DNA from: Polycladomyces zharkentensis
GTDB lineage: Bacteria > Bacillota > Bacilli > Thermoactinomycetales > JIR-001
DNA: 64,000 bases
Direction: 5' to 3'
Assembly (NCBI RefSeq): GCF_016938855.1
Contig: NZ_JAFHAP010000004.1
Coordinates: forward strand, 62,001-126,000
Positions 1 through 64,000 of the stretch are shown in pieces (the stretch's first letter is position 1; every line of letters begins with the position of its first letter). The position numbers and the translations under genes are program-made. Under the pieces are notes generated by a model. That model was given only the letters and a program-made list of their open reading frames with translations, did no database searches and was not told where the DNA came from.

Positions 1-199
1 CTCCCAATTCCGCCTCGATCACCAGATTGGACTCCAACAGTTCACCGACGATGTTGGTCACCGTGGGTGGCGTCAATTTGGTCATCTTGGCAATCTCCGC
101 CCTGGAGATGGGACCGTGAAGCCGAATCATGTTCAGAATGGTTGACTTATTGAGCGTCTTCATCCACCGGAAACTTCCCACTTGAATCGTCCGCGACAC
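1..199 (-). CDS. ROK-family transcriptional regulator, N-terminal part
   Basis: Only the first 66 codons lie in the window; the gene continues past the left edge. The visible part is the winged helix-turn-helix that opens ROK repressors (XylR/NagC type): residues around 14-28 read LNKSTILNMIRLHGPISRAE and are followed by a TPPTVTNIV recognition helix and VGELLESNLV. The start is a GTG preceded by GGAAGGAGT at good spacing. It lies downstream of the galactose genes in the same direction, so a sugar-responsive role is plausible, but the ligand-binding kinase-like domain cannot be seen. Confidence 0.8.
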   Translation of the reverse strand, partial: MSRTIQVGSFRWMKTLNKSTILNMIRLHGPISRAEIAKMTKLTPPTVTNIVGELLESNLVIEAELG

Positions 200-222
200 G
201 GCTGTGACTCCTTCCCAGCTCG

Positions 223-1356
223 TTAGGGTATCACCAAAATATCTGGCCGTTGGTAGACTTGTCCATCCCTCTCCATTATAATATACGGCCAATTTCCGGT
301 GTGGGTGAGAAAGTGGTTCGCTTGTTCGTCCACCCATATCGTATCTTCCGATTTGATACCCGGCAATGAGGGATTCCAGGCAAACGCCTGATGCAGTTGC
401 ACGACCCCCTCGCTGTCCGGTGTCGCCAAAAACTCACGTGTCGCATACCCGGTCGGACCGCCCTGATGAAGATACCGCCAATCATCCGGGTGTCCCACCC
501 GGCGATATGCCTCGATGCCCGCACGTAACACGTCTCGGATCGGGACTCCCGGGCGGGTGGCAAGATTCATGGTCAAATCGATCTCGGCCAGTTTCCTGCG
601 GCGGTCAGACAACGTTTTCGGCAGGGGACCGAAGTGGACCAACCGCGTCACGTTGGCCACCAATCCCCATTTTTCCGCACAGAGCACCAACATGGCGTAG
701 CGCCTGAGCGGTTTGGCGGTGGGGATGGGGTGACGGTAGCGGAACACGCGTTCATCTGTGGCCACCAGGATCACCTGGGGGAAAATGCCATGCGGCAAAA
801 TCTTCGCCGCCAAACGGGATTGAATCTCCCACTCGCTCATCCCCGGTCGAACTTCCCGGCAAGTCTCCTCAACAGCCATCGCCGCCTGCCGGCACAGCCA
901 TGCGTAGCGCCGGATTTCCTCTTTCTCCAGCACATAGGTCAACTGAAACAGCGCATCTCCTTTATAGACTGCGCTCTCGATCCCCAATGCATCCGGCCAT
1001 ACATCGGCCCCGATCGTTTTCCCTGCGCATAACCGACGGAGGGTGGGCAACACTCCCTCGGTCCATTCCGGGGCGATCATCTCAAATCCCAGGCCCGTCA
1101 ACTCCTCCTCTGCGATCCGATCGGATTCCATCCGTGTCGTCACACAGATCGCTCGATCGGGGAAAATCAGCAGATCGGCAACCCCTTCTTCCGTCGTCCA
1201 GACGATATGATTGCACCGTCCCATGGTCAGCCATGCAAAACTGCGCCGTTTTCGCAACAGGATGCCATCCAGCCCGTTATGTGCCGCCCATCTGCGAAGT
1301 CGGTCGAGACGCTCTCGCACGATGGTGGACGTCTCCGTATCCACCGCCCTTGTCAT
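223..1356 (-). CDS. M24-fold protein (creatinase/aminopeptidase P superfamily) with degenerate metal site
   Basis: A 377-residue protein with the two-domain layout of Xaa-Pro peptidases: an N-terminal creatinase-like domain (about 1-130) and a pita-bread domain (about 140-377). The start chosen is the ATG whose ATGA overlaps the galE stop, with AAGAGGAG upstream; the longer frame runs back into galE. The usual five metal ligands are mostly gone. Where the family has the D-x(n)-D-x-T-R segment this protein has CAEKWGLVANVTRLV, and the EP of the ligand glutamate is NP; only a histidine in LHQGG and the glutamate in KSEDT remain recognisable. It is therefore probably not an ordinary metallopeptidase. 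It is translationally coupled to galE, which ties its expression to galactose use. Its substrate is unknown. Confidence 0.75.
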   Translation of the reverse strand: MTRAVDTETSTIVRERLDRLRRWAAHNGLDGILLRKRRSFAWLTMGRCNHIVWTTEEGVADLLIFPDRAICVTTRMESDRIAEEELTGLGFEMIAPEWTEGVLPTLRRLCAGKTIGADVWPDALGIESAVYKGDALFQLTYVLEKEEIRRYAWLCRQAAMAVEETCREVRPGMSEWEIQSRLAAKILPHGIFPQVILVATDERVFRYRHPIPTAKPLRRYAMLVLCAEKWGLVANVTRLVHFGPLPKTLSDRRRKLAEIDLTMNLATRPGVPIRDVLRAGIEAYRRVGHPDDWRYLHQGGPTGYATREFLATPDSEGVVQLHQAFAWNPSLPGIKSEDTIWVDEQANHFLTHTGNWPYIIMERDGQVYQRPDILVIP

Positions 1357-2354
1357 CCGCGAATCTCCTCTTTTCTGTATCCGTTCGGATGGGATCGGTG
1401 CCAAGCCCATGCCGTGGCGATCATCGTGTCCAAATCCTCGTATTGCGGTCGCCATCCCAGCTCTTCCCGCGCCTTATGGGAAGATGCGATCAACACGGCC
1501 GGATCTCCCGCGCGTCGCGCAGCCATACGGGCGGGAATGGGGTGTCCCGTAATCTCCCGTGCGCGTTCCACCACCTGTTTCACGGAGAAACCGGTTCCAC
1601 TGCCCAGATTGTAGATACCGCTTTTTCCCGTATCCCGCAATCTCTTCAGTGCCAACCGGTGCGCCTGCGCCAAATCCATCACATGTACGTAATCCCGGAT
1701 GCAGGTCCCGTCTTCGGTCGGATAATCATCGCCAAAAATGGACAATGCCTCCCGTTGACCGAGGGCCACTTGCAGCACAATCGGAATCAAGTGGGTTTCC
1801 GGGTCATGATCCTCGCCGATGTGACCGTCCGGATGCGCACCTGCCGCGTTGAAATACCGCAGGGACACAAAACGCAATCCGTAAGCCTGTTCACACCATC
1901 CCATCATCTTTTCGATGGCCAGTTTGGTTTCGCCGTAAGCATTGGTCGGTTCGGTCGGGTCCGTCTCCTGAATGGGGATTTGTCTGGGTTCACCGTACGT
2001 GGCGGCCGTCGACGAAAAGACGATGCGCTTCACCCCGTGTTCGATCATTTTGGTCAACAGGATTTGTGCCGCCGCCACATTGTTGTCGTAGTAGGCCAAC
2101 GGATCTTTCATCGAATCGCCGACCAGGGAGTATGCGGCGAAATGAACCACCGCTTCCACGTCGTACCGGCGGAATATCCGGTCCAACAAATCGCGGTCGC
2201 GTACATCGCCGTGGATAAACGTCGGCGCCAGCACCGCTTCCCGATGCCCTTTTTCCAGATTGTCCAGCACGATCACTTCTTCGCCGTGGTCCAACAGTTC
2301 ACTTACCGTGTGACTGCCGATATAACCGGCGCCGCCTGTCACGAGAATCGCCAT
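1353..2354 (-). CDS. galE: UDP-glucose 4-epimerase
   Basis: The enzyme interconverts UDP-galactose and UDP-glucose with bound NAD and is the last step of the Leloir pathway. The 333-residue protein is a full-length short-chain dehydrogenase-type epimerase. The NAD-binding glycine motif is at residues 7-14 (GGAGYIGS), the catalytic serine is in FSSTAATYG around 114-121, and the Tyr140-x3-Lys144 pair lies in NAYGETK. The gene overlaps the galK stop by 16 bases and its own stop overlaps the next start (ATGA), so it sits inside one translationally coupled operon galT-galK-galE-M24. Confidence 0.96.
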   Translation of the reverse strand: MAILVTGGAGYIGSHTVSELLDHGEEVIVLDNLEKGHREAVLAPTFIHGDVRDRDLLDRIFRRYDVEAVVHFAAYSLVGDSMKDPLAYYDNNVAAAQILLTKMIEHGVKRIVFSSTAATYGEPRQIPIQETDPTEPTNAYGETKLAIEKMMGWCEQAYGLRFVSLRYFNAAGAHPDGHIGEDHDPETHLIPIVLQVALGQREALSIFGDDYPTEDGTCIRDYVHVMDLAQAHRLALKRLRDTGKSGIYNLGSGTGFSVKQVVERAREITGHPIPARMAARRAGDPAVLIASSHKAREELGWRPQYEDLDTMIATAWAWHRSHPNGYRKEEIRG

Positions 2355-3532
2355 GATGTAAAAACCTCCTCGCTCACTTCATGTGCACCGTTACCGATCT
2401 CCGCCGTATAAAAAGCGGGCGTCAATCCCGTCTGCCTTTCATACTGTTTTCCGACTTCCTCCTGAAATGTCTTTACCGCATCCCGGTGCACCAAACTAAC
2501 CGTGCATCCACCGAAACCCGCTCCCGTCATGCGCGTGCCGATGCATCCATCCACCTGTCGGGCCGCATCAAACAGCGCATCCAGTTCTTTCCCGGTCACT
2601 TCGTACAAATCGCGCAAGGATTCATGCGATTGCATCATCAGTCGGCCAAACGCGATCAAATCCCCTTGCTCCAACGCTTCCACGGATGCATGGACACGGG
2701 CGTTTTCCTCCACCACATGCGTCAGCCGCTTCCGCAGCGTTAGATCGGACACCCGTTCCCGCACCCGTTGCCACATGCCCACATCCACCTCCCCCAGACA
2801 AGCGGCGTTGTCCAACCAGGGACGGATTTGCCGAAACCCTTCTTCGCACTCTGCCCGTCGTTCGTTGTATTTGGAATCGGCCAGTTCACGCGGTTTGTTG
2901 GTATGGGTGATGACCAACCGATAATCGCCCAATTCCATCGGTGCGTACCGGTACCGCAAGGTGTCACAATGCAGCAGGATGGCGTGATCTTTTCGTCCCA
3001 TGCCGGAGGCGAATTGATCCATGATCCCGCATTGGACACCGATGAAACGGTTTTCCGCATGTTGCGCCATTTTGACCAGCTCCACCATCGGCCAGTCCGT
3101 TCCGGCCAACGCTTGACAAGCCACCGCTGTGGCCATCTCGATGGAAGCCGAGGAGGACAGTCCCGATCCCATCGGAATATTGCCGTGAAATAGCATGTCT
3201 GCTCCATCCATTTCGGCACCCTGCTCCAAAAACTGGCGGATGATTCCTTTGGGATAATTGGCCCAACCGTCTTCCGAACGGTATCGGATCTCATCCACCC
3301 GGCAGTGGACTTCCCGTTCCATTTGGCGTGATGCGAATCGAAACCAACCATCTCTGCGCGGACGAACCATTACCCATGTGCCGAACGTCAGCGCCGCCGG
3401 AAAAACGTAACCACCCGTGTAATCGGTATGTTCTCCGATCAGATTCACTCTTCCCGGCGCAAAAAAGACGCGAACCTCATCTCCATCGCCAAACCGCCGT
3501 TCAAACTCGCTGAACCAATTTTCACCCGCCAT
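2339..3532 (-). CDS. galK: Galactokinase
   Basis: It phosphorylates galactose with ATP to galactose 1-phosphate. The 397-residue GHMP kinase has all three family motifs: the galactokinase signature PGRVNLIGEHTDY at 26-38, the ATP-binding GSGLSSSASIE around 121-131, and TGAGFGGCTV near the C-terminus. It starts directly after the galT stop without any gap, so it is cotranscribed with galT, and its 3' end overlaps galE. Confidence 0.96.
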   Translation of the reverse strand: MAGENWFSEFERRFGDGDEVRVFFAPGRVNLIGEHTDYTGGYVFPAALTFGTWVMVRPRRDGWFRFASRQMEREVHCRVDEIRYRSEDGWANYPKGIIRQFLEQGAEMDGADMLFHGNIPMGSGLSSSASIEMATAVACQALAGTDWPMVELVKMAQHAENRFIGVQCGIMDQFASGMGRKDHAILLHCDTLRYRYAPMELGDYRLVITHTNKPRELADSKYNERRAECEEGFRQIRPWLDNAACLGEVDVGMWQRVRERVSDLTLRKRLTHVVEENARVHASVEALEQGDLIAFGRLMMQSHESLRDLYEVTGKELDALFDAARQVDGCIGTRMTGAGFGGCTVSLVHRDAVKTFQEEVGKQYERQTGLTPAFYTAEIGNGAHEVSEEVFTSWRFS

Positions 3533-4513
3533 TTAAGCACTCCGCCCCTCCTTTTTCAGATACCGGCGGTACGCTTCCCTCATCTGCTCCGCCGTTTGTT
3601 CGACCGCGTGGGGGTTGCAGGCCGCCCATGCTCCCATTTCCGAAGAAGCATAATATTTCAGTTTATTACGGTCGCGCAACGGTGGATAAAATTCGATGTG
3701 AAAATGATAGTACGCTTCCACATCGTCCCCGTTGACCGGACGTTGATGCAGCACCATCATGTAGGGGAACAACCGGTTGAACAGTGTATCCATCGTACCG
3801 GTCATGTGTTTGAGCATCTCGGCCAAATCCCGCTTCTCCTTCCGCGTGAAATCCGGCAAGGCGGTTTTGTGATTTTTGCTCACGATAAACAGTCCGTAAG
3901 GGAAGTCGGTGAAAAAGGGAAGATACGCCAGAAACGAATCATTCTCGGTGATCACCCGTTGACCAAACGCCTTTTCCTCCCGGTTCATATCGCAAATCAG
4001 GCAACGTCCGGTCCGCTCGTGATGTTTTCGGCAATTGACCAATTCCGTTCGGATTTTGAGCGGCATTTGCGAATATGCATAAATTTGACCGTGCGGGTGG
4101 GGCATGGTCACACCACATTCTTCACCGCGGTTTTCAAAGATCAGCACATACTGGTGCGCAGGGTCCTTACCCAATTCGACGAACCGCTCCGTCCACAGAT
4201 CAACCAGCTTTTCGATATGATCCACCGACAGCTGGGGCAAAGTGATCGTATGTTCCGGTGAATATAGAATCACTTCGCATTTGCCGCGGGCTTTTCTCGT
4301 TTGGTAGAGCGTCGAGCCGACCGGGTCCGGCTCCGGCGGATCGGGCATCAATGCCGGAAAATCGTTGTCGTAGGCATATACATCGTAATCATCGGGCACT
4401 TTCCCCGACCCCGGACAAAAAGGACAAAAGTCCTTGGGCATGGTCGGCCTGTGCGAACGATTGCTGGCGACCATGGTCCAATCATCCAACAGCGGATTGT
4501 AACGGAGTTCCAC
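3533..4513 (-). CDS. galT: Galactose-1-phosphate uridylyltransferase
   Basis: It exchanges UMP between UDP-glucose and galactose 1-phosphate. The 326-residue protein carries the active-site histidine triad-like motif HPH at 139-141 (TMPHPHGQIYAY) and a CPFC zinc pair at Cys30/Cys33. It is the HIT-superfamily GalT found in many thermophiles, not the unrelated Bacillus GalT type. The start is GTG, preceded by GAAGGGAG. It is the first gene of the gal operon, with the promoter and cre-like site directly upstream. Confidence 0.95.
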   Translation of the reverse strand: MELRYNPLLDDWTMVASNRSHRPTMPKDFCPFCPGSGKVPDDYDVYAYDNDFPALMPDPPEPDPVGSTLYQTRKARGKCEVILYSPEHTITLPQLSVDHIEKLVDLWTERFVELGKDPAHQYVLIFENRGEECGVTMPHPHGQIYAYSQMPLKIRTELVNCRKHHERTGRCLICDMNREEKAFGQRVITENDSFLAYLPFFTDFPYGLFIVSKNHKTALPDFTRKEKRDLAEMLKHMTGTMDTLFNRLFPYMMVLHQRPVNGDDVEAYYHFHIEFYPPLRDRNKLKYYASSEMGAWAACNPHAVEQTAEQMREAYRRYLKKEGRSA

Positions 4514-4558
4514 CTGACTTGCTCCCTTCTAATTTAAATTAATTAATTATGTATCTTT

Positions 4559-4587
4559 ATGATAAAGCGCTTTCTTTCATTTGTAAA
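4559..4587 (-). promoter_or_regulatory. Sigma-A promoter of the gal operon with an embedded cre-like palindrome
   Basis: Read leftward, TTTACA (complement of 4582-4587) is followed after exactly 17 bases by TATCAT (complement of 4559-4564), about 45 bases before the galT start. The spacer contains the perfect palindrome AAAGCGCTTT (4564-4573) within AGAAAGCGCTTTAT, close to the CcpA cre consensus. A repressor bound there would block polymerase, which fits carbon catabolite repression of galactose genes. Promoter and palindrome are seen; CcpA binding is inferred. Confidence 0.65.
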
Positions 4588-4849
4588 GCAGATTTTTTTG
4601 ACAATAGCGAAAGAAAAAACGTCCTCTCATCGTTGATGATGAATGGACGTTGAGACGATAGCGGGTTATCCTCAGATATGCCATCATCGCCATCGGTGAT
4701 AGCAGGGAAAACGACAGAACCTCATCAGACGGTCAGACGATGGTAGCGGTGTTGGTTGAACGCTTTTACTTTTCTTTGTCATTTTGACAAATGACCATAT
4801 CTCCCCATCGTTTCACTTTCGTATTGTTGATAGGTGATGGTCTTTTCTT

Positions 4850-5282
4850 TTGACACTCCACACGGCTAAAGCCGTGGGATTCTTGAGTGGTTAGCGCCCT
4901 CAATCCATTTCTGTTTCGGGCAACCCTCAAGCTAGGGGGTGTGTCATCACCCCGTCCCATATGGTTCTGCGCCACCGGGCACATGTACCCACATGGGCGG
5001 CGTACCTGTTACCAGTACGCTAGTTCTTTTTGCCTCACTCTCATGGTTTTACCCAGTGGGAGAGATTTGTTCGCCACTGGAACCTCATACCATGACGTAC
5101 ACAGGAACATGCCCACTACCAGTGGATGAGCACCGCTCATACGTTCGATTATACAACAAATTGGTTGCTCTTACCATCCCCAAAAGGGGATACCGAGCAA
5201 CGCCGCCTTTCATCCCACGATTCAAATACCCCTAGGGTACTTCCTATGGTCGCCGTGGGCTTTCAGACGGCTTTTTCTGTAA
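4850..5282 (-). mobile_element. Relic of an IS200/IS605-type element, no transposase or tnpB
   Basis: Read leftward, the last 40 bases (4850-4890) form the right-end hairpin typical of IS605/IS1341 elements: CTCAAGAATCCCACGGCTTT continuing into AGCCGTGTGGAGTGTCAA. This is preceded by a scaffold-like region (about 4890-4960) of the kind that becomes the omega RNA of TnpB. The opposite arm (5190-5282) carries a second hairpin with CCCACGG and CGTGGG arms. No protein of transposase or TnpB length is present between them. Both arms recur at 38183-38400, and the right-end part recurs at 7254-7365. Confidence 0.6.
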
Positions 5283-5410
5283 TCGTCCTTGTTGGCCACT
5301 TCAGTCTGATTTTTCGGTATCCTGTCTTTCAACATCTTTTAACTCCCATCGTCCCAATGATCCATCCGTCCTTAGAGTGCGACTGGTGTTGTCCACTGTG
5401 CTTTCCCAAC

Positions 5411-5607
5411 TCGCTCCACCTGCGCCCTGCAGGGATGCAGATGATGACCGCTCCGACCCGGTCAGCGCAGGTCGCGGGCAAAGCACGCTTCGCTTTGCGG
5501 AAATTGCCCGCGATTTCAATCCTGCGCTTCCCGAGTCTTCGCTCAGTCAGGGCTTGGTCAGTCGCTCGTCCGGGAAAACATTGCTCCCTTACGGAATGAC
5601 CAGACAC
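5411..5607. repeat. Intergenic repeat B, copy 1
   Basis: This roughly 195-base non-coding sequence begins CGCTCCACCTGCGCCCTGCA and ends ACGGAATGACCAGACAC. It shares long blocks with 47741-47933 and shorter blocks with 7461-7548 and 19641-19764. The centre forms a hairpin with GCGGGCAA and TTGCCCGC arms around 5474-5512. It lies downstream of the pgi stop, beyond a partial repeat C. Confidence 0.7.
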
Positions 5608-5649
5608 GCCCTAGTATCCTACAAAAAGAAATGACTTTACTCGAAACGG

Positions 5650-5736
5650 CTGACAAAGAAGAACGGGTCCGAATTTCCCGTCGCGCGTCTCTTACCGGCG
5701 CACGGCGCAAAGACGGGTAAATCGGAACCCGCAGTG
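5650..5736. repeat. Intergenic repeat C, partial copy
   Basis: This is the second half of repeat C: TGACAAAG is followed directly by a hairpin whose arms are GGTCCGAATTTCCCGTC and GACGGGTAAATCGGAACC. Full copies are at 39722-39918 and 51591-51780. The first hairpin of the full repeat is missing here. It starts 35 bases after the pgi stop. Confidence 0.65.
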
Positions 5737-5770
5737 TTGTCTTGGAGGAGCGCCTTCCCCGGCGGTATGG

Positions 5771-7126
5771 TTATCCGTTCAGCCGTTTCAACAGGCGTTC
5801 CCGTTCTGATTCGAAACCGGGTTTGCCCAAAAGCGCAAACATATTTTTCTTGTACGCTTCCACGCCGGGTTGGTCAAACGGATTGACGCCGAGCAGATAA
5901 CCGCTGATGCCGCACGCTTTTTCGAAGAAATAGACCAATTGGCCGAAATAATACGGGGAGACTTCCGGCACTTCCACCACCAGATTGGGCACTCCGCCGT
6001 CAGTGTGAGCCAAAAGCGTTCCTTCCATCGCTTTTTTGTTCACAAAGTCCATCGTTTGACCGGCCAAGTAGTTCAATCCGTCCAGGTTGTCCTCGTCGGA
6101 CTGGATGGTCAAATCCACCCGGGGTTGATCGATTCGGATCACGGTCTCAAAGATGTTGCGCAACCCTTCCTGGATGTATTGTCCCATCGAATGCAAATCG
6201 GTGGTAAAGTCGACAGCGGCCGGGAAAATGCCTTTCTGGTCTTTCCCCTCACTCTCGCCGTACAATTGCTTCCACCATTCTGCAAAATAATGGAAGGACG
6301 GCTCATAGTTGACCAAAAGCTCCGTCGTTTTCCCTTTTCGATAAAGTGCGTTGCGAACCGCCGCATACTGGTAGCTCGGGTTTTCCGCCAGCACGGGGTT
6401 GCGGTACGCTTCCGCTGCGTCGCGGGCTCCGGCCATCATCGCTTCGATGTCCACTCCGCTCACAGCGATCGGCAGCAGCCCCACCGCCGTCAAAACGGAG
6501 TAACGCCCGCCGACATCATCCGGGATGACAAACGTCTCATATCCTTCGGCATCGGCCAGTTGTTTCAGGGCACCTTTGGCCCGGTCGGTGGTGGCGTAAA
6601 TGCGCCGACGTGCTTCTTCTTTTCCGTAGCGCTTTTCCATGTATTCACGGAAGAACCGGAATGCAATGGCAGGTTCCGTCGTCGTGCCCGATTTGGAAAT
6701 CACGTTGACGCTGATATCCTTGCCTTCCAACAGCTCCAGCAAGTGAGCGGTGTACGTGGAACTGATGTGGTGACCGACGAAATAGATTTCAGGCGTTTTC
6801 CGTTTGTCCTTCGGTAATTGGTTGTAAAAGCTGTGGGTCAACATTTCGATGGCGGCACGCGCACCCAGATACGATCCGCCGATCCCGATCACGACCAACG
6901 CATCCGAGTCGGACTGGATCTTTTTTGCAGCGGCCTGAATCCGGGCAAATTCGTCCCGGTCATAATCGAAGGGAAGATTTACCCATCCAAGAAAATCGTT
7001 GCCCGCCCCCGTTCCGTTATGCAGAAGCTCATGCGCCGTCCGCACGGCCGGCTCCATCTGGGCAATCTCATGCTCTCCAACAAACGTCAATGCCTTCGAA
7101 TAGTCGAACGTCAATCGTTTGGTCAT
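5771..7126 (-). CDS. pgi: Glucose-6-phosphate isomerase
   Basis: It interconverts glucose 6-phosphate and fructose 6-phosphate in glycolysis and gluconeogenesis. The 451-residue protein is of the normal Bacillota length. It has the sugar-phosphate (SIS) motifs [12 protein letters not shown] at 81-92 and [10 protein letters not shown] at 144-153, the signature DVGGRYSVL at 204-212, and the catalytic glutamate in GQYIQEGLR. The start is the ATG behind ACGGGGGGATGCGCA; the reading frame upstream of it runs into an IS-relic sequence. The relic begins under 40 bases upstream, so the native promoter may have been displaced. No clear promoter is visible. Confidence 0.95.
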
Positions 7127-7162
7127 TGCGCATCCCCCCGTTATCTTTCTTTTAAGGAACAA

Positions 7163-7365
7163 ATGAGCACCGCTACAACGCTTGATTATACTACAAATCT
7201 GTTGTTGTCCAAAAGAAACGCCCGGCAACACCCATTTTCATCCCGGAAAAACTGCTTGGGACGAGGTGATGACACACCCCTGAACTTGGGCGTTATCCAA
7301 AGCGGAAACGGACCGTGGACGCTAACGACCCAAGAATCCCACGTCTTCAGATGTGTGGAGTGTCA
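7163..7365 (+). mobile_element. Rearranged relic of an IS200/IS605-type element
   Basis: The right half (about 7254-7365) matches the right-end scaffold and hairpin of the other relics: GAGGTGATGACACACCCCTG, then CAAGAATCCCACGTCTTCAG and ATGTGTGGAGTGTCA. The left half (7163-7210, ATGAGCACCGCT onward to TTATACTACAAATCTGTTG) matches 5126-5170, but in the opposite orientation relative to the right end. The copy is therefore scrambled. It contains no transposase gene and lies just upstream of pgi. Confidence 0.5.
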
Positions 7366-7400
7366 GCATATCTTCACCAAACGACCTCACAAATGTGAAA

Positions 7401-7434
7401 AGCCCGGAAGGATGCCTCAAGCTTCCTCCGGGCT
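7401..7434 (-). terminator. Rho-independent terminator downstream of dapF
   Basis: Read leftward, AGCCCGGAGGAAG pairs with CATCCTTCCGGGCT (one small bulge) and is followed by TTTTCAC. It lies about 140 bases after the dapF stop, with a shortened repeat B in between. Confidence 0.6.
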
Positions 7435-7460
7435 GTGACATGTCTGATCAATATTGGATG

Positions 7461-7548
7461 CGCGCCCTGCAAGAAGGTAAGCAACACCGCTCCGAACCGG
7501 TGTTGCAGGCCACGGGCAAAGATGCTTTTCATGGAATGACCGACACGT
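7461..7548. repeat. Intergenic repeat B, shortened copy
   Basis: Blocks GCGCCCTGCA, ACCGCTCCGAACCGG, CGGGCAAAGATGCTT and GGAATGACCGACACG appear in the same order as in the full copies, but the middle is deleted. It lies between the dapF stop and its terminator. Confidence 0.55.
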
Positions 7549-7571
7549 CCGAATGGGTTGTGGCAAATCTC

Positions 7572-8420
7572 TCAAAGGGAAGCGTCCGACACCAACCATT
7601 TTCCTTCAAACACCACTTCCGCCGGTCCGGTCATGTACACATGACCGTCCGTTTCGCTCCACTCTATTTCCAAATCGCCCCCCCACAGGTGGACGATCAC
7701 ATGGCGACCGGTCCGGCCCGTTAACACCGACGCCACCACAGATGCACAAGCCCCACTGCCGCATGCCATGGTTTGGCCGGCACCGCGTTCCCAGACCCGC
7801 ATGTCCAGCTCCCTGTCGGATCGGACAGCAATGAATTCCACATTGGTTTTTTTGGGAAAGAACGGGTGTACCTCGATCTTGGGACCCCACTCTTCCACCG
7901 GAAAACCGACGGCATCGTCCACGAAAATAACGGCGTGCGGATTGCCCATGGAAACAGCGGTAAAGGCGAATCGCCGTCCGTCTACTTCCAGCGGTTCTTC
8001 CACCACACGGTCTTTGCGGATCGAAACAGGAATTTGTTCACCTCGCAACACGGGAACGCCCATATCCACCTTCACACGATCCACCCGGTTGTCGACCACA
8101 TCCAGCCATACCCGCTGAATCCCTGCGCCGGTTTCCACGGTCAGCTCCTTTTTGACGCCGGAGACGCATTCGTAGTAATATTTGGCCACGCACCGCACCG
8201 CATTGCCGCATTGTTCCGCTTCGGAACCGTCGGCGTTGAAAATGCGCATCCGGAAATCGGCCCGCTCCGACGGCAGGATGTACACCAGACCGTCCGCACC
8301 CACGCCGCGATGTCGATCGCAAACGGCTCGAGCCAGATCCGTCGGCGATTCTTTCAACGGCTCTTTTTGGTATACCACCACAAAATCGTTGCCCAATCCA
8401 TGCATCTTGGTGAATTTCAT
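7572..8420 (-). CDS. dapF: Diaminopimelate epimerase
   Basis: It converts LL- to meso-diaminopimelate for lysine and peptidoglycan synthesis. The 282-residue cofactor-free epimerase has both catalytic cysteines in their motifs: Cys71 in ADGSEAEQCGNAVRC and Cys220 in GAGQTMACGSGACA. meso-DAP use agrees with the DNPR motif in the murE fragment at the right edge. It follows the P-type ATPase gene by 22 bases and probably shares its transcript. Confidence 0.96.
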   Translation of the reverse strand: MKFTKMHGLGNDFVVVYQKEPLKESPTDLARAVCDRHRGVGADGLVYILPSERADFRMRIFNADGSEAEQCGNAVRCVAKYYYECVSGVKKELTVETGAGIQRVWLDVVDNRVDRVKVDMGVPVLRGEQIPVSIRKDRVVEEPLEVDGRRFAFTAVSMGNPHAVIFVDDAVGFPVEEWGPKIEVHPFFPKKTNVEFIAVRSDRELDMRVWERGAGQTMACGSGACASVVASVLTGRTGRHVIVHLWGGDLEIEWSETDGHVYMTGPAEVVFEGKWLVSDASL

Positions 8421-8442
8421 CGTGTTCCCCTTCTACGTCTTC

Positions 8443-11175
8443 TCACCCGTGAACCATACGCCGCGCAATCGGCAAACTGTCCACCAACCCGGCGATCAGC
8501 GTCGGGAAAGCGGACGCTGCCGCCACCAGTGCCCATTCGCGCAGGGACAATGCCACCGTGTGGAAAACGGGTTGGAGCGGCGCATAGTAGATGACGCCGA
8601 TCAACAGCAGAACCGAAGAGAGAACGGCCAACACCAACGGTTTGTTCTCCAGCGGATGCCGGTGAAACACAGTCAGGTTGCTGCGGCAATCAAATACGTA
8701 CACCAATTGGGACATCACCAAAGTGGCAAAGGCGACCGTCTGCGCACGAACCAGATCGTCGGGCGTTTCGGTGTAGACCACCCAAAAGGCTCCCACCGTA
8801 AACACCCCGATCAAGAGACCGCGCGTCAATATTTTCCACCCCACGCCGCGGGCAAAAATACTTTCACGGCTGTTGCGAGGCGGGCGGTTCATCGTGTTTT
8901 CCTCCGGCGGGTCCACGCCGAGCGCCAGCGCGGGCAAGCCGTCCGTCACCAAATTGACCCACAATATCTGAATGGGCACGAGCGGCAACGGCATCCCCGC
9001 CATCATCGCGATGAACATGACGAGGATTTCACCCACATTGCTCGCCAACAAATAGCTGATGAACTTGCGGATATTGTCGTAAATGCTGCGCCCCTCTTCG
9101 ATGGCAGCGGCGATCGTGGTGAAATTGTCATCCGCCAGTACCAGTGCAGACGCTTCCTTGGACACATCCGTGCCGGTGACGCCCATCGCGATACCGATAT
9201 CCGCCGCTTTGATGGCGGGTGCGTCGTTGACGCCGTCCCCCGTCATGGCCACCACGTGTCCGTTTGCCTGCAATGCCTGAACGATGCGCAGTTTGTGTTC
9301 CGGTGATACACGGGCGTAGACGTCGATATGATGAACTTTTTCTTTCAATTCCGACTCGCTCATATTATAGAGATCCCTTCCGGTTACTGTCAAACCGCCC
9401 GCCTGCAAAATCCCCAACTGCCGGGCGATGGCCACCGCCGTCGCTTGATGATCACCCGTGATCATCACCGTCTTGATGCCCGCTTTCCGGCAGTTGAGGA
9501 TCGCCTCCCTCACCTCTTCCCTCGGCGGATCGATCATCCCGGCCAACCCGACGAACACGAGGTTGCGCTCCAGTGTCGTTTCCCTCTCCGATGCGGTCGT
9601 CCCGTGAAATTCCCGGAATGCAAACGCCAAATTGCGCAGTGCCATCGATGCCAATTGTTCGTTCGTTTGAAGCGCTTCGGCCCGAAGCCGTTCCGTCATC
9701 GGTTGGATGCGACCTTCGTGCCAAATATGGGTGCATTTATTGATCAAAACATCCGGTGCCCCTTTGGCCAGCAACATCCGTTTCCCGCCGCGCTCCACAA
9801 TCACGGACATCATTTTGCGCGAAGAGTCAAAGGGAAACTCTTTCTCCCGCCGCCAATCCCGTTTCATTTGCTCCTGTTTCATCCCGCCCTTGGCCCCGGT
9901 CACCAACAACGCGCCTTCCGTCGGATCACCGTCGATGCGCCAGGTTTCCCGTCTCCGTCGCAGTCGCCCGTTTCGCCCGTTCTCCGTGATCAACGCCGCA
10001 TTGTTGCACAACACGGCTATTTCCAACAGACGACGCAGCGCCGGCGATTGGTCGACCCGTACCTCCCGGCCATTCAACAGGAATGCACCCTCAGGATCAA
10101 ACCCGCTTCCCGTCACTTCCATCAATTGACGGTCCGCCCACACCCGTGTCACGGTCATTTTGTTTTGCGTCAGCGTACCCGTCTTGTCCGAACAGATGAC
10201 TGTGGCACACCCCAACGTTTCCACGGACGGCAGCTTGCGCACGATCGCCCGCCTGCGGATCATCCGCTGCACACCCAGGGCCAGCGCAATCGTGACGATG
10301 GCGGGCAATCCTTCGGGTATGGCGGCCACTGCCAGACTGACGCCGGACAAAAACATTTTGTACGCATCATGGCCGTGCAGAATGCCCGTAACCACCACCA
10401 ACGCCGTCAACATCAACGCGACTGCGATCAATATTTTCCCCAACTGTTCCAAGCGGCGCTGCAGCGGCGTCTGCACCGTTTCCGTGGATTGGATGAGGTG
10501 GGCGATCCGTCCCATCTCCGTACGCATGCCCGTATCCACCACGACAGCCTTGGCTGTCCCGCGAACCACCATTGTTCCCATGTATCCCATGTTTTTGCGA
10601 TCGCCCAAAGGTACGTCGGAGCGGTTCAGCCGGACATTCGTCTTCTCTACGGGCAGTGACTCACCCGTCAGAGCGGACTCTTCCACATACAGGCCTTCCA
10701 CTTGCAAAAAACGGACATCCGCCGGTATCCGGTCTCCGCTCTCCAACCCGACCACATCACCCGGCACGAGTTCTGCCGCCGGCATCCGTTGCCACTTACC
10801 ATCCCGCAACACGCGGGCTGTGGGCGCCGATAACTGTTTCAATACCTGCAACGACCGCTCCGCTTTCACTTCCTGCACAAATCCCAACACTGCGTTGAGG
10901 ACGACAATGGCGATAATCGCAATCGCATCCGTGTATTCTCCCAATAAGCCGGACACCAGCGTGGCTGCCAGCAGGACCAGCACCATGAAATCCTTGAATT
11001 GATTCAACAGCAATACCAGCGGGGAGATGCGCTGCCCTTCGGTCAGCTGGTTGGCACCAACCCGTCGCAACCGCCGCTTCGCTTCGGACGTGCGTAAACC
11101 GGTTGCCGGATCGACAGCAAAATGGTCCAACACCTCCCGGGTGTCCACATCCACCCAATGCCCATATTCCGTCAC
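8443..11175 (-). CDS. Calcium-type cation-transporting P-type ATPase
   Basis: This 910-residue P2A-type pump resembles SERCA and B. subtilis YloB. Visible motifs are TGES at 170-173 (actuator), PEGLP at 287-291 (M4 ion site), the phosphorylated Asp330 in ICSDKTGTLT, MTGDGVNDAP in the P domain, and NLVTDGLPALALG in M6, which carries the Ca-binding Asn and Asp of SERCA. The predicted role is calcium export across the cell membrane. The start is GTG behind AAAGGAGGAGGGAAC; the frame can be extended further upstream without a good ribosome site. In B. subtilis yloB is next to yloA (rqcH); here rqcH is 5.5 kb away, separated by the accessory segment. Confidence 0.9.
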   Translation of the reverse strand: MTEYGHWVDVDTREVLDHFAVDPATGLRTSEAKRRLRRVGANQLTEGQRISPLVLLLNQFKDFMVLVLLAATLVSGLLGEYTDAIAIIAIVVLNAVLGFVQEVKAERSLQVLKQLSAPTARVLRDGKWQRMPAAELVPGDVVGLESGDRIPADVRFLQVEGLYVEESALTGESLPVEKTNVRLNRSDVPLGDRKNMGYMGTMVVRGTAKAVVVDTGMRTEMGRIAHLIQSTETVQTPLQRRLEQLGKILIAVALMLTALVVVTGILHGHDAYKMFLSGVSLAVAAIPEGLPAIVTIALALGVQRMIRRRAIVRKLPSVETLGCATVICSDKTGTLTQNKMTVTRVWADRQLMEVTGSGFDPEGAFLLNGREVRVDQSPALRRLLEIAVLCNNAALITENGRNGRLRRRRETWRIDGDPTEGALLVTGAKGGMKQEQMKRDWRREKEFPFDSSRKMMSVIVERGGKRMLLAKGAPDVLINKCTHIWHEGRIQPMTERLRAEALQTNEQLASMALRNLAFAFREFHGTTASERETTLERNLVFVGLAGMIDPPREEVREAILNCRKAGIKTVMITGDHQATAVAIARQLGILQAGGLTVTGRDLYNMSESELKEKVHHIDVYARVSPEHKLRIVQALQANGHVVAMTGDGVNDAPAIKAADIGIAMGVTGTDVSKEASALVLADDNFTTIAAAIEEGRSIYDNIRKFISYLLASNVGEILVMFIAMMAGMPLPLVPIQILWVNLVTDGLPALALGVDPPEENTMNRPPRNSRESIFARGVGWKILTRGLLIGVFTVGAFWVVYTETPDDLVRAQTVAFATLVMSQLVYVFDCRSNLTVFHRHPLENKPLVLAVLSSVLLLIGVIYYAPLQPVFHTVALSLREWALVAAASAFPTLIAGLVDSLPIARRMVHG

Positions 11176-11436
11176 GTTCCCTCCTCCTTTGTCCCATCCT
11201 CTCTGGTAACCATATTCAGACAGGCCCCGAATCATGATTGGGTAATAGGGGAAGGGAAGAAAAAGCACCCATGGGTGTTGCTTTTCGCGCATGTTACACA
11301 AATAGCGCAAACGCTTGGAACCACAAGAGACCAGAGTTATGAAGCAGTACTTTGCATACATGCGCCGACAGTATCTGTAACTGACCTTTCAAGGGCAGAT
11401 ACCCCTAGTGTTTTCCCAAGAAAATACAGAAAGAAA
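11176..11436. other. Leader region of the P-type ATPase, no gene seen
   Basis: Nothing coding was found here. Read leftward, positions 11285-11258 hold an imperfect hairpin around CACCCATGGGTG with a run of five T after it, about 85 bases before the GTG start. It could be a weak leader terminator. I did not find the conserved parts of the manganese (yybP-ykoY) riboswitch that controls some pumps of this type. Confidence 0.3.
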
Positions 11437-11460
11437 CGGGATGCCTCCATGAGCATCCCG
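11437..11460 (-). terminator. Probable terminator downstream of the cbrC-like remnant
   Basis: Read leftward, CGGGATGC and GCATCCCG form a perfect 8-base stem with an 8-base loop, followed by TTTCTTTCTGTATTTTC. It could end the transcript of the helicase unit and the remnant. Confidence 0.45.
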
Positions 11461-11512
11461 CATCGCTGCAGTGTGGACATTCAAAAATGATGATGGTTCC
11501 CTATGGATAGAA

Positions 11513-11850
11513 TTAGTCTAAATCTGTATATAGTTTATGGCCTCTACAGTTCAGACATTGGAAGAGATAACCGCAAATGGATCCGTTCAACGCTTTCAGA
11601 AATTCATCTTCAGCCAGACGATAGAGTTCTGCTTCCTCTTTCAAAGCTTCTTCCAACACGGGATCTCCTTTTCTTAATAGCGCTTGAATTCCATCACCAT
11701 CCACGTCACCAAGAAAAGCACAAAAGTCATTGCAATGGCTGGGCCAGTATTCTCCTTGCCGTTACAATCCATCGTTTTTGTCCAGCACCCCCAGCAAAAA
11801 GCCATTAAAACCTACGAAGAAGTGCTTTATGGCCTCAAGGATTTTTGCTT
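11513..11850 (-). pseudogene. Decayed CbrC/UPF0167-family gene, C-terminal part
   Basis: The last 63 codons (11513-11704) read like the C-terminus of CbrC-family proteins: a GDPVLEEALK helix and then ICGYLFQCLNCRGHKLYTD, with the typical cysteine pair. The frame continues upstream through EYWPSHCNDFCAFLGDVDG, as in the family, but is interrupted by TAA at about 11771-11773 just before RQGEYW. Further upstream another frame offers a CWGCW segment and no start. The gene is therefore broken and lacks its N-terminus. The function of this family is poorly known. Confidence 0.5.
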
Positions 11851-11957
11851 AACTTTACTGCATTTACGGTAAAGGTCGATTGCAGGTAAGACAGGGGGCA
11901 CTTTTGTTGTGAATGAGGGTGTATCTGGTTGTTGCCGGTTCAGCAGAAGGATTTCGC

Positions 11958-12425
11958 CTATGTTTTTGGAAGTAAAGCGCAAGGAAAAGAGCTCATACCA
12001 GATAGTTGAATGGATGAGACACAAAACGAAACGATGTTGTGATATGCCTTCAAAATGGTGCTGATGATATCCATCACCGCACTGATGCATTGTCCCAGTG
12101 CGGAACTCGCTGAAATCAAACCCTTCATTTCCATTAATTCTTTGTTCAGTTTGCGCAGTGAACCTTTTTTGATGGAACGTTCCTTCACATTTGCCAACAC
12201 GTCATCAATGTATTCGACGGCTTCCTCTTTCCTTTCCCCATCCAATTGATCTGTTCGTTTCAATTCGTTGAGAAGTTGTTCCAATCGTTGATACAACTGG
12301 CCCCATTGATCTTCATGGCCGTGGTAAATATTTTGTGTTACATTTTGGGTTCCCTTCCCGTAGTTGATAACGAATTGACCCTTGTTATGATGAACTTGAA
12401 TATGGCGATCAGCCACAATAACCAC
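11958..12425 (-). CDS. Small helical protein paired with an SF1B helicase, N-terminal motif shared with the helicase
   Basis: This 155-residue protein does not belong to a family I can name firmly. Residues 8-33 form a strand-like Asn/Gly/Gln-rich segment (HIQVHHNKGQFVINYGKG, then TQNVTQNI). Residues about 36-125 are predicted to be helical, with a coiled-coil-like part (WGQLYQRLEQLLNELKR), a linker (DGERKEEAVEYIDDVL) and a second helical pair ending in a hydrophobic stretch (ALGQCISAVMDIISTIL). Proteins with a Gly/Asn-rich strand before such a helical domain are common in bacterial conflict systems. The ATG is 12 bases after the helicase stop and its ribosome site (AAGGGTGG) lies in that gap, so the two genes are coupled. 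The N-terminal segment aligns without gaps with the last 25 residues of the helicase. Confidence 0.7.
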   Translation of the reverse strand: MVIVADRHIQVHHNKGQFVINYGKGTQNVTQNIYHGHEDQWGQLYQRLEQLLNELKRTDQLDGERKEEAVEYIDDVLANVKERSIKKGSLRKLNKELMEMKGLISASSALGQCISAVMDIISTILKAYHNIVSFCVSSIQLSGMSSFPCALLPKT

Positions 12426-12437
12426 CCTTTCTCATGA

Positions 12438-15400
12438 TCATTTTCTGATGTTCTGTGTCGCCACGATCTTGCCTTGATCTTGTGCGATCAACACTTGTCC
12501 CTCATTTTTGTGGATATGGATGATCTGTTGAACGATGGTGCGATCCTGCATGGAGAAGGAATCGCGACGGGTTCGCATGCGTCGGGTCAGATGCGGCAAC
12601 AGACGATCATTTTGATAGGAAACAGGAATTTTATTCTCCGGCTTGTACAAGAGACTTTTCAACAAATGGGACGGAGTGCCGGGGATCAAGCCGAACTCCT
12701 CCATATTGCCGAAGACGAGAAAGCTGTCCTTCGCCCGGGAAACGGCCACATTCATCATATTGAGATTCCGGTCGTAAAAGGGCTTGCCAGACTTGGAACC
12801 AACCACGGGCGAAAACAGGACAATATCCTTTTCCGCCCCCTGCAAAGCATGAACCGTGCCGACAGTGATGTCTGAAATCCCCAATTCCTTCAACAACTCG
12901 CGAATCAAAACGGTCTGGTATCGAAACGGAGTGACAATTCCCAAGATGTCTCCAATGGCTTTCCCCGAAATGTGTTCGAGTTTTTCACGATGATTCCGAA
13001 TCCAACCAACGATGGCTTCGGCTTCTTCAACATTGAACTTTCCCCTTCCTCCGGCGTCTTTGGCTTCCCCCCTGATGTCGGCATATCCCAGATGCGGGAG
13101 AAAGTCGTATTTTTTCTCTGACGGACGCAATGGTTGCAAATCGCCGCCATAAGCGAGGAGGTTGCAGTACCGGATGATCTCCGGTACACAACGGCGGTGT
13201 TCGGAGAGGAACATACCTCCGAACCGTTCGTTCTTCCGATATTTGCTTCTCCGTTGAGCGATCCTCATGACGCTTCCGAGGGCTGCTGTCACGCCCTTCT
13301 CCTCGATCTCCTCCGCTTCTTTCAAATCGGCGATCACACCGGTTCCCAAAAGATTTCCGTGATCCACGTCCCGGGTTACTGAGGAGATGGGCTCGATTTG
13401 CATGGTATCTCCCACCACCAACGCTTTTTTGGCGAGGGAAATCGCCGGGACGGCCAAATCCGGAGAAACTTGCCCGGCCTCATCGATGATCAGCAGGTCG
13501 ATGAAACCCGTCAGATACCCCGATTGGTATTTTTTCTTTCCTTGGTTCACGACCGGATCGTACACGCAAAACCACTTCGGCAGCATATGAAAAGTGGCGA
13601 CAAAACACGGAGTCAGTTTGGCGTATCGCCGCCATTTTTTTCTGGTTTTCCGGCTGGATTTGCTCTCTTGATATCCTTTGGCAATTTGCTCTTCCATCTC
13701 CATCAACCATTTGGCTTCCCAATAGTGAGTGGCGAGACGAAAAGCCAAGTACCGAAGGCTGGTATCCAGTGTCTCCATGGAGTCGGAAAACGGGACTTCA
13801 TGATTTCGGCACCATGTTCGGAGACGATGTTCTGATTGACGAATCTTTTCGAGCAATTGCTGTAATTCGGTTCGCTTCGCTTCCGCCGCCTGTCGGTCGG
13901 CCTCGTGTTTTTGGATCTCCCGGTCGATGGCGCGACTGATTTCATCATTTGCAAAAGAGAAGACCTCGATCGGATGGTTTTTTTCCAGAAGAAACACTTC
14001 ATTTCGCCGCCGCCTTCTCTCGTTGATCCCGGGAAGGAAAAAGAGCCATTTCCACCACAGCGGTTCCTTGTTTAGATGTTCCGTCCAATCCCGTTTCAAC
14101 CTCACATAGAACTGTTTTCTTTTGGACGCCTCCATTTCCTGTTCTTCCCATTCTCGGATCTGTTCCGACAGTTTCTCGATCGATCCGTCGTATTCCCGGT
14201 TCAACCGTTCCTGATACGCCTGATACTGTTTAGCCAAATTCACCCCATCCCGAATCGCTTCACAGGTTCGAACAAGATCGGTTTGCAAAAGTTCCGCCGC
14301 GAATGACAGACTGTCCACCGTTGAACCCGCGTACTCAGCACACCGACTTAAAAAGTAAGTTTTTGCTTCTGCAACTTGGCTCGGCATTTCCATTTGTTTC
14401 ATGAAATCTTCGCCGTTTTCGCTGACAACATGGTACGGATGACCCGATTCCGCCAATTTCCCCATCTGTGATGACGCAGGCAGATACAAACCGTAACTCT
14501 TCAGCCCGGGAATCCATCTGCCCTGCAACTGGACCGCTTTCTTTCCCCAAACCGTCCGGGTGTCCGGTTGTTTCTCTCCCGTTTGACCGAAGCTGTCGAT
14601 GATATTGGTGATCGCTTTGTTGTTGGCCGACGTTGCGACAATTACCGGCGGATCGTCCATCCCTTTCGCTGCCGCCTCCACCCACAGCGAAGCGACCACA
14701 TTTTGCAGCAGGGTGGTTTTACCTGTTCCCGGCGGTCCATTGACAGCCAACATCTCCCCTTCATTCAGGGTGAAAAAATGATGCAACGATTCCCGCTGAC
14801 CGGGAGACAGCGGATAGACATGATTCATCTGACCGAGATGACGTTCCGATTGATCGAGACAGGAAAGAATTGGTTCATTTTTCTGTTCCTCAAGAGAAAG
14901 GTAGTTTTGCAACAGAGCAGGTAAAGTCTCTGATCCAACCAAATGCTTATACAATGCAATGAACTCTTTGTTCAGCTTTCCTTCCTGGATCGGTACCACC
15001 CACACCTGTTCACTGCGTCGATAGCCGTCGATCACAAAACTTTGCAACCGCTCGCCGATGACATGCTGAAAAAGTTTTTCCGCATAAGCAATAGCTTCAG
15101 ACCAGTTACCCTCTACGGCATACGCCGTTTGTTCGGCCAACGCGTCCAGTTGATCCAATCTGCCCAAAACCAATTCGTGGCCCACAGTCGGTTCCAAGTA
15201 CTTTCTCGGTATGTATGCGGGACGATGAGTAATCGGCAACAGTTTGCCGTCTTCCAACCGGGCCGGCAGGAATAACGGCGTGAGGATCTGGTTCGGATCA
15301 TCTGTACGTTCCAGAAAAACCGGACAAATGTGCAATTCCGCTTCCTCATCGGGGTTCATTTTGTCCTTAATCAGTTTGATGCTTTCCGCTGAGAGTTCTC

Positions 15401-15515
15401 CTTGACGAAATTCCGGTTCCGGAATATGGACGCCTTGTTTTCGATGAAAAGAATCATTGTCGCGATCTTGGAAACTACGGAACAGGTATCGCAATAAACG
15501 CTTTTCTTTTTCCAT
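12438..15515 (-). CDS. SF1B (UPF1/DNA2-like) helicase with a C-terminal motif shared with its small neighbour
   Basis: The 1025-residue protein has split AAA_11/AAA_12 helicase halves. Walker A GPPGTGKTT is at 260-268, Walker B IIDEAGQ at 676-682, the motif IV/V elements SEHRR at 771-775 and VGTVHALQGAEKD at 885-897, and motif VI NVAVSRAK at 922-929. Between the halves (about 430-620) is a long charged coiled-coil insert. The N-terminal 230 residues have no recognised domain and the start has only a modest ribosome site. The last 25 residues (HIHKNEGQVLIAQDQGKIVA then TQNI) resemble the N-terminus of the next gene product. TATAAT occurs about 35 bases upstream, with a weak -35. The location between two decayed genes and the lack of a housekeeping parallel suggest a mobile or defence-type function; this is inference. 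Confidence 0.85.
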   Translation of the reverse strand: MEKEKRLLRYLFRSFQDRDNDSFHRKQGVHIPEPEFRQGELSAESIKLIKDKMNPDEEAELHICPVFLERTDDPNQILTPLFLPARLEDGKLLPITHRPAYIPRKYLEPTVGHELVLGRLDQLDALAEQTAYAVEGNWSEAIAYAEKLFQHVIGERLQSFVIDGYRRSEQVWVVPIQEGKLNKEFIALYKHLVGSETLPALLQNYLSLEEQKNEPILSCLDQSERHLGQMNHVYPLSPGQRESLHHFFTLNEGEMLAVNGPPGTGKTTLLQNVVASLWVEAAAKGMDDPPVIVATSANNKAITNIIDSFGQTGEKQPDTRTVWGKKAVQLQGRWIPGLKSYGLYLPASSQMGKLAESGHPYHVVSENGEDFMKQMEMPSQVAEAKTYFLSRCAEYAGSTVDSLSFAAELLQTDLVRTCEAIRDGVNLAKQYQAYQERLNREYDGSIEKLSEQIREWEEQEMEASKRKQFYVRLKRDWTEHLNKEPLWWKWLFFLPGINERRRRRNEVFLLEKNHPIEVFSFANDEISRAIDREIQKHEADRQAAEAKRTELQQLLEKIRQSEHRLRTWCRNHEVPFSDSMETLDTSLRYLAFRLATHYWEAKWLMEMEEQIAKGYQESKSSRKTRKKWRRYAKLTPCFVATFHMLPKWFCVYDPVVNQGKKKYQSGYLTGFIDLLIIDEAGQVSPDLAVPAISLAKKALVVGDTMQIEPISSVTRDVDHGNLLGTGVIADLKEAEEIEEKGVTAALGSVMRIAQRRSKYRKNERFGGMFLSEHRRCVPEIIRYCNLLAYGGDLQPLRPSEKKYDFLPHLGYADIRGEAKDAGGRGKFNVEEAEAIVGWIRNHREKLEHISGKAIGDILGIVTPFRYQTVLIRELLKELGISDITVGTVHALQGAEKDIVLFSPVVGSKSGKPFYDRNLNMMNVAVSRAKDSFLVFGNMEEFGLIPGTPSHLLKSLLYKPENKIPVSYQNDRLLPHLTRRMRTRRDSFSMQDRTIVQQIIHIHKNEGQVLIAQDQGKIVATQNIRK

Positions 15516-15628
15516 CCTTTCACCTTCATTTGTTTTTTAAGTAGATTATAAATAATTTGATGTTATCTTGCACGAAAAAAGGAAAAACAGAATCACATGT
15601 AAAAAAGAGAAAACAAGGAGGAGCGAGA

Positions 15629-16487
15629 ATGAAAAAAAGCTTGATTGCCAGAAATAAAAATTACCGTTACCTTTGGATCGGTCAAACCGGCAGTATGCTG
15701 GGGGATTGGTTTAACCAAGTGGCACTTGCACAAACGATTCTGTTCCTGTCTCATTCTGCGTTGTCTGTCGGTATGCTTTTGATGTGCCGCGCTTTGCATT
15801 CTTCAAACGAAATGGTCGGAAGCCACCCCATCTTCCCGTCATCATCCCTACGTACAAGCTTTACAGGAAGGATTCCGGGAAGCGACCCGCAACCACGTCG
15901 TCCGTTCTGTTATCCTGATTGGGATCAGCTGGGGATTTGCCGGCGGAGGATATCAAATATTGATCCCTCTGCTTGGAAGCAAAGTCTACGATCTGCAAGG
16001 ATTCGGGATCGGAATCCTGTATGCGATCGATGGTCTGGGAGTGTTGACCGGGGCATACTGTTTAAAAAAATTCATCAAGGATCAACACCGTCGAGCCGTA
16101 GTATGGTATGGGGTTTCCTACCTTACCCAGGCATTATTTTTTGCTTTGCTCGCTCAAACCAACACCTTTCTAACGGGGGTTTTGATGCTGTATCTGATGA
16201 GGGTAAGTTCCGGTATCATCATCCCCCTTGACACGTATCTGTTGCAAACCCATACGAATGAGGAAGTCCGGGGACGTGTTTTTTCCCTGCACTTGGCAAC
16301 CTATGGCGGAGTGATGCAACTCTCCTATGTGGTATCCGGGTGGACTTACGAACAACTGGGAATTCCCTTGGTTGGATTGGGGATTGGGACTATTTCCTTT
16401 CTGTGCGGTATGAGTTGGCTGATACAATACAAGCGTGGAAAATTCAATTCATCACCCCGGGCGGATTCTCGAACGGTTGCAAAATAG
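15629..16487 (+). pseudogene. Decayed MFS transporter
   Basis: The first part begins with a good ribosome site (AAGGAGGAGCGAG) and reads as a typical MFS_3-type N-terminus (LIARNKNYRYLWIGQTGSML) for about 60 codons. The frame then passes without the expected next helices into a different frame, from about 15825, that reads HPYVQALQEGFREATRNHVV and continues to a normal C-terminus at 16487. The family is about 400 residues long; here the two parts total about 280. Roughly 130 residues are thus missing, and the junction is out of frame. It is transcribed rightward, divergent from the helicase. Confidence 0.75.
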
Positions 16488-16712
16488 ACCCATTAAATCC
16501 TTGGCTGGGGTCAACAGCGATCAAGTGTCGAGTTTGCTCAGCTCTCACAATAATAAGTGAATCTCCCAGCGTCATTTGGAGGCGACGGAGCATTTCACCC
16601 GTCTCACGCTCCAGGTTCACGGCAAATCGTATGGAGTCAGCAATACCAATCGTGATATACTGGACAAGATGCGTGCATACATACGGACCACATTTCAGGA
16701 AGGAGGGATACC

Positions 16713-18431
16713 ATGTCGTTCGACGGCTTGGTCACCCGTGCCGCCGTTCGGGAGATGCAGATGCTGGTCGGCGGGCGGATCAACAAAATCTATCAACCGA
16801 GTGAAAACGAGTTGTTGCTGCAAGTAAGGGTACAACAACGGAATCATCTGTTGCTCATCTCGGCACACCCGTCTTATGCCCGGATTCATCTCACCCGCCA
16901 TATGACGGAAAATCCCTTGGAGCCGCCAATGTTTTGCATGCTGATGCGCAAACACTGCGAAGGCGGGATCATCACCGCCATCGAACAAGTGGACATGGAG
17001 CGGATCGTTCACATCCACATCCGCGCCCGCAACGATTTGGGCGATGATGTGACCCGCCTGCTGATCGCGGAGATCATGGGTCGTCACAGCAACATCATCC
17101 TGACAGACCCGGAATCCAACCACATCATCGACGCCGTCCGCCGCGTCTCCCATGCCGTCAACCGTTACCGTCAGGTGTTGCCGGGCGTGACGTACCGGCG
17201 GCCGCCCACCCAGGACAAACATCACCCGTTAACTGCGGATGAAGCGACGTTCATCCGTTCGTTGGACTTCAACCAGGGCCGGTTGGACCGACAGATCGTC
17301 GACCGATTCGCCGGTATCAGCCCCGTGGTCGCCAAAGAGATCGTCCATCGGGCAGGGTTGGGGGAGCGGTCGCGGTTGTGGCAGGCCTTTTCCAAGGTGA
17401 TGGCCGACATCCGCGAACACCGGTACCAACCCACCATCGTCGTCTCCCCCGAACAGAAGGCGTTTTTCTCCGTGGTGGCATTAACCCACCTGAAGGGAGA
17501 TGCGCAAACGTTCGACAGTGTCAGTTCGTGTCTGGATGCCTTTTTCCACGGGAAAGCGGAACGGGATCGTGTCCGGCAGCAAACATTGGATCTCGTGCGC
17601 AAACTGAAAAACGAGATTGAGAAGAATGAAAAAAAAATCCAAGTGTTGGAACGGGAAATCCGGGAAGCGGAAAAGGCGGAAAATGCACGGATTTACGGGG
17701 AATTGCTCACCGCCTATATGCACCAGATTCAACGGGGAGACCGGGTGGCACGGGTGATCAACTATTACGATCCGGAAGCGCCCGAGATCGAAATTCCGCT
17801 CGATCCGCAGTTGACCCCGTCGGAAAACGCCCAGCGCTATTTCAAGCGTTACAACAAGGCGAAAGCCACACGCCAATGGAACAAAGAGCAAATGGAAAAA
17901 GCACAGCAAGACATCACTTATCTGGAGTCCGTACTGGCATTGTTGGAAAACGCCTCGTTGAAAGAAGTGGAGCAAATTCGGGAGGAACTGGAGGAAGAAG
18001 GCTGGCTGCGTCCATCGGGAAAAGGAACGCGCAAGCGGAAAAAGGAAGCACCTTCCCCGGCTGTTTATCATTCTTCTGAAGGGATTCCCATTCTCGTGGG
18101 CAAAAACAACAAACAAAACGATTATTTGACCCATCACCTCGCCTCGTCCGGGGACACATGGTTGCACACCAAGGACATCCCCGGCTCGCACGTGGTGATC
18201 CGGGCCCGAACGTTCGGCGAACAAACCTTGCACGAGGCTGCCATGCTGGCCGCTTACTTCAGCAAAGCCCGTCATTCCAGTCAAGTGCCGGTCGATTACA
18301 CATTGGTCAAATACGTGCGTAAACCTTCCGGCGCCCGTCCGGGTTTTGTCATCTATGACCATCAAAAAACGCTGTATGTCACACCGGATGAATCGGTGAT
18401 CCGACAACTGACGGAAAAGGCAAGGTCTTAA
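16713..18431 (+). CDS. rqcH: Ribosome-associated quality control factor RqcH (NFACT family)
   Basis: RqcH binds stalled 50S subunits carrying peptidyl-tRNA and recruits alanyl-tRNA to add alanine tails. The 572-residue protein has the full layout: NFACT-N from residue 1 (MSFDGLVTRAAVREMQ), helix-hairpin-helix at about 180-260, a long coiled coil (about 285-420), and NFACT-R at about 450-560 (LVGKNNKQNDYLTHH, GDTWLHTKDIPGSHVVIR). The conserved Asp-Arg pair of the N-terminal domain seems to read Glu96-Arg97 here. The start has AAGGAGGG upstream. It is the YloA ortholog, one of few rightward genes, and ends in a strong terminator. Confidence 0.92.
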   Translation: MSFDGLVTRAAVREMQMLVGGRINKIYQPSENELLLQVRVQQRNHLLLISAHPSYARIHLTRHMTENPLEPPMFCMLMRKHCEGGIITAIEQVDMERIVHIHIRARNDLGDDVTRLLIAEIMGRHSNIILTDPESNHIIDAVRRVSHAVNRYRQVLPGVTYRRPPTQDKHHPLTADEATFIRSLDFNQGRLDRQIVDRFAGISPVVAKEIVHRAGLGERSRLWQAFSKVMADIREHRYQPTIVVSPEQKAFFSVVALTHLKGDAQTFDSVSSCLDAFFHGKAERDRVRQQTLDLVRKLKNEIEKNEKKIQVLEREIREAEKAENARIYGELLTAYMHQIQRGDRVARVINYYDPEAPEIEIPLDPQLTPSENAQRYFKRYNKAKATRQWNKEQMEKAQQDITYLESVLALLENASLKEVEQIREELEEEGWLRPSGKGTRKRKKEAPSPAVYHSSEGIPILVGKNNKQNDYLTHHLASSGDTWLHTKDIPGSHVVIRARTFGEQTLHEAAMLAAYFSKARHSSQVPVDYTLVKYVRKPSGARPGFVIYDHQKTLYVTPDESVIRQLTEKARS

Positions 18432-18475
18432 AACTCACCAGAAATTGCGAGTAGGAAGCTGTTTTGTCAGCAATT

Positions 18476-18946
18476 TCACGTCGTACCGTCGGTACGACTG
18501 TTTTTTGTGCCGGTTTTCTTCCACCATTCATCCAGTGCCCAATATCCCAACGCCAACAGGGTGGGCAGGCTGAAAACCGACTCCGCAAACAGTTCCAGGA
18601 GAGTGGGAAGCGTCACCACCCATTGAACCGATTGCCGTAAATTCCACCCCAACCAGAACATCAACAGTGCGGCGGCTCCCGTGTGGATCAGCAAGGACAA
18701 CACCCACCGATGTTTCCCTGCCCGCCGGGTCAACCAATCTGACACCAACGAGACGGGCAGCGCAAACAAAAACATGACGGGGGCCACGTATATCAAATAA
18801 AAAAACGGATCATAAGGGATCATCAACACATCGGGGTCCGGCGGTTGGAATGAATGTTTCATCCAGACAATCATTTTCAATACAATCAGTGTCACAACCG
18901 TCATCACCGCTGAAACCAGCAATTTCCCCCTCCAAATCCGCTTCAT
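18476..18946 (-). CDS. Predicted small membrane protein
   Basis: The 156-residue protein has four likely membrane helices (about 9-27, 48-70, 80-101 and 110-135) and a basic, polar C-terminus. I do not recognise a family. It lies 23 bases downstream of the HEAT-repeat gene in the same direction and probably shares its transcript. Its last codons overlap the terminator hairpin of the convergent rqcH gene. Confidence 0.6.
   Translation of the reverse strand: MKRIWRGKLLVSAVMTVVTLIVLKMIVWMKHSFQPPDPDVLMIPYDPFFYLIYVAPVMFLFALPVSLVSDWLTRRAGKHRWVLSLLIHTGAAALLMFWLGWNLRQSVQWVVTLPTLLELFAESVFSLPTLLALGYWALDEWWKKTGTKNSRTDGTT
18480..18506 (+). terminator. Rho-independent terminator of rqcH
   Basis: GTCGTACC and GGTACGAC form a perfect 8-base stem with a three-base loop, followed by TG and six T. 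It lies about 50 bases after the rqcH stop and also within the 3' end of the convergent membrane-protein gene. Confidence 0.8.
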
Positions 18947-18969
18947 CCCGTATTCTCCCTTTTTCTCTT

Positions 18970-19494
18970 CTACCGTTCGGAAGACTGATGCCGCATCGCT
19001 TTGAAAATGGCTTCCGCCGCGGCCAAATGAACATATTTGTCATTGCGATCATCCGCCCAGGCTTCGCGCAGCACGTACACGGCTTCCGTTTGTGACGGAT
19101 CGTTCATGGTCAAGGCCCAGGCCGCCCAAAAACGTGCTTGCCGGTTGTCCGATCTGAGACACGATTGCAATGCTTCGACCGCATCAGCTCCGATTTTCAT
19201 CAGCGCCAATGCCGCCGCCATGCGCGTTTCCCGGTTTTCTTCATGCAGCAGCGCGATCAGCTGCGGAACCGCTCCTCTTGCCGCGCTTCCAATCTCACCC
19301 AACGCAACCGCCGCTACCCCTCGCACCTGTTCATCCACATCCTGCAAGCCTTCCATCAGCACAGGAACCGCTGCCTCTCCTTTTTCCACCATTGCTTGAA
19401 AGGCAGGCCACATCGTATCCCGTTTTCCCAGTTGACGAACATCGCAAACGTTTGGCAACGTACGGTTTTTTTCTCTTTCATCTCCGGAATTCAT
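18970..19494 (-). CDS. HEAT-repeat protein
   Basis: A 174-residue protein made of about four HEAT/PBS-lyase-like helical repeats, each with the pattern seen in DEQVRGVAAVALGEIG and NRETRMAAALALMKIG. Such proteins usually act as adaptors or scaffolds; no enzyme motif is seen. The start chosen is the ATG behind GAAAGGGGAGTACGGG; an upstream GTG in the same frame lacks a ribosome site. It leads a two-gene unit with the membrane protein. Confidence 0.7.
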   Translation of the reverse strand: MNSGDEREKNRTLPNVCDVRQLGKRDTMWPAFQAMVEKGEAAVPVLMEGLQDVDEQVRGVAAVALGEIGSAARGAVPQLIALLHEENRETRMAAALALMKIGADAVEALQSCLRSDNRQARFWAAWALTMNDPSQTEAVYVLREAWADDRNDKYVHLAAAEAIFKAMRHQSSER

Positions 19495-19640
19495 CCCGTA
19501 CTCCCCTTTCCTCATCACATTTTCCGAACTTTAATATATTTACGGGGAAAACCGGGTGAATCCTGCATAGCGCGTGTCTGCTCCATATCGTTTTTTTCCT
19601 TTTCCCGAATCGCTTCACCCGATTATGCAAGGAAGCAAAT

Positions 19641-19764
19641 CATGACCACTCCGAACGGAGCAGGACGCGGGCAAAATCCGGTTTGCATAGAGAGGCCCGC
19701 GGTTCAACTTCTGCGCTTGCGTATGGATGCCAGGCCATTGCCCCCTGGGGATGACCCGACACGC
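19641..19764. repeat. Intergenic repeat B, diverged copy
   Basis: Blocks ATGACCACTCCGAACGG, GCGGGCAAAA, GGCCCGCGGTTCAA, CTGCGCTTGCG and GGATGACCCGACACGCC occur in the order of the full repeat. It starts 35 bases downstream of the fdhD stop and fills most of the 304-base gap before the HEAT-repeat gene. No gene was found in the rest of that gap. Confidence 0.5.
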
Positions 19765-19798
19765 CCGAATCCAGACATTTCGCTGCAAGAAGTTGTGT

Positions 19799-20686
19799 TT
19801 ACCCGTCTGCCCGTTCCGACTCCTCCAACCATACCCGCTCCTCACCCGTATACACATTGAACGAGGCGCCACGTGCGAATCCGATCAGCGTGATGCCGAA
19901 CGCACGGGCGGTATCACATGCCAATGTGGACGGTGCCGACATCGTGATGAGGATGGGCACGCCGGCAACCGCCGCCTTTTGTACGATTTCGAACCCGGCA
20001 CGACTGCTCACCATCAGGATCTTCCGGTCCAGCGGACACTGCCGGTTGAGCCATGCTTGGCCGATCAGTTTGTCCACCGCATTGTGCCGACCCACGTCCT
20101 CGCGGATGGACAACAACCGTCCCTCTTCATCAAACAAGGCGGCTGCATGCAATCCGCCTGTCTGCTGAAACAGACGTTGACTCTGGCGAAACACCTCTCC
20201 CATCCGTGGCAACAGAGCGGCGCGTAACCGAATCCGCCCCTTTGCCGGAACGACACCCTGGGCACGAAGGGATGCCAGTGACGCCGTTCCGCAGACACCG
20301 CATCCCGACATGGCCGCAAAACGGCGGCGGGGCCGGTCCAGATTCGGACGGATGCCGGGACGCAAATGCACGTTCACGATGTTGTAGCGTTGTTCTTGAT
20401 CCACATGGGGGTCTGTACAATAGGTGAGATGCGACACTTCGTCAGGCGAGCGCAAAATGCCCTCGGCAAACAACCATCCCGCAGCCAGTTCGAAATCATG
20501 GCCCGGGGTGCGCATCGTCACCCCGAGGGGAATCGGTTCGGGAACACCATACAGCCGGATGCGGATTTCCATCGGTTCTTCCACGATGATCCGGTCCGTC
20601 CTCGTGGAGATTTGACCTCCGGTCACACGCCGGATATGCCTGCGAGACACATTGCTTCTCGGAGGAGGAAACGGATGGAGCCTCAT
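19799..20686 (-). CDS. fdhD: Formate dehydrogenase accessory sulfurtransferase FdhD
   Basis: FdhD passes sulfur from a cysteine desulfurase to the molybdenum cofactor and is needed for formate dehydrogenase activity. The 295-residue protein has the conserved CxxC pair at Cys129/Cys132 in SGCGVCGTAS and the REDVGRHNAVDK motif. The start ATG overlaps the stop of the DUF1641 gene (ATGA). It is the last gene of the SDR-forC-forE-fdhD operon. Confidence 0.93.
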   Translation of the reverse strand: MRLHPFPPPRSNVSRRHIRRVTGGQISTRTDRIIVEEPMEIRIRLYGVPEPIPLGVTMRTPGHDFELAAGWLFAEGILRSPDEVSHLTYCTDPHVDQEQRYNIVNVHLRPGIRPNLDRPRRRFAAMSGCGVCGTASLASLRAQGVVPAKGRIRLRAALLPRMGEVFRQSQRLFQQTGGLHAAALFDEEGRLLSIREDVGRHNAVDKLIGQAWLNRQCPLDRKILMVSSRAGFEIVQKAAVAGVPILITMSAPSTLACDTARAFGITLIGFARGASFNVYTGEERVWLEESERADG

Positions 20687-21156
20687 CTCGTTTCCTCCCC
20701 GCTTTCCTTTCCTTCTTCCGGACGCAACCTTTTGGCGAGATTCAGGAAATAACGGATGGCGGCGATCACTTCGGGATCGCGCAGGGTTTGGAGCAGTGTC
20801 CACATGCCCGGTCGCTCCGTCTCTTTTTCCGCTTCTTCCGCCGTTTTGACCGCAGACGGCAGATCGACCGCGGACAACAGGACACCCGTATGAATCAGGT
20901 TGCGCAACAAACGCTTGCCGCCCGGCGTATTCAACTGCTCCAGTGCGACGGTCAACAGCTCGTCGGTCGATGCCAAAAAAGCCTTGGCCGTTCGCAACCA
21001 TCCTTTTTCGTGAAGCAAACTGATCACATCGATCAGTTCATCGACCGCCTCTTTTTGTTCAGCCCAACGGTTCAGCAATTGGACCGCTTCCGGAGACAGC
21101 TTCTCTTCAGTGGCGGGTTTCCGGTTGGAGACGATTTCTCTCGTGGGTGCGGCCAT
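20683..21156 (-). CDS. forE: DUF1641 protein, ForE-type subunit of menaquinone-linked formate dehydrogenase
   Basis: The 157-residue protein has the DUF1641 pattern (VDELIDVISLLHEKGWLRTA, then GGKRLLRNLIHTG and LRDPEVIAAIRYFLNLAK). In B. subtilis the pairs YrhE-YrhD and YjgC-YjgD form non-canonical formate dehydrogenases in which the DUF1641 subunit links the catalytic subunit to menaquinone; the same pairing is seen here. The start ATG follows GGAAGGAGGGGACCGTG and lies about 50 bases inside the end of forC, so the two genes overlap out of frame. Confidence 0.85.
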   Translation of the reverse strand: MAAPTREIVSNRKPATEEKLSPEAVQLLNRWAEQKEAVDELIDVISLLHEKGWLRTAKAFLASTDELLTVALEQLNTPGGKRLLRNLIHTGVLLSAVDLPSAVKTAEEAEKETERPGMWTLLQTLRDPEVIAAIRYFLNLAKRLRPEEGKESGEETR

Positions 21157-24097
21157 CACGGTCCCCTCCTTCCGTTCCGGGCATGCGGTAATCCGCTCTT
21201 TGCCATTTTCGTTCCACTTCCACCCCGCGTGTCGGTCGCCGGTTGGCAAAACGCGGGTTGTGCCGTGGCAACGGTTCGGTTGGCGGTTCGTCCAACACCT
21301 CCATGCGCACGGCGTATTCCTTGTACGCCGGTGTATCCGTTTCCCGGTCGGTGTCATCGCCCGTCAACAGGTTGACGGCACCATCCTCAGGGTCGTTCAT
21401 GGTGAGATACAGCTCCCGTCCCCGCACACGATCCGTCACCAGCACGGGTACCCGCGCCTCACCGTAAGGGGAGGTGAGACGAACCCACATGCCATCCGTC
21501 AACCCCCGCTCCTTCGCCACTTCGGGCGACACTTCCACGAACGCGCGCGGGACCTTGGAGCGGATGCCAACGGAGCGTCCGGTCATGTTGCCTTCGTGGA
21601 AATGTTCCAACACACGACCGTTATTCAAATGCAAATCATACGACGTTTCCCGTTCGCGCGGCGGAATCCATTTCATCGGATACAGGCGCGCCTTGCCGTC
21701 CGGGAACGCAAAGCGATCGCGATACAGCAGCGGGGTGTCCGTTCCGTCCGGATGGACCGGCCATTGCAGGCTTCGGTATCCTTCCAGCCGCTCGTATGTG
21801 ACCCCGGCAAACATCGGGGCCAAACGGGCCGCTTCCGCCATGATTTCCCCCGGATGCGCATACGACCAGTCAGCTCCCAACGCTCGCGCCACCATTTGGA
21901 TGATTTGCCAATCCGGCAACGAATCTCCCAGAGGCTCCAGCGCCGGATACAGCCGTTGAATCCGCCGCTCGGTGTTGGTAAATGTCCCTTCCTTCTCCAA
22001 ACTGGGGCTGGCGGGGAGTACGACATCCGCAAACTGCGCCGTCCGCGTCAGAAACAGATCCTGCACGATGAGAAACTCCAATTGTTCAAAAGCGCGCTGT
22101 ACCCGTCGCGCATTGGCATCCACCAGGGCCATATCCTCTCCGACGATGTACATGGCTTTCAAACGGCCGTCGTGGATCGCATCCACCATCTGGTGATTGT
22201 TCCATCCCGGCCGATCCGGCAGCGAAACACCCCACGCTTCTTCATACCGCTTTCGGACCCGCTCGTCCGTCACCGGTTCATAGCCCGGAAACATATGCGG
22301 CATCGCACCGAAATCGCTGGTCCCTTGGACGTTGTTGTGCCCCCTGAGCGGATAGGCCCCCGTGCCGGGACGGCCGTAATTTCCCGTCACGAGAAGCAGA
22401 TTGGAAATGGCGGTGCTGGTATCGCTGCCCCCGGTATGCTGGGTGACGCCCATCGCCCAAAGGATGCAAACGGTGTCGGCATCGCGGATCATCTCCGCCG
22501 CCCGGATCAGGTCAGACACCGCAATCCCCGTGATTTCCTCGGCAAAAGCCAGTGTAAACGGTTCCAAACTGCGCCGGTATTCCTCCAAACCGTGCACCCG
22601 CTCCGCCAAAAACGACGCATCGTGCCAGCCCTGATCCAGTATGTAGCGGGCCAGCGCCGACAACCATACGAAATCCGTCCCCGGTCGAGGTCGCAGGAAC
22701 AGATCCGCCCGCTCCGCCATCTCATGCTTGCGCAGATCGGCGACAATCACCTTTTGGCCGCGCAGTTTCTGCGCCCGTTTGACCCGCGTTGCCAGTACCG
22801 GATGCGACTCGGCCGTGTTGGAACCGATGATGATGACCAAATCCGCCTGTGCGATATCCGAGATGGATCCCGAATCTCCGCCGTAACCGACCGTACGGAA
22901 AAGACCTTGCGTGGCCGGCGATTGGCAATATCGGGAGCAATTGTCCACATTGTGGGTGCCGATGACGGCACGGGCCAACTTCTGCATCAGATAGGCTTCT
23001 TCGTTGGTGCATTTGGAAGAAGCGATCAGCCCGATGGCATCCGGACCGTACCGATCACGGATTGCTCCCAGCTTCTCGCCGATCACGGCCATTGCTTCCT
23101 CCCAGTCCGCCTCCTCAAAGACGTCCCCGCGCCGGATCAACGGTCGGGTCAATCGCTCCTCGCTGTTGACAAAATCCCAACCGAACTTCCCTTTGACACA
23201 CGTGGAAATGCCGTTGGCCGGGGCTTCCTCCCGCGGCTGGATCTTCAGAATGCGCCGTCCCTTGGTCCACACGTCAAAACTGCATCCCACACCACAGTAA
23301 GTACAGACGGTTTTGGTCTTGCGAATCGTTTTCTCCCGCATGGCCGCTTCCATCTCGGAAATGGCCAGGATCTGGCGGTAGCCGGGTTCCACTTCCTTGG
23401 TGATGTCGATCATATGGCGCAGGGTCTCCGGTTTGAATCCGGTCAAAAAACCCGCTTCCCCCAGCATCGATTTTTCCATCAAGGCATTGCACGGACAAAC
23501 GGTGACACAATGACCGCATGAAACGCACGACGATTCATTGATCGACACGCCGTGATCCCACACCACCCGCGGGCGATCCGCCTCCCAATCGATGGACAGC
23601 GTTTCGTTCACCTGCAGATTTTGGCATGCTTCCACACAACGTCCGCACAAAATGCACTGGTTGGGATCGTAGCGGTAAAACGGGTTGCTGTCGTCAACCG
23701 GATACGGTTTCGGCCGGAACGGCTCCGACTGATGATCCACCTTCATCGCCTTGACCGCTTCATGAAGATCGCAGTTGCCGTTGTTGTTGTCGCAAACGGT
23801 ACAGTACAGCTCATGGTTGACCAGGATGCGGTCCATCGCCTCTTTTTGTGCCCGTTTCACCCGATCCGACAGGGTATCGATCTTCATCCCGTCGACCAAC
23901 TGCGTCGCGCAGGCGCGAACCAATTCCCCATCCACTTCGACCATGCACAGGTCGCAGGTTTGGATCGGTCCCAGACTGGGGTGGTAACACAAATGAGGAA
24001 TCCGGTCACCCATCAGTTCCAGGATGGTTTGAGACGATCGCCCCGTTCTCGCCACACCGTCGCAAACCACCGTCACGTCACGATCCGTCCGGCTCAT
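21107..24097 (-). CDS. forC: Molybdopterin formate dehydrogenase catalytic subunit, ForC type
   Basis: It oxidises formate to CO2. The 996-residue protein has an N-terminal 2Fe-2S domain (Cys37, 48, 51, 63), a His95/Cys99/Cys102/Cys109 cluster, two ferredoxin 4Fe-4S sets (Cys148-158 and Cys191-201), and a molybdopterin domain with its own cluster (Cys265, 268, 272, 300). The Mo-ligand residue is Cys391 in NVDNCSRYCQSPATQGLF, so no selenocysteine is used. The residue after it, a catalytic histidine in E. coli FdhF, is Gln392. The start ATG has AGGGGAGGGAC upstream. A C-terminal tail overlaps forE. Confidence 0.9.
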   Translation of the reverse strand: MSRTDRDVTVVCDGVARTGRSSQTILELMGDRIPHLCYHPSLGPIQTCDLCMVEVDGELVRACATQLVDGMKIDTLSDRVKRAQKEAMDRILVNHELYCTVCDNNNGNCDLHEAVKAMKVDHQSEPFRPKPYPVDDSNPFYRYDPNQCILCGRCVEACQNLQVNETLSIDWEADRPRVVWDHGVSINESSCVSCGHCVTVCPCNALMEKSMLGEAGFLTGFKPETLRHMIDITKEVEPGYRQILAISEMEAAMREKTIRKTKTVCTYCGVGCSFDVWTKGRRILKIQPREEAPANGISTCVKGKFGWDFVNSEERLTRPLIRRGDVFEEADWEEAMAVIGEKLGAIRDRYGPDAIGLIASSKCTNEEAYLMQKLARAVIGTHNVDNCSRYCQSPATQGLFRTVGYGGDSGSISDIAQADLVIIIGSNTAESHPVLATRVKRAQKLRGQKVIVADLRKHEMAERADLFLRPRPGTDFVWLSALARYILDQGWHDASFLAERVHGLEEYRRSLEPFTLAFAEEITGIAVSDLIRAAEMIRDADTVCILWAMGVTQHTGGSDTSTAISNLLLVTGNYGRPGTGAYPLRGHNNVQGTSDFGAMPHMFPGYEPVTDERVRKRYEEAWGVSLPDRPGWNNHQMVDAIHDGRLKAMYIVGEDMALVDANARRVQRAFEQLEFLIVQDLFLTRTAQFADVVLPASPSLEKEGTFTNTERRIQRLYPALEPLGDSLPDWQIIQMVARALGADWSYAHPGEIMAEAARLAPMFAGVTYERLEGYRSLQWPVHPDGTDTPLLYRDRFAFPDGKARLYPMKWIPPRERETSYDLHLNNGRVLEHFHEGNMTGRSVGIRSKVPRAFVEVSPEVAKERGLTDGMWVRLTSPYGEARVPVLVTDRVRGRELYLTMNDPEDGAVNLLTGDDTDRETDTPAYKEYAVRMEVLDEPPTEPLPRHNPRFANRRPTRGVEVERKWQRADYRMPGTEGGDRDGRTHERNRLQPETRH

Positions 24098-24114
24098 CCT
24101 GTTGTCCCTCCCCT

Positions 24115-24894
24115 TCAGTTTCGGATAAACCCGCCTTCGGAATGAATCACCTGTCCCGTGATCCACGCCGCCTCATCGCTGGCCAAAAATGCGATCAACC
24201 GGGCGGCATCAGCCGGTTGTCCCACGCGTCCCATCGGAAACTTGGGCAACAAGGACCGTTTCAGTTCCTCCGACATCCAACCGGTATCCGTCGGTCCGGG
24301 GTTGACCGCATTGACGGTGATCCCCTTGTGCGCCACTTCCGCAGCCAATGTCCGGGTGAGTGCTTCAATCGCGCCCTTCGTCGCAACGTAGGACAGCTCC
24401 CCCGGCATGGGTCCCAGCGACTGCCCGCTGGTCAGATTGATAATCCGTCCACCCGGTCCGCCTTTGTAACGGCGCGCAAACCCGGCGCTTAACAATGCGG
24501 TCGCCCTCACATTGACGGCATAATGGGCGTCCAGCCCCTGTGCGGTGATCGTTTCGAAGCTGTCGTTGATCGACACCGCCGCATTGTTCACGAGAATGGA
24601 CGGTGCACCCAGCCGTTCGCATACCGTTTCCAAGACGCGTTCCGCCGCTTCCGGTTGGGACAAATCCACCGCAAGCGCTTCCGCGCGGACACCCAAGGCA
24701 CGCAACTCCTGCAACAGCTCCTCCGGTTCCCGCTCCGTCGTCTTCTGAAACGTCATGCGATCATAAGGGGTCCAATGGGTGAAAAATACGTCTGCGCCCT
24801 TTTCGGCCAGTGCGCGGCACACCGCCGCACCGATGCCCGTTTTGCGCGTGGCACCGGTAACGACGGCAATTTTGCCCTTTAAGTTGCAGGACAT
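24115..24894 (-). CDS. Short-chain dehydrogenase/reductase (FabG-like)
   Basis: A 259-residue classical SDR with the cofactor motif TGATRKTGIG at 13-22, NNAA at 103-106, catalytic Ser156, and Tyr169-x3-Lys173 in LSYVATKGA. The longer spacing in the glycine motif is seen in a subset of SDRs. The start ATG has AAAGGTGG upstream. It precedes forC by 17 bases and so heads the formate dehydrogenase operon, but its substrate cannot be read from the sequence. Confidence 0.8.
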   Translation of the reverse strand: MSCNLKGKIAVVTGATRKTGIGAAVCRALAEKGADVFFTHWTPYDRMTFQKTTEREPEELLQELRALGVRAEALAVDLSQPEAAERVLETVCERLGAPSILVNNAAVSINDSFETITAQGLDAHYAVNVRATALLSAGFARRYKGGPGGRIINLTSGQSLGPMPGELSYVATKGAIEALTRTLAAEVAHKGITVNAVNPGPTDTGWMSEELKRSLLPKFPMGRVGQPADAARLIAFLASDEAAWITGQVIHSEGGFIRN

Positions 24895-25013
24895 GCCAAT
24901 CCACCTTTCTCTTTGCAACATTCACAATCTTTATTGTATCAAAAGGCTGTTTCATCAAAAAGGCCGGTATGATCCTGGCCGTACGCTTCCCACGAAAAGG
25001 TTTGGATACACCT

Positions 25014-25503
25014 CTAGTCCATTTTTCTGCTCAATCCAACCGCCTTTCGCCAGTACACCCACACTTGAAACAACAACACCATTCCCAAACCGAAAAAAGC
25101 GGCTATATAAGAGGGGATTTCTCCCAACTTGACCCGATCGTTTCTCCACTCCCGGAAAATACACCCCGATCCCTTCCCCGTTGGTATGGCCAACATCAAG
25201 AGATCATACGCCTTCCACATGCAAGCGATGCCCAACAACAGCCATATCGCCATCCACCATTTTCTCATCCTCATGTTTCCTCCCGTCCATACCCGGTTGA
25301 TCTCCCCGCCGATTTTCCCGGCATCCCCGAAAGCGGTCAACGCCTGACGCTCCGCTTCATCCGGCAGGTACCCCCTTTTCCCTGTATTCCTCATACAGCA
25401 GGGTCAAATGGTCAAGCAGCTCTTCCTCCAGTTCCTTCCGCTGACGGGGATTGCATTGAACCTTTCGGAGCAGCTCGGTGACACGACGATGGATGTCGTT
25501 CAT
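25014..25503 (-). pseudogene. HAAS-domain membrane protein with a frameshift
   Basis: The first frame (from the ATG at 25503) reads MNDIHRRVTELLRKVQ and ELEEELLDHLTLLYEEYREKG, the start of a HAAS domain as found next to PadR regulators. It stops soon after. A second frame carries on with DEAERQALTAFGDAGKIGGE, which completes the domain, and then two membrane helices (WWMAIWLLLGIACMW and IAAFFGLGMVLLFQVW). Removal of one base in the AAAAGGGGG run near 25370-25380 would restore one protein of about 162 residues. It is a frameshift mutation, a sequencing error or, less likely, programmed slippage. The start overlaps the padR stop (ATGA). Confidence 0.7.
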
Positions 25504-25793
25504 GAGTGCACCTCCCGAGATACCTGGAGAATGAGCCGGCGAAGGAAATGCCATCTCTCCAGCTTTCGCGTCAACGCTTTTCTCCCATCCTCAGTGACGG
25601 AGTAGTATCGCCTTCGCTTTCCTCCGTCCGTCTCTTTCCACTTTGATGTGAGCCACCCCTTGTTCTCGAGACGCTTCAACGCCGGATACAACGTGCCTTC
25701 TCCCATCTCGTACAAATCCCGGCTTTGCTGCCGGATTCGCTTGGCCATCTCATAACCGTACATCTCTCTGTAAGCCAACAGGGACAAAATCAA
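25500..25793 (-). CDS. PadR-family transcriptional regulator
   Basis: The 97-residue protein shows the PadR winged helix: YGYEMAKRIRQQS, EGTLYPALKRLENKGWL and RRRYYSVTEDGRKAL. The usual opening (MKG-x-L-x-x-LIL) is shortened; in this frame stops occur just upstream and the first usable start is a TTG with a poor ribosome site. A one-base shift would link it to ATGGACGATGATAATACA upstream, so the 5' end may be damaged. It is probably autoregulatory and controls the HAAS gene it overlaps. Confidence 0.75.
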   Translation of the reverse strand: MILSLLAYREMYGYEMAKRIRQQSRDLYEMGEGTLYPALKRLENKGWLTSKWKETDGGKRRRYYSVTEDGRKALTRKLERWHFLRRLILQVSREVHS

Positions 25794-25883
25794 GATGTAT
25801 TATCATCGTCCATGGTGTTCCTTCATTCCCTCGTGATCCTTTCGTCTTAACACTTTATACATCGTATTACAAGGTATGGTGGG

Positions 25884-25914
25884 GGAAAAAAGGGGAGAAC
25901 ATCCATGTCCTCCC
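25884..25914 (-). terminator. Terminator of the pyrimidine operon
   Basis: Read leftward, GGGAGGACAT and ATGTTCTCCC form a 10-base stem with one G-T pair and a two-base gap, followed by CTTTTTT. It lies 11 bases after the pyrE stop. Confidence 0.75.
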
Positions 25915-25924
25915 TTTTTCCTCC

Positions 25925-26503
25925 TCATCTCGCCTTTACTGTGCGGCTGCCCGGTTTCACCGCCGGGATCCCCTCTTTGCACAACGGGCATTCCGCCGGA
26001 TTGTAGCTGGGGATCTCATACGGCAGCAACGCCCGATACGGCACGTCAAACGGGGCACGGCCACCACTGCGGTCCACGATGGAGCCGATCCCGATCACAC
26101 GTCCGCCCGCCGCCTGAACGAGACGCACCACTTCCATCACCGATCCGCCCGTGGTCACTACGTCTTCGACGATGAGAACACGCTCGCCGGGCTGGATAGT
26201 GAAGCCGCGACGCAGGCTCATCTCCCCGTTTTGACGTTCGGCGAACAGACACCGCACCCCGAGTGCCCGCGCCACCTCATGGGCAATGATCACACCGCCC
26301 AACGCCGGACCGACCACCAGATCCACCTTGTCGTCCCGGAACCGATCAGCCAGTGCCCGTCCCGCCTGTTCGGCCTCCGCCGGGTGTTGCAACAGTTGTG
26401 CGCATTGCATGTATTGGGCACTGTGACGGCCGGAGGACAGAAGGAAATGCCCTTCTTTCAACACGCCCGTCCGCTGAATGGCTTCACGTACATCCCACGC
26501 CAT
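25925..26503 (-). CDS. pyrE: Orotate phosphoribosyltransferase
   Basis: It joins orotate and PRPP to form OMP. The 192-residue protein has the PRPP-binding motif VLIVEDVVTTGGSVMEVV and a lysine/arginine-bearing loop (FAERQNGEMSLRRGF). The ribosome site AGGAGG lies inside the last codons of pyrF, so translation is coupled. It is the last gene of the pyr operon. Confidence 0.95.
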   Translation of the reverse strand: MAWDVREAIQRTGVLKEGHFLLSSGRHSAQYMQCAQLLQHPAEAEQAGRALADRFRDDKVDLVVGPALGGVIIAHEVARALGVRCLFAERQNGEMSLRRGFTIQPGERVLIVEDVVTTGGSVMEVVRLVQAAGGRVIGIGSIVDRSGGRAPFDVPYRALLPYEIPSYNPAECPLCKEGIPAVKPGSRTVKAR

Positions 26504-26504
26504 T

Positions 26505-27248
26505 TCATATCCTCCTCACTTTTGTGATGTCCTGTTGGATCTGTTCGTATGCGTGCACCGGATCATCCGCCCGCAATATGGCCCGGCCCACCACCAAATA
26601 GTCGGCACCGTTTTGTACTGCCTGCTCCGGCGTCATGATCCGTTTCTGGTCATCGGATGCCACCCCATGCGGCCGGATGCCGGGCACCACCGCGATTCCT
26701 TCCGTTCCCGCATTTCGCATGGCCCGTTTGACCATCGGCACTTCCCAACCGGAACAAATCACCCCGTGCAAACCCGCTTGGGCCGCCAGTTCCGCATAAC
26801 GCCGGACGCAGTCCTCCACCGTGCCCGGAATGCCGATCTCCTCATTCATCGTCCGCTGGTCAGTGGAAGTGAGTTGGGTGACGCCGACCAACCGCATGGT
26901 GTCCGCTCCGGCCGCAGCCGCCGCTTCCCGCGCCGCGGCCATCATGGAGACGCCGCCCCCCGCATGGAGGGTGAGCATATCCACTCCCAGGCTGGCGACG
27001 GATTTCACGGCATGATAAACAGTATGGGGAATATCGTGCAATTTCAGGTCGAGAAACACCGGATACCCTCGCTCTTTCAAGCTGGTCACCCATGCGGGGC
27101 CCGTGGCGTAAAACAGCTGCATCCCCACTTTGAGAAACGGCCGTTTCTCTTGCGGCCACCGCGCCAGGAACGATTCGGCCGCAGCCTGCGTCGGCAAGTC
27201 CAGTGCGATCATGATGGTGGGGTCAGTTAGAGCGGTTGAACTGGTCAT
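26505..27248 (-). CDS. pyrF: Orotidine-5'-phosphate decarboxylase
   Basis: It decarboxylates OMP to UMP. The 247-residue TIM barrel has the catalytic D-x-K-x-x-D triad Asp67-Lys69-Asp72 in FLDLKLHDIPHTV. The start ATG has AAAGGAGACATTCG upstream; the longer frame is not needed. In Bacillus pyrK and pyrD lie between carB and pyrF, but here only a 175-base gap without a gene is present. Confidence 0.95.
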   Translation of the reverse strand: MTSSTALTDPTIMIALDLPTQAAAESFLARWPQEKRPFLKVGMQLFYATGPAWVTSLKERGYPVFLDLKLHDIPHTVYHAVKSVASLGVDMLTLHAGGGVSMMAAAREAAAAAGADTMRLVGVTQLTSTDQRTMNEEIGIPGTVEDCVRRYAELAAQAGLHGVICSGWEVPMVKRAMRNAGTEGIAVVPGIRPHGVASDDQKRIMTPEQAVQNGADYLVVGRAILRADDPVHAYEQIQQDITKVRRI

Positions 27249-27423
27249 CGAATGTCTCCTTTCCATCTCTTCGCCTTTGTGGGGAAATCTGATATCTCCG
27301 GGTGAGCCGGTTTCCTCTCGCTCCCGTTTTTGATTCGTGCAAATCGCTTGTGTGAAACCGGCCACCCTTCATCCTGAAACCATGCCCCTTTCAAGTTTCG
27401 TTCACATCAAACGATCCCACTTT

Positions 27424-30400
27424 TTATCCCGCCAGCACACCCCATTTTTTCTGTCCCGACACCGGCTGACCGATCGGGTCCGCGGTCAGGTAGATCGATT
27501 CCAGCGTGGTGAGGAGCGCTTCCACCGTATCCAGCGATGTGAGGCAGGCGATACCGTGTTCCACCGCTTCCCGCCGGATGCGGAACCCGTCACGCTGCGG
27601 CGTTTTGCCGCGCGTCCACGTGTTGACGACCAAATCGGCTTCGCCCCGGCGGATCAGATCGACGATGTGCGGCGAGCCTTCCTTGATCTTGTTCACCCGC
27701 GTGACGGGCAAACCTTCCCGCTCCAGCATGTCCGCCGTGCCGTGTGTGGCCACCACCCGGTATCCCAGGTCGGAGAAACGGCGGATCAACGGGAGCGCCT
27801 CCTCCTTGTCCTTGTCGCTGATGGTGACAACGACCGTACCAAATTGCGGCAGCGAAATGCCGGCGGCCAACAACCCCTTGTAGATGGCGCGTGCAGGGTC
27901 TCGATCACGCCCCATCACTTCGCCGGTCGATTTCATCTCGGGTCCCAGCGTCACATCGACGCGCCGCAGTTTGGCGAAGGAGAAGACCGGCACCTTGACG
28001 GCCACCTCTCCGGTCTCCGGCCACAATCCGCTCGGGTATCCTTGATCGGCCAGCGATTCACCCAACATGACGCGTGTGGCCACCTGCGCCATCGGGATGC
28101 CCGTCACTTTGCTCAGGAATGGTACCGTTCGCGAAGCGCGCGGGTTGACTTCCAGCACATAGAGATCGTCTTGGTGCAGAACAAACTGGATGTTGACCAG
28201 TCCGCGAATCTGAAGTGCACGGGCAATCCGGGTGGTGATCTCGATCAGGCGCTCTTTTTGCGATGCGGTGATCGATTGGGCCGGATAGATGGCGATCGAG
28301 TCACCGGAGTGAACTCCCGCCCGTTCGATATGCTCCATGATACCGGGGATCAGGACCGATTTCCCGTCGGCGATGGCGTCCACTTCCAGCTCTTTCCCCC
28401 GGAGGTAACGGTCCATCAGCACCGGATGTTCCGGGTTGACTTTGACCGCTTCCGACATGTAGGAAACGAGTTCTTTCTCGCTGTACACGATTTCCATCGC
28501 CCGACCGCCCAGCACATACGAGGGCCGCACCAACATGGGAAAGCCGATCTCTTTCGCTTTTTCCATCGCTTCCTCCGTGGAGGTGACGGCAAAACCCTGC
28601 GGTTGCGGCACGCCGATGGACGCCAGCAATTGCTCGCATTTTTCCCGGTCTTCAGCCCGGTCGATCTCCGACAGTGACGTTCCCAGGATCGGAACCCCCG
28701 CCTTTTCCAGATGGCGCGCCAGGTTGAGTGCCGTTTGTCCGCCGAATTGGACGATGACGCCCATCGGTTGCTCTTTGTCGATGACATGTAACACGTCTTC
28801 TATGTGCAGCGGTTCAAAGTACAAGCGATCGGAGATGTTGAAGTCGGTGGAGACCGTTTCCGGGTTGTTGTTCAGGATCACCGCCTCGATCCCCGCTTCA
28901 CGCAGCGCTTTGATGGCGTGCACCGTGGCATAGTCGAACTCGACGCCTTGCCCGATGCGGATCGGCCCGGAACCGAGTACCAAAACCGACCGTTTGCCGT
29001 TCAGCACCACTTCGTCTTCCTGTTCGTAGGTAGAGTAATAGTACGGTGTTTCGGCCGTAAATTCGGCCGCGCAGGTATCCACCATCTTGTACACCGGCAG
29101 AATCCCCCACTCCTTGCGGAGCCTGCGCACTTCCTCCGTCTGCATCCCGCACCAGCGGGCCAATGTCCGGTCGGTCCAGCCCATCCGCTTGGCGTTCCGC
29201 AATGTCTCCTCATCCAGCGAGCCGCGCTCGCGCACTTCCCGTTCGAAACGGATCAGGTTTTCGATTTTTTGCAGGAAAAACCGGTCGATGCGCGTCAGTT
29301 CCGCCGCTTGCTCCAACCCGTAACCGCGGCGCAACCATTCCGCCAGGAGGAACAATCGCTCATCATCCGGTTGGGTCAACCGTTCTTCCAACTGTTCGCG
29401 GGTCAGGTGAGCCGCACTTGGCAACTCCAGATCTTCCATGCCGATTTCAAGCGAACGGACCGCTTTGAGCAGAGACTCCTCCACTGTACGGCCAATGGCC
29501 ATCACTTCGCCCGTCGCTTTCATCTGCGTGCCCAGCTTCCGGTTGGCAGAGGTGAATTTGTCAAAGGGCCAACGCGGGATTTTACAGACCACATAGTCCA
29601 ACGTCGGTTCGAAACAGGCGTAAGTTTGCCCGGTGACCGGGTTTTTCAGCTCGTCCAGCGTGTAGCCGATGGCGATCTTGGCTGCAATCTGGGCGATCGG
29701 ATAACCGGTTGCTTTGGATGCGAGTGCGCTGGAGCGGCTGACACGCGGGTTCACTTCAATCACGTAATATTGGAAGCTGTGCGGATCGAGGGCAAACTGC
29801 ACGTTGCACCCGCCGCGAATGTCCAGTGCCCGGATGATGTTGAGCGCGGACGACCGCAACATCTGTACCTCACGGTCGGCCAGTGTAAGCGTGGGCGCAA
29901 ACACGATGCTGTCACCGGTGTGGACGCCGACAGGATCGAAGTTTTCCATGTTGCAGACGACGATGCTGTGGTCGGCCGCGTCACGCATCACTTCATACTC
30001 GATCTCCTTGTAGCCGGCGATACTCTTTTCGATCAGGCACTGGTGAATGGGGCTGTAGCGCAGTCCGTTTTCGACGATTTCCCGCAGTTCCGCTTCCGAA
30101 CGGGCGATCCCGCCTCCCGTGCCGCCCAGTGTATACGCCGGCCGCACGATCACCGGGTAGCCGGTCTCACCGGCGAAACGGACCGCTTCTTCCACCGAGT
30201 GAACGATTTCGCTTTCCGGCACCGGTTCGCCGATCTTCTTCATCAATGCCCGGAACTGTTCCCGGTCTTCCGCACACGTGATCGCGTGCAGTTCCGTTCC
30301 CAACAGACGGACACCCTCTTTTTCCAATACGCCCCGCCTGGCCAGTTCGACCGCCATGTTCAATCCGGTCTGTCCGCCCAAAGTCGGCAACAGCCCGTCC

Positions 30401-30648
30401 GGACGCTCTTTGCGAATCACCTGGATCAGGAATTCGGGGGTGATCGGTTCGATGTACACCTTGTCCGCCATTTCCGTGTCGGTCATGATCGTCGCCGGGT
30501 TGGAGTTGACCAGCACCACTTCCAACCCTTCCTCTTTCAGCGCACGGCACGCTTGTGTTCCCGCGTAGTCGAACTCCGCCGCCTGACCGATGACGATCGG
30601 ACCGGAACCGATGACGAGGATTTTTTTCAGGCTGGGATCTTTAGGCAT
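27424..30648 (-). CDS. carB: Carbamoyl phosphate synthase large subunit (pyrimidine type)
   Basis: The large subunit makes carbamoyl phosphate from bicarbonate, ammonia and two ATP. The 1074-residue protein shows the expected internal duplication: two ATP-grasp halves beginning with [15 protein letters not shown] and [15 protein letters not shown], and a C-terminal MGS-like regulatory domain (about 935-1074). The start ATG overlaps the carA end by eight bases. Full length; B. subtilis equivalent pyrAB. Confidence 0.96.
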
Positions 30649-31741
30649 ATTGCATACCCTCCTTGATCGCACGTTGGCGGTGGGTCTCCATCAAGTCGAG
30701 GAACTGGTCGAACAGGTAATTGGGATCGACCGGTCCGGGCGCCGCTTCCGGGTGGTATTGCACCGAAAATGCCGGGAATGACGTGTGGCGCAACCCTTCC
30801 ACCGTTCCGTCGTTCAACGCGATGTGCGTCACTTCCAAGCCGGTGCCCGCCAGCGATTCGGCACGCACGGTGTAGCCGTGGTTTTGCGAGGTGATAACCG
30901 TTTTCCCGGTAACCAGTTCCTTCACCGGATGGTTGCAACCCCGATGGCCAAACTTCATCTTGACCGTATCCGCGCCGCAGGCCAACGCCAGCAATTGGTG
31001 TCCCAGGCAAATGCCGAAGATCGGATAACGACCCAACAGGCGGCGAACGGTCTCCACCGCCTCCGGCACATCTTTGGGATCACCGGGTCCGTTGGAGAGC
31101 AAAATGCCGTCCGGGTGGAAACGGTCGATTTCTTCGGCCGTCGTGTTCCACGGGACCACGACCACGTCGCAGTTTCGCCGCACCAATTCCCGCTGGATGC
31201 CGTATTTCGCACCGAAGTCCATCAGTACGACCCGTTTTCCGTAACCGGGAACCGTATAAATGCTTTTGGTGCTCACCTGGGCCACCTGGTCGCGACGCAG
31301 TGGCACATTCAGCCGTTCCATCAACACTTCGATCGGCTCATTCCCGGTGGTGATCAGTCCTTTCATCGTGCCGTGCACGCGGATCTTGCGAGTGAGCATC
31401 CGGGTATCCACGCCGGCAATCCCGATGATGCCCCATTCTTTCAACCAATCGTCAATCCGTGTCTCGCACCGCCAATTACTGGGGTGTTCCGCGTGTTCCC
31501 GCACGATAAACCCCCGGACAAACGGACGCAGGGTTTCCATGTCGTCCCGATTGATCCCGTAATTGCCGATCAACGGAAACGTCATCGTTACGATCTGCCC
31601 GCAGTACGAGGGATCGGTCAACACTTCCTGGTATCCGCTCATGCCGGTGGTAAACACCACTTCACCCGTCGTCTCGCCCGTGGCGCCGAAGGAGACCCCT
31701 TCCATCCATGTCCCGTCTTCCAGCAATAACCGTGCTTTCAT
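30641..31741 (-). CDS. carA: Carbamoyl phosphate synthase small subunit
   Basis: The glutaminase subunit supplies ammonia to CarB. The 366-residue protein has an N-terminal CPSase domain and a class I amidotransferase domain with the nucleophile Cys245 in [15 protein letters not shown] and the His/Glu pair in [10 protein letters not shown]. The ATG shares one base with the pyrC stop (TGATG), so translation is coupled. B. subtilis equivalent pyrAA. Confidence 0.96.
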
Positions 31742-33090
31742 CAGTATCCCTCCACTTCGCAGGTTGCTGACAAAACCTTCGTGCCGGATTCGGGAGATTG
31801 TACCGATCGGACCGACTCGCGCCACGTCACACGTCCCTGCACCATGGTCAAAACCGGCCATCCTTTGGCCCTCCACCCGGCAAACGGCGTATTTTTTCCT
31901 TTGGAGATGAAGGCATCCGGATCAATCGTCCGTTCTTCGTCCAAGTCGATCACGGTGATGTCCGCCGTTTGTCCTTCAGCCAGCCGTCCCCAAGGCAAAC
32001 CGAACAATTCCGCCGGTCGGCGCGTCAGTTTCTCCACCAGTTGCATCAAGGTCAGATGACCGGTCAACACCAGCCGGGTATACAGCAGCGGAAATGCCGT
32101 TTCCAACCCGACGATCCCGAACGGCGCCTGCCGGATTCCCATTTCCTTTTCTTGCGCCGTGTGTGGAGCGTGGTCGGTGGCGATGATGTCGATCGTACCG
32201 TCTTTCAGCGCCTCCAGCAGTGCGGCCCTGTCTTCGGCGGAGCGCAGAGGAGGATTCATTTTGTACATCGGGTCCGGCCCCGGAATGTCTTCATCGCTCA
32301 GGAGCAGATGGTGCGGCGTCACTTCCGCCGTTACGCGCAACCCTTTCTGTTTGGCCAGCCGGACGAGATCGACCGATGTCTTGGCACTGATGTGGCACAC
32401 GTGGTAATGGACCTCCGTTTCCTCGGCCAAGACGATATCGCGGGCGACATGCACCGCTTCGGCTGATCCGGGGATGCCGGGTAGACCGTGACTGGCAGCG
32501 AAGATTCCGTCATGGACGCAACCGCCCTTGGCCAGTGAATTGTCTTCGCAATGGGCGACAATGGGCAGGTCCAACTCACTGGCCCACGCCATCGCCCTTT
32601 TCATCATGCGGGCGCTCTGCACGCCCACACCGTCGTCGGACAAGGCGATCGCACCCGCTTCCTTCAAAGCGGCAAAGTCGGTCAACTCCTCACCCAGCTC
32701 CCGTTTGGTAATCGCGGCGATGGGCAGGACACGCACCCGTCCTTCCCGTTCCGCCGTCTCGCGGATACGGGCGATCACTTCGGGGGTATCCGCCACCGGC
32801 CGCGTGTTGGGCATGCAGGCCACCGTCGTGAAGCCGCCTCTGGCCGCCGCGGCTGTTCCCGTCGCGATCGTTTCCTTATGTTCGAATCCCGGTTCGCGCA
32901 AATGGACATGCATGTCGATCAATCCGGGCACAATCAGTCGTCCGGCCACATCGACCGTCTCCGCACCCGCCTCCGGCAAATCCCGACCGATGGCCGCAAT
33001 CACGCCGTTTTCAATCCGCACGTCCGCCGGAACCGTCTCCCCCGTTTTCTCATCCAAGATCCGTCCGTTTTTCAGTAGGATGTGGTTCAT
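31741..33090 (-). CDS. pyrC: Dihydroorotase
   Basis: It cyclises carbamoyl aspartate to dihydroorotate. The 449-residue amidohydrolase has the zinc motif DMHVHLREPG (His61, His63) and the later ATDHAPHT. Its size and motifs are those of type I enzymes of Bacillota. The ATG overlaps the pyrB stop by four bases (ATGA). Confidence 0.95.
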   Translation of the reverse strand: MNHILLKNGRILDEKTGETVPADVRIENGVIAAIGRDLPEAGAETVDVAGRLIVPGLIDMHVHLREPGFEHKETIATGTAAAARGGFTTVACMPNTRPVADTPEVIARIRETAEREGRVRVLPIAAITKRELGEELTDFAALKEAGAIALSDDGVGVQSARMMKRAMAWASELDLPIVAHCEDNSLAKGGCVHDGIFAASHGLPGIPGSAEAVHVARDIVLAEETEVHYHVCHISAKTSVDLVRLAKQKGLRVTAEVTPHHLLLSDEDIPGPDPMYKMNPPLRSAEDRAALLEALKDGTIDIIATDHAPHTAQEKEMGIRQAPFGIVGLETAFPLLYTRLVLTGHLTLMQLVEKLTRRPAELFGLPWGRLAEGQTADITVIDLDEERTIDPDAFISKGKNTPFAGWRAKGWPVLTMVQGRVTWRESVRSVQSPESGTKVLSATCEVEGY

Positions 33091-34016
33091 CCCCTGTTTC
33101 CTCCTTCCAATACGCGTTCCAACACCGCCATGCGAACCCATACACCGTTTTTCATCTGCTCAAACACCTTGGAGCGCGGATGCTCCACCAGCTCGTCCGC
33201 CAACTCCACATCCCGGTTGACCGGTCCGGGGTGCAGGATGACCGCATGATCCCGCATGCGTGCAAACCGCTCCAACGTCAGCCCGTAATGCTGATGATAC
33301 GCTTCCGCAGTGGTAAACAACCGTTCGCGGTGCCTCTCCAGTTGCACCCGGAGCATCATCACGGCATCTGCCTGCGCAATCGCTTCGTCGATCGGCAGAT
33401 ACGGCGCGTAATCCTCCAAATCTCGCGCACGCATCGTTTCCGGCCCGCTGAACACCACCTCAGCCCCCATCGTGGTCAGCGACCACAGATTGGAACGCGC
33501 CACCCGGCTGTGCCGCAGATCGCCGATGATGGCCACACGCAGTCCGTTCAGGTCGCCGAAGTGTTTGTGCAAGGTGTACAGATCGAGCAGTGCCTGTGTC
33601 GGATGGGCGTTGTGGCCGTCTCCGGCGTTGACCAAGCAAACACCGCTGTCTTGTTTGGCCATTTCTTCCGCGATCCCGGACTGGCTGTGACGGATCACCG
33701 CCACTTCCACTCCGATGGCGGCCAGGGTTTTCAACGTGTCCGCCAACGTTTCCCCCTTGACGGTGCTGGAAGTGTCTTCCGATACATTCAACACTTCCAA
33801 TCCCAACCGTTTCTCCGCCACCTCAAAAGAAAAACGCGTCCGCGTACTCGGTTCAAAAAACAGGTTGGCGGCGAACCGCCCGAGATAACGCGGCGGTACC
33901 ATCCCCTGTTGGTCCTCGTAAAAACGAGCCCGTTCCAAAATGGCCATCAACTCGCTTCGGGACAATCCGTTGGTGTCGATCAGATTGGTATCGTTGGATC
34001 GAACGGCGATGTTCAT
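33087..34016 (-). CDS. pyrB: Aspartate carbamoyltransferase catalytic subunit
   Basis: It joins carbamoyl phosphate and aspartate. The 309-residue protein has the carbamoyl phosphate motif FFEPSTRTRFSFE (Ser57-Thr58-Arg59-Thr60-Arg61) and HPGPVNRDVE. No pyrI regulatory gene is present, as is usual in Bacillota. The gene has its own PyrR attenuator upstream and leads the pyrB-pyrC-carA-carB-pyrF-pyrE part of the operon. Confidence 0.96.
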   Translation of the reverse strand: MNIAVRSNDTNLIDTNGLSRSELMAILERARFYEDQQGMVPPRYLGRFAANLFFEPSTRTRFSFEVAEKRLGLEVLNVSEDTSSTVKGETLADTLKTLAAIGVEVAVIRHSQSGIAEEMAKQDSGVCLVNAGDGHNAHPTQALLDLYTLHKHFGDLNGLRVAIIGDLRHSRVARSNLWSLTTMGAEVVFSGPETMRARDLEDYAPYLPIDEAIAQADAVMMLRVQLERHRERLFTTAEAYHQHYGLTLERFARMRDHAVILHPGPVNRDVELADELVEHPRSKVFEQMKNGVWVRMAVLERVLEGGNRG

Positions 34017-34037
34017 CCTGCTCCCTCCCCGTGTGAT

Positions 34038-34163
34038 ATAAAAAGGCTCCTCCCAAACGGATGGGAGGAGCCCACCAACCCCGCACCCCGTCCAAAAGGG
34101 TGCAGATCGGCTATGCCGCTCCTTCCCAGCCTCACGGGACTGGATTAAAGGAACCTTTATCTT
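34038..34163 (-). promoter_or_regulatory. PyrR-dependent attenuator before pyrB
   Basis: Read leftward, the PyrR-binding loop AATCCAGTCCCGTGAGGCTG (around 34127-34146) is followed by the terminator GGCTCCTCCCATCCGTTTGG plus GAGGAGCC and five T (34040-34072). PyrR bound with UMP would stabilise the anti-antiterminator and allow termination. The loop motif is nearly identical in the other two attenuators of this operon. Confidence 0.92.
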
Positions 34164-35564
34164 TTACCCGATCTGACCGGAAACCGGTCGATTGACCGCC
34201 GGTTCACCTTGGGATTGATCCGATTCTTCCGGTCGCTCGCCGCCCTTGGGCAGCACCAGATTGAGGAACATCCCGACCAGCGTCGCCAACGCCATTCCTT
34301 CGATCTCCAGATGGATGCCCACCAGTTTCAGTGCGGCGCCGCCGACACCGATCACCAGCACTACCGATGCGATTACCAGGTTGCGCCGATCATTGAAGTC
34401 GACACCGTTTTCCACCAGCATCCGCAAGCCGGCCGAAGCGATGATGCCGAACAGGAGGATGGAGACGCCGCCCATCACCGCCGGCGGAACAGTGGAAATC
34501 AGCGCGGACAGTTTCCCGATGAAGGAAAACGCCATCGCAAACACAGCCGCACCGCCGATCACCCATACGCTGAAGATGCGCGTGATCGCCATTACCCCGA
34601 TGTTTTCCCCGTAGGTGGTGCTCGGCGGCCCGCCGATCATTGCGGCGATCGAAGTGGCTACGCCGTCACCCAGCAGAGACCGGTGCAATCCCGGATTTTT
34701 CGCCAAATCCCGGTTCATGATGCTGGAGGTCACCATCAGGTGACCAATATGCTCGGTCAGGGTCACCAGTGTTACCGGGACGATGACAAATGCCGCTTTC
34801 CACGAGACGGTCGGTGTGTGGAAATCCGGAAGTGCGAACCAACTGGCTTGTTTGACGGGTGTCAAGTCGACCAGTCCGGCGATATACGCCACGATATAGC
34901 CGCCCGCGATCCCCACCAGCACCGGGATCAGATTGAGGAACCCCCGGAACACCAAGCTGGCCAGAATCGCAATCGCCAACGTCGCCATTGCCACACCGAA
35001 GTGTTTGAGCGAGTATACTTTCAGTGTCACCGTACCCGCCTGCGGGTCCACACTTTCCACTTTCCCCGGCAGGGCGGACAATGCCTGCGCGGTTGTGGGC
35101 ACTTCCTGAACCACTTTCGTCGTGCTGGCCATATCAACAGCCACACCGGCCAGGGCCAATCCGATCACGATAATGATCGAACCGATCACGACCGGGGGCA
35201 GCAAGCGATCCAGCCAGCCGACTCCGTATTTGGAAACAGCCAATGCAACCACACCGTACACCAAACCGGACAGAAAGCATCCGAACAATGCCGCTCCCAC
35301 GCCTTCGGCTTTGGTCACGGTGATGATCGGAACGATAAATGCGAAAGATGAGCCGAGATAGGCGGGGATTTTTCCTTTCGTGACGATAAGGTAAGCGATC
35401 GTGCCGATTCCGCTCGACAACAGTGCCACGGACGGTTCCAGCCCCGTCAACAGCGGCACGAGAATGGTTGCGCCGAACATCGCAAACAGGTGTTGCAGAC
35501 TGAGCGCCAGCCATTTGAGTGCCTGGGGACGTTCGTGTACATCCAACACCATGTTCCGTTTCAT
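34164..35564 (-). CDS. pyrP: Uracil permease
   Basis: A 466-residue NCS2 (UraA-type) transporter with about 12-14 membrane helices; it takes up uracil with protons. Typical segments are LQHLFAMFGATILVPLLTG near the N-terminus and LTEHIGHLMVTSSIMNRDL in the substrate site. The start ATG (MKRNMVLDV) has AAAGGAGGAGAAATGG upstream. It sits between two PyrR attenuators, as in B. subtilis. Confidence 0.94.
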   Translation of the reverse strand: MKRNMVLDVHERPQALKWLALSLQHLFAMFGATILVPLLTGLEPSVALLSSGIGTIAYLIVTKGKIPAYLGSSFAFIVPIITVTKAEGVGAALFGCFLSGLVYGVVALAVSKYGVGWLDRLLPPVVIGSIIIVIGLALAGVAVDMASTTKVVQEVPTTAQALSALPGKVESVDPQAGTVTLKVYSLKHFGVAMATLAIAILASLVFRGFLNLIPVLVGIAGGYIVAYIAGLVDLTPVKQASWFALPDFHTPTVSWKAAFVIVPVTLVTLTEHIGHLMVTSSIMNRDLAKNPGLHRSLLGDGVATSIAAMIGGPPSTTYGENIGVMAITRIFSVWVIGGAAVFAMAFSFIGKLSALISTVPPAVMGGVSILLFGIIASAGLRMLVENGVDFNDRRNLVIASVVLVIGVGGAALKLVGIHLEIEGMALATLVGMFLNLVLPKGGERPEESDQSQGEPAVNRPVSGQIG

Positions 35565-35588
35565 CCATTTCTCCTCCTTTTGCCCGAT

Positions 35589-35695
35589 AAAAAAACCTCT
35601 TTGCCTAGCCGGCAAAGAGGTTACGCGCCCCATGCGCACACGAATGGCACCGCCTCCCCTTGCCGGCCTCACGGGACCGTCTTTAAAGGGTGGAT
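35589..35695 (-). promoter_or_regulatory. PyrR-dependent attenuator before pyrP
   Basis: Read leftward, the loop GGTCCCGTGAGGCCGGCAAG is followed by a terminator with AACCTCTTTGCC and GGCAAAGAGGTT arms and seven T (35589-35621). It occupies the gap between pyrR and pyrP. Confidence 0.92.
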
Positions 35696-35714
35696 CTGAT
35701 TTTGTTCCTGTTCT

Positions 35715-36415
<701 letters not shown>

Positions 36416-36426
36416 TGTTCGCTCGT

Positions 36427-36455
36427 ATTATGAACGATCACACTGCAAAAGTCAA
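36427..36455 (-). promoter_or_regulatory. Sigma-A promoter of the pyr operon
   Basis: Read leftward, TTGACT (36450-36455) and CATAAT (36427-36432) are separated by 17 bases and lie directly before the first PyrR attenuator. The promoter begins within 10 bases of the rluD stop, so read-through from rluD is also possible. Confidence 0.7.
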
Positions 36456-36462
36456 TCCCATT

Positions 36463-37395
36463 TCAATGATTTTCCGCACGAAGTAAGCTGATCAATTTTT
36501 CCATATCCTCCGGCAGCTCCGCTTCCAAACGAATCCGCTGACCGGTACGGGGATGGTCGAAGCCCAACACTTTGGCGTGCAGGGCTTGTCCCTGAATCGG
36601 ATACCGGTTCTTTTTCGGTCCGTAAACCGGATCTCCGATCAACGGGTGGCCGATGGAAGCCATATGTACCCGGATTTGATGGGTACGCCCCGTCTCCAGC
36701 TTGCATTCGATCAATGCGGCATGTCGCCAGTGTTCCAGTACTGCAAAATGGGTGACGGCCGGCTTGCCGTTCTTGTGGTTGATCGCCATTTTTTTGCGGT
36801 CATGCGGGTCCCGTCCGATCGGTGCGTCAACCGTTCCCCGGCTGTGCGGAATGTTGCCGTGTACAACGGCGAGATAAATGCGGTCCACACTGTGCGCCTT
36901 CAACTGCGCCGCCAGCGATTGATGGGCCATGTCGTTCTTGGCCACCATCAAAAGACCCGACGTATCTTTGTCGATGCGATGAACGATACCCGGGCGCGCC
37001 ACGCCTCCAATCCCGGACAGGTCCCGACAGTGGGCCAGCAGTGCGTTCACCAGCGTACCCGAGGTGTTGCCCGGCGCCGGGTGAACCACCATGCCCCGCG
37101 GTTTGTTCACGACGATGACATCTTCATCCTCATACCGCACATCCAGCGGAATCGGTTCCGGTTCCACCGCCAACTCCTCTACCGGCGGGACGGAGACGAT
37201 CACCTCGTCTCCCGCCTCCAGTCGGTAATTGGCTTTCACCGTTCGTCCGTTGACCGTGACCCGCCCTTCTTTGATCCATGTTTGTACCGCAGAGCGGGAC
37301 CAGTCGTCATCCAATGAAGTAACCGCCTTGTCGATCCGCTCCCCTTCAGCTGATTCATCCGCCCGCCATACGATGCGGGATTCTTCCTCAATCAT
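36463..37395 (-). CDS. Ribosomal large subunit pseudouridine synthase (RluD/YlyB type)
   Basis: A 310-residue RluA-family enzyme with an N-terminal S4 domain (about 15-75) and a catalytic domain with the aspartate in VHRIDKDTSGLLMVAKND, plus the conserved LETGRTHQIRVHM. It converts specific uridines of 23S rRNA. The ATG chosen overlaps the lspA end; a GTG nine bases upstream is an alternative. In B. subtilis the same position (ylyB) lies between lspA and pyrR. Confidence 0.92.
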   Translation of the reverse strand: MIEEESRIVWRADESAEGERIDKAVTSLDDDWSRSAVQTWIKEGRVTVNGRTVKANYRLEAGDEVIVSVPPVEELAVEPEPIPLDVRYEDEDVIVVNKPRGMVVHPAPGNTSGTLVNALLAHCRDLSGIGGVARPGIVHRIDKDTSGLLMVAKNDMAHQSLAAQLKAHSVDRIYLAVVHGNIPHSRGTVDAPIGRDPHDRKKMAINHKNGKPAVTHFAVLEHWRHAALIECKLETGRTHQIRVHMASIGHPLIGDPVYGPKKNRYPIQGQALHAKVLGFDHPRTGQRIRLEAELPEDMEKLISLLRAENH

Positions 37396-37876
37396 CGGTC
37401 GCACTCGCTTTCGCCGCCGGTTCTTCCGAGTCGTGCGCCGGCTGACGGAACGTGTCGATCATCAACAGAATGACACCGATGACGATGGCGGAATCAGCCA
37501 CATTGAAGATGGGGTAATGAATCAACCGAAAATCGAAAAAGTCGATGACTTCCCCGAGTCGTACCCGATCCAGCAAATTGCCGGTGGCTCCTCCCAGAAT
37601 GAGGGCGAACGACCACGCAGCCCCGGATCGCTCCCTGCCCAAACGATGCAAATACACCAGCAAAAAAGCAATGACAACCAACGTAACAGTGATAAACAAC
37701 CACTGCTGGTTTTGCAGGATGCCAAACGCCGCTCCGCGGTTGCGATGAGATGTGATGTAAAATACCCCTTGAATCAGGGGAATGGATTCATATAGTGACA
37801 TTTTGGTCGCAACCAACCATTTGGTCAGTTGGTCGATCACCAACACGGTTAACGCGATCACGTAGTACCATACCAC
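37388..37876 (-). CDS. lspA: Lipoprotein signal peptidase
   Basis: It cleaves the signal peptide of diacylglyceryl-modified prolipoproteins in the membrane. The 162-residue protein has four membrane helices and the catalytic aspartates Asp103 (GNLLDRVRLGE) and Asp128 (FNVADSAIVIG). The start is a GTG behind AGGAGGAAAACAGTCA; upstream ATGs in the same frame would give an unusual 79-residue extension. Confidence 0.94.
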   Translation of the reverse strand: MVWYYVIALTVLVIDQLTKWLVATKMSLYESIPLIQGVFYITSHRNRGAAFGILQNQQWLFITVTLVVIAFLLVYLHRLGRERSGAAWSFALILGGATGNLLDRVRLGEVIDFFDFRLIHYPIFNVADSAIVIGVILLMIDTFRQPAHDSEEPAAKASATDD

Positions 37877-38182
37877 TGACTGTTTTCCTCCTGTCCCTTC
37901 ACGCGTCCATGCCATGCCTGCATCTTCCATTGATTGTAGCACAGCGGAATGGGCGGACACAATGACAGGGATTTGAACGAACACGGGGCAAAAAGCGAAA
38001 CACCAAACCAACGCAGTGAAAGCCTTCAAAAGCACGGAATGAAACAGTGACTGATCGGTGAATGAGACTGCTGACATCGTGTATCTTTTCATGTTTTCCC
38101 AAGCGAGCGACAAGACTCATGCCCAATCGAGGAAAGCGCGAGGATGGCGTCACCGGACCATTTTCTCCTGAGCGAAGCATCC

Positions 38183-38400
38183 TTTACAGAAAAAGCCGCC
38201 TGATAGCCCACGGCGCCCATAGGAAGTACCCTTGGGGTATTTCAATCGTGGGATGACAGGCGGCGTTGCTCGGTGCCCCCTGAAGAAGGCGCTTGGAGCA
38301 ACATACCCGAAACAGAAATGGACTGAGGGCATTAACCACTCAAGAATCCCACGGAGACCATAGGGAGTGCCTGTGGTACTTTAGCCGTGTGGAGTGTCAA
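38183..38400 (+). mobile_element. Compact relic of an IS200/IS605-type element with an enlarged right-end hairpin
   Basis: The first arm (38183-38270, TTTACAGAAAAAGCCGCC onward) is the inverse of 5190-5282. The right end (38300-38400) matches the relic at 4850-4960. No protein-coding part remains, so the whole element is about 218 bases. The right-end hairpin arms CCCACGG and CCGTGTGG are separated by an extra 24 bases, AGACCATAGGGAGTGCCTGT and GGTA, that resemble the hairpin of the first arm. The rest of the 37877-38559 gap shows no gene. Confidence 0.6.
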
Positions 38401-38559
38401 TTGCGCCCGTATGCAGGTTGTGAAGCGGCTTTTCGCTTTCCGAAAGGGCGACAGGCAGAGGGGCATAATACACGCGATATTGACCGGCCCTTTCTTGGTT
38501 GCTACGGAACTTGAAACAGGTTATCGGAGCCCGCGGGCTTGGTCAGCAACCTGATCCTA

Positions 38560-39258
38560 TCATTTTTTCCGTCGTTTTTCCCGTGACGCTTCTGCACGGT
38601 CATATGCTTCGTTGTGTGTGATGTCCGTAATCGCTTCGGTATTGCCATGTGCGTCCGTAATCGTGAACCCTTCGAAGTCGTCAATATAGCCCCGTTTTTC
38701 ATCGTGATCGATCGTCAACTCATTGTAGTTCTTACCTTCGCGGAAATAGTCCGGTGGGTTGGATGTGCCGTATTGTTCCACTTCCTGCCATGCGTCCTCG
38801 GCATCATAAGCGGTTCTTTCCTCATCCCCGTCGTTAAAATGCTCACCAAATGGCGGATGAATCACTTGCTCTTCTACCGGCCGGCGTCGGGAAACATGTC
38901 CACCCGGTTGATGTTCCTTGCAATAGACGGTGGCGGGTACCGCTTCCAGCCGCTCGTAGGGAATGGGTTTCCCGCAGACGACGCATCGACCATACGTACC
39001 TTCTTCCATGCGCAATAATGCCAGCTCGATTTCCTCCAATTGGTGTTCGGCGGCCTCATTCAACGCCAGATCCTTTTCCCGTTCGTACAGCTCCGTGCCG
39101 ATATCGGCGGGATGATTGTCATAGCCCGACAATTCACCGATGGAATCGTTCATCCCTCGTGCCATCCCGAAATGATCATTTCCTGCCAGCCGTTCCTCCA
39201 AACGCCGTTTTTCCTCCAGCAATTGCGCCCGCAAAGCGGACTGTTGTGCTTCCGTCAT
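38560..39258 (-). CDS. ylyA: DksA/TraR-type zinc finger protein of the YteA/YlyA sporulation family
   Basis: The 232-residue protein has an N-terminal coiled coil (about 1-95), a zinc-finger-like motif with CVVC and CKEH (TYGRCVVCGKPIPYERLEAV, then VYCKEHQPGG) in which the last ligand is His, as in YteA-type proteins, and a long acidic tail. In B. subtilis ylyA, a DksA-like RNA polymerase-binding protein of the forespore, sits between ileS and lspA; the same position here supports the name. Confidence 0.8.
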   Translation of the reverse strand: MTEAQQSALRAQLLEEKRRLEERLAGNDHFGMARGMNDSIGELSGYDNHPADIGTELYEREKDLALNEAAEHQLEEIELALLRMEEGTYGRCVVCGKPIPYERLEAVPATVYCKEHQPGGHVSRRRPVEEQVIHPPFGEHFNDGDEERTAYDAEDAWQEVEQYGTSNPPDYFREGKNYNELTIDHDEKRGYIDDFEGFTITDAHGNTEAITDITHNEAYDRAEASREKRRKK

Positions 39259-39276
39259 GGAGATGATGCCTCCTTC

Positions 39277-39639
39277 TCAATATGTGGGCCGGTTTAAATC
39301 CAGTTGTGCCTGGACGATTTTCACGATTTCCGCGACAAAATTGCCGATGACAGGGAGGTTCAGTGCCCCGATTCTTTGCAGGGCATACACGATGAATGAA
39401 GCGAACAGGGTAAATCCGATCGCAATCCCGACGCCGCGTGCGATGCCGGTTACGATGTTAATGACGACCAAACGGAACGGATGATTCAATAACTGTACAT
39501 ATTCCGCGATCTCACTTGCCTCCAGCCGACGGGCGAGGGTTTTCAACTGTTTGTCGATCCGCTCGAACCAATGGCGGTTTCCCTGAACGCGTTCGCCCAC
39601 ATTCATCCCCCCGAACCACTTTTCCAATAGCTTCTCCAT
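39277..39639 (-). CDS. DUF5665 membrane protein
   Basis: A protein of about 120 residues with an amphipathic N-terminal part (DKQLKTLARRLEASEIAEYV), the phrase LLNHPFRLVVINIVTGIARG typical of DUF5665, and one or two membrane helices (GIAIGFTLFASFIVYAL). Its function is unknown. The start is uncertain: the ATG used has no clear ribosome site, and an in-frame TTG upstream or an internal ATG behind GGGGGG are alternatives. It lies 18 bases before the ylyA-like gene and may be cotranscribed with it. Confidence 0.7.
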   Translation of the reverse strand: MEKLLEKWFGGMNVGERVQGNRHWFERIDKQLKTLARRLEASEIAEYVQLLNHPFRLVVINIVTGIARGVGIAIGFTLFASFIVYALQRIGALNLPVIGNFVAEIVKIVQAQLDLNRPTY

Positions 39640-39680
39640 GACGTCAACTGTTGTTGCATACAAAAAAATGGCGATACCAA

Positions 39681-39715
39681 AAAGAAAAAGCTGTTTCCTG
39701 TTGGTCAGGAAACAG
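39681..39715 (-). terminator. Terminator downstream of ileS
   Basis: Read leftward, CTGTTTCCTG and CAGGAAACAG form a perfect 10-base stem with a five-base loop, followed by CTTTTTCTTTTT. It lies about 395 bases after the ileS stop, with a full repeat C directly before it. Confidence 0.8.
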
Positions 39716-39721
39716 CAAGAC

Positions 39722-39918
39722 AGACAAAGTGTTGAACCACTCGCGATTCCGGGTGCGCCGTTTCCCTCTTGGTCCTGTTTCGTCAGTTCAAAGGTCGCTC
39801 ATTGGGAAAACGGCCACCCTTTTTTAGGGTAGGAGTCCGAATTTCCCGTCGATCGACGCTGGCTGATGCTACGGAGCGGGACGGGAATTCGGAGCCGCGG
39901 ACTTTGTCAATCACCTGG
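39722..39918. repeat. Intergenic repeat C, full copy 1
   Basis: A roughly 195-base element bounded by inverted GACAAAG and CTTTGTC. It has two internal hairpins: CCGTTTCCC pairing with GGGAAAACGG, and GTCCGAATTTCCCGTC pairing with GACGGGAATTCGGAGC. It matches 51591-51780 over its whole length. It contains no gene and looks like a miniature element. The remainder of the gap up to ileS (39919-40110) shows no gene. Confidence 0.75.
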
Positions 39919-40110
39919 CGTTTCCCGCTTAGCGAGAAACAGCCTGAGAATACCGCAATGTTTCGCAAAGACCTGATTGCCGCGACTGAAGTATGTCTGT
40001 GGCAAGTTCGCTTGCATAGAGGAATGCCCACGGTCGGACCTTCGCACGTTCCGGCTCGATGATTGCCCGGTCCCCCATCAGTGCCCGCGGACATTGATCC
40101 TCGCTCCTGA

Positions 40111-42888
40111 TCAAACTGTGCCGGTATCCAGCTTCCGCACGATTTCCGCACAACGGGCACAAATCGTCGGATGATCCGGGTCTTGCCCCACTGTCGGGGA
40201 TACCACCCAACAACGTTCGCATTTTTCGCCCGGCGCCACTTCCACCTTGACTGCGATTCCTTTCCCGACGACGGCACCCTCCGCCGGTACATTACCGGGT
40301 GCATGCAGTTCCGTGTGGGAGACGATGAACACGGCGGACAGGTCTTCGATCTCCGACAACAACCGATATGTGCGCTCATCCGGGTACAGATGGACGGACG
40401 CACCGAGCGAATTGCCGATCACCTTGTTTTGCCGCGCTTCCTCCAACGCTTTCAGCACGACGTCACGCACCTCGAGGAAGGCATTCCATTTTTTCTCCAA
40501 TGTTTCGTCCAAAACACTGCGATCCACTTGCGGCAGATCGGTCAGATGAACGCTTTCTTCCGTTTTCCCCGGCGTATGCTGCCATACTTCCTCCGCCGTA
40601 TGCGGCAGGATCGGGCTGATCAGCGGGTTGACGGTGGTCAAGATGCGATACAGCACGGTTTGTGATGCCCGGCGTGTTTCGGCATCGGCAGGCAATGTGT
40701 ACAGGCGATCCTTCAACACGTCCAGATAGAACTGGCTCAAAAACACGGTGCAGAAATGATGGATCGCATAGTACACTTGATGAAACTCGTACGCCTCATA
40801 AGCCCGTGTGACGCGCTCAATCAGACGCTGAAGCTGAATGTAGGCGAATCGATCCAACTCTGGCCATTTTTCAACGGGGACGCTGTCCTTCGCCGGATCG
40901 AAATCGGCCAGGTTCCCCAGCAGGAAGCGGAATGTATTGCGGATTTTGCGGTATGCCTCCGCAATTTGTTTCAGAATCTCATCGGAAATCCGCACATCGG
41001 CCTGATAATCGACCGAGGCCACCCACAGACGCAGAATGTCCGCACCGAATTGTTGGATCACTTTTTGCGGCTCAATCGTATTGCCGAGCGACTTGGACAT
41101 TTTCCGCCCTTCACCGTCCAACGCGAACCCGTGGCTCAACACCTCCCGGTACGGTGCTTGCCCGGTCGTGGCCACTGCCGTCGACAGCGACGAGTTAAAC
41201 CAGCCGCGATACTGGTCCGATCCTTCCAAATACATGTCGGCCGGCCACTGGAGTTCTGCCCGTTGTTTCAACACAGCCCGGTGGCTTGAACCGGAATCGA
41301 ACCACACATCCATCGTGTCCGTTTCCTTGCGGAATGAGGTGTGGCCGCAGGATTCACAAGCCGCTTGATCCGGCAACAGTTCGGCGACATCTTTGGCATA
41401 CCAGGCGGAAGAGCCTTCCCGTGCAAACAGGGCGGCGATGTGCTCGATCGACTCTTCGGTGATGTAAGGTTCTCCGCATTGTTCACAATAGAAAATGGGT
41501 AACGGTACGCCCCAGATCCGCTGACGGGAAATGCACCAATCACCGCGATCGGCGATCATGTTGTGCAAACGGGTTTCTCCCCAGGCAGGCGTCCATTTCA
41601 CTTTTCGGATCGCTTCCAGCATCTGTTCGCGGAATCCGTCGATCGAAGCAAACCATTGATGGGTCGCCCGGAAGATCACCGGCTTTTTCGTCCGCCAATC
41701 ATGCGGGTATTGGTGGGTGATGAACGACAATTTCAACAAGGCGCCCACTTCTTCCAGCTTCTTTGTCACTTCCTTGTTGGCATCGTCGTAAAACAGTCCT
41801 TCAAAGCCGGGAGCTTCCGCCGTCATCCGGCCTTTTTCATCCACGGGACACAATACGCCCAAATTGTATTTTTGCCCGAGGAGGAAGTCCTCTTCCCCGT
41901 GTCCGGGAGCCGTGTGTACGCAACCGGTACCCGCATCCAACGTCACGTGATCACCCAGAACCACCGGGGATTTTCGGTCGTAGAAGGGATGACGGCATAC
42001 GACGCCTTCCAGTTCGCTCCCCTTCCACGAACCCACCCGTTCGTAATCGGTGATGCCGCAAATTTTCATCACTTGATCCACCAATTCGTCCGCCATAAGC
42101 AACTGCCGGTCTCCCGCCTTCACCAGGGTGTATTTGAAATCGGGATGAACGGCAATGCCCAAGTTGGCCGGGATCGTCCACGGGGTGGTGGTCCAGATGA
42201 CAACCGCCGTGTTGTCTTCCGGCAACACGCCATTTCCGTTCTGCACCGGGAACGCCACGTAGATGGAAGGCGAGCGCTTATCCTTGTATTCGATCTCCGC
42301 TTCCGCCAAAGCCGTTTCCGAAGAAGGAGACCAATATACCGCCTTCAGCCCGCGATAAATGTAGCCTTTGCGGACCATTTCACCGAAAACGCGTACCTGT
42401 TCCGCTTCATACTCGGGTTTCAGGGTGAGGTACGGGTTTTCCCAGTCTCCCAGTACACCCAGCCGTTTGAATTGCGCTTTTTGTTTTTCCACGAACGACA
42501 AGGCATATTCCTTGCACAGCTCGCGGAAAGTGATGGGGTCCACCTCTTTGCGGTTGACTCCTTTTTTGGTGATAATGGCGTGTTCGATGGGCAGTCCGTG
42601 CGTGTCCCATCCCGGGACATACGGGGCATCATATCCCTGCAGGTTTTTGAACCGGACGATGATGTCCTTCAGGATTTTGTTCAACGCATGTCCGATATGG
42701 ATATCGCCGTTGGCGTACGGCGGTCCGTCGTGCAGGATGAATTTCGGACGTCCTTTGCGTTTTTCGCGCGTTTTGTGATACAGATCAATTTCGTCCCACC
42801 ATTTTTGCCAATCCGGTTCCCGATTGGGCAAATTGGCCCGCATGGGGAAATCCGTTTTCGGCAGATGCAGCGTTTTGCTGTAATCCAT
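40111..42888 (-). CDS. ileS: Isoleucyl-tRNA synthetase
   Basis: It charges tRNA-Ile. The 925-residue class I synthetase has HIGH at 64-67 ([11 protein letters not shown]), KMSKS in [12 protein letters not shown], an editing domain in between, and a C-terminal zinc-binding part (CERCWVV with ICARCAEIV). It is the bacterial type with the zinc tail. The start ATG has AAGGGAGGACCTGT upstream, and expression is controlled by the T-box leader. Confidence 0.97.
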
Positions 42889-42917
42889 ACAGGTCCTCCC
42901 TTCACTCTTTTCAAAAT

Positions 42918-43170
42918 AAAAAACCTTCTTCATCCGCTAGGGACGAGAAGGTTCCCGTGGTACCACCCTAATGAGCCGATTTCGTCGCCAAAAACGGCCC
43001 ACTCTCTCATTCGTTAACGGGAATGACGCGGTCCACCCTACTCTCGTCACTCGCGATTTCGGGCGACGGCTCCCGGGGGATTTTCGGAACGGAGGTCCGG
43101 ATTAGGCTCGCACCATCCCTAATTCGCTGTCACACGGACACATCCGCCTACTCTTCCCGTTCTTCGCCGT
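42918..43170 (-). promoter_or_regulatory. T-box leader of ileS
   Basis: Read leftward, the leader contains GGATGGTGCGAGCC (stem I), the T-box sequence AGGGTGGTACCACGGG (42954-42970), and the terminator AACCTTCTCGTCCC with the matching AAGAAGGTT and six T (42918-42953). An ATC triplet at 43079-43081, in CGAAAATCCCCC just before GGGAGCC, is placed like a specifier and fits isoleucine. Uncharged tRNA-Ile should favour the antiterminator. Confidence 0.92.
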
Positions 43171-43186
43171 TGACAATGTTCGTTTA

Positions 43187-43215
43187 TTCTAGAAAAATTC
43201 TCCTCACGAAGCAAC
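43187..43215 (-). promoter_or_regulatory. Sigma-A promoter of ileS
   Basis: Read leftward, TTGCTT (43210-43215) and TAGAAT (43187-43192) are 17 bases apart and lie directly before the T-box leader. Confidence 0.55.
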
Positions 43216-43292
43216 ACATCATCGCAGCCATAAGGAAGGCATATGTACTTCCTGAATTCTCCATGACCTATGATGCCTTGCTTCCTGACGAA

Positions 43293-44102
43293 TTAAAACA
43301 TCGCTTTCTTCTTCAGCTTGCGCGACGTACGGCGCAATTCGCGACGCGGTTCGTCCTCTTCTTCGAGCTGATATGAGGGTTCCGGTTGATCCATCGGATC
43401 TTGGTACTCTTCATGATGGCCATGATGATAGTCATCGAAATCGTGATGGAGATCCTCTTCCATTTCCGGTTCAGACGGTTGGGCCAATTGCTCCAATTGT
43501 TTTCCGGTTTCCTCCAGCCCTTCCTCCAGCTCCTCGAGGGACTCCCAATCGCTATTCTCCAAAATATCCAAATGAGATTGCACCAATGTACGGAAACGGG
43601 CACGGTAAATCGTCGCTTTTTGCTTCAGGCCGACCAGCTCGCTGTGGATGGCGCGCGCTTTTTGCAACGCTTCGTTGATGATGCGGTCGGCATTTTTCTC
43701 CGCTTCCTGCACGATCAGCTCCGCTTCTTTCTTCGCGTTCAACCGCACTTCTTCCGCCACTTCCTGGGCAACGCGGATCGATTTGTGGATACTTTGCTCC
43801 ATCGAGGTCAACGCGGCCGCGGACGGCTGTTGGTACATCGGTTCAGGTTGATAACGCGGTTGCGGCGGCTGCGGCGATTGCGACTGAGGAGCTTGGACCG
43901 GAGCCATGGATTGTTGTTCCATCAACCGCTCCAGTTCAGCCTGCAATTCTTCCACTTGTTCTTCCAGCTGTTGCTTTTCGCGGATCAGGAATTCGAAGTC
44001 TTTAATGATCTGATCCAAAAAATCGTTCACTTCGTCGACATCGTAACCACGGAAAGATCGGCTGAATTCCTTATTGTGTATATCATAAGGCGTAAGCGGC
44101 AT
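43293..44102 (-). CDS. divIVA: Cell division protein DivIVA
   Basis: DivIVA marks negatively curved membrane at poles and septa. The 269-residue protein has the membrane-binding N-terminus (MPLTPYDIHNKEFSRSFRGY), a first coiled coil, a Pro/Gln-rich linker (about 75-100), a second coiled coil, and a long acidic, His-rich tail ending in RRTSRKLKKKAMF. It is longer than the 164-residue B. subtilis protein mainly through linker and tail. The start ATG has GAGGAGGTGCGGACT upstream. Its position after ylmH is the conserved one. Confidence 0.94.
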   Translation of the reverse strand: MPLTPYDIHNKEFSRSFRGYDVDEVNDFLDQIIKDFEFLIREKQQLEEQVEELQAELERLMEQQSMAPVQAPQSQSPQPPQPRYQPEPMYQQPSAAALTSMEQSIHKSIRVAQEVAEEVRLNAKKEAELIVQEAEKNADRIINEALQKARAIHSELVGLKQKATIYRARFRTLVQSHLDILENSDWESLEELEEGLEETGKQLEQLAQPSEPEMEEDLHHDFDDYHHGHHEEYQDPMDQPEPSYQLEEEDEPRRELRRTSRKLKKKAMF

Positions 44103-44234
44103 AGTCCGCACCTCCTCAATAGATTGCTTCTCCTCTCTATTCGACAATACTAACAAAAATCCTCCCGGAAAGCTACCTCTACTTGTCACATTGAAGAAAA
44201 GTTTATTGTTAATAATGGGATTATTTGCATATGT

Positions 44235-45014
44235 TTATTTCATTTTCAGGACTTCGACCCAATACCTCCCTTTTTTTGTCCTCCCGTCTATTTTCCCCAC
44301 AAGCAGGCGACCGAAACCCCGAAGCGAGATCATGTCCTGTTCGGCGACCGTCTCGGCCGGATTGTCAACGACCTTCCAATTCACCTTGCATTTGCCACTC
44401 TTGATCACTTGTGCCGCTTTGGAGCGGGAGAGGCGAAAACCTTCGGCGCACACGGCATCCACACGAAGCGATGCTACCGTGATGGACTGCGCAATCGCCT
44501 CGCGTTCCGGGATCACCAGCTCCTCCCGGCCGATCTCCTCGACGGATACCGTCTCTCTGCCGACACGGCTTAAATGCAATCGGATATAATCGGCCAATTC
44601 ATCCGCTACGATCGCATGACAGCCTTCCGGATGCAGGAGCAGATCGCCCAATTTCTCACGCTTGATCCCCAATCCGAGCAGGGAACCCAATACGTCGGGG
44701 TGCTTCAGCTCTCTTCCCGAATGCGGACGAATGGCTAGAAAGGCCAAACCGGACGACAATTCTTCCGGTGGGAAATGAGCGGGAAGCACCCACATGCGAC
44801 ACCGTTCCGCTCCTTCATACCCTCCGTCGGACCACACCCCGATGTCTGGCTCCCGGTTGACCAAGGACCGAACGATAAACTGCTGGCGAGGGTCCAAAAA
44901 TGGCGTCTGCACGGGTTGATACTTCTTCGCAGCCCGGTAAACCCAATCCAAGCCCCTCTCCACGAACGGTCGTTCCTCCGGTCTGAAATGAGCGAACAAC
45001 GCTTCGCGCTTCAT
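44235..45014 (-). CDS. ylmH: S4-domain RNA-binding protein YlmH
   Basis: A 259-residue protein with a central YlmH domain and a C-terminal S4 RNA-binding domain (about 180-250, SLRVDAVCAEGFRLSRSKAAQ). YlmH binds ribosomes, and B. subtilis YlmH has been linked to ribosome-associated quality control, so it may be a functional partner of rqcH at 16.7 kb; that link is inference. The ATG overlaps the yggT stop by four bases. Confidence 0.9.
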   Translation of the reverse strand: MKREALFAHFRPEERPFVERGLDWVYRAAKKYQPVQTPFLDPRQQFIVRSLVNREPDIGVWSDGGYEGAERCRMWVLPAHFPPEELSSGLAFLAIRPHSGRELKHPDVLGSLLGLGIKREKLGDLLLHPEGCHAIVADELADYIRLHLSRVGRETVSVEEIGREELVIPEREAIAQSITVASLRVDAVCAEGFRLSRSKAAQVIKSGKCKVNWKVVDNPAETVAEQDMISLRGFGRLLVGKIDGRTKKGRYWVEVLKMK

Positions 45015-45286
45015 GTCAGCCAGCCGATCACCAAGCCCAGGATGTAGAGAACACCGTACTCCATGAAATGGAGCGCAATCAGGGCCACAATCGGGGAGAT
45101 GTCCAACATGCCGAAAGGAGGGATCAAATTCCTGAAAATGGACAGGTACGGCTCCACCAACCGCGCCAAAAAATAAGCGATTGGTGTCTCTCTCGCTTGG
45201 GGGACCCACGAGAGCAAAATATAAATGATAATCAGGATATTGTAAAGGTAAAAACCCCAATGAACCAACTCATACACTGCGCTCAT
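45011..45286 (-). CDS. YggT/YlmG-family membrane protein
   Basis: A 91-residue protein with two hydrophobic segments (about 8-27 and 60-85) and the family motif SWVPQARETPIAYFLARLVEPYLSIFR in part. It belongs to the conserved ylm cluster between sepF and ylmH and is thought to be linked to division or membrane organisation. The precise role is unknown. Confidence 0.9.
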   Translation of the reverse strand: MSAVYELVHWGFYLYNILIIIYILLSWVPQARETPIAYFLARLVEPYLSIFRNLIPPFGMLDISPIVALIALHFMEYGVLYILGLVIGWLT

Positions 45287-45290
45287 TCGT

Positions 45291-45704
45291 TCACCTCAGC
45301 AATTCTTTGGCGTCATCGGACATCAGATCCGATATGGTTCCCTGCACATCTACATTGGCCGGTGTGCACATAAAGATATTGGGACCCAATTTTTGAATGT
45401 TGCCGCCCAGTGCATACACCGTTCCGCTTAAAAAGTCCACAATCCGAACTGCTTGTTCCTTGTCCACGCGTTGCAGGTTGACGACGACCGGGCGATGGCT
45501 TTTGATGTTGTCGGCGATTTCTTGAGCATCGTCGTAGGTGCGGGGTTCGATCAGCATCACACGGATGTTTTTCTGGGTGTGCAACGATACCACATGCCCG
45601 CTACGTCCTTTGGTCGATACCGACTCGGTATCCTCCCCATGGTATTCCACCACGTCATCCTCTGTGATCCCGAAAAAGTTCATCACCCGTTGGATGAAAC
45701 TCAA
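45291..45704 (-). CDS. sepF: Cell division protein SepF
   Basis: SepF polymerises on FtsZ bundles and tethers them to the membrane. The 137-residue protein has the N-terminal amphipathic membrane-binding helix ([12 protein letters not shown]), an acidic linker, and a C-terminal domain with [20 protein letters not shown] and [20 protein letters not shown]. It lies between ylmE and yggT as usual. Confidence 0.95.
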
Positions 45705-45730
45705 TCAAAATCGCCTCCTCACCGGCCGTC

Positions 45731-46423
45731 TTACTTTTGCCTCCCCACCAACACCGACCCCAGACGCAGGAATGTTGCGCCTTCCTCAACGGCGATGGGA
45801 TAGTCTTGCGACATGCCCATGGACAAATGCGGAACATGCAATCGGGTATCCCCCAGTTTTTGCAATTCGACCTGCAGCTGTTTCAAACGCCGGAAAAACG
45901 GACGAACTTCCTCCGGTTGATCCGTTTTGGGCGCCATCGTCATCAATCCTACGACTTGAATACGCGGACATGTCTCCACCACTTCGCGGGCGAAATCCGT
46001 CAACTCTGCCGGCGCGATGCCGTGTTTGCTCTCTTCACCGGACACATTGACCTGGATGAAGCACTTCACCTGCTTGTCCGCTTTTTCCGCGCGGGACTGG
46101 ATCTCCTTCGCCAGCGAATATCGGTCGAGTGAATGAATATATGTAAATCGATTGATGACGTCCTTCACCTTGTTCCGCTGCAGGTGACCGATGAAGTGCC
46201 ACACTCCCCGGCCTTCAAGCGCTTCGAATTTGGGTACGGCTTCCTGCGCCCGGCTTTCGCCAATGTCTTCGATTCCCGCATCCAATACTGCGCGGGTGGT
46301 TTCCAAATCCACATATTTGGTGACCGCGACCACACGCACTTCGTTGGGGTTACGGCCGACCCGGGCACAAGCGTCAGCAATGGTTTTCCTGATCTGTTCC
46401 CAACGTTGCCGCAGTTCGTCCAT
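45731..46423 (-). CDS. ylmE: Pyridoxal phosphate homeostasis protein YlmE/YggS
   Basis: A 230-residue single-domain PLP-binding TIM barrel. The lysine that holds PLP is in VRVVAVTKYVD near residue 36, and the phosphate-binding region is in LSMGMSQDYPIAVEEGATFLRLGS. The start ATG shares a base with the pgeF stop. It helps balance PLP and amino acid pools. Confidence 0.93.
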   Translation of the reverse strand: MDELRQRWEQIRKTIADACARVGRNPNEVRVVAVTKYVDLETTRAVLDAGIEDIGESRAQEAVPKFEALEGRGVWHFIGHLQRNKVKDVINRFTYIHSLDRYSLAKEIQSRAEKADKQVKCFIQVNVSGEESKHGIAPAELTDFAREVVETCPRIQVVGLMTMAPKTDQPEEVRPFFRRLKQLQVELQKLGDTRLHVPHLSMGMSQDYPIAVEEGATFLRLGSVLVGRQK

Positions 46424-47235
46424 CAGCCATCTCCCCTGTTCCGTTTCACGATCCATGCTACCATGCGTCCTGTTTTTCCTTTATCACGCCGGTATGAAAA
46501 AAAATATTCGGGATGACAGCTGGTGCACCAATGCGTCAATTCCACATGTTCCGGACGAATCCCTTCCAAAATCAGCATTTCCCGATTGGCCAATCGCAAA
46601 TCCAACTTCCATTTTCCGGGTTGGATCGACTTCAAGATTTCATTGGACGCGGATGGCAAAACTTCCTGCAAAGCGCCGGCCACCCGATCGTCCACTTCAT
46701 AACAGCATCCCCCGATCGACGGCGCAATTGCTGCGCGGATGCGTCCGACATCGGCTCCCATCTGTACCATGCGACGCACCATCTTCGGGCCGATCCCGCC
46801 CACTGTACCGCGCCATCCCGCATGGGCAATGCCGATCACGTCCACATCGGGGCTGTAGAAAATCAGTGGTACACAGTCTGCATAAAAAGAAGTCAACCAA
46901 ACACCGGATGCTCTGGTCACCAAACCGTCCGTATCAGCAAAGGCCGTTCGGCGGGAATCGCTCCCACGTCCCCGATCCTCTGCACGAACTTCCCGGATAT
47001 CCGTGCCATGAACCTGTTCACCGCAGGTCCACCATGCAAAAGGCAGATTCAACGCCTTCGCCAACGATTTTCGGTTGGCGATGACACGATCGGGATCATC
47101 CCCCACGTGAAGAGCGTAATTTTTCCCGCCTCCTCTGGCGCTCATCCCTACCGACAGATGAGGGAATTCCTTTTCCCACTTTGAAAGGAAAAAACAGGGG
47201 GCGCCAGCACCATCATGAAACTGAAATGGTTCCAT
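46423..47235 (-). CDS. pgeF: Laccase-domain protein PgeF/YlmD
   Basis: A 270-residue DUF152/multicopper-like protein; E. coli PgeF corrects a wrong amino acid in the peptidoglycan stem. The metal site motifs are visible: HAGWRGTVGGI, SIGGCCYEV and the C-terminal CTSCHPE. The start ATG has GGAGGGGAGCGA upstream; an upstream in-frame ATG has a weaker site. Confidence 0.92.
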   Translation of the reverse strand: MEPFQFHDGAGAPCFFLSKWEKEFPHLSVGMSARGGGKNYALHVGDDPDRVIANRKSLAKALNLPFAWWTCGEQVHGTDIREVRAEDRGRGSDSRRTAFADTDGLVTRASGVWLTSFYADCVPLIFYSPDVDVIGIAHAGWRGTVGGIGPKMVRRMVQMGADVGRIRAAIAPSIGGCCYEVDDRVAGALQEVLPSASNEILKSIQPGKWKLDLRLANREMLILEGIRPEHVELTHWCTSCHPEYFFSYRRDKGKTGRMVAWIVKRNRGDG

Positions 47236-47297
47236 TCGCTCCCCTCCTTCCATCATATTACCACATTTCGGTGACGAGACAAAGAGACACTTATCAG

Positions 47298-47609
47298 TCA
47301 ATCCTCAGGAGAAGGAGGTAAAAACGGCGGCTGTGAGGAAGAGTGATTGTCGTAATATTCGTAGGATGATGTTGTTGAATGCAATCGCACCAAAATGACG
47401 TCTGTTCCGATTTTCACGATTTGCCGCCATGGAATGACCCACTCTTTCCCCCCGGAAAAAAGACCGAACAGCCGGTTTTCTGCCGGCACCACAATCGCCT
47501 TGATCTGACCCATTTTCAAATCGATCTCCACATCGTGGATTTGCCCCAGTTTTTGTCCGTCCTGAACGTTGACCACATCTTTGGCCTGCAACTCGGAAAT
47601 TTTGATCAC
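47298..47609 (-). CDS. ylmC: YlmC/YmxH-family PRC-barrel protein
   Basis: A 103-residue protein with the PRC-barrel pattern ISELQAKDVVNVQDGQKLGQ and KEWVIPWRQIVKIG, plus a Pro/Ser-rich tail. The start is GTG behind AAGGGGGATCACCCC. The family is linked to sporulation and is usually next to sigG, as here. Confidence 0.85.
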   Translation of the reverse strand: MIKISELQAKDVVNVQDGQKLGQIHDVEIDLKMGQIKAIVVPAENRLFGLFSGGKEWVIPWRQIVKIGTDVILVRLHSTTSSYEYYDNHSSSQPPFLPPSPED

Positions 47610-47740
47610 GGGGTGATCCCCCTTCATCACAAAAGTCATCGTTACTTTATGTATATGAGACAGGTAGGCAAAATGTACAGAGGTGTGTTTGCTTTTGACA
47701 TCTTCCGGGGCGGGGCCGGTGAATACAGTCCAAATTGCTA

Positions 47741-47933
47741 CGCTCCACCTGCGCCCTGCAGGAAAGCGGATGATCCTCACCGACCCGAGCAGCGAAGGAC
47801 GCGGGCCAATCAGCTTTCGCCTTGAGAAAATTGCCCGCGTTTTCCATTCTGCGCTTTCCGGGTCTTTGTTCAGTCAAGGCCTTGATCTTCGCATGTCCGG
47901 GAAATCGTTGCTCCCTTACGGAATGACCAGACA
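47741..47933. repeat. Intergenic repeat B, full copy 2
   Basis: It matches 5411-5607 from CGCTCCACCTGCGCCCTGCA to GGAATGACCAGACAC. The central hairpin (GCGGGCCAA and TTGCCCGC) is kept although its loop differs. It lies between the sigG stop and ylmC; the flanking parts of the 47610-47980 gap hold no gene. Confidence 0.7.
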
Positions 47934-47980
47934 CCCCCCAGTCGCAACAAAAAACCGCCCGAAAAAGGACGGTCAGTGAT

Positions 47981-48757
47981 TCACTGGATAAATTTTTGCA
48001 TCTGATGAATGGCAGCTTTTTCCAGACGAGAGACCTGTGCTTGGGAAATTCCGATCTCATCGGCCACTTCCATCTGGGTTTTCCCCTCAAAAAAACGCAT
48101 GGACAAAATCAATTTTTCCCGTTCATTCAATTTGTTCATCGCTTCCCGAAGGGCGATCTCCTCCACCCATTTGAAATCCTTTTCCTTGTCATCGCTCAGC
48201 TGATCCATCACATAGATTGGGTCCCCGCCGTCCTGATAAATGGGTTCAAACAATGACACCGGGTCCTGAATCGCATCGAGCGCAAATACCACATCTTCCT
48301 TGGGTACGTTCAGTTCTTCCGCAATTTCCTGGACAGTCGGTTCACGGGAATGCCGGTTGGTGAGCGTATCTCTCACCTGCAGCGCTTTGAACGCGATATC
48401 CCGGAGAGAGCGCGACACGCGGATGGGATTGTTGTCCCGCAGGTAGCGGCGAATCTCACCGATGATCATCGGAACGGCGTATGTGGAAAACTTGACATTT
48501 TGTCCGAGATCGAAATTGTCAATGGCCTTCATCATGCCGATGCAACCGACCTGAAACAGATCATCCACATTTTCTCCCCGGTTGTTGAATCGTTGGATCA
48601 CACTGAGCACCAAACGGAGATTGCCGTTGACCAACTTCTCCCTGGCGGATCGATCCCCAGCCTGTAACTGCCGAAACAGTACACGCATCTCCTGGTTGGT
48701 TAATACCGGTAGTTTGGATGTATCCACTCCGCAGATTTCTACCTTGTTCCGCGCCAT
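47981..48757 (-). CDS. sigG: Sporulation sigma factor sigma-G
   Basis: The late forespore sigma factor. The 258-residue sigma-70-type protein has the sigma-G N-terminus (ARNKVEICGVDTSKLPVLTN), region 2 (DDLFQVGCIGMMKAIDNFD) and region 4 (QMEVADEIGISQAQVSRLEK). It is downstream of sigE in the classical spoIIG-sigG order. Its ribosome site GAGGAGGGGA lies next to and partly within an 11-base stem (48765-48805). Confidence 0.96.
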   Translation of the reverse strand: MARNKVEICGVDTSKLPVLTNQEMRVLFRQLQAGDRSAREKLVNGNLRLVLSVIQRFNNRGENVDDLFQVGCIGMMKAIDNFDLGQNVKFSTYAVPMIIGEIRRYLRDNNPIRVSRSLRDIAFKALQVRDTLTNRHSREPTVQEIAEELNVPKEDVVFALDAIQDPVSLFEPIYQDGGDPIYVMDQLSDDKEKDFKWVEEIALREAMNKLNEREKLILSMRFFEGKTQMEVADEIGISQAQVSRLEKAAIHQMQKFIQ

Positions 48758-48764
48758 GGGGTCC

Positions 48765-48805
48765 CCTCCTCAGGAAGCATGTATGAACAGTATCTCCTGA
48801 GGAGG
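48765..48805 (-). promoter_or_regulatory. Stem-loop overlapping the sigG ribosome binding site
   Basis: Read leftward, TCCTGAGGAGG (48775-48765) pairs perfectly with CCTCCTCAGGA (48805-48795), with a 19-base loop. The 3' arm contains the GAGGAGG that forms the sigG ribosome site. Transcripts reading through from sigE would therefore fold and hide it, as described for B. subtilis sigG. A shorter transcript starting within the loop would not. Confidence 0.65.
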
Positions 48806-48839
48806 CTTTTTTATAATCGACCCATCTTTGGCGCATATT

Positions 48840-49583
48840 TCAAATCATTTTATTAAATTCCTTTCGCAGCCGCTTGATGATCCTTTTTTCCAGCCGCGAA
48901 ATGTAAGATTGCGAGATGCCCAAAAGATCGGCCACGTCCTTTTGCGTTTTCTCCTCTCCTCCATTGAGTCCAAAGCGGAGTTCCATGATCGTCCGTTCCC
49001 GCTCGGACAACTTGGCCAAGGCGGCGCGCAGGATTTTCCGGTCCACTTGTTCCTCAATGTTTCGGTAGATTGTGTCATTCTCCGTTCCCATCACATCCGA
49101 CAACAGCAACTCATTGCCGTCCCAGTCCGTATTCAAGGGTTCGTCAAAGGAGACTTCCGAACGGATCTTGTTGTTGCGCCGCAAAAACATGAGAATCTCG
49201 TTTTCAATGCATCGCGAGGCATAGGTGGCCAGTTTGATCTTTTTTCCCGGATCGAATGTGTTGACTGCCTTGATCAACCCGATGGTGCCGATGGATACCA
49301 GATCTTCAATATGAATGCCCGTGTTTTCAAATTTGCGAGCAATGTAAACCACCAAACGGAGATTCCGCTCGATCAGCATGGCGCGCACGGCGGCATCTCC
49401 CCCTGGCAGACGTTCCAGCAGATGCTCTTCCTCTTCCCGTGAAAGCGGCGGCGGCAGTGCTTCACTTCCGCCGATATAATAAACTTCTTCCCCCTTCAGG
49501 CCCAGCTGCATCAACAACCGGTACCAAAACAGTTGCAAAACCAACTTCCACTTGACCCATCTCCGATATCGCTCCCCTGTCAC
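48840..49583 (-). CDS. sigE: Sporulation sigma factor sigma-E precursor
   Basis: The early mother-cell sigma factor, made as a precursor. The 247-residue protein has a hydrophobic/basic pro-sequence of about 35 residues that ends near EEVYYIGG, then sigma-70 regions 2 ([21 protein letters not shown]) and 4 ([20 protein letters not shown]). SpoIIGA, encoded upstream, should cleave the pro-sequence. The pro-sequence is a few residues longer than in B. subtilis. Confidence 0.96.
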
Positions 49584-49626
49584 GGCTCATCCTCCTTTGT
49601 ATAGTTGAAAATGAAAGAATGAAAAC

Positions 49627-50535
49627 CTACCCCGTTTGCGGCAAACAAGAAGGATGGATGATGGCTTGATACGTACCGTCGGATGACAATCTGCCCGGGT
49701 CCAGTCCGACCAACACTTTTCCGACGGCGACCCAATCCTGTTGTTGACGGATTTCCACACGGTCCGGTTTCAGCGTCACCATCATCTCCCCTTGGGCGGC
49801 GACCCCTCGAAAGGGCACCAACCGCACCCGGGTCATCCACTCTGCAGGAAGGAAATTCCAGTGTTGATGCCATGCCTTGGTCCGGACCATCGCTGTCAAC
49901 GCTTCGGGAATATGAGTCTGGATCCGCTCCAGTTCCACCATCATTACAGGTGCGCGGCTGATCGGATCTCGCAGTTGATTGCCGGTGTCGATCAAGCCGA
50001 CGCATTCCAACCGGTGTTCGCCGATCCAGATCGCCACTGGTGTCAAATAAGAATGAATCTCTTGCCGTTGTTGCAAAGAGCGGAACGATACGCGTGCATA
50101 CAACCACACAAACGGAAAGCTGACCAATACAAACAGCCAGGAGACCGGTGAACCCCAGCCGGTGGATTGGGACAGAAAGATCCCACCGGCCACCGTTCCC
50201 TCTCCCGTCATGACATAGTGAAGCGCGAACATGCCACCTCCAATGACAAACGAGGTGGTGTAAAAGACACCCAAACTGCGTGCAAACGCAACCGGGGTGG
50301 AAAAACCAAATGTCACGCCCACCATGAAAATGGAAAACAACACTTTTGCCGGAAAGGTATAGGTGAAAGCAAATTGCGGCCACAAATGCAGGATGGAATA
50401 CACCGCCCCGAGCAGGGCGCCGCAACTCATCCTCCAGAATGGAACCCGCTGTCTGCGGATGGCCGAGGTCAACAGCAACAATGTAAAATCAATAAACAGG
50501 TTGAGGAGGAAGACCATGTCCGCATAGATGACCAT
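49627..50535 (-). CDS. spoIIGA: Sigma-E processing peptidase SpoIIGA
   Basis: A 302-residue membrane aspartic protease with about five N-terminal membrane helices (1-150) and a cytoplasmic domain containing the catalytic Asp183 in GLIDTGN, the same residue number as in B. subtilis. SpoIIR made in the forespore normally activates it. It precedes sigE by 43 bases. Confidence 0.95.
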   Translation of the reverse strand: MVIYADMVFLLNLFIDFTLLLLTSAIRRQRVPFWRMSCGALLGAVYSILHLWPQFAFTYTFPAKVLFSIFMVGVTFGFSTPVAFARSLGVFYTTSFVIGGGMFALHYVMTGEGTVAGGIFLSQSTGWGSPVSWLFVLVSFPFVWLYARVSFRSLQQRQEIHSYLTPVAIWIGEHRLECVGLIDTGNQLRDPISRAPVMMVELERIQTHIPEALTAMVRTKAWHQHWNFLPAEWMTRVRLVPFRGVAAQGEMMVTLKPDRVEIRQQQDWVAVGKVLVGLDPGRLSSDGTYQAIIHPSCLPQTG

Positions 50536-50566
50536 GTCTTCATCCCCTCTCGTCCAATGTGAAAAC

Positions 50567-50634
50567 AGTATATACTAATTCATATTTCAAAGTCTGTTGA
50601 AACTTGCCTCCCGCAGTTCACTTTTTTCGTCGAA
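50567..50634 (-). promoter_or_regulatory. Possible Spo0A-controlled spoIIG promoter
   Basis: Read leftward, a TATACT (50567-50572) has a poor -35-like TCAACA 22 bases upstream, an unusually long spacer like that of B. subtilis spoIIG. A near match to the reversed Spo0A box, TTCGACG (50628-50634), lies further upstream. The parts are individually weak; the position before spoIIGA is the argument. Confidence 0.35.
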
Positions 50635-50739
50635 TAATAATAAGAATCACGGAACATTCAATGGGAGAAGGCGAAAACTGTCGGAGGATTTGGTTGTCGG
50701 CATTGCGAAATGATTCAGGTGAAAGAAGGGGGGAATCTC

Positions 50740-51498
50740 ATGCGGTCATTCGCCGGACGGGTCGCACTGGTGACGGGCGGCGGTTCGGGTATCGGCCGCG
50801 CTACCGCCTTGGCTTTTGCACGAAAAGGTGCCAAGGTGGTCGTGGCCGGCCGTACTCGTGAAACGATTGAAGAGACAAAAGAGATGATTGAGCATGAGGG
50901 AGGTGAGGCGATCGCCGTTCAAGCGGATGTCGGTGTGGATGAACAAGTGGAAAATATGGTGCAGACTGCCGTGGATCGCTTCGGAAAACTGGACTTTGCT
51001 TGCAACGCCGCGGGGATTGGCGGCAAACTGGCACCCGTCGCTGAGATCGCGGAAGATGAGTTTGATTCCATCGTGTCGATCAACCTCAAGGGAGTCTGGC
51101 TCTGCATGAAGCATCAAATTCGACAGATGCAGATGCAGGGGGGCGGAGTGATCGTGAATATCGCATCGGTCAACGGTTTGAGGGGCACACCCCAAGCAGC
51201 GGTTTACGCGGCGAGCAAATCCGGGGTGATCAGTCTCACCAGATCGGCCGCACTGGAATACGCCCAATCCAACATCCGCATCAATGCCGTGTGCCCCGGA
51301 GCCGTTCTCACCCCGATGCTGGAACGGGTATTTGATACGACCGGCACCACCGAACAACGATATCGGTCGCGGATTCCGCAAGGGCGCATCGGGCAGCCCT
51401 TCGATATTGCCCACACGGTCGTTTGGATGTGTTCGGACGAAGCTTCCTACATCACCGGACACATCATGACAGTGGACGGTGGTGTGTCAGCCGGTTGA
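50740..51498 (+). CDS. Short-chain dehydrogenase/reductase
   Basis: A 252-residue classical SDR with TGGGSGIG at 12-19, NAAG at 89-92, catalytic Ser143, and Tyr156-x3-Lys160 in VYAASKSG, and a family-typical C-terminus (YITGHIMTVDGGVSAG). The Asp/Arg pattern after strand 2 (AGRTR) suggests NADP use. The substrate is unknown. It is transcribed rightward between spoIIGA and ftsZ, facing ftsZ, and is not part of either group. The ATG with GAAGGGGGGAATCTC was chosen over an upstream start. Confidence 0.85.
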   Translation: MRSFAGRVALVTGGGSGIGRATALAFARKGAKVVVAGRTRETIEETKEMIEHEGGEAIAVQADVGVDEQVENMVQTAVDRFGKLDFACNAAGIGGKLAPVAEIAEDEFDSIVSINLKGVWLCMKHQIRQMQMQGGGVIVNIASVNGLRGTPQAAVYAASKSGVISLTRSAALEYAQSNIRINAVCPGAVLTPMLERVFDTTGTTEQRYRSRIPQGRIGQPFDIAHTVVWMCSDEASYITGHIMTVDGGVSAG

Positions 51499-51550
51499 AT
51501 CCCCCGTCGAATTCCGTGTTCTTCACAGTTGGTCGCATCCCGATCCTTGG

Positions 51551-51580
51551 AAAAAACAAAGGGAGGCATAACGCCTCCCT
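51551..51580 (-). terminator. Terminator downstream of ftsZ
   Basis: Read leftward, GGGAGGC and GCCTCCC form a 7-base stem with a five-base loop, followed by TTTGTTTTTTCC. It lies about 265 bases after the ftsZ stop, with repeat C in between. The rightward SDR ends 60 bases away without a T run of its own. Confidence 0.75.
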
Positions 51581-51590
51581 CCGAGACTCC

Positions 51591-51780
51591 TGACAAAGCG
51601 TTTTTACCACCGGTGATTTCGGGTGCGCCGTTTTCCCTCTCGCTTCGCAGCGCTCGAAGGTCACTCGGGAAAACGATCACCTTTTTCAGGGTAGCGGGCC
51701 CGTATATCCCGTCGAGCGACTCAGGCCGTTGCCGGGGAGTGTAGACGGGAAATCGGACTCCGCATGACTTTGTCATCAAA
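51591..51780. repeat. Intergenic repeat C, full copy 2
   Basis: A 190-base element with terminal inverted TGACAAAG and CTTTGTCA. Its two internal hairpins and block order match 39722-39918 (for example GATTTCGGGTGCGCCGTTTT, GGGAAAACGATCACC and GACGGGAAATCGGA). It lies between ftsZ and its terminator. Confidence 0.75.
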
Positions 51781-51845
51781 CCGGGGGAAAAATACCTCCC
51801 TCTCTTCATATCCCTGCCCTTTTTGTATCCGGCGGCATATCGGTC

Positions 51846-52940
51846 TTATTTTTTCCGCCGATGACGCAGGAAAGTGGGGATATCCAAATCGTTCTCTTGT
51901 GAATTGAACTTCACGATATCCAGTTTGGATGCGGCAATTTCCTCTTCCAACCGGAATTGCGGTTTTCCGGGAGTTTTTTCCTGCTGTTTGTGATCAAATC
52001 CGGTGGCGATCACCGTGACGATGATCTCATCCTTCAAATCTTCATTGATCACCGCACCGAAAATCATGTTCACTTCCGGATCGGAAGCGGAAGCCACAAT
52101 ATCAGCCGCTTCATTCACTTCGTACAGGCTCAGGTTCGTTCCGCCCGTAATGTTCATCAAGACACCGCGCGCCCCGTCGATCGAGGTTTCCAACAGCGGG
52201 CTGCAGATCGCCTTTTTGGCCGCTTCGGCCGCACGCCCTTCCCCGGTGGCCATCCCGATTCCCATCAGCGCGGAACCGCGTTCGGTCATAATCGTCTTTA
52301 CGTCCGCAAAGTCCAGGTTGATGAGGCCGGGTACCGCAATCAAATCCGAGATCCCCTGCACCCCTTGGCGCAACACGTTGTCGGCTTCACGAAAGGCTTC
52401 CAACATCGGGGTGTTTTTATCCACGATCTCCAGAAGACGATCGTTGGGGATCACGATCAGCGTATCCACTTTTTCCTTCAAAGCCGCAATCCCTTGATCG
52501 GCTTGCAGGGAACGTTTGCGTCCCTCAAAGGTGAACGGACGGGTGACCACACCGACGGTCAACGCACCTTGTTCACGGGCGATGGCGGCGATTTCGGGAG
52601 CCGCTCCCGTTCCGGTTCCGCCTCCCATTCCAGCGGTAACGAACACCATGTCCGCACCTTTCAACACGTTTTCCAAGCTCTCACGGCTTTCCTCCGCCGC
52701 CTTTTTGCCGATTTCCGGATTGGCTCCGGCACCCAATCCCCTTGTCAGTTTTTCCCCGATCTGCATTTTGACCGGGGCCTTGGAGCGGTTCAGTGCTTGT
52801 GCATCCGTGTTGACCGCGATAAACTCCACTCCTTGGACACCGGCTTCGATCATGCGGTTTACCGCGTTGCTGCCGCCTCCTCCCACTCCGACCACTTTTA
52901 TCTGAGCAATTTGTTCAATTTCCATATCAAACTCCAACAT
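51846..52940 (-). CDS. ftsZ: Cell division protein FtsZ
   Basis: The tubulin-like GTPase of the division ring. The 364-residue protein has the GTP-binding signature GGGTGTG at 106-112, the T7 loop ([13 protein letters not shown]) and the C-terminal peptide [14 protein letters not shown] that binds FtsA and SepF. It starts at an ATG behind GGGAGGGACAAGCC, 45 bases after ftsA. Confidence 0.97.
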
Positions 52941-52985
52941 GGCTTGTCCCTCCCGTTTCTCTCTTTCATGTATCCCTGCCGTGCT

Positions 52986-54224
52986 TTAAATGAACTCGCT
53001 CAACCAATTTTTCATCCGTTCCAGCGGTGATGGACCCTTTTGTTTCCTCGTACGTGCCGTGCTTTCGGTACCCGGTTCCGCCAGACGCACCATTCGCCGT
53101 TTCAACAGATAGTGCACCATGCCGATGCCGGCGGTATACGAAGGGTCCTGTACGCCGATATAGTCGGGAACGGCCACCCGAACCGCCTGACCCAACTGTT
53201 CCTGGGCCACCGTTAAGATATGGGGCAAGGACATCACGCCGCCGGTCAGCACATATCCGCCGACCGGTTCTTTGGAAAAACCGAGCCCTTCCACTTGTTG
53301 CTGGATGAGGTGGAACAGCTCTTCCACCCGCGGTTCGATGATCTGTGCGAGCTCCCACTGGGTCACGCTCTTTTCCCGCTGCCTGCCGATGGTCCGTATC
53401 TGAAATGTGACCTCTTTGGAAGCTTCCTTCACGGAAGCGACACCATACTGTCGCTTGATCTTTTCGGCCGTCTCCGTATCCGTCTGCAAACCGATGGCGA
53501 TATCGTTCGTAATGTTGTCCCCGCCGACCGGGATCACAGCGGTGGCCGCCAAATGCCCGTGTTGGAACACGGAGATCGTGGTGGTTCCTCCACCCAGATC
53601 GGCCATGACGACACCCAGGTTTTTCTCGTCCGCCGATAAACACAGTTCACTCGTCGCCATCGGTAACAGCAACATGCCGGCCACGCTCAACTCGGCTTTT
53701 TCCACACACCGCAACACATTGTGGATCACCGTCTTGGCCCCGGTGACGATCAGAGCGTCCACTTCCAGACGAACGCCGATCATCCCGTGAGGATCGCGGA
53801 TTTCACCCAACCCGTCCACGATGAACTGCTTCGGCATCACTTCAATGATTTCCCGCTCCGGCGGCAATGCGATCACTCTCGCCGCTTGCAACACCCGTTC
53901 GATATCCTGGGAACCGATTTCCCGATCTTCACTGGAAACAGCTACAACCCCGTGACTGGGTTGCAACGAAACGTGGTTGCCGGAAATCCCCACAAACACT
54001 TCCGAAACCTCTATTCCCACCATTCGCTCCGCGTCATCCACCGCTTCCCGAATGGACTGCACGGCATGGTCGATATCAATGATGGCTCCCTTCTTCATCC
54101 CCCGCGAGACCGCCGAACCGACGCCGACAATATGGATGTTTCCGTTCGCATGCACTTCGGCGACGATCAATCGGACCCTGGATGTTCCGATATCTAAGGT
54201 GACGATGTATCCTCCGTTGCTCAA
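52986..54224 (-). CDS. ftsA: Cell division protein FtsA
   Basis: The actin-like membrane anchor of FtsZ. The 412-residue protein has the phosphate 1 motif TLDIGTSRVRLIVAE, the 1C domain, ADLGGGTTTISVF, and a C-terminal amphipathic helix (MKNWLSEFI). The start is most likely TTG, nine bases behind AAGGAGG; no ATG in this frame lies between the ribosome site and IVTLDIG. It is separated from divIB by a 229-base gap that shows no gene. Confidence 0.94.
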   Translation of the reverse strand: MSNGGYIVTLDIGTSRVRLIVAEVHANGNIHIVGVGSAVSRGMKKGAIIDIDHAVQSIREAVDDAERMVGIEVSEVFVGISGNHVSLQPSHGVVAVSSEDREIGSQDIERVLQAARVIALPPEREIIEVMPKQFIVDGLGEIRDPHGMIGVRLEVDALIVTGAKTVIHNVLRCVEKAELSVAGMLLLPMATSELCLSADEKNLGVVMADLGGGTTTISVFQHGHLAATAVIPVGGDNITNDIAIGLQTDTETAEKIKRQYGVASVKEASKEVTFQIRTIGRQREKSVTQWELAQIIEPRVEELFHLIQQQVEGLGFSKEPVGGYVLTGGVMSLPHILTVAQEQLGQAVRVAVPDYIGVQDPSYTAGIGMVHYLLKRRMVRLAEPGTESTARTRKQKGPSPLERMKNWLSEFI

Positions 54225-54453
54225 TCTTGGGCACCTCCTTGCCCGGGAATCGATCTCTGTGTGGTGGAAAAACATTGGTACTTATTTCAAACAGGGGGGA
54301 GTGAAGGGAAAAACATTACTCCAATACTTCAACACCCACCATGCTTTCCCCTTTTTCCTTCCTAATTTTTTCTGTTCACCATGTTTGATGAAAAAGGGTT
54401 GCAGAATTTGGCAAATAATGATCATATTACCTTTTGCATCGGTGGAACAACGG

Positions 54454-55173
54454 TTACGGGTGGGAAGGGATGAACCATGTGGTATCCATCAGGTACAAGG
54501 TGCCTCGGGGCTTATCGCGAAAAGCGGGGTATAAGGCCATCTTCTCCCGAAAATTCGACACTCTCACTTTGACCAAATGGCCTTCTCGCGTGATTACACC
54601 AACCAGATCAGAATAGGTCGGATGCTGGACAGGTTTCACCGAAACAATGTCCCGATGAACATCAGGGGACAAACCGGCCAACGCCTTGGCCAGCGTTGCC
54701 GCTGCCCGATCATCACGCCATCCGACCAGCACCGGATGATGCTCCCCGGTTGCCGGGGCATGGGACCGGTGCAGGATCGCACCGTTGGCCAGCACGGGAA
54801 ACCGCGTTTGTCCCGTGTCCCACCAAGCCACTTGCGGATATTCCGTTACACGAATATGTACCGTCCCCGGAAAATGCTTGAAGACCTTCACCGAGCGAAC
54901 CGCATGAATCGAACGCAATCGCATTTCTACATCGTGGCTGCTCCATCCAAAAAAGGACATACCCTGCTTCAATCCCGATTTTTTCACCAAGTCCTGTTCG
55001 GACCACCACCGGTTCCCCTCGACTTGAATCCGTTCCACTTTTCCGAGTGGTGATTGCAGGAACAAGATCACCAATATTCCGGTGAAAAACCCCAATATCA
55101 CCCAATTCGCCCATCGGGCGGACGGGCGATCGGAGCGGTGCGGCAGGCGGAAAGGCGGAATACGCTGTTCCAT
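54454..55173 (-). CDS. divIB: Cell division protein DivIB/FtsQ
   Basis: A 239-residue bitopic protein: a short basic cytoplasmic part, one membrane helix (WVILGFFTGILVILFLQ), a POTRA domain (VERIQVEGNRWWSEQDLVKK) and a beta domain. It links FtsL/DivIC and the septal synthase. The start ATG has AAAGGAGATAC upstream. Confidence 0.92.
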   Translation of the reverse strand: MEQRIPPFRLPHRSDRPSARWANWVILGFFTGILVILFLQSPLGKVERIQVEGNRWWSEQDLVKKSGLKQGMSFFGWSSHDVEMRLRSIHAVRSVKVFKHFPGTVHIRVTEYPQVAWWDTGQTRFPVLANGAILHRSHAPATGEHHPVLVGWRDDRAAATLAKALAGLSPDVHRDIVSVKPVQHPTYSDLVGVITREGHLVKVRVSNFREKMALYPAFRDKPRGTLYLMDTTWFIPSHP

Positions 55174-55338
55174 CAAAAAGTATCTCCTTTCCCGGTAGGA
55201 ACCCATGTGACCGCTGGCACTTAGGAGGTGGTGTCATTTATCTATGTTACCACAAAAAACCCGTGATCCCTGCCCTCAAAAATGAAAAAAGTTCCACATG
55301 CACCCTTTTGTATGATATCCCACAAAAACAGCGGCACA

Positions 55339-56625
55339 TCACAAAGTGCCGCTTTCCATCGAAGGAATTTGGTCTGGAACCCGCTGAATCCTGCCTCCCA
55401 GGCACTGAAACATCAGGTCCAGCCTATCGTATCCCCGTTCGATATGTTCCACGCCGTACACACTGGTCGTACCATGAGCGGCAAGACCGGCGATGACCAA
55501 TGCCGCACCGGCGCGCAGGTCGGTGGCTTTCACCTGTGCACCGCTGAGCGCACGCACCCCGCGGATTCGTACCGAATTGTCCACGACCTGAAGATCCGCT
55601 CCCATTTTTCGCAGTTCATCGACATGCTTCAACCGGGCGTCGAAAATCCGCTCTCTGATGACGCTGGTTCCTTCGGCCAGTGTAAGAAGTGACATCATCT
55701 GCGGTTGCAGGTCGGTCGGAAAGCCGGGATATGGCTCTGTTTGGATTTCTCCCACGGCCTTCAATTCTCTGCTGCCACGGACCCACAATGTGTCCCCGTC
55801 CGTTTGGACCTCGGCACCCGCTTGTCGGACCAGTGACAACATGCAATGCAAATGTTCCGGAATGGTGTGGGTGAGGGTGACTTCGCCGGATGTGGCCACG
55901 ACCGCTGCGACCAGCGTTCCCGTCACGATTCGGTCAGGGATGATCTCGTAAGGAACCGGACGCAACCGCTTCACCCCGCGGATGATGATCGTATTCGTTC
56001 CTGCGCCTTCGATGTTGGCGCCCATTTGATTCAAATAGCGTTGCAAATCCACAATCTCAGGCTCTCGCGCGGCATTTTCGATCACGGTGATCCCATCCGC
56101 CAACACCGCCGCCATCATCACGTTTTCTGTCGCACCTACGCTGGGCAGATCCAGACGGATCGTGGTGCCGACCAGTCGCTTGGCTACACAACGGATCAGG
56201 CCACCCGTTTCTTCGATTTGCGCCCCCAGCATCTGCAACCCTTTCAAATGCAAGTCGATGGGACGGGCGCCGATCGCACAGCCGCCGGGCCGTGTGACAC
56301 TCACTTCCTGAAAACGGGATAACAACGGGCCCATCAAAAAGATGGACGAACGCATCCGCCGCATCAAGGTGTCGGGGATATGGGAGGTTCGAAGTGTGGT
56401 CGTATCCACCACAACACGGTTACCAAACCGTGTGATCTTCGCGCCGAGTGCTTCCAAGATGCAGCCCATCACATCGATGTCTGACAGGCGGGGGACATCG
56501 TGCAATTCATGGACACCGTCGGCCAACACCGTGGCGGCCAAGATGGGAAGAGCCGCATTTTTGGCACCTTGGATGCGAACGGTTCCGCACAGAGGCTTTC
56601 CACCCTCGATGAGAAAATGCTCCAA
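55339..56625 (-). CDS. murA: UDP-N-acetylglucosamine 1-carboxyvinyltransferase
   Basis: The first committed step of peptidoglycan synthesis. The 428-residue protein has Lys22-Asn23 (GAKNAALP) and the catalytic Cys116 in RPGGCAIGARP, the residue attacked by fosfomycin. The start is TTG behind GGAGGTGGAACA; upstream ATGs in this frame would lie far inside murB. It is inserted between murB and divIB, an order found in some Bacillota. Confidence 0.94.
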   Translation of the reverse strand: MEHFLIEGGKPLCGTVRIQGAKNAALPILAATVLADGVHELHDVPRLSDIDVMGCILEALGAKITRFGNRVVVDTTTLRTSHIPDTLMRRMRSSIFLMGPLLSRFQEVSVTRPGGCAIGARPIDLHLKGLQMLGAQIEETGGLIRCVAKRLVGTTIRLDLPSVGATENVMMAAVLADGITVIENAAREPEIVDLQRYLNQMGANIEGAGTNTIIIRGVKRLRPVPYEIIPDRIVTGTLVAAVVATSGEVTLTHTIPEHLHCMLSLVRQAGAEVQTDGDTLWVRGSRELKAVGEIQTEPYPGFPTDLQPQMMSLLTLAEGTSVIRERIFDARLKHVDELRKMGADLQVVDNSVRIRGVRALSGAQVKATDLRAGAALVIAGLAAHGTTSVYGVEHIERGYDRLDLMFQCLGGRIQRVPDQIPSMESGTL

Positions 56626-56639
56626 TGTTCCACCTCCGT

Positions 56640-57548
56640 TTACCCCTCGCCCACCACCTGAACTTCCGGCTCCAAGGTAGTTCCGAATTTCTCTTCCACC
56701 GTCCGGATGATGTGATGAATTAGGGTGAGAACATCTTTCGCCGTGGCTTGGCCCCGGTTGATGATGAAGTTCGCATGTAAGGTGGAGACTTCCGCGTCGC
56801 CCACGCGATACCCCTTCAGACCGGACGCTTCGATCAGTCGTCCGGCATGGTCTCCCGGCGGGTTGCGGAACACACTTCCCGCACATGGATATTGAAGAGG
56901 TTGGGTTTTCCGACGTCGGTCTTTGTTGCGGGCCAGGATGGAGGCAATCTCCTTCCGGTCACCGTATTGCAGTTGGAAAACGGCTTCGGTTACGATGCCC
57001 CGGTACTTGGTTTGCAAGGATGATGTGCGGTATCGGAATTCCAGTTGCTCATTGGTCAACGTGATCCATTCGCCCGTTTCCAACAACACCTCGGCCGACT
57101 CCAACACGCGCGACACTTCCGAGCCGTGCGCCCCCGCATTCATGTAGACGGCGCCCCCCACATTGCCCGGAATGCCGCCTGCAAATTCCAATCCCGTCAA
57201 TCCGTGTTTGGCAACCATCGATGTCAAACGAATGACGGAATAACCTCCACCGACGATCACACGGGTGCCTTCCACTTTCAAATCATCAAAACCTGCTCCC
57301 AGTTTGATCACCGCACCGCGAATCCCACCATCTCTGACCAGTAAGTTGGAGCCCCGTCCGATCACGCGCCACGGCAGACCGTGTTTCCTCACAACAGCCA
57401 TCGTCCGCTCCAATTCCGCCTTGCTGCGGGGAGAAATGAAGATATCCGCCGGCCCGCCCACTTTCCATGTCGTGTGACGGGACAAAGGTTCGTTCAATGT
57501 CACATGTTGAACTCCAGCCATTTCCAAATCGCGTGCTACTTCCTTCAT
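56640..57548 (-). CDS. murB: UDP-N-acetylenolpyruvoylglucosamine reductase
   Basis: An FAD enzyme that reduces the MurA product to UDP-MurNAc. The 302-residue protein has the FAD motifs GRGSNLLVRDGG and EFAGGIPGNVGGAVYMNAGA and the C-terminal GDAEVSTLHANFIIN. The start ATG has GGGGGGAAGTGGAC upstream. A 108-base gap without features separates it from murG. Confidence 0.95.
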   Translation of the reverse strand: MKEVARDLEMAGVQHVTLNEPLSRHTTWKVGGPADIFISPRSKAELERTMAVVRKHGLPWRVIGRGSNLLVRDGGIRGAVIKLGAGFDDLKVEGTRVIVGGGYSVIRLTSMVAKHGLTGLEFAGGIPGNVGGAVYMNAGAHGSEVSRVLESAEVLLETGEWITLTNEQLEFRYRTSSLQTKYRGIVTEAVFQLQYGDRKEIASILARNKDRRRKTQPLQYPCAGSVFRNPPGDHAGRLIEASGLKGYRVGDAEVSTLHANFIINRGQATAKDVLTLIHHIIRTVEEKFGTTLEPEVQVVGEG

Positions 57549-57656
57549 GTCCACTTCCCCCCTCGAACAACCTTGCACAAAGCGTGAGCGGAGCGTGATA
57601 TACGATATCTTATGCCCGCCTCCGTTTGATGTGACGACCGCCTATTGGGGATCTGT

Positions 57657-58772
57657 CTATTTTTTGTGATTGCGTACCAATTGTTCCAGTTCATCCACCA
57701 GCACCTCCGCCGCATCCGGTCGTCCCAGCTGACGGGCCGCCGTGCTCATCGATTGATGCCGCTCCCGATTCCCGAGAATCTCCTGGATCATGACAAACAG
57801 GGTTTCGCCGCTGCACTCTTTTTCCAACAAGACCCGGGCCGCGCCCTTTTTCTCCAGCAGTCGGGCATTGGCTTCCTGATGGTTGTTGGTGACGTAAGGC
57901 GACGGAATCAGGATTGACGGCAATCCCAAAGCGGTCAACTCCGCCAATGTTGAAGCTCCGGCCCGACCCACGAACAGGGACGTGGCAGCCAAGACATCTG
58001 GCATGTTATACAAAAACGGGCGAATAATCAAGTTCCCGCTCGTCTGTTCGCCCACTTTGGCCACGACATCATCATAATGGGCTTCCCCCGTGACGTAAAC
58101 GAATTGGATGTCAGGCGCCGACGCCATCAGCGGCACCATCTGCAACACCGCTTCGTTGATCGGACGGGCACCCCGACTGCCGCCGACGAACAGAACGATC
58201 GGCTTGTCCGAACCCGTGAGACCGAGCGACTCCATGCCGGCCGCAGCGTCTGCATGTACCACTTCCGTCGCGCGGGGGTTCCCGGCGTGAATCACCCTCT
58301 TGGCGCTATGGAGATGTTGTTCCGTTCCTTCAAAACTGATCGCCACCGTGTCGGCAAAACGGGACAGAAAGCGGATCGTCAAACCCACGATGACGTTTTG
58401 TTCATGGATCAGCGTCGGGATTCCCAACTGGTGGGCGGCATATACGGCCGGGCCGCACACATAACCTCCTGTACCCACCACCACGTCGGGTTGAAACTCC
58501 CTTATGTACTCTTTCGATTTTTTGACAGCACGGATAAATTTGGAAATCGTCTGCACGTTTTCCCACGTCAGTTTCCGCCGGAAGCCCTGGATTTCCACCG
58601 TAAAGAAGCGAATGTTCTGCTCTTTGGTGACGATGCGAGACTCCAAACCGTTTTCCGTTCCGATATAGCCCACTTCCACGTCGGGATAACGTTTGCGCAC
58701 TTCCCGCATGACCGCCAAAGCAGGATAAATGTGTCCGCCCGTACCACCGCCGGAAAGCAAAATCCGTTTCAT
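57657..58772 (-). CDS. murG: Lipid II synthase (GlcNAc transferase MurG)
   Basis: It adds GlcNAc to lipid I on the inner membrane face. The 371-residue GT-B enzyme has the first glycine loop SGGGTGGHIYPALAV, the second loop FVGGSRGARPINEAV, and the donor site GRAGASTLAELTALGLPSIL. The ATG with GCGGGGATGAAC upstream was chosen; an ATG two codons upstream is an alternative. Confidence 0.96.
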   Translation of the reverse strand: MKRILLSGGGTGGHIYPALAVMREVRKRYPDVEVGYIGTENGLESRIVTKEQNIRFFTVEIQGFRRKLTWENVQTISKFIRAVKKSKEYIREFQPDVVVGTGGYVCGPAVYAAHQLGIPTLIHEQNVIVGLTIRFLSRFADTVAISFEGTEQHLHSAKRVIHAGNPRATEVVHADAAAGMESLGLTGSDKPIVLFVGGSRGARPINEAVLQMVPLMASAPDIQFVYVTGEAHYDDVVAKVGEQTSGNLIIRPFLYNMPDVLAATSLFVGRAGASTLAELTALGLPSILIPSPYVTNNHQEANARLLEKKGAARVLLEKECSGETLFVMIQEILGNRERHQSMSTAARQLGRPDAAEVLVDELEQLVRNHKK

Positions 58773-58799
58773 GTTCATCCCCCGCATTCGTTGGTGTTC

Positions 58800-59903
58800 T
58801 TACCTGGTGTAGCGGGACAGATTGAGCAGAATGCCCACTGCGGCAAGTGTCAGGGTCAGGGAAGAACCGCCGTAGCTCAAAAAGGGCAACGTAATCCCGG
58901 TGACGGGAAACGCCCCGGTGACGACGCCGATGTTGATGACGGCCTGGATGGTGATCATCGCCGTCACCCCCGTAGCCAGCAGACTGCTGAACAAATTGGG
59001 GGCCATGATCGCCACACGAATCCCCCGCCACACCAGTATCGCAAACAACACAATCACCGTGCCTGCACCGATAAAACCCAACTCTTCCGCCAGGATCGAG
59101 AAGATGAAGTCCGTGTGCGGTTCCGGCAAATAGAGATGTTTTTGCCGGCTCATGCCGAGACCCAAGCCCATTAATCCGCCGGGACCGATTGCATAGAGCG
59201 ACTGGATGAGATGATACCCGGCACCCAGCGGATCTTGCCACGGATTGAGAAACGCCGTGATCCGCTTGATCCGGTAAGGTGCCGCCAACACCAACGCGGC
59301 AAACCCGCCCATACCCAGCAATCCCAAACCGCCCAGGTGAGACAGACGGGCTCCTGCCGCGTAGATCATGGCAATCCCCGTTCCCACCAATACGGTTCCC
59401 GTACCCAGGTCGGGCTGCATCATGATCAGCGCAAATGCCGCCCCCACAATGGCCAACGGGGGAAGCAGGCCCGACGTAAAGCGATGCATACTGTCGGCAT
59501 GCTCAGAGAGATAACGGGCCAAAAACGCAATCATCGCCAGTTTCATAAACTCCGACGGCTGGATGCTGAATGCACCGATTCCCAGCCAACTGCGCGCACC
59601 GCCACGCAACAGGCCCACTCCGGGGATCAATACCACGATCAACAGGAGAAAACAGAGAATGATTCCGATCTTCGCCCACTCAGCAAACCGCCGGGGGTCC
59701 AAATTGGAAATCACAAACATCAGAAACACGCCCAAGCCTGCGAACAACAACTGCCGTTTCGCATAGAAAAACGCGTCGTCATACCGATGATACGAATAGG
59801 CGGCACTGGCGCTGTACACCATGACAACCCCGATGGCCAGCAGTAACAGAATCGCCGTGACGATCACGTAATCCGGGTTGGTTCGCATTTTGGACATGGG
59901 CAT
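58800..59903 (-). CDS. spoVE: SEDS-family glycosyltransferase SpoVE/FtsW
   Basis: A 367-residue protein with about ten membrane helices, the SEDS sequences RSWLGIGAFSIQPSEFMKLA and MMQPDLGTGTVL, and a C-terminal ITLPFLSYGGSSL. Its place between murD and murG is that of spoVE in Bacillus. Whether it acts in spore cortex synthesis, vegetative division or both cannot be told from sequence. The start ATG has GAGGTGAACA upstream. Confidence 0.92.
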   Translation of the reverse strand: MPMSKMRTNPDYVIVTAILLLLAIGVVMVYSASAAYSYHRYDDAFFYAKRQLLFAGLGVFLMFVISNLDPRRFAEWAKIGIILCFLLLIVVLIPGVGLLRGGARSWLGIGAFSIQPSEFMKLAMIAFLARYLSEHADSMHRFTSGLLPPLAIVGAAFALIMMQPDLGTGTVLVGTGIAMIYAAGARLSHLGGLGLLGMGGFAALVLAAPYRIKRITAFLNPWQDPLGAGYHLIQSLYAIGPGGLMGLGLGMSRQKHLYLPEPHTDFIFSILAEELGFIGAGTVIVLFAILVWRGIRVAIMAPNLFSSLLATGVTAMITIQAVINIGVVTGAFPVTGITLPFLSYGGSSLTLTLAAVGILLNLSRYTR

Positions 59904-59938
59904 TGTTCACCTCGTTCGTCGGATTGGGCAAGCCCTCT

Positions 59939-61309
59939 TTACAGCCTATGCACGGCTTGTTTAAAAATGCTTCCCCGCTCCTCAAACGAAGTGTACATGT
60001 CCCAGCTGGCACATGCCGGCGACAACAGGACCACATCGCCAGGCTGTGCAGCTTTGCTCGCTTCCGCGACCGCTTCCGCCACATCTTTGACACCCAGACG
60101 AATGGGCACACCCGCCTCTTCGGCACGGGCGAGCAAGATGGGTGCTGACTGACCGTACGCCACCACGGCCTTCACCCGTTGGGCAAAGACCGGAACCAAC
60201 TCGTGAAAATCCACTCCACGATCCAAACCGCCTCCGATCCACACGATCGGCTGATCAAAGGATTCCAATGCCCGGATCGCGGCTTGCGCATTGGTCGCTT
60301 TGGAGTCATTATAATACGCGACGCCTTCCACTGTCCCCACATATTCCAACCGGTGCTCCACACCGCGGAAGGTGCGCAGCACATTCGCGATCGCATCCGC
60401 CGGACACCCGCAAAGATGGGCGATCACCGCGGCGGCGAGGGCGTTTTCCAGGTGGTGCGCCCCCGGCAGTGCCACCTCTTTTACCGGAAGCAACGGGATT
60501 TTCCTTTCATCCGTCCGCAGATGAACCCACCCGTCTTCCACCATCGCACCGCGCGGGACCGTCTCCCGACGACTGAACCACCACACACGGCTTTTCACCG
60601 AGGCCGCCGTTTCCCTGCATACCGGGTTATCCCAGTTGAACACGGCGGCGTCCTCCGATGTCTGATTGCGGAACAGACGCTGTTTGGAGGTGATGTAGTC
60701 TTCCATCGTTCCGTGATAATCCAGATGAGCCGGCACCACGTTGAGCAGGGCGGCCACTTTCGGATGGAAACGTTCCGTCCCTTTGAGCTGGAAACTGCTC
60801 AGCTCCACCACCAGCCATTCTTCAGGCCGGGTTTCCTGCACCACTTCCGATAACGCCATGCCAATGTTGCCGGCGACACGGGATGAAATTCCCCCGGCCG
60901 AGAGCATCTGTCCCACCAAGGAAGTGGTGGTCGTTTTCCCGTTGGAACCGGTGATGCCGACCAAACGGGAAGCAGTTAACCGGCCTGATACCTCCACTTC
61001 CGTGATAACGGGAATTCCCATCTCCTGCGCTTGGCGAACCGGGGCGGCGGAGTAGGGAATCCCCGGGTTTTTGACGAGTACGTCCACACCATTCGTCAGC
61101 AAATCGTCAGGATGGTGACCGCAAATCACCCGAATCCCGAGCGCTTCCAATTCTTCCGCCTCGGGACATGCTTCCCGCGGCTTTTTGTCATTCACCACCA
61201 CTTGCGCGCCCAATCGGTGGAGCAGCTTGGCCACTGCCGCACCGCTTTTGGCCAGGCCGAGTACAACCACGGATCGGCCGGCCCACTCTTCGGCGTCGCG
61301 CAATATCAT
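59939..61309 (-). CDS. murD: UDP-N-acetylmuramoylalanine-D-glutamate ligase
   Basis: It adds D-glutamate to UDP-MurNAc-L-Ala. The 456-residue Mur ligase has an N-terminal nucleotide fold (VVVLGLAKSGAAVAKLL), the ATP-binding loop GITGSNGKTTTTSLVG, and YNDSKATNAQAAIRAL. The ATG overlaps the mraY stop by four bases. Confidence 0.96.
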   Translation of the reverse strand: MILRDAEEWAGRSVVVLGLAKSGAAVAKLLHRLGAQVVVNDKKPREACPEAEELEALGIRVICGHHPDDLLTNGVDVLVKNPGIPYSAAPVRQAQEMGIPVITEVEVSGRLTASRLVGITGSNGKTTTTSLVGQMLSAGGISSRVAGNIGMALSEVVQETRPEEWLVVELSSFQLKGTERFHPKVAALLNVVPAHLDYHGTMEDYITSKQRLFRNQTSEDAAVFNWDNPVCRETAASVKSRVWWFSRRETVPRGAMVEDGWVHLRTDERKIPLLPVKEVALPGAHHLENALAAAVIAHLCGCPADAIANVLRTFRGVEHRLEYVGTVEGVAYYNDSKATNAQAAIRALESFDQPIVWIGGGLDRGVDFHELVPVFAQRVKAVVAYGQSAPILLARAEEAGVPIRLGVKDVAEAVAEASKAAQPGDVVLLSPACASWDMYTSFEERGSIFKQAVHRL

Positions 61310-62337
61310 AGGAACACCTCCAGATAGATGCCCAAGAGCGCAGCGATGAATCCGGCAAACCAGAAGGTAGTCACCACGCGCCACTCCGACCAGCCGGACA
61401 ACTCAAAATGGTGGTGAAGCGGACTCATACGAAAAATCCGTTTGCCGCGAAGTTTGAACGAGGCCACCTGCAACATCACGGACAACGTTTCTGCGGCGAA
61501 CACGGCCCCGATGACGGGCAACAACAGTTCCGTCTTCGTGATGACGGAAAGTGCCGCCAACCCGCCTCCCAATGCCAATGAACCGGTATCACCCATGAAC
61601 ACCTTGGCAGGGTGCGCATTGAACACCAAAAATCCCAGCAACGACCCCACCACGGCCATGGAGAAAATGGTGACGGTGATGTTGCTTTGCATCCAACCGA
61701 TCACGGCAAAAGCGCCGTAGGCGATCGCCGCCGTCCCCGCCACCAGGCCGTCCAGACCGTCAGTCAGGTTGACCGCGTTGGACGTACCGATCATGATAAA
61801 CAGCAACAACGGGAGATACAGCCAGTTCAGATGCCATTCCAGACCGGTTCCCGGAATGTGGACGGAGAAGATGTAACCGATCGTACCTTCGTGATACACA
61901 CGAACCTCCAGCAACACCCAAAAGAGAACCAAGCCGATGAACAACTGACCCAACAGCTTCTGTTTGGCCGTCAGCCCCAGGTTCCGCTTCATCACAACCT
62001 TGATGTAGTCATCCAAAAAGCCGAGAATCCCGTAACCCAACGTGGCAAATACAAGGAAAAACAAGTCCGGATTAATCACATTCTCCACGATGTTGTTGCC
62101 GAACGGGAGTGCTGCACTGAACGGAATGGCAGTCAGCACGATCGCCGTCAAAAACATGACGCCGCCCATGGTGGGCGTTCCCGCTTTTTTCATGTGTGCC
62201 TGCGGTCCTTCCTCGCGGATGCTCTGACCGAATTTCAACCGCCGCAAAACCGGAATCACCATCGGTCCGAGCAGGATCGTGATCCCCAGCGCCACTGCCA
62301 GCGGAATCAGAAAAAGGCGAATGTCCATCGTATCCAT
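61306..62337 (-). CDS. mraY: Phospho-N-acetylmuramoyl-pentapeptide-transferase
   Basis: It transfers phospho-MurNAc-pentapeptide to undecaprenyl phosphate, giving lipid I. The 343-residue protein has about ten membrane helices and the conserved acidic loops: FLDDYIKV, AVNLTDGLDGL and HHHFELSGWSEWRVV. A second in-frame ATG three codons downstream (MDIRLF) is an alternative start. Confidence 0.95.
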   Translation of the reverse strand: MDTMDIRLFLIPLAVALGITILLGPMVIPVLRRLKFGQSIREEGPQAHMKKAGTPTMGGVMFLTAIVLTAIPFSAALPFGNNIVENVINPDLFFLVFATLGYGILGFLDDYIKVVMKRNLGLTAKQKLLGQLFIGLVLFWVLLEVRVYHEGTIGYIFSVHIPGTGLEWHLNWLYLPLLLFIMIGTSNAVNLTDGLDGLVAGTAAIAYGAFAVIGWMQSNITVTIFSMAVVGSLLGFLVFNAHPAKVFMGDTGSLALGGGLAALSVITKTELLLPVIGAVFAAETLSVMLQVASFKLRGKRIFRMSPLHHHFELSGWSEWRVVTTFWFAGFIAALLGIYLEVFL

Positions 62338-62338
62338 T

Positions 62339-63733
62339 TTAGTCTCTTTTCTCCCCTTTTGTTAAATCTTTCACAACCTCATCCAATTTGACGGCCCTGG
62401 ATGCTTTCGCCAACAGGATCACATTCGGTCCACCCTGTTCCTGCAAGGTTTGAGCCGCTTCCGTTCGTGTCCCGAAATGGCGTACCGGGATGGTGGGATT
62501 GGCTGATGTCACCCCTTCGCCGATCCACCGGGCTTTCTCTCCCAACGTATAGACGCGGGACACCCCTTTTTCCGCGGCATACCGCCCGATTTCACGGTGA
62601 TACGCCGCTTCCTGAGCACCGATTTCCATCATGTCGCCCAAGAGTACCCACTTCTCTTTCCCCTCATCCAGCTCCAGAAGCAGGTCGATTGCGGCTCTCA
62701 TGGAAGTCGGGCTGGCATTGTACGTGTCATCGATGATCAGCATTCCCTTGTCCGTCTTCCGCATCTCCAGGCGCATCCCTGTCAATTGCGCCTCAGCCAG
62801 TCCCCGGCCGATCTCTTCTTCACTCAAGCCCAACAACCGGCCGACGGCGGCCGCCATCAGCGCATTGACAGCATTGTGCCTTCCCAGGAGCGGAATGGAA
62901 AAGCGCGCTCCCATCCGTGCGGATGTGAAAGAAATGCCGGACAGCCCGTTCAAGCTGATCGATTCAGGACGATCGTCATTGGTGTCCCCCCAGCCGATTT
63001 TTATCACTTGGCGCGAATCCTGCCTCACTCGCTCCAACAACAACGGTTCATCCCCGTGAATCACCCAGGTACCGTTCGGAGCCAGTCCCTCGCCAATCTC
63101 GCATTTGGCATCGGCGATGGCGGCACGACTGCCCAGGTGTTCCAGATGCGACTCACCGATGTTGGTGACCACGGCCACATCCGGTTTGGCCATCCGTGAC
63201 AGGAGCGCAATTTCACCCTTGTGGTTCATGCCCATTTCCACGACGGCCGCTTTCGCCTCCTTTGGCAAGGACAACAAGGTCAAGGGCACACCGATGTGGT
63301 TGTTCAGGTTGCCCTGTGTTTTGTGTACACGATGGCGTACCGACAGTACCGATGCGATCAGGTCTTTGGTGGTCGTCTTCCCGTTGCTGCCGGTCACGGC
63401 GACGACCGGAATCGACCACGTATCCCGATATGCCGATGCCATCGCCTGCAACGCTTCCAGGGTGTCTGCCACCAAAATAAACGGTACTTCTGCCGTTTCG
63501 GGTACAGGCCGATCCTGCTGCCACAAACAGGCGGCCGCTCCCTTGTCCACCGCATCCCGCCAAAAATCGTGCCCGTCAAACCGTTCTCCCACCAGCGGCA
63601 CGTACAACTGATTCGGCTTAAGTGTACGGGTGTCGGTCGACACCCCCTTGAACAAGAGCCGACGGTCGGACACACTCCCCACCAGACGACCGTTCGTCAC
63701 TTTGGACGCCCATTCACACGTTTGTTCGATCAT
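62339..63733 (-). CDS. murF: UDP-N-acetylmuramoyl-tripeptide-D-alanyl-D-alanine ligase
   Basis: It adds D-Ala-D-Ala to the tripeptide. The 464-residue Mur ligase has the ATP loop AVTGSNGKTTTKDLIASV, the carbamylated lysine region AVVEMGMNHKGEI, and DDTYNASPTSMRAAI. The start ATG has GGGAGGAACAAGC upstream. The mraY start follows its stop by one base. Confidence 0.96.
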   Translation of the reverse strand: MIEQTCEWASKVTNGRLVGSVSDRRLLFKGVSTDTRTLKPNQLYVPLVGERFDGHDFWRDAVDKGAAACLWQQDRPVPETAEVPFILVADTLEALQAMASAYRDTWSIPVVAVTGSNGKTTTKDLIASVLSVRHRVHKTQGNLNNHIGVPLTLLSLPKEAKAAVVEMGMNHKGEIALLSRMAKPDVAVVTNIGESHLEHLGSRAAIADAKCEIGEGLAPNGTWVIHGDEPLLLERVRQDSRQVIKIGWGDTNDDRPESISLNGLSGISFTSARMGARFSIPLLGRHNAVNALMAAAVGRLLGLSEEEIGRGLAEAQLTGMRLEMRKTDKGMLIIDDTYNASPTSMRAAIDLLLELDEGKEKWVLLGDMMEIGAQEAAYHREIGRYAAEKGVSRVYTLGEKARWIGEGVTSANPTIPVRHFGTRTEAAQTLQEQGGPNVILLAKASRAVKLDEVVKDLTKGEKRD

Positions 63734-63750
63734 GCTTGTTCCTCCCGCTC

Positions 63751-64000
63751 TCACGAACGCAGCGCTTCTCTGGCCACTTCCCGATCATCAAAATCATGGC
63801 GCACGCCGTTGATCTCCTGATAAGTTTCATGCCCTTTCCCCGCGATCAACACGACATCACCCGGACGCGCCCGACGGATCGCTTCGAAGATGGCCTCCCG
63901 GCGGTCGACGATCACATCGTACCGGTCTTTCGCCATCTCTTTCACGCCCTCCACCATGTCCGCAAGTATCGCCTCCGGATCTTCGGTACGGGGGTTGTCC
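63751..64000 (-). CDS. murE: UDP-N-acetylmuramoyl-tripeptide synthetase MurE, C-terminal part
   Basis: Only the last 82 codons lie inside the window; the gene continues to the right. The visible part starts with DNPRTEDP, the motif that recognises meso-diaminopimelate, and ends with [20 protein letters not shown] and [11 protein letters not shown]. Together with dapF this indicates a meso-DAP peptidoglycan. It stops 17 bases before murF. Confidence 0.93.

Follow-up and report, generated by a model that had tools for sequence, protein, structure and literature searches.

A putative motif-coupled helicase and four-helix partner protein in the Thermoactinomycetales, compared with Mokosh and bacterial amyloid signalling

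Introduction

It is a hallmark of amyloid signalling that a short terminal motif is common to a receptor and an effector encoded next to one another, and in the arrangement described for bacteria these are a NACHT receptor and a small helical partner that have such a motif in common (PMC7889193). The bacterial amyloid signalling sequences (BASS) are those of Dyrka et al. 2020, as described in the same review, which in 2021 asked whether signalling amyloids occur in bacterial pathways that are independent of NLRs (PMC7889193). Two other systems are close to the subject of this paper: a PLD-like domain is listed for Mokosh type II (PMC10952713) and, in Hachiman, the nuclease HamA is held by HamB (PMC12278908). 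In the literature that we consulted, coverage of which is incomplete, no helicase was found as a published partner in amyloid signalling.

Below, we describe a helicase gene and its small neighbour in Polycladomyces zharkentensis, both lying in a stretch of 64,000 nucleotides that was analysed as a whole and is referred to as the window (contig NZ_JAFHAP010000004.1, positions 62,001 to 126,000). The reading that we prefer, with a probability of roughly 0.6, is that the pair is a two-gene module of defence type, in which an MkoC-like helicase sensor is coupled by a motif to a four-helix partner that acts in trans and replaces a fused nuclease. Loci used for comparison are given by L numbers.

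The helicase and its tail

12438-15515, minus strand: SF1 (UPF1-like) helicase of MkoC type, 1025 aa, without a PLD domain (PADLOC MkoC, Pfam, Walker A and DEAG)
12447-12521, minus strand: C-terminal tail motif of the helicase, residues 999-1023 (match to the N-terminal motif of the neighbour; beyond the end of tail-less relatives)

The larger gene had been called a UPF1-like helicase in a first-pass annotation made from the sequence, and this holds: the open reading frame is present at these positions, and its product matches both the PADLOC profile of MkoC, a protein of Mokosh type II (E 1.7e-295, profile positions 4-988 of 1136), and the Pfam families AAA_11/AAA_12. The Walker A motif GPPGTGKT occupies residues 260-267 and DEAG residues 678-681, and both are mostly invariant in the helicase alignment. 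The unmatched remainder of the MkoC profile is the region of the PLD domain. Pfam detects no PLD family in the window helicase, so that the protein has the helicase part of MkoC but no PLD domain at its C-terminus; PLDc_2 is found at the corresponding position in the MkoC relatives L141 and L066. As the profile match stops at 988 and PLDc_2 occurs only in the relatives, the built-in nuclease is taken to be missing from the window helicase. The C-termini of tail-less relatives correspond to about residue 953-965, from which it follows that the tail lies outside the helicase core, as an addition to it.

The adjacent small protein

11958-12425, minus strand: open reading frame of the small partner, 155 aa, or 152 aa from the likely GTG start at 12416 (ORF, homologs)
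12327-12401, minus strand: N-terminal motif of the small protein, ORF residues 9-33 (motif alignment; short low-confidence strands in the model)
12000-12314, minus strand: four-helix bundle domain, model residues 35-139 (AlphaFold2 model, family alignment)
11958-12047, minus strand: C-terminal extension absent from homologs, residues 124-152 and the stop codon (family alignment)

The small open reading frame begins 12 bases downstream of the helicase gene, in the same frame. The start of the gene is more likely to be the GTG at 12416 than the codon at 12425, because AAAGGG precedes this GTG and the homologs begin at the equivalent residue. In the AlphaFold2 model the protein is an antiparallel four-helix bundle, with a pLDDT of about 80-93 over most of the bundle and low confidence in the motif region that precedes it, in keeping with the earlier description of a small helical protein. 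No clear transmembrane stretch was found in the modelled bundle, which looks soluble, and a fold search with it returned generic four-helix matches only, including designed and other small bundles, with Z scores of about 8-11 that are common for bundles; no specific executioner fold stood out among them, a result that rules none out.

It had also been proposed that a hydrophobic C-terminal part might act as an effector or membrane-active module. The last helix is hydrophobic and amphipathic, but it contains no clear transmembrane segment. The last ~29 residues are without counterpart in the homologs, which end at the position corresponding to ...STILK. The hydrophobic C-terminus may thus be in part a read-through extension, the usual stop codon having perhaps been lost.

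Searches with the small protein gave no match on plasmids and none in two other genomes of its genus.

The motif match

The helicase tail, IIHIHKNEGQVLIAQDQGKIVATQNI, and the start of the small protein, RHIQVHHNKGQFVINYGKGTQNVTQNI, align without gaps and are identical at 11/25 positions, as the first-pass annotation had noted: the gapless 25-residue match, the 11/25 identities and the distance of 12 bases between the genes are all confirmed. The Smith-Waterman score of the pair is 53, a value that none of 1000 shuffles preserving composition reached (0/1000; mean 21.2, sd 4.2). A search of the rest of the window's genome gave no further copy of the motif. The motifs are rich in asparagine (N 16% vs 4.5%), isoleucine (I 12.5 vs 6) and glycine (G 9.8 vs 4.6), and depleted in leucine (L 1.4 vs 10) and proline (P 0.6 vs 4.2). 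AlphaFold2 modelled neither of the motifs with confidence, nor the way in which they might pair (pLDDT under 50), and a model of the read-through tail together with the small protein was uninformative for the motifs. The similarity of the motifs to three tested amyloid-signalling peptides was not significant (3/99 comparisons at p<0.01).

Occurrence in the order and beyond

A first search of genome contigs, with a single helicase as query, gave no matches. At a cut-off of E 1e-30 or better, the helicase is present in 18/42 genomes of the same order. Eighteen loci can be assessed at the helicase C-terminus, including L177 at a contig edge and leaving out L058, which is cut by a contig end. The first-pass annotation had pointed to recurrence of the pair in other genomes as the check on its proposal that a terminal motif joins the two proteins in the manner of BASS; the tail is in fact present in 17/18 of the assessable helicases, 15 beside a small gene and two fused to the small protein, with motif types that change together in the two partners. 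The opposite case that it had named, of tailed helicases never accompanied by a motif-bearing neighbour, did not occur. The 15 loci with a tail and an adjacent gene are the window, L042, L043, L045, L047, L048, L050, L051, L052-L057 and L177, and their small genes encode products of ~110-135 aa with the matching motif at the N-terminus. At L051 (1441-4580) the helicase is frameshifted near its C-terminus and the tail motif persists in another frame. L046 has neither tail nor small gene, and it groups with tail-less helicases in the maximum-likelihood helicase tree.

The two fusions of helicase and small protein, L044 and L049, are isolated in the helicase tree. In L044 the tail and the second motif are mismatched (score 25), and L049 has kept a single motif. 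Both losses, of the match in the one and of a motif in the other, are what would follow if the motifs had to match only between separate proteins. The second motif of L044 (1096-1485), NNLGSGNQYN, resembles NNLGSGDQFN of the fungal sigma amyloid peptide as printed in PMC8086366; this may be chance.

Motif tails were not found among 80 loci of other phyla, where the helicases are PLD-fused or bare, nor in helicases of the class outside the order, which have PLD or nothing; the tailed form is thus known only from this order. Many MkoC-like helicases (L078-L093 and others, for example in Tenacibaculum) lack both a PLD domain and a tail. The small family is enriched in the order, being present in 22/42 of its genomes as against 4/299 in the phylum, the latter count having been made at a stricter cut-off.

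Genomic setting

11277-16573, no strand assigned: variable segment with the pair and pieces of a broken MFS transporter (blastn of the window against L199)

The pair had been described as lying between decayed genes in what might be a cargo site. This agrees with the comparison with L199, from the same genus: a segment of ~5.3 kb (about 11277-16573), which carries the broken transporter pieces as well as the pair, is absent there between the same flanking genes, which are about 91% identical to those of the window and have 0.7 kb between them. The MFS transporter fragments lie upstream of the helicase at 15557-16487, in two frames, within the variable segment. The helicase/small-gene pair is also absent from two congeners, and its absence there and from the L199 site fits a defence cassette that has been gained or lost.

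Joint change of the two motifs

At least five motif types can be distinguished, namely GQ (H-x-N-x-GQ...TQNI), NYA, SIVG, SQVG and YVEGD. Across 14 pairs, tails score on average 54 against their own neighbour and 27 against the other neighbours, and the cognate neighbour ranks first or second in every row; the cognate mean of 54 was reached in 0/100,000 permutations. For each of the 14 pairs, namely that of the window and 13 others, shuffles preserving composition gave a p value of 0.005 or less, which excludes chance. Permutation restricted to within helicase clades also gave 0/100,000, as the two proteins change type jointly inside clades. These switches are from GQ to YVEGD and from SIVG to SQVG; otherwise, the motif types follow the helicase clades. 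A partial Mantel test with helicase distance controlled was not significant (r 0.16, p 0.09), so that the case for joint change depends on a few type switches and not on fine tuning. On these sequence comparisons, the coupling of the helicase to its small neighbour through matched motifs is well supported.

Other proteins beside the small family

Elsewhere in the order, members of the small family often stand beside another protein with a matching motif. At L179 (4754-8281) and L181 (1270-5214) these are NACHT/Sel1 receptors, whose N-terminal motif matches the adjacent small protein of four-helix type; judged by their sequences, these two pairs are BASS-like, and they lie in this same order. 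The NACHT/Sel1-type motif match at L180 is weaker than those at L179 and L181. Membrane proteins with a matching motif are found at L182 (4054-5084), L178 (3563-5080, two motif-bearing membrane proteins in a row) and L191, and a further one with a motif, judged by eye, stands next to a family member at L184 (4656-6457); one of those at L182, L184 and L178 is TcaA-like. Cas4-like proteins at L190 (3066-4882) and L192 (2922-4900) have a PDC-M14B-like domain and a C-terminal motif that matches the small neighbour. The Cas4-like gene of L192 adjoins type III CRISPR-like genes. Other proteins with a matching motif are present at L183 and L185. No matched neighbour was found for the small-family members L186-L189 and L194.

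Possible mechanism and alternatives

We suggest that sensing would consist in the binding of the helicase to foreign, aberrant or damaged nucleic acid, or its translocation on it, and that this engagement would gather or expose the helicase tails. The tails, as a beta motif rich in Asn, Gly, Ile and Val, would then template the matching motif of the partner to give a common cross-beta assembly. The four-helix bundles clustered in this way would act, probably as the executing part, so that the helicase would raise the alarm through recruitment of the small protein. The steps are not equally secure. There are strong grounds for inferring that the two motifs bind one another. The cross-beta or amyloid nature of the assembly can be proposed with moderate confidence, templating of this kind being likely because of the composition of the motif, its position and the parallel with NACHT receptors. 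Execution by the bundle and an anti-phage role are proposed with moderate to weak confidence; the former is the weakest step of the mechanism, and for an anti-phage setting the match to MkoC gives indirect support.

The foremost alternative is a fixed complex held together by beta pairing. The motifs would in that case pair into a permanent, soluble and heteromeric beta structure (solenoid-like), which is not a switchable amyloid, and the small protein would be a fixed subunit, scaffold or restraint, with the helicase doing the work. The fusions L044 and L049, which tolerate lasting joining, are compatible with such a complex, as are the soluble-looking bundle, which resembles designed and other small bundles in a generic way, and a gene order and spacing that suit a stoichiometric complex. 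We nevertheless think it rather unlikely. The pattern is hub-like, in that short motifs of one kind link the small family to NACHT receptors, to membrane proteins and to further proteins, and short terminal motifs common to a neighbouring receptor and effector are what is expected of amyloid signalling (PMC7889193).

Alternatively, the small gene might encode what was once the C-terminal domain of a fused helicase and has since been split from it, with the motif duplicated at the split and no signalling implied. The existence of fusions would agree with this, as would the position of the two window reading frames, in the same frame and 12 bases apart. It is improbable, however, since separate genes are the common state (15/17) and the tree shows the fusions as isolated cases, the small family also stands beside unrelated motif-bearing proteins, and a mere split would not explain why the motifs still match after several switches of type. 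Finally, two short N/G-rich stretches might look alike by chance or because of their biased composition, but this idea has next to nothing in its favour and is refuted by the shuffle and permutation results given above.

Motif-coupled signalling by the helicase and its partner, if correct, would have wider consequences. Many relatives have a fused PLD nuclease and the window helicase has a motif-recruited partner, which suggests that defence helicases exchange effectors. A broader proposal, which we rate at somewhat short of even odds, is that one shared family of four-helix partners is engaged, through a prion-like matching code that needs no NLR, by a nucleic-acid helicase as well as by several other proteins; assembly for signalling in trans would replace a covalently fused nuclease, and the same helicase sensor would exist in a form with a built-in weapon and in one that signals to a partner. 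The helicase/small-protein pair is a concrete, testable candidate for an NLR-independent signalling amyloid, and natural variation provides about a dozen matched pairs that could be swapped to probe specificity.

Comparison with known systems

The helicase of Mokosh type II, MkoC, is homologous to that of the window over nearly its whole length (profile 4-988). MkoC, however, has a C-terminal PLD domain, in place of which the window pair has a motif tail and a second gene. As the PLD domain is absent from the protein, we do not file the pair as Mokosh type II proper.

The likeness to BASS lies in the short matching terminal motifs of the products of adjacent genes, in the existence of several motif families and in the small helical partner; the small family of the window pair, moreover, also pairs with NACHT receptors. 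The differences concern sensor and partner alike. The sensor in BASS is an NLR with an N-terminal motif, which among the loci discussed here is found only in the relatives L179 and L181; the sensor of the window is a helicase with a C-terminal motif. BELL is a helical bundle with a transmembrane helix and a C-terminal motif, whereas the small protein here has the motif first and the helices after it, and is without a clear transmembrane helix. Because sensor, motif order and partner architecture differ, the window pair is not filed as BASS.

The small protein also matches the second half of PDC-M14B, from the PADLOC candidate system PDC-M14 (153-265, E 7.3e-13), which contains a motif followed by the same helical domain. 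PDC-M14B has in addition an N-terminal domain and a cysteine-rich partner gene, neither of which is present in the window pair, where the small protein begins at the motif and its neighbour is a helicase and not an M14A-like gene. With Hachiman (HamAB), the pair has in common a helicase sensor coupled to a separate acting partner; the coupling differs, in that HamA is a nuclease held by HamB and here a short matched motif couples a four-helix protein. The window pair is therefore best called motif-coupled signalling with a helicase sensor.
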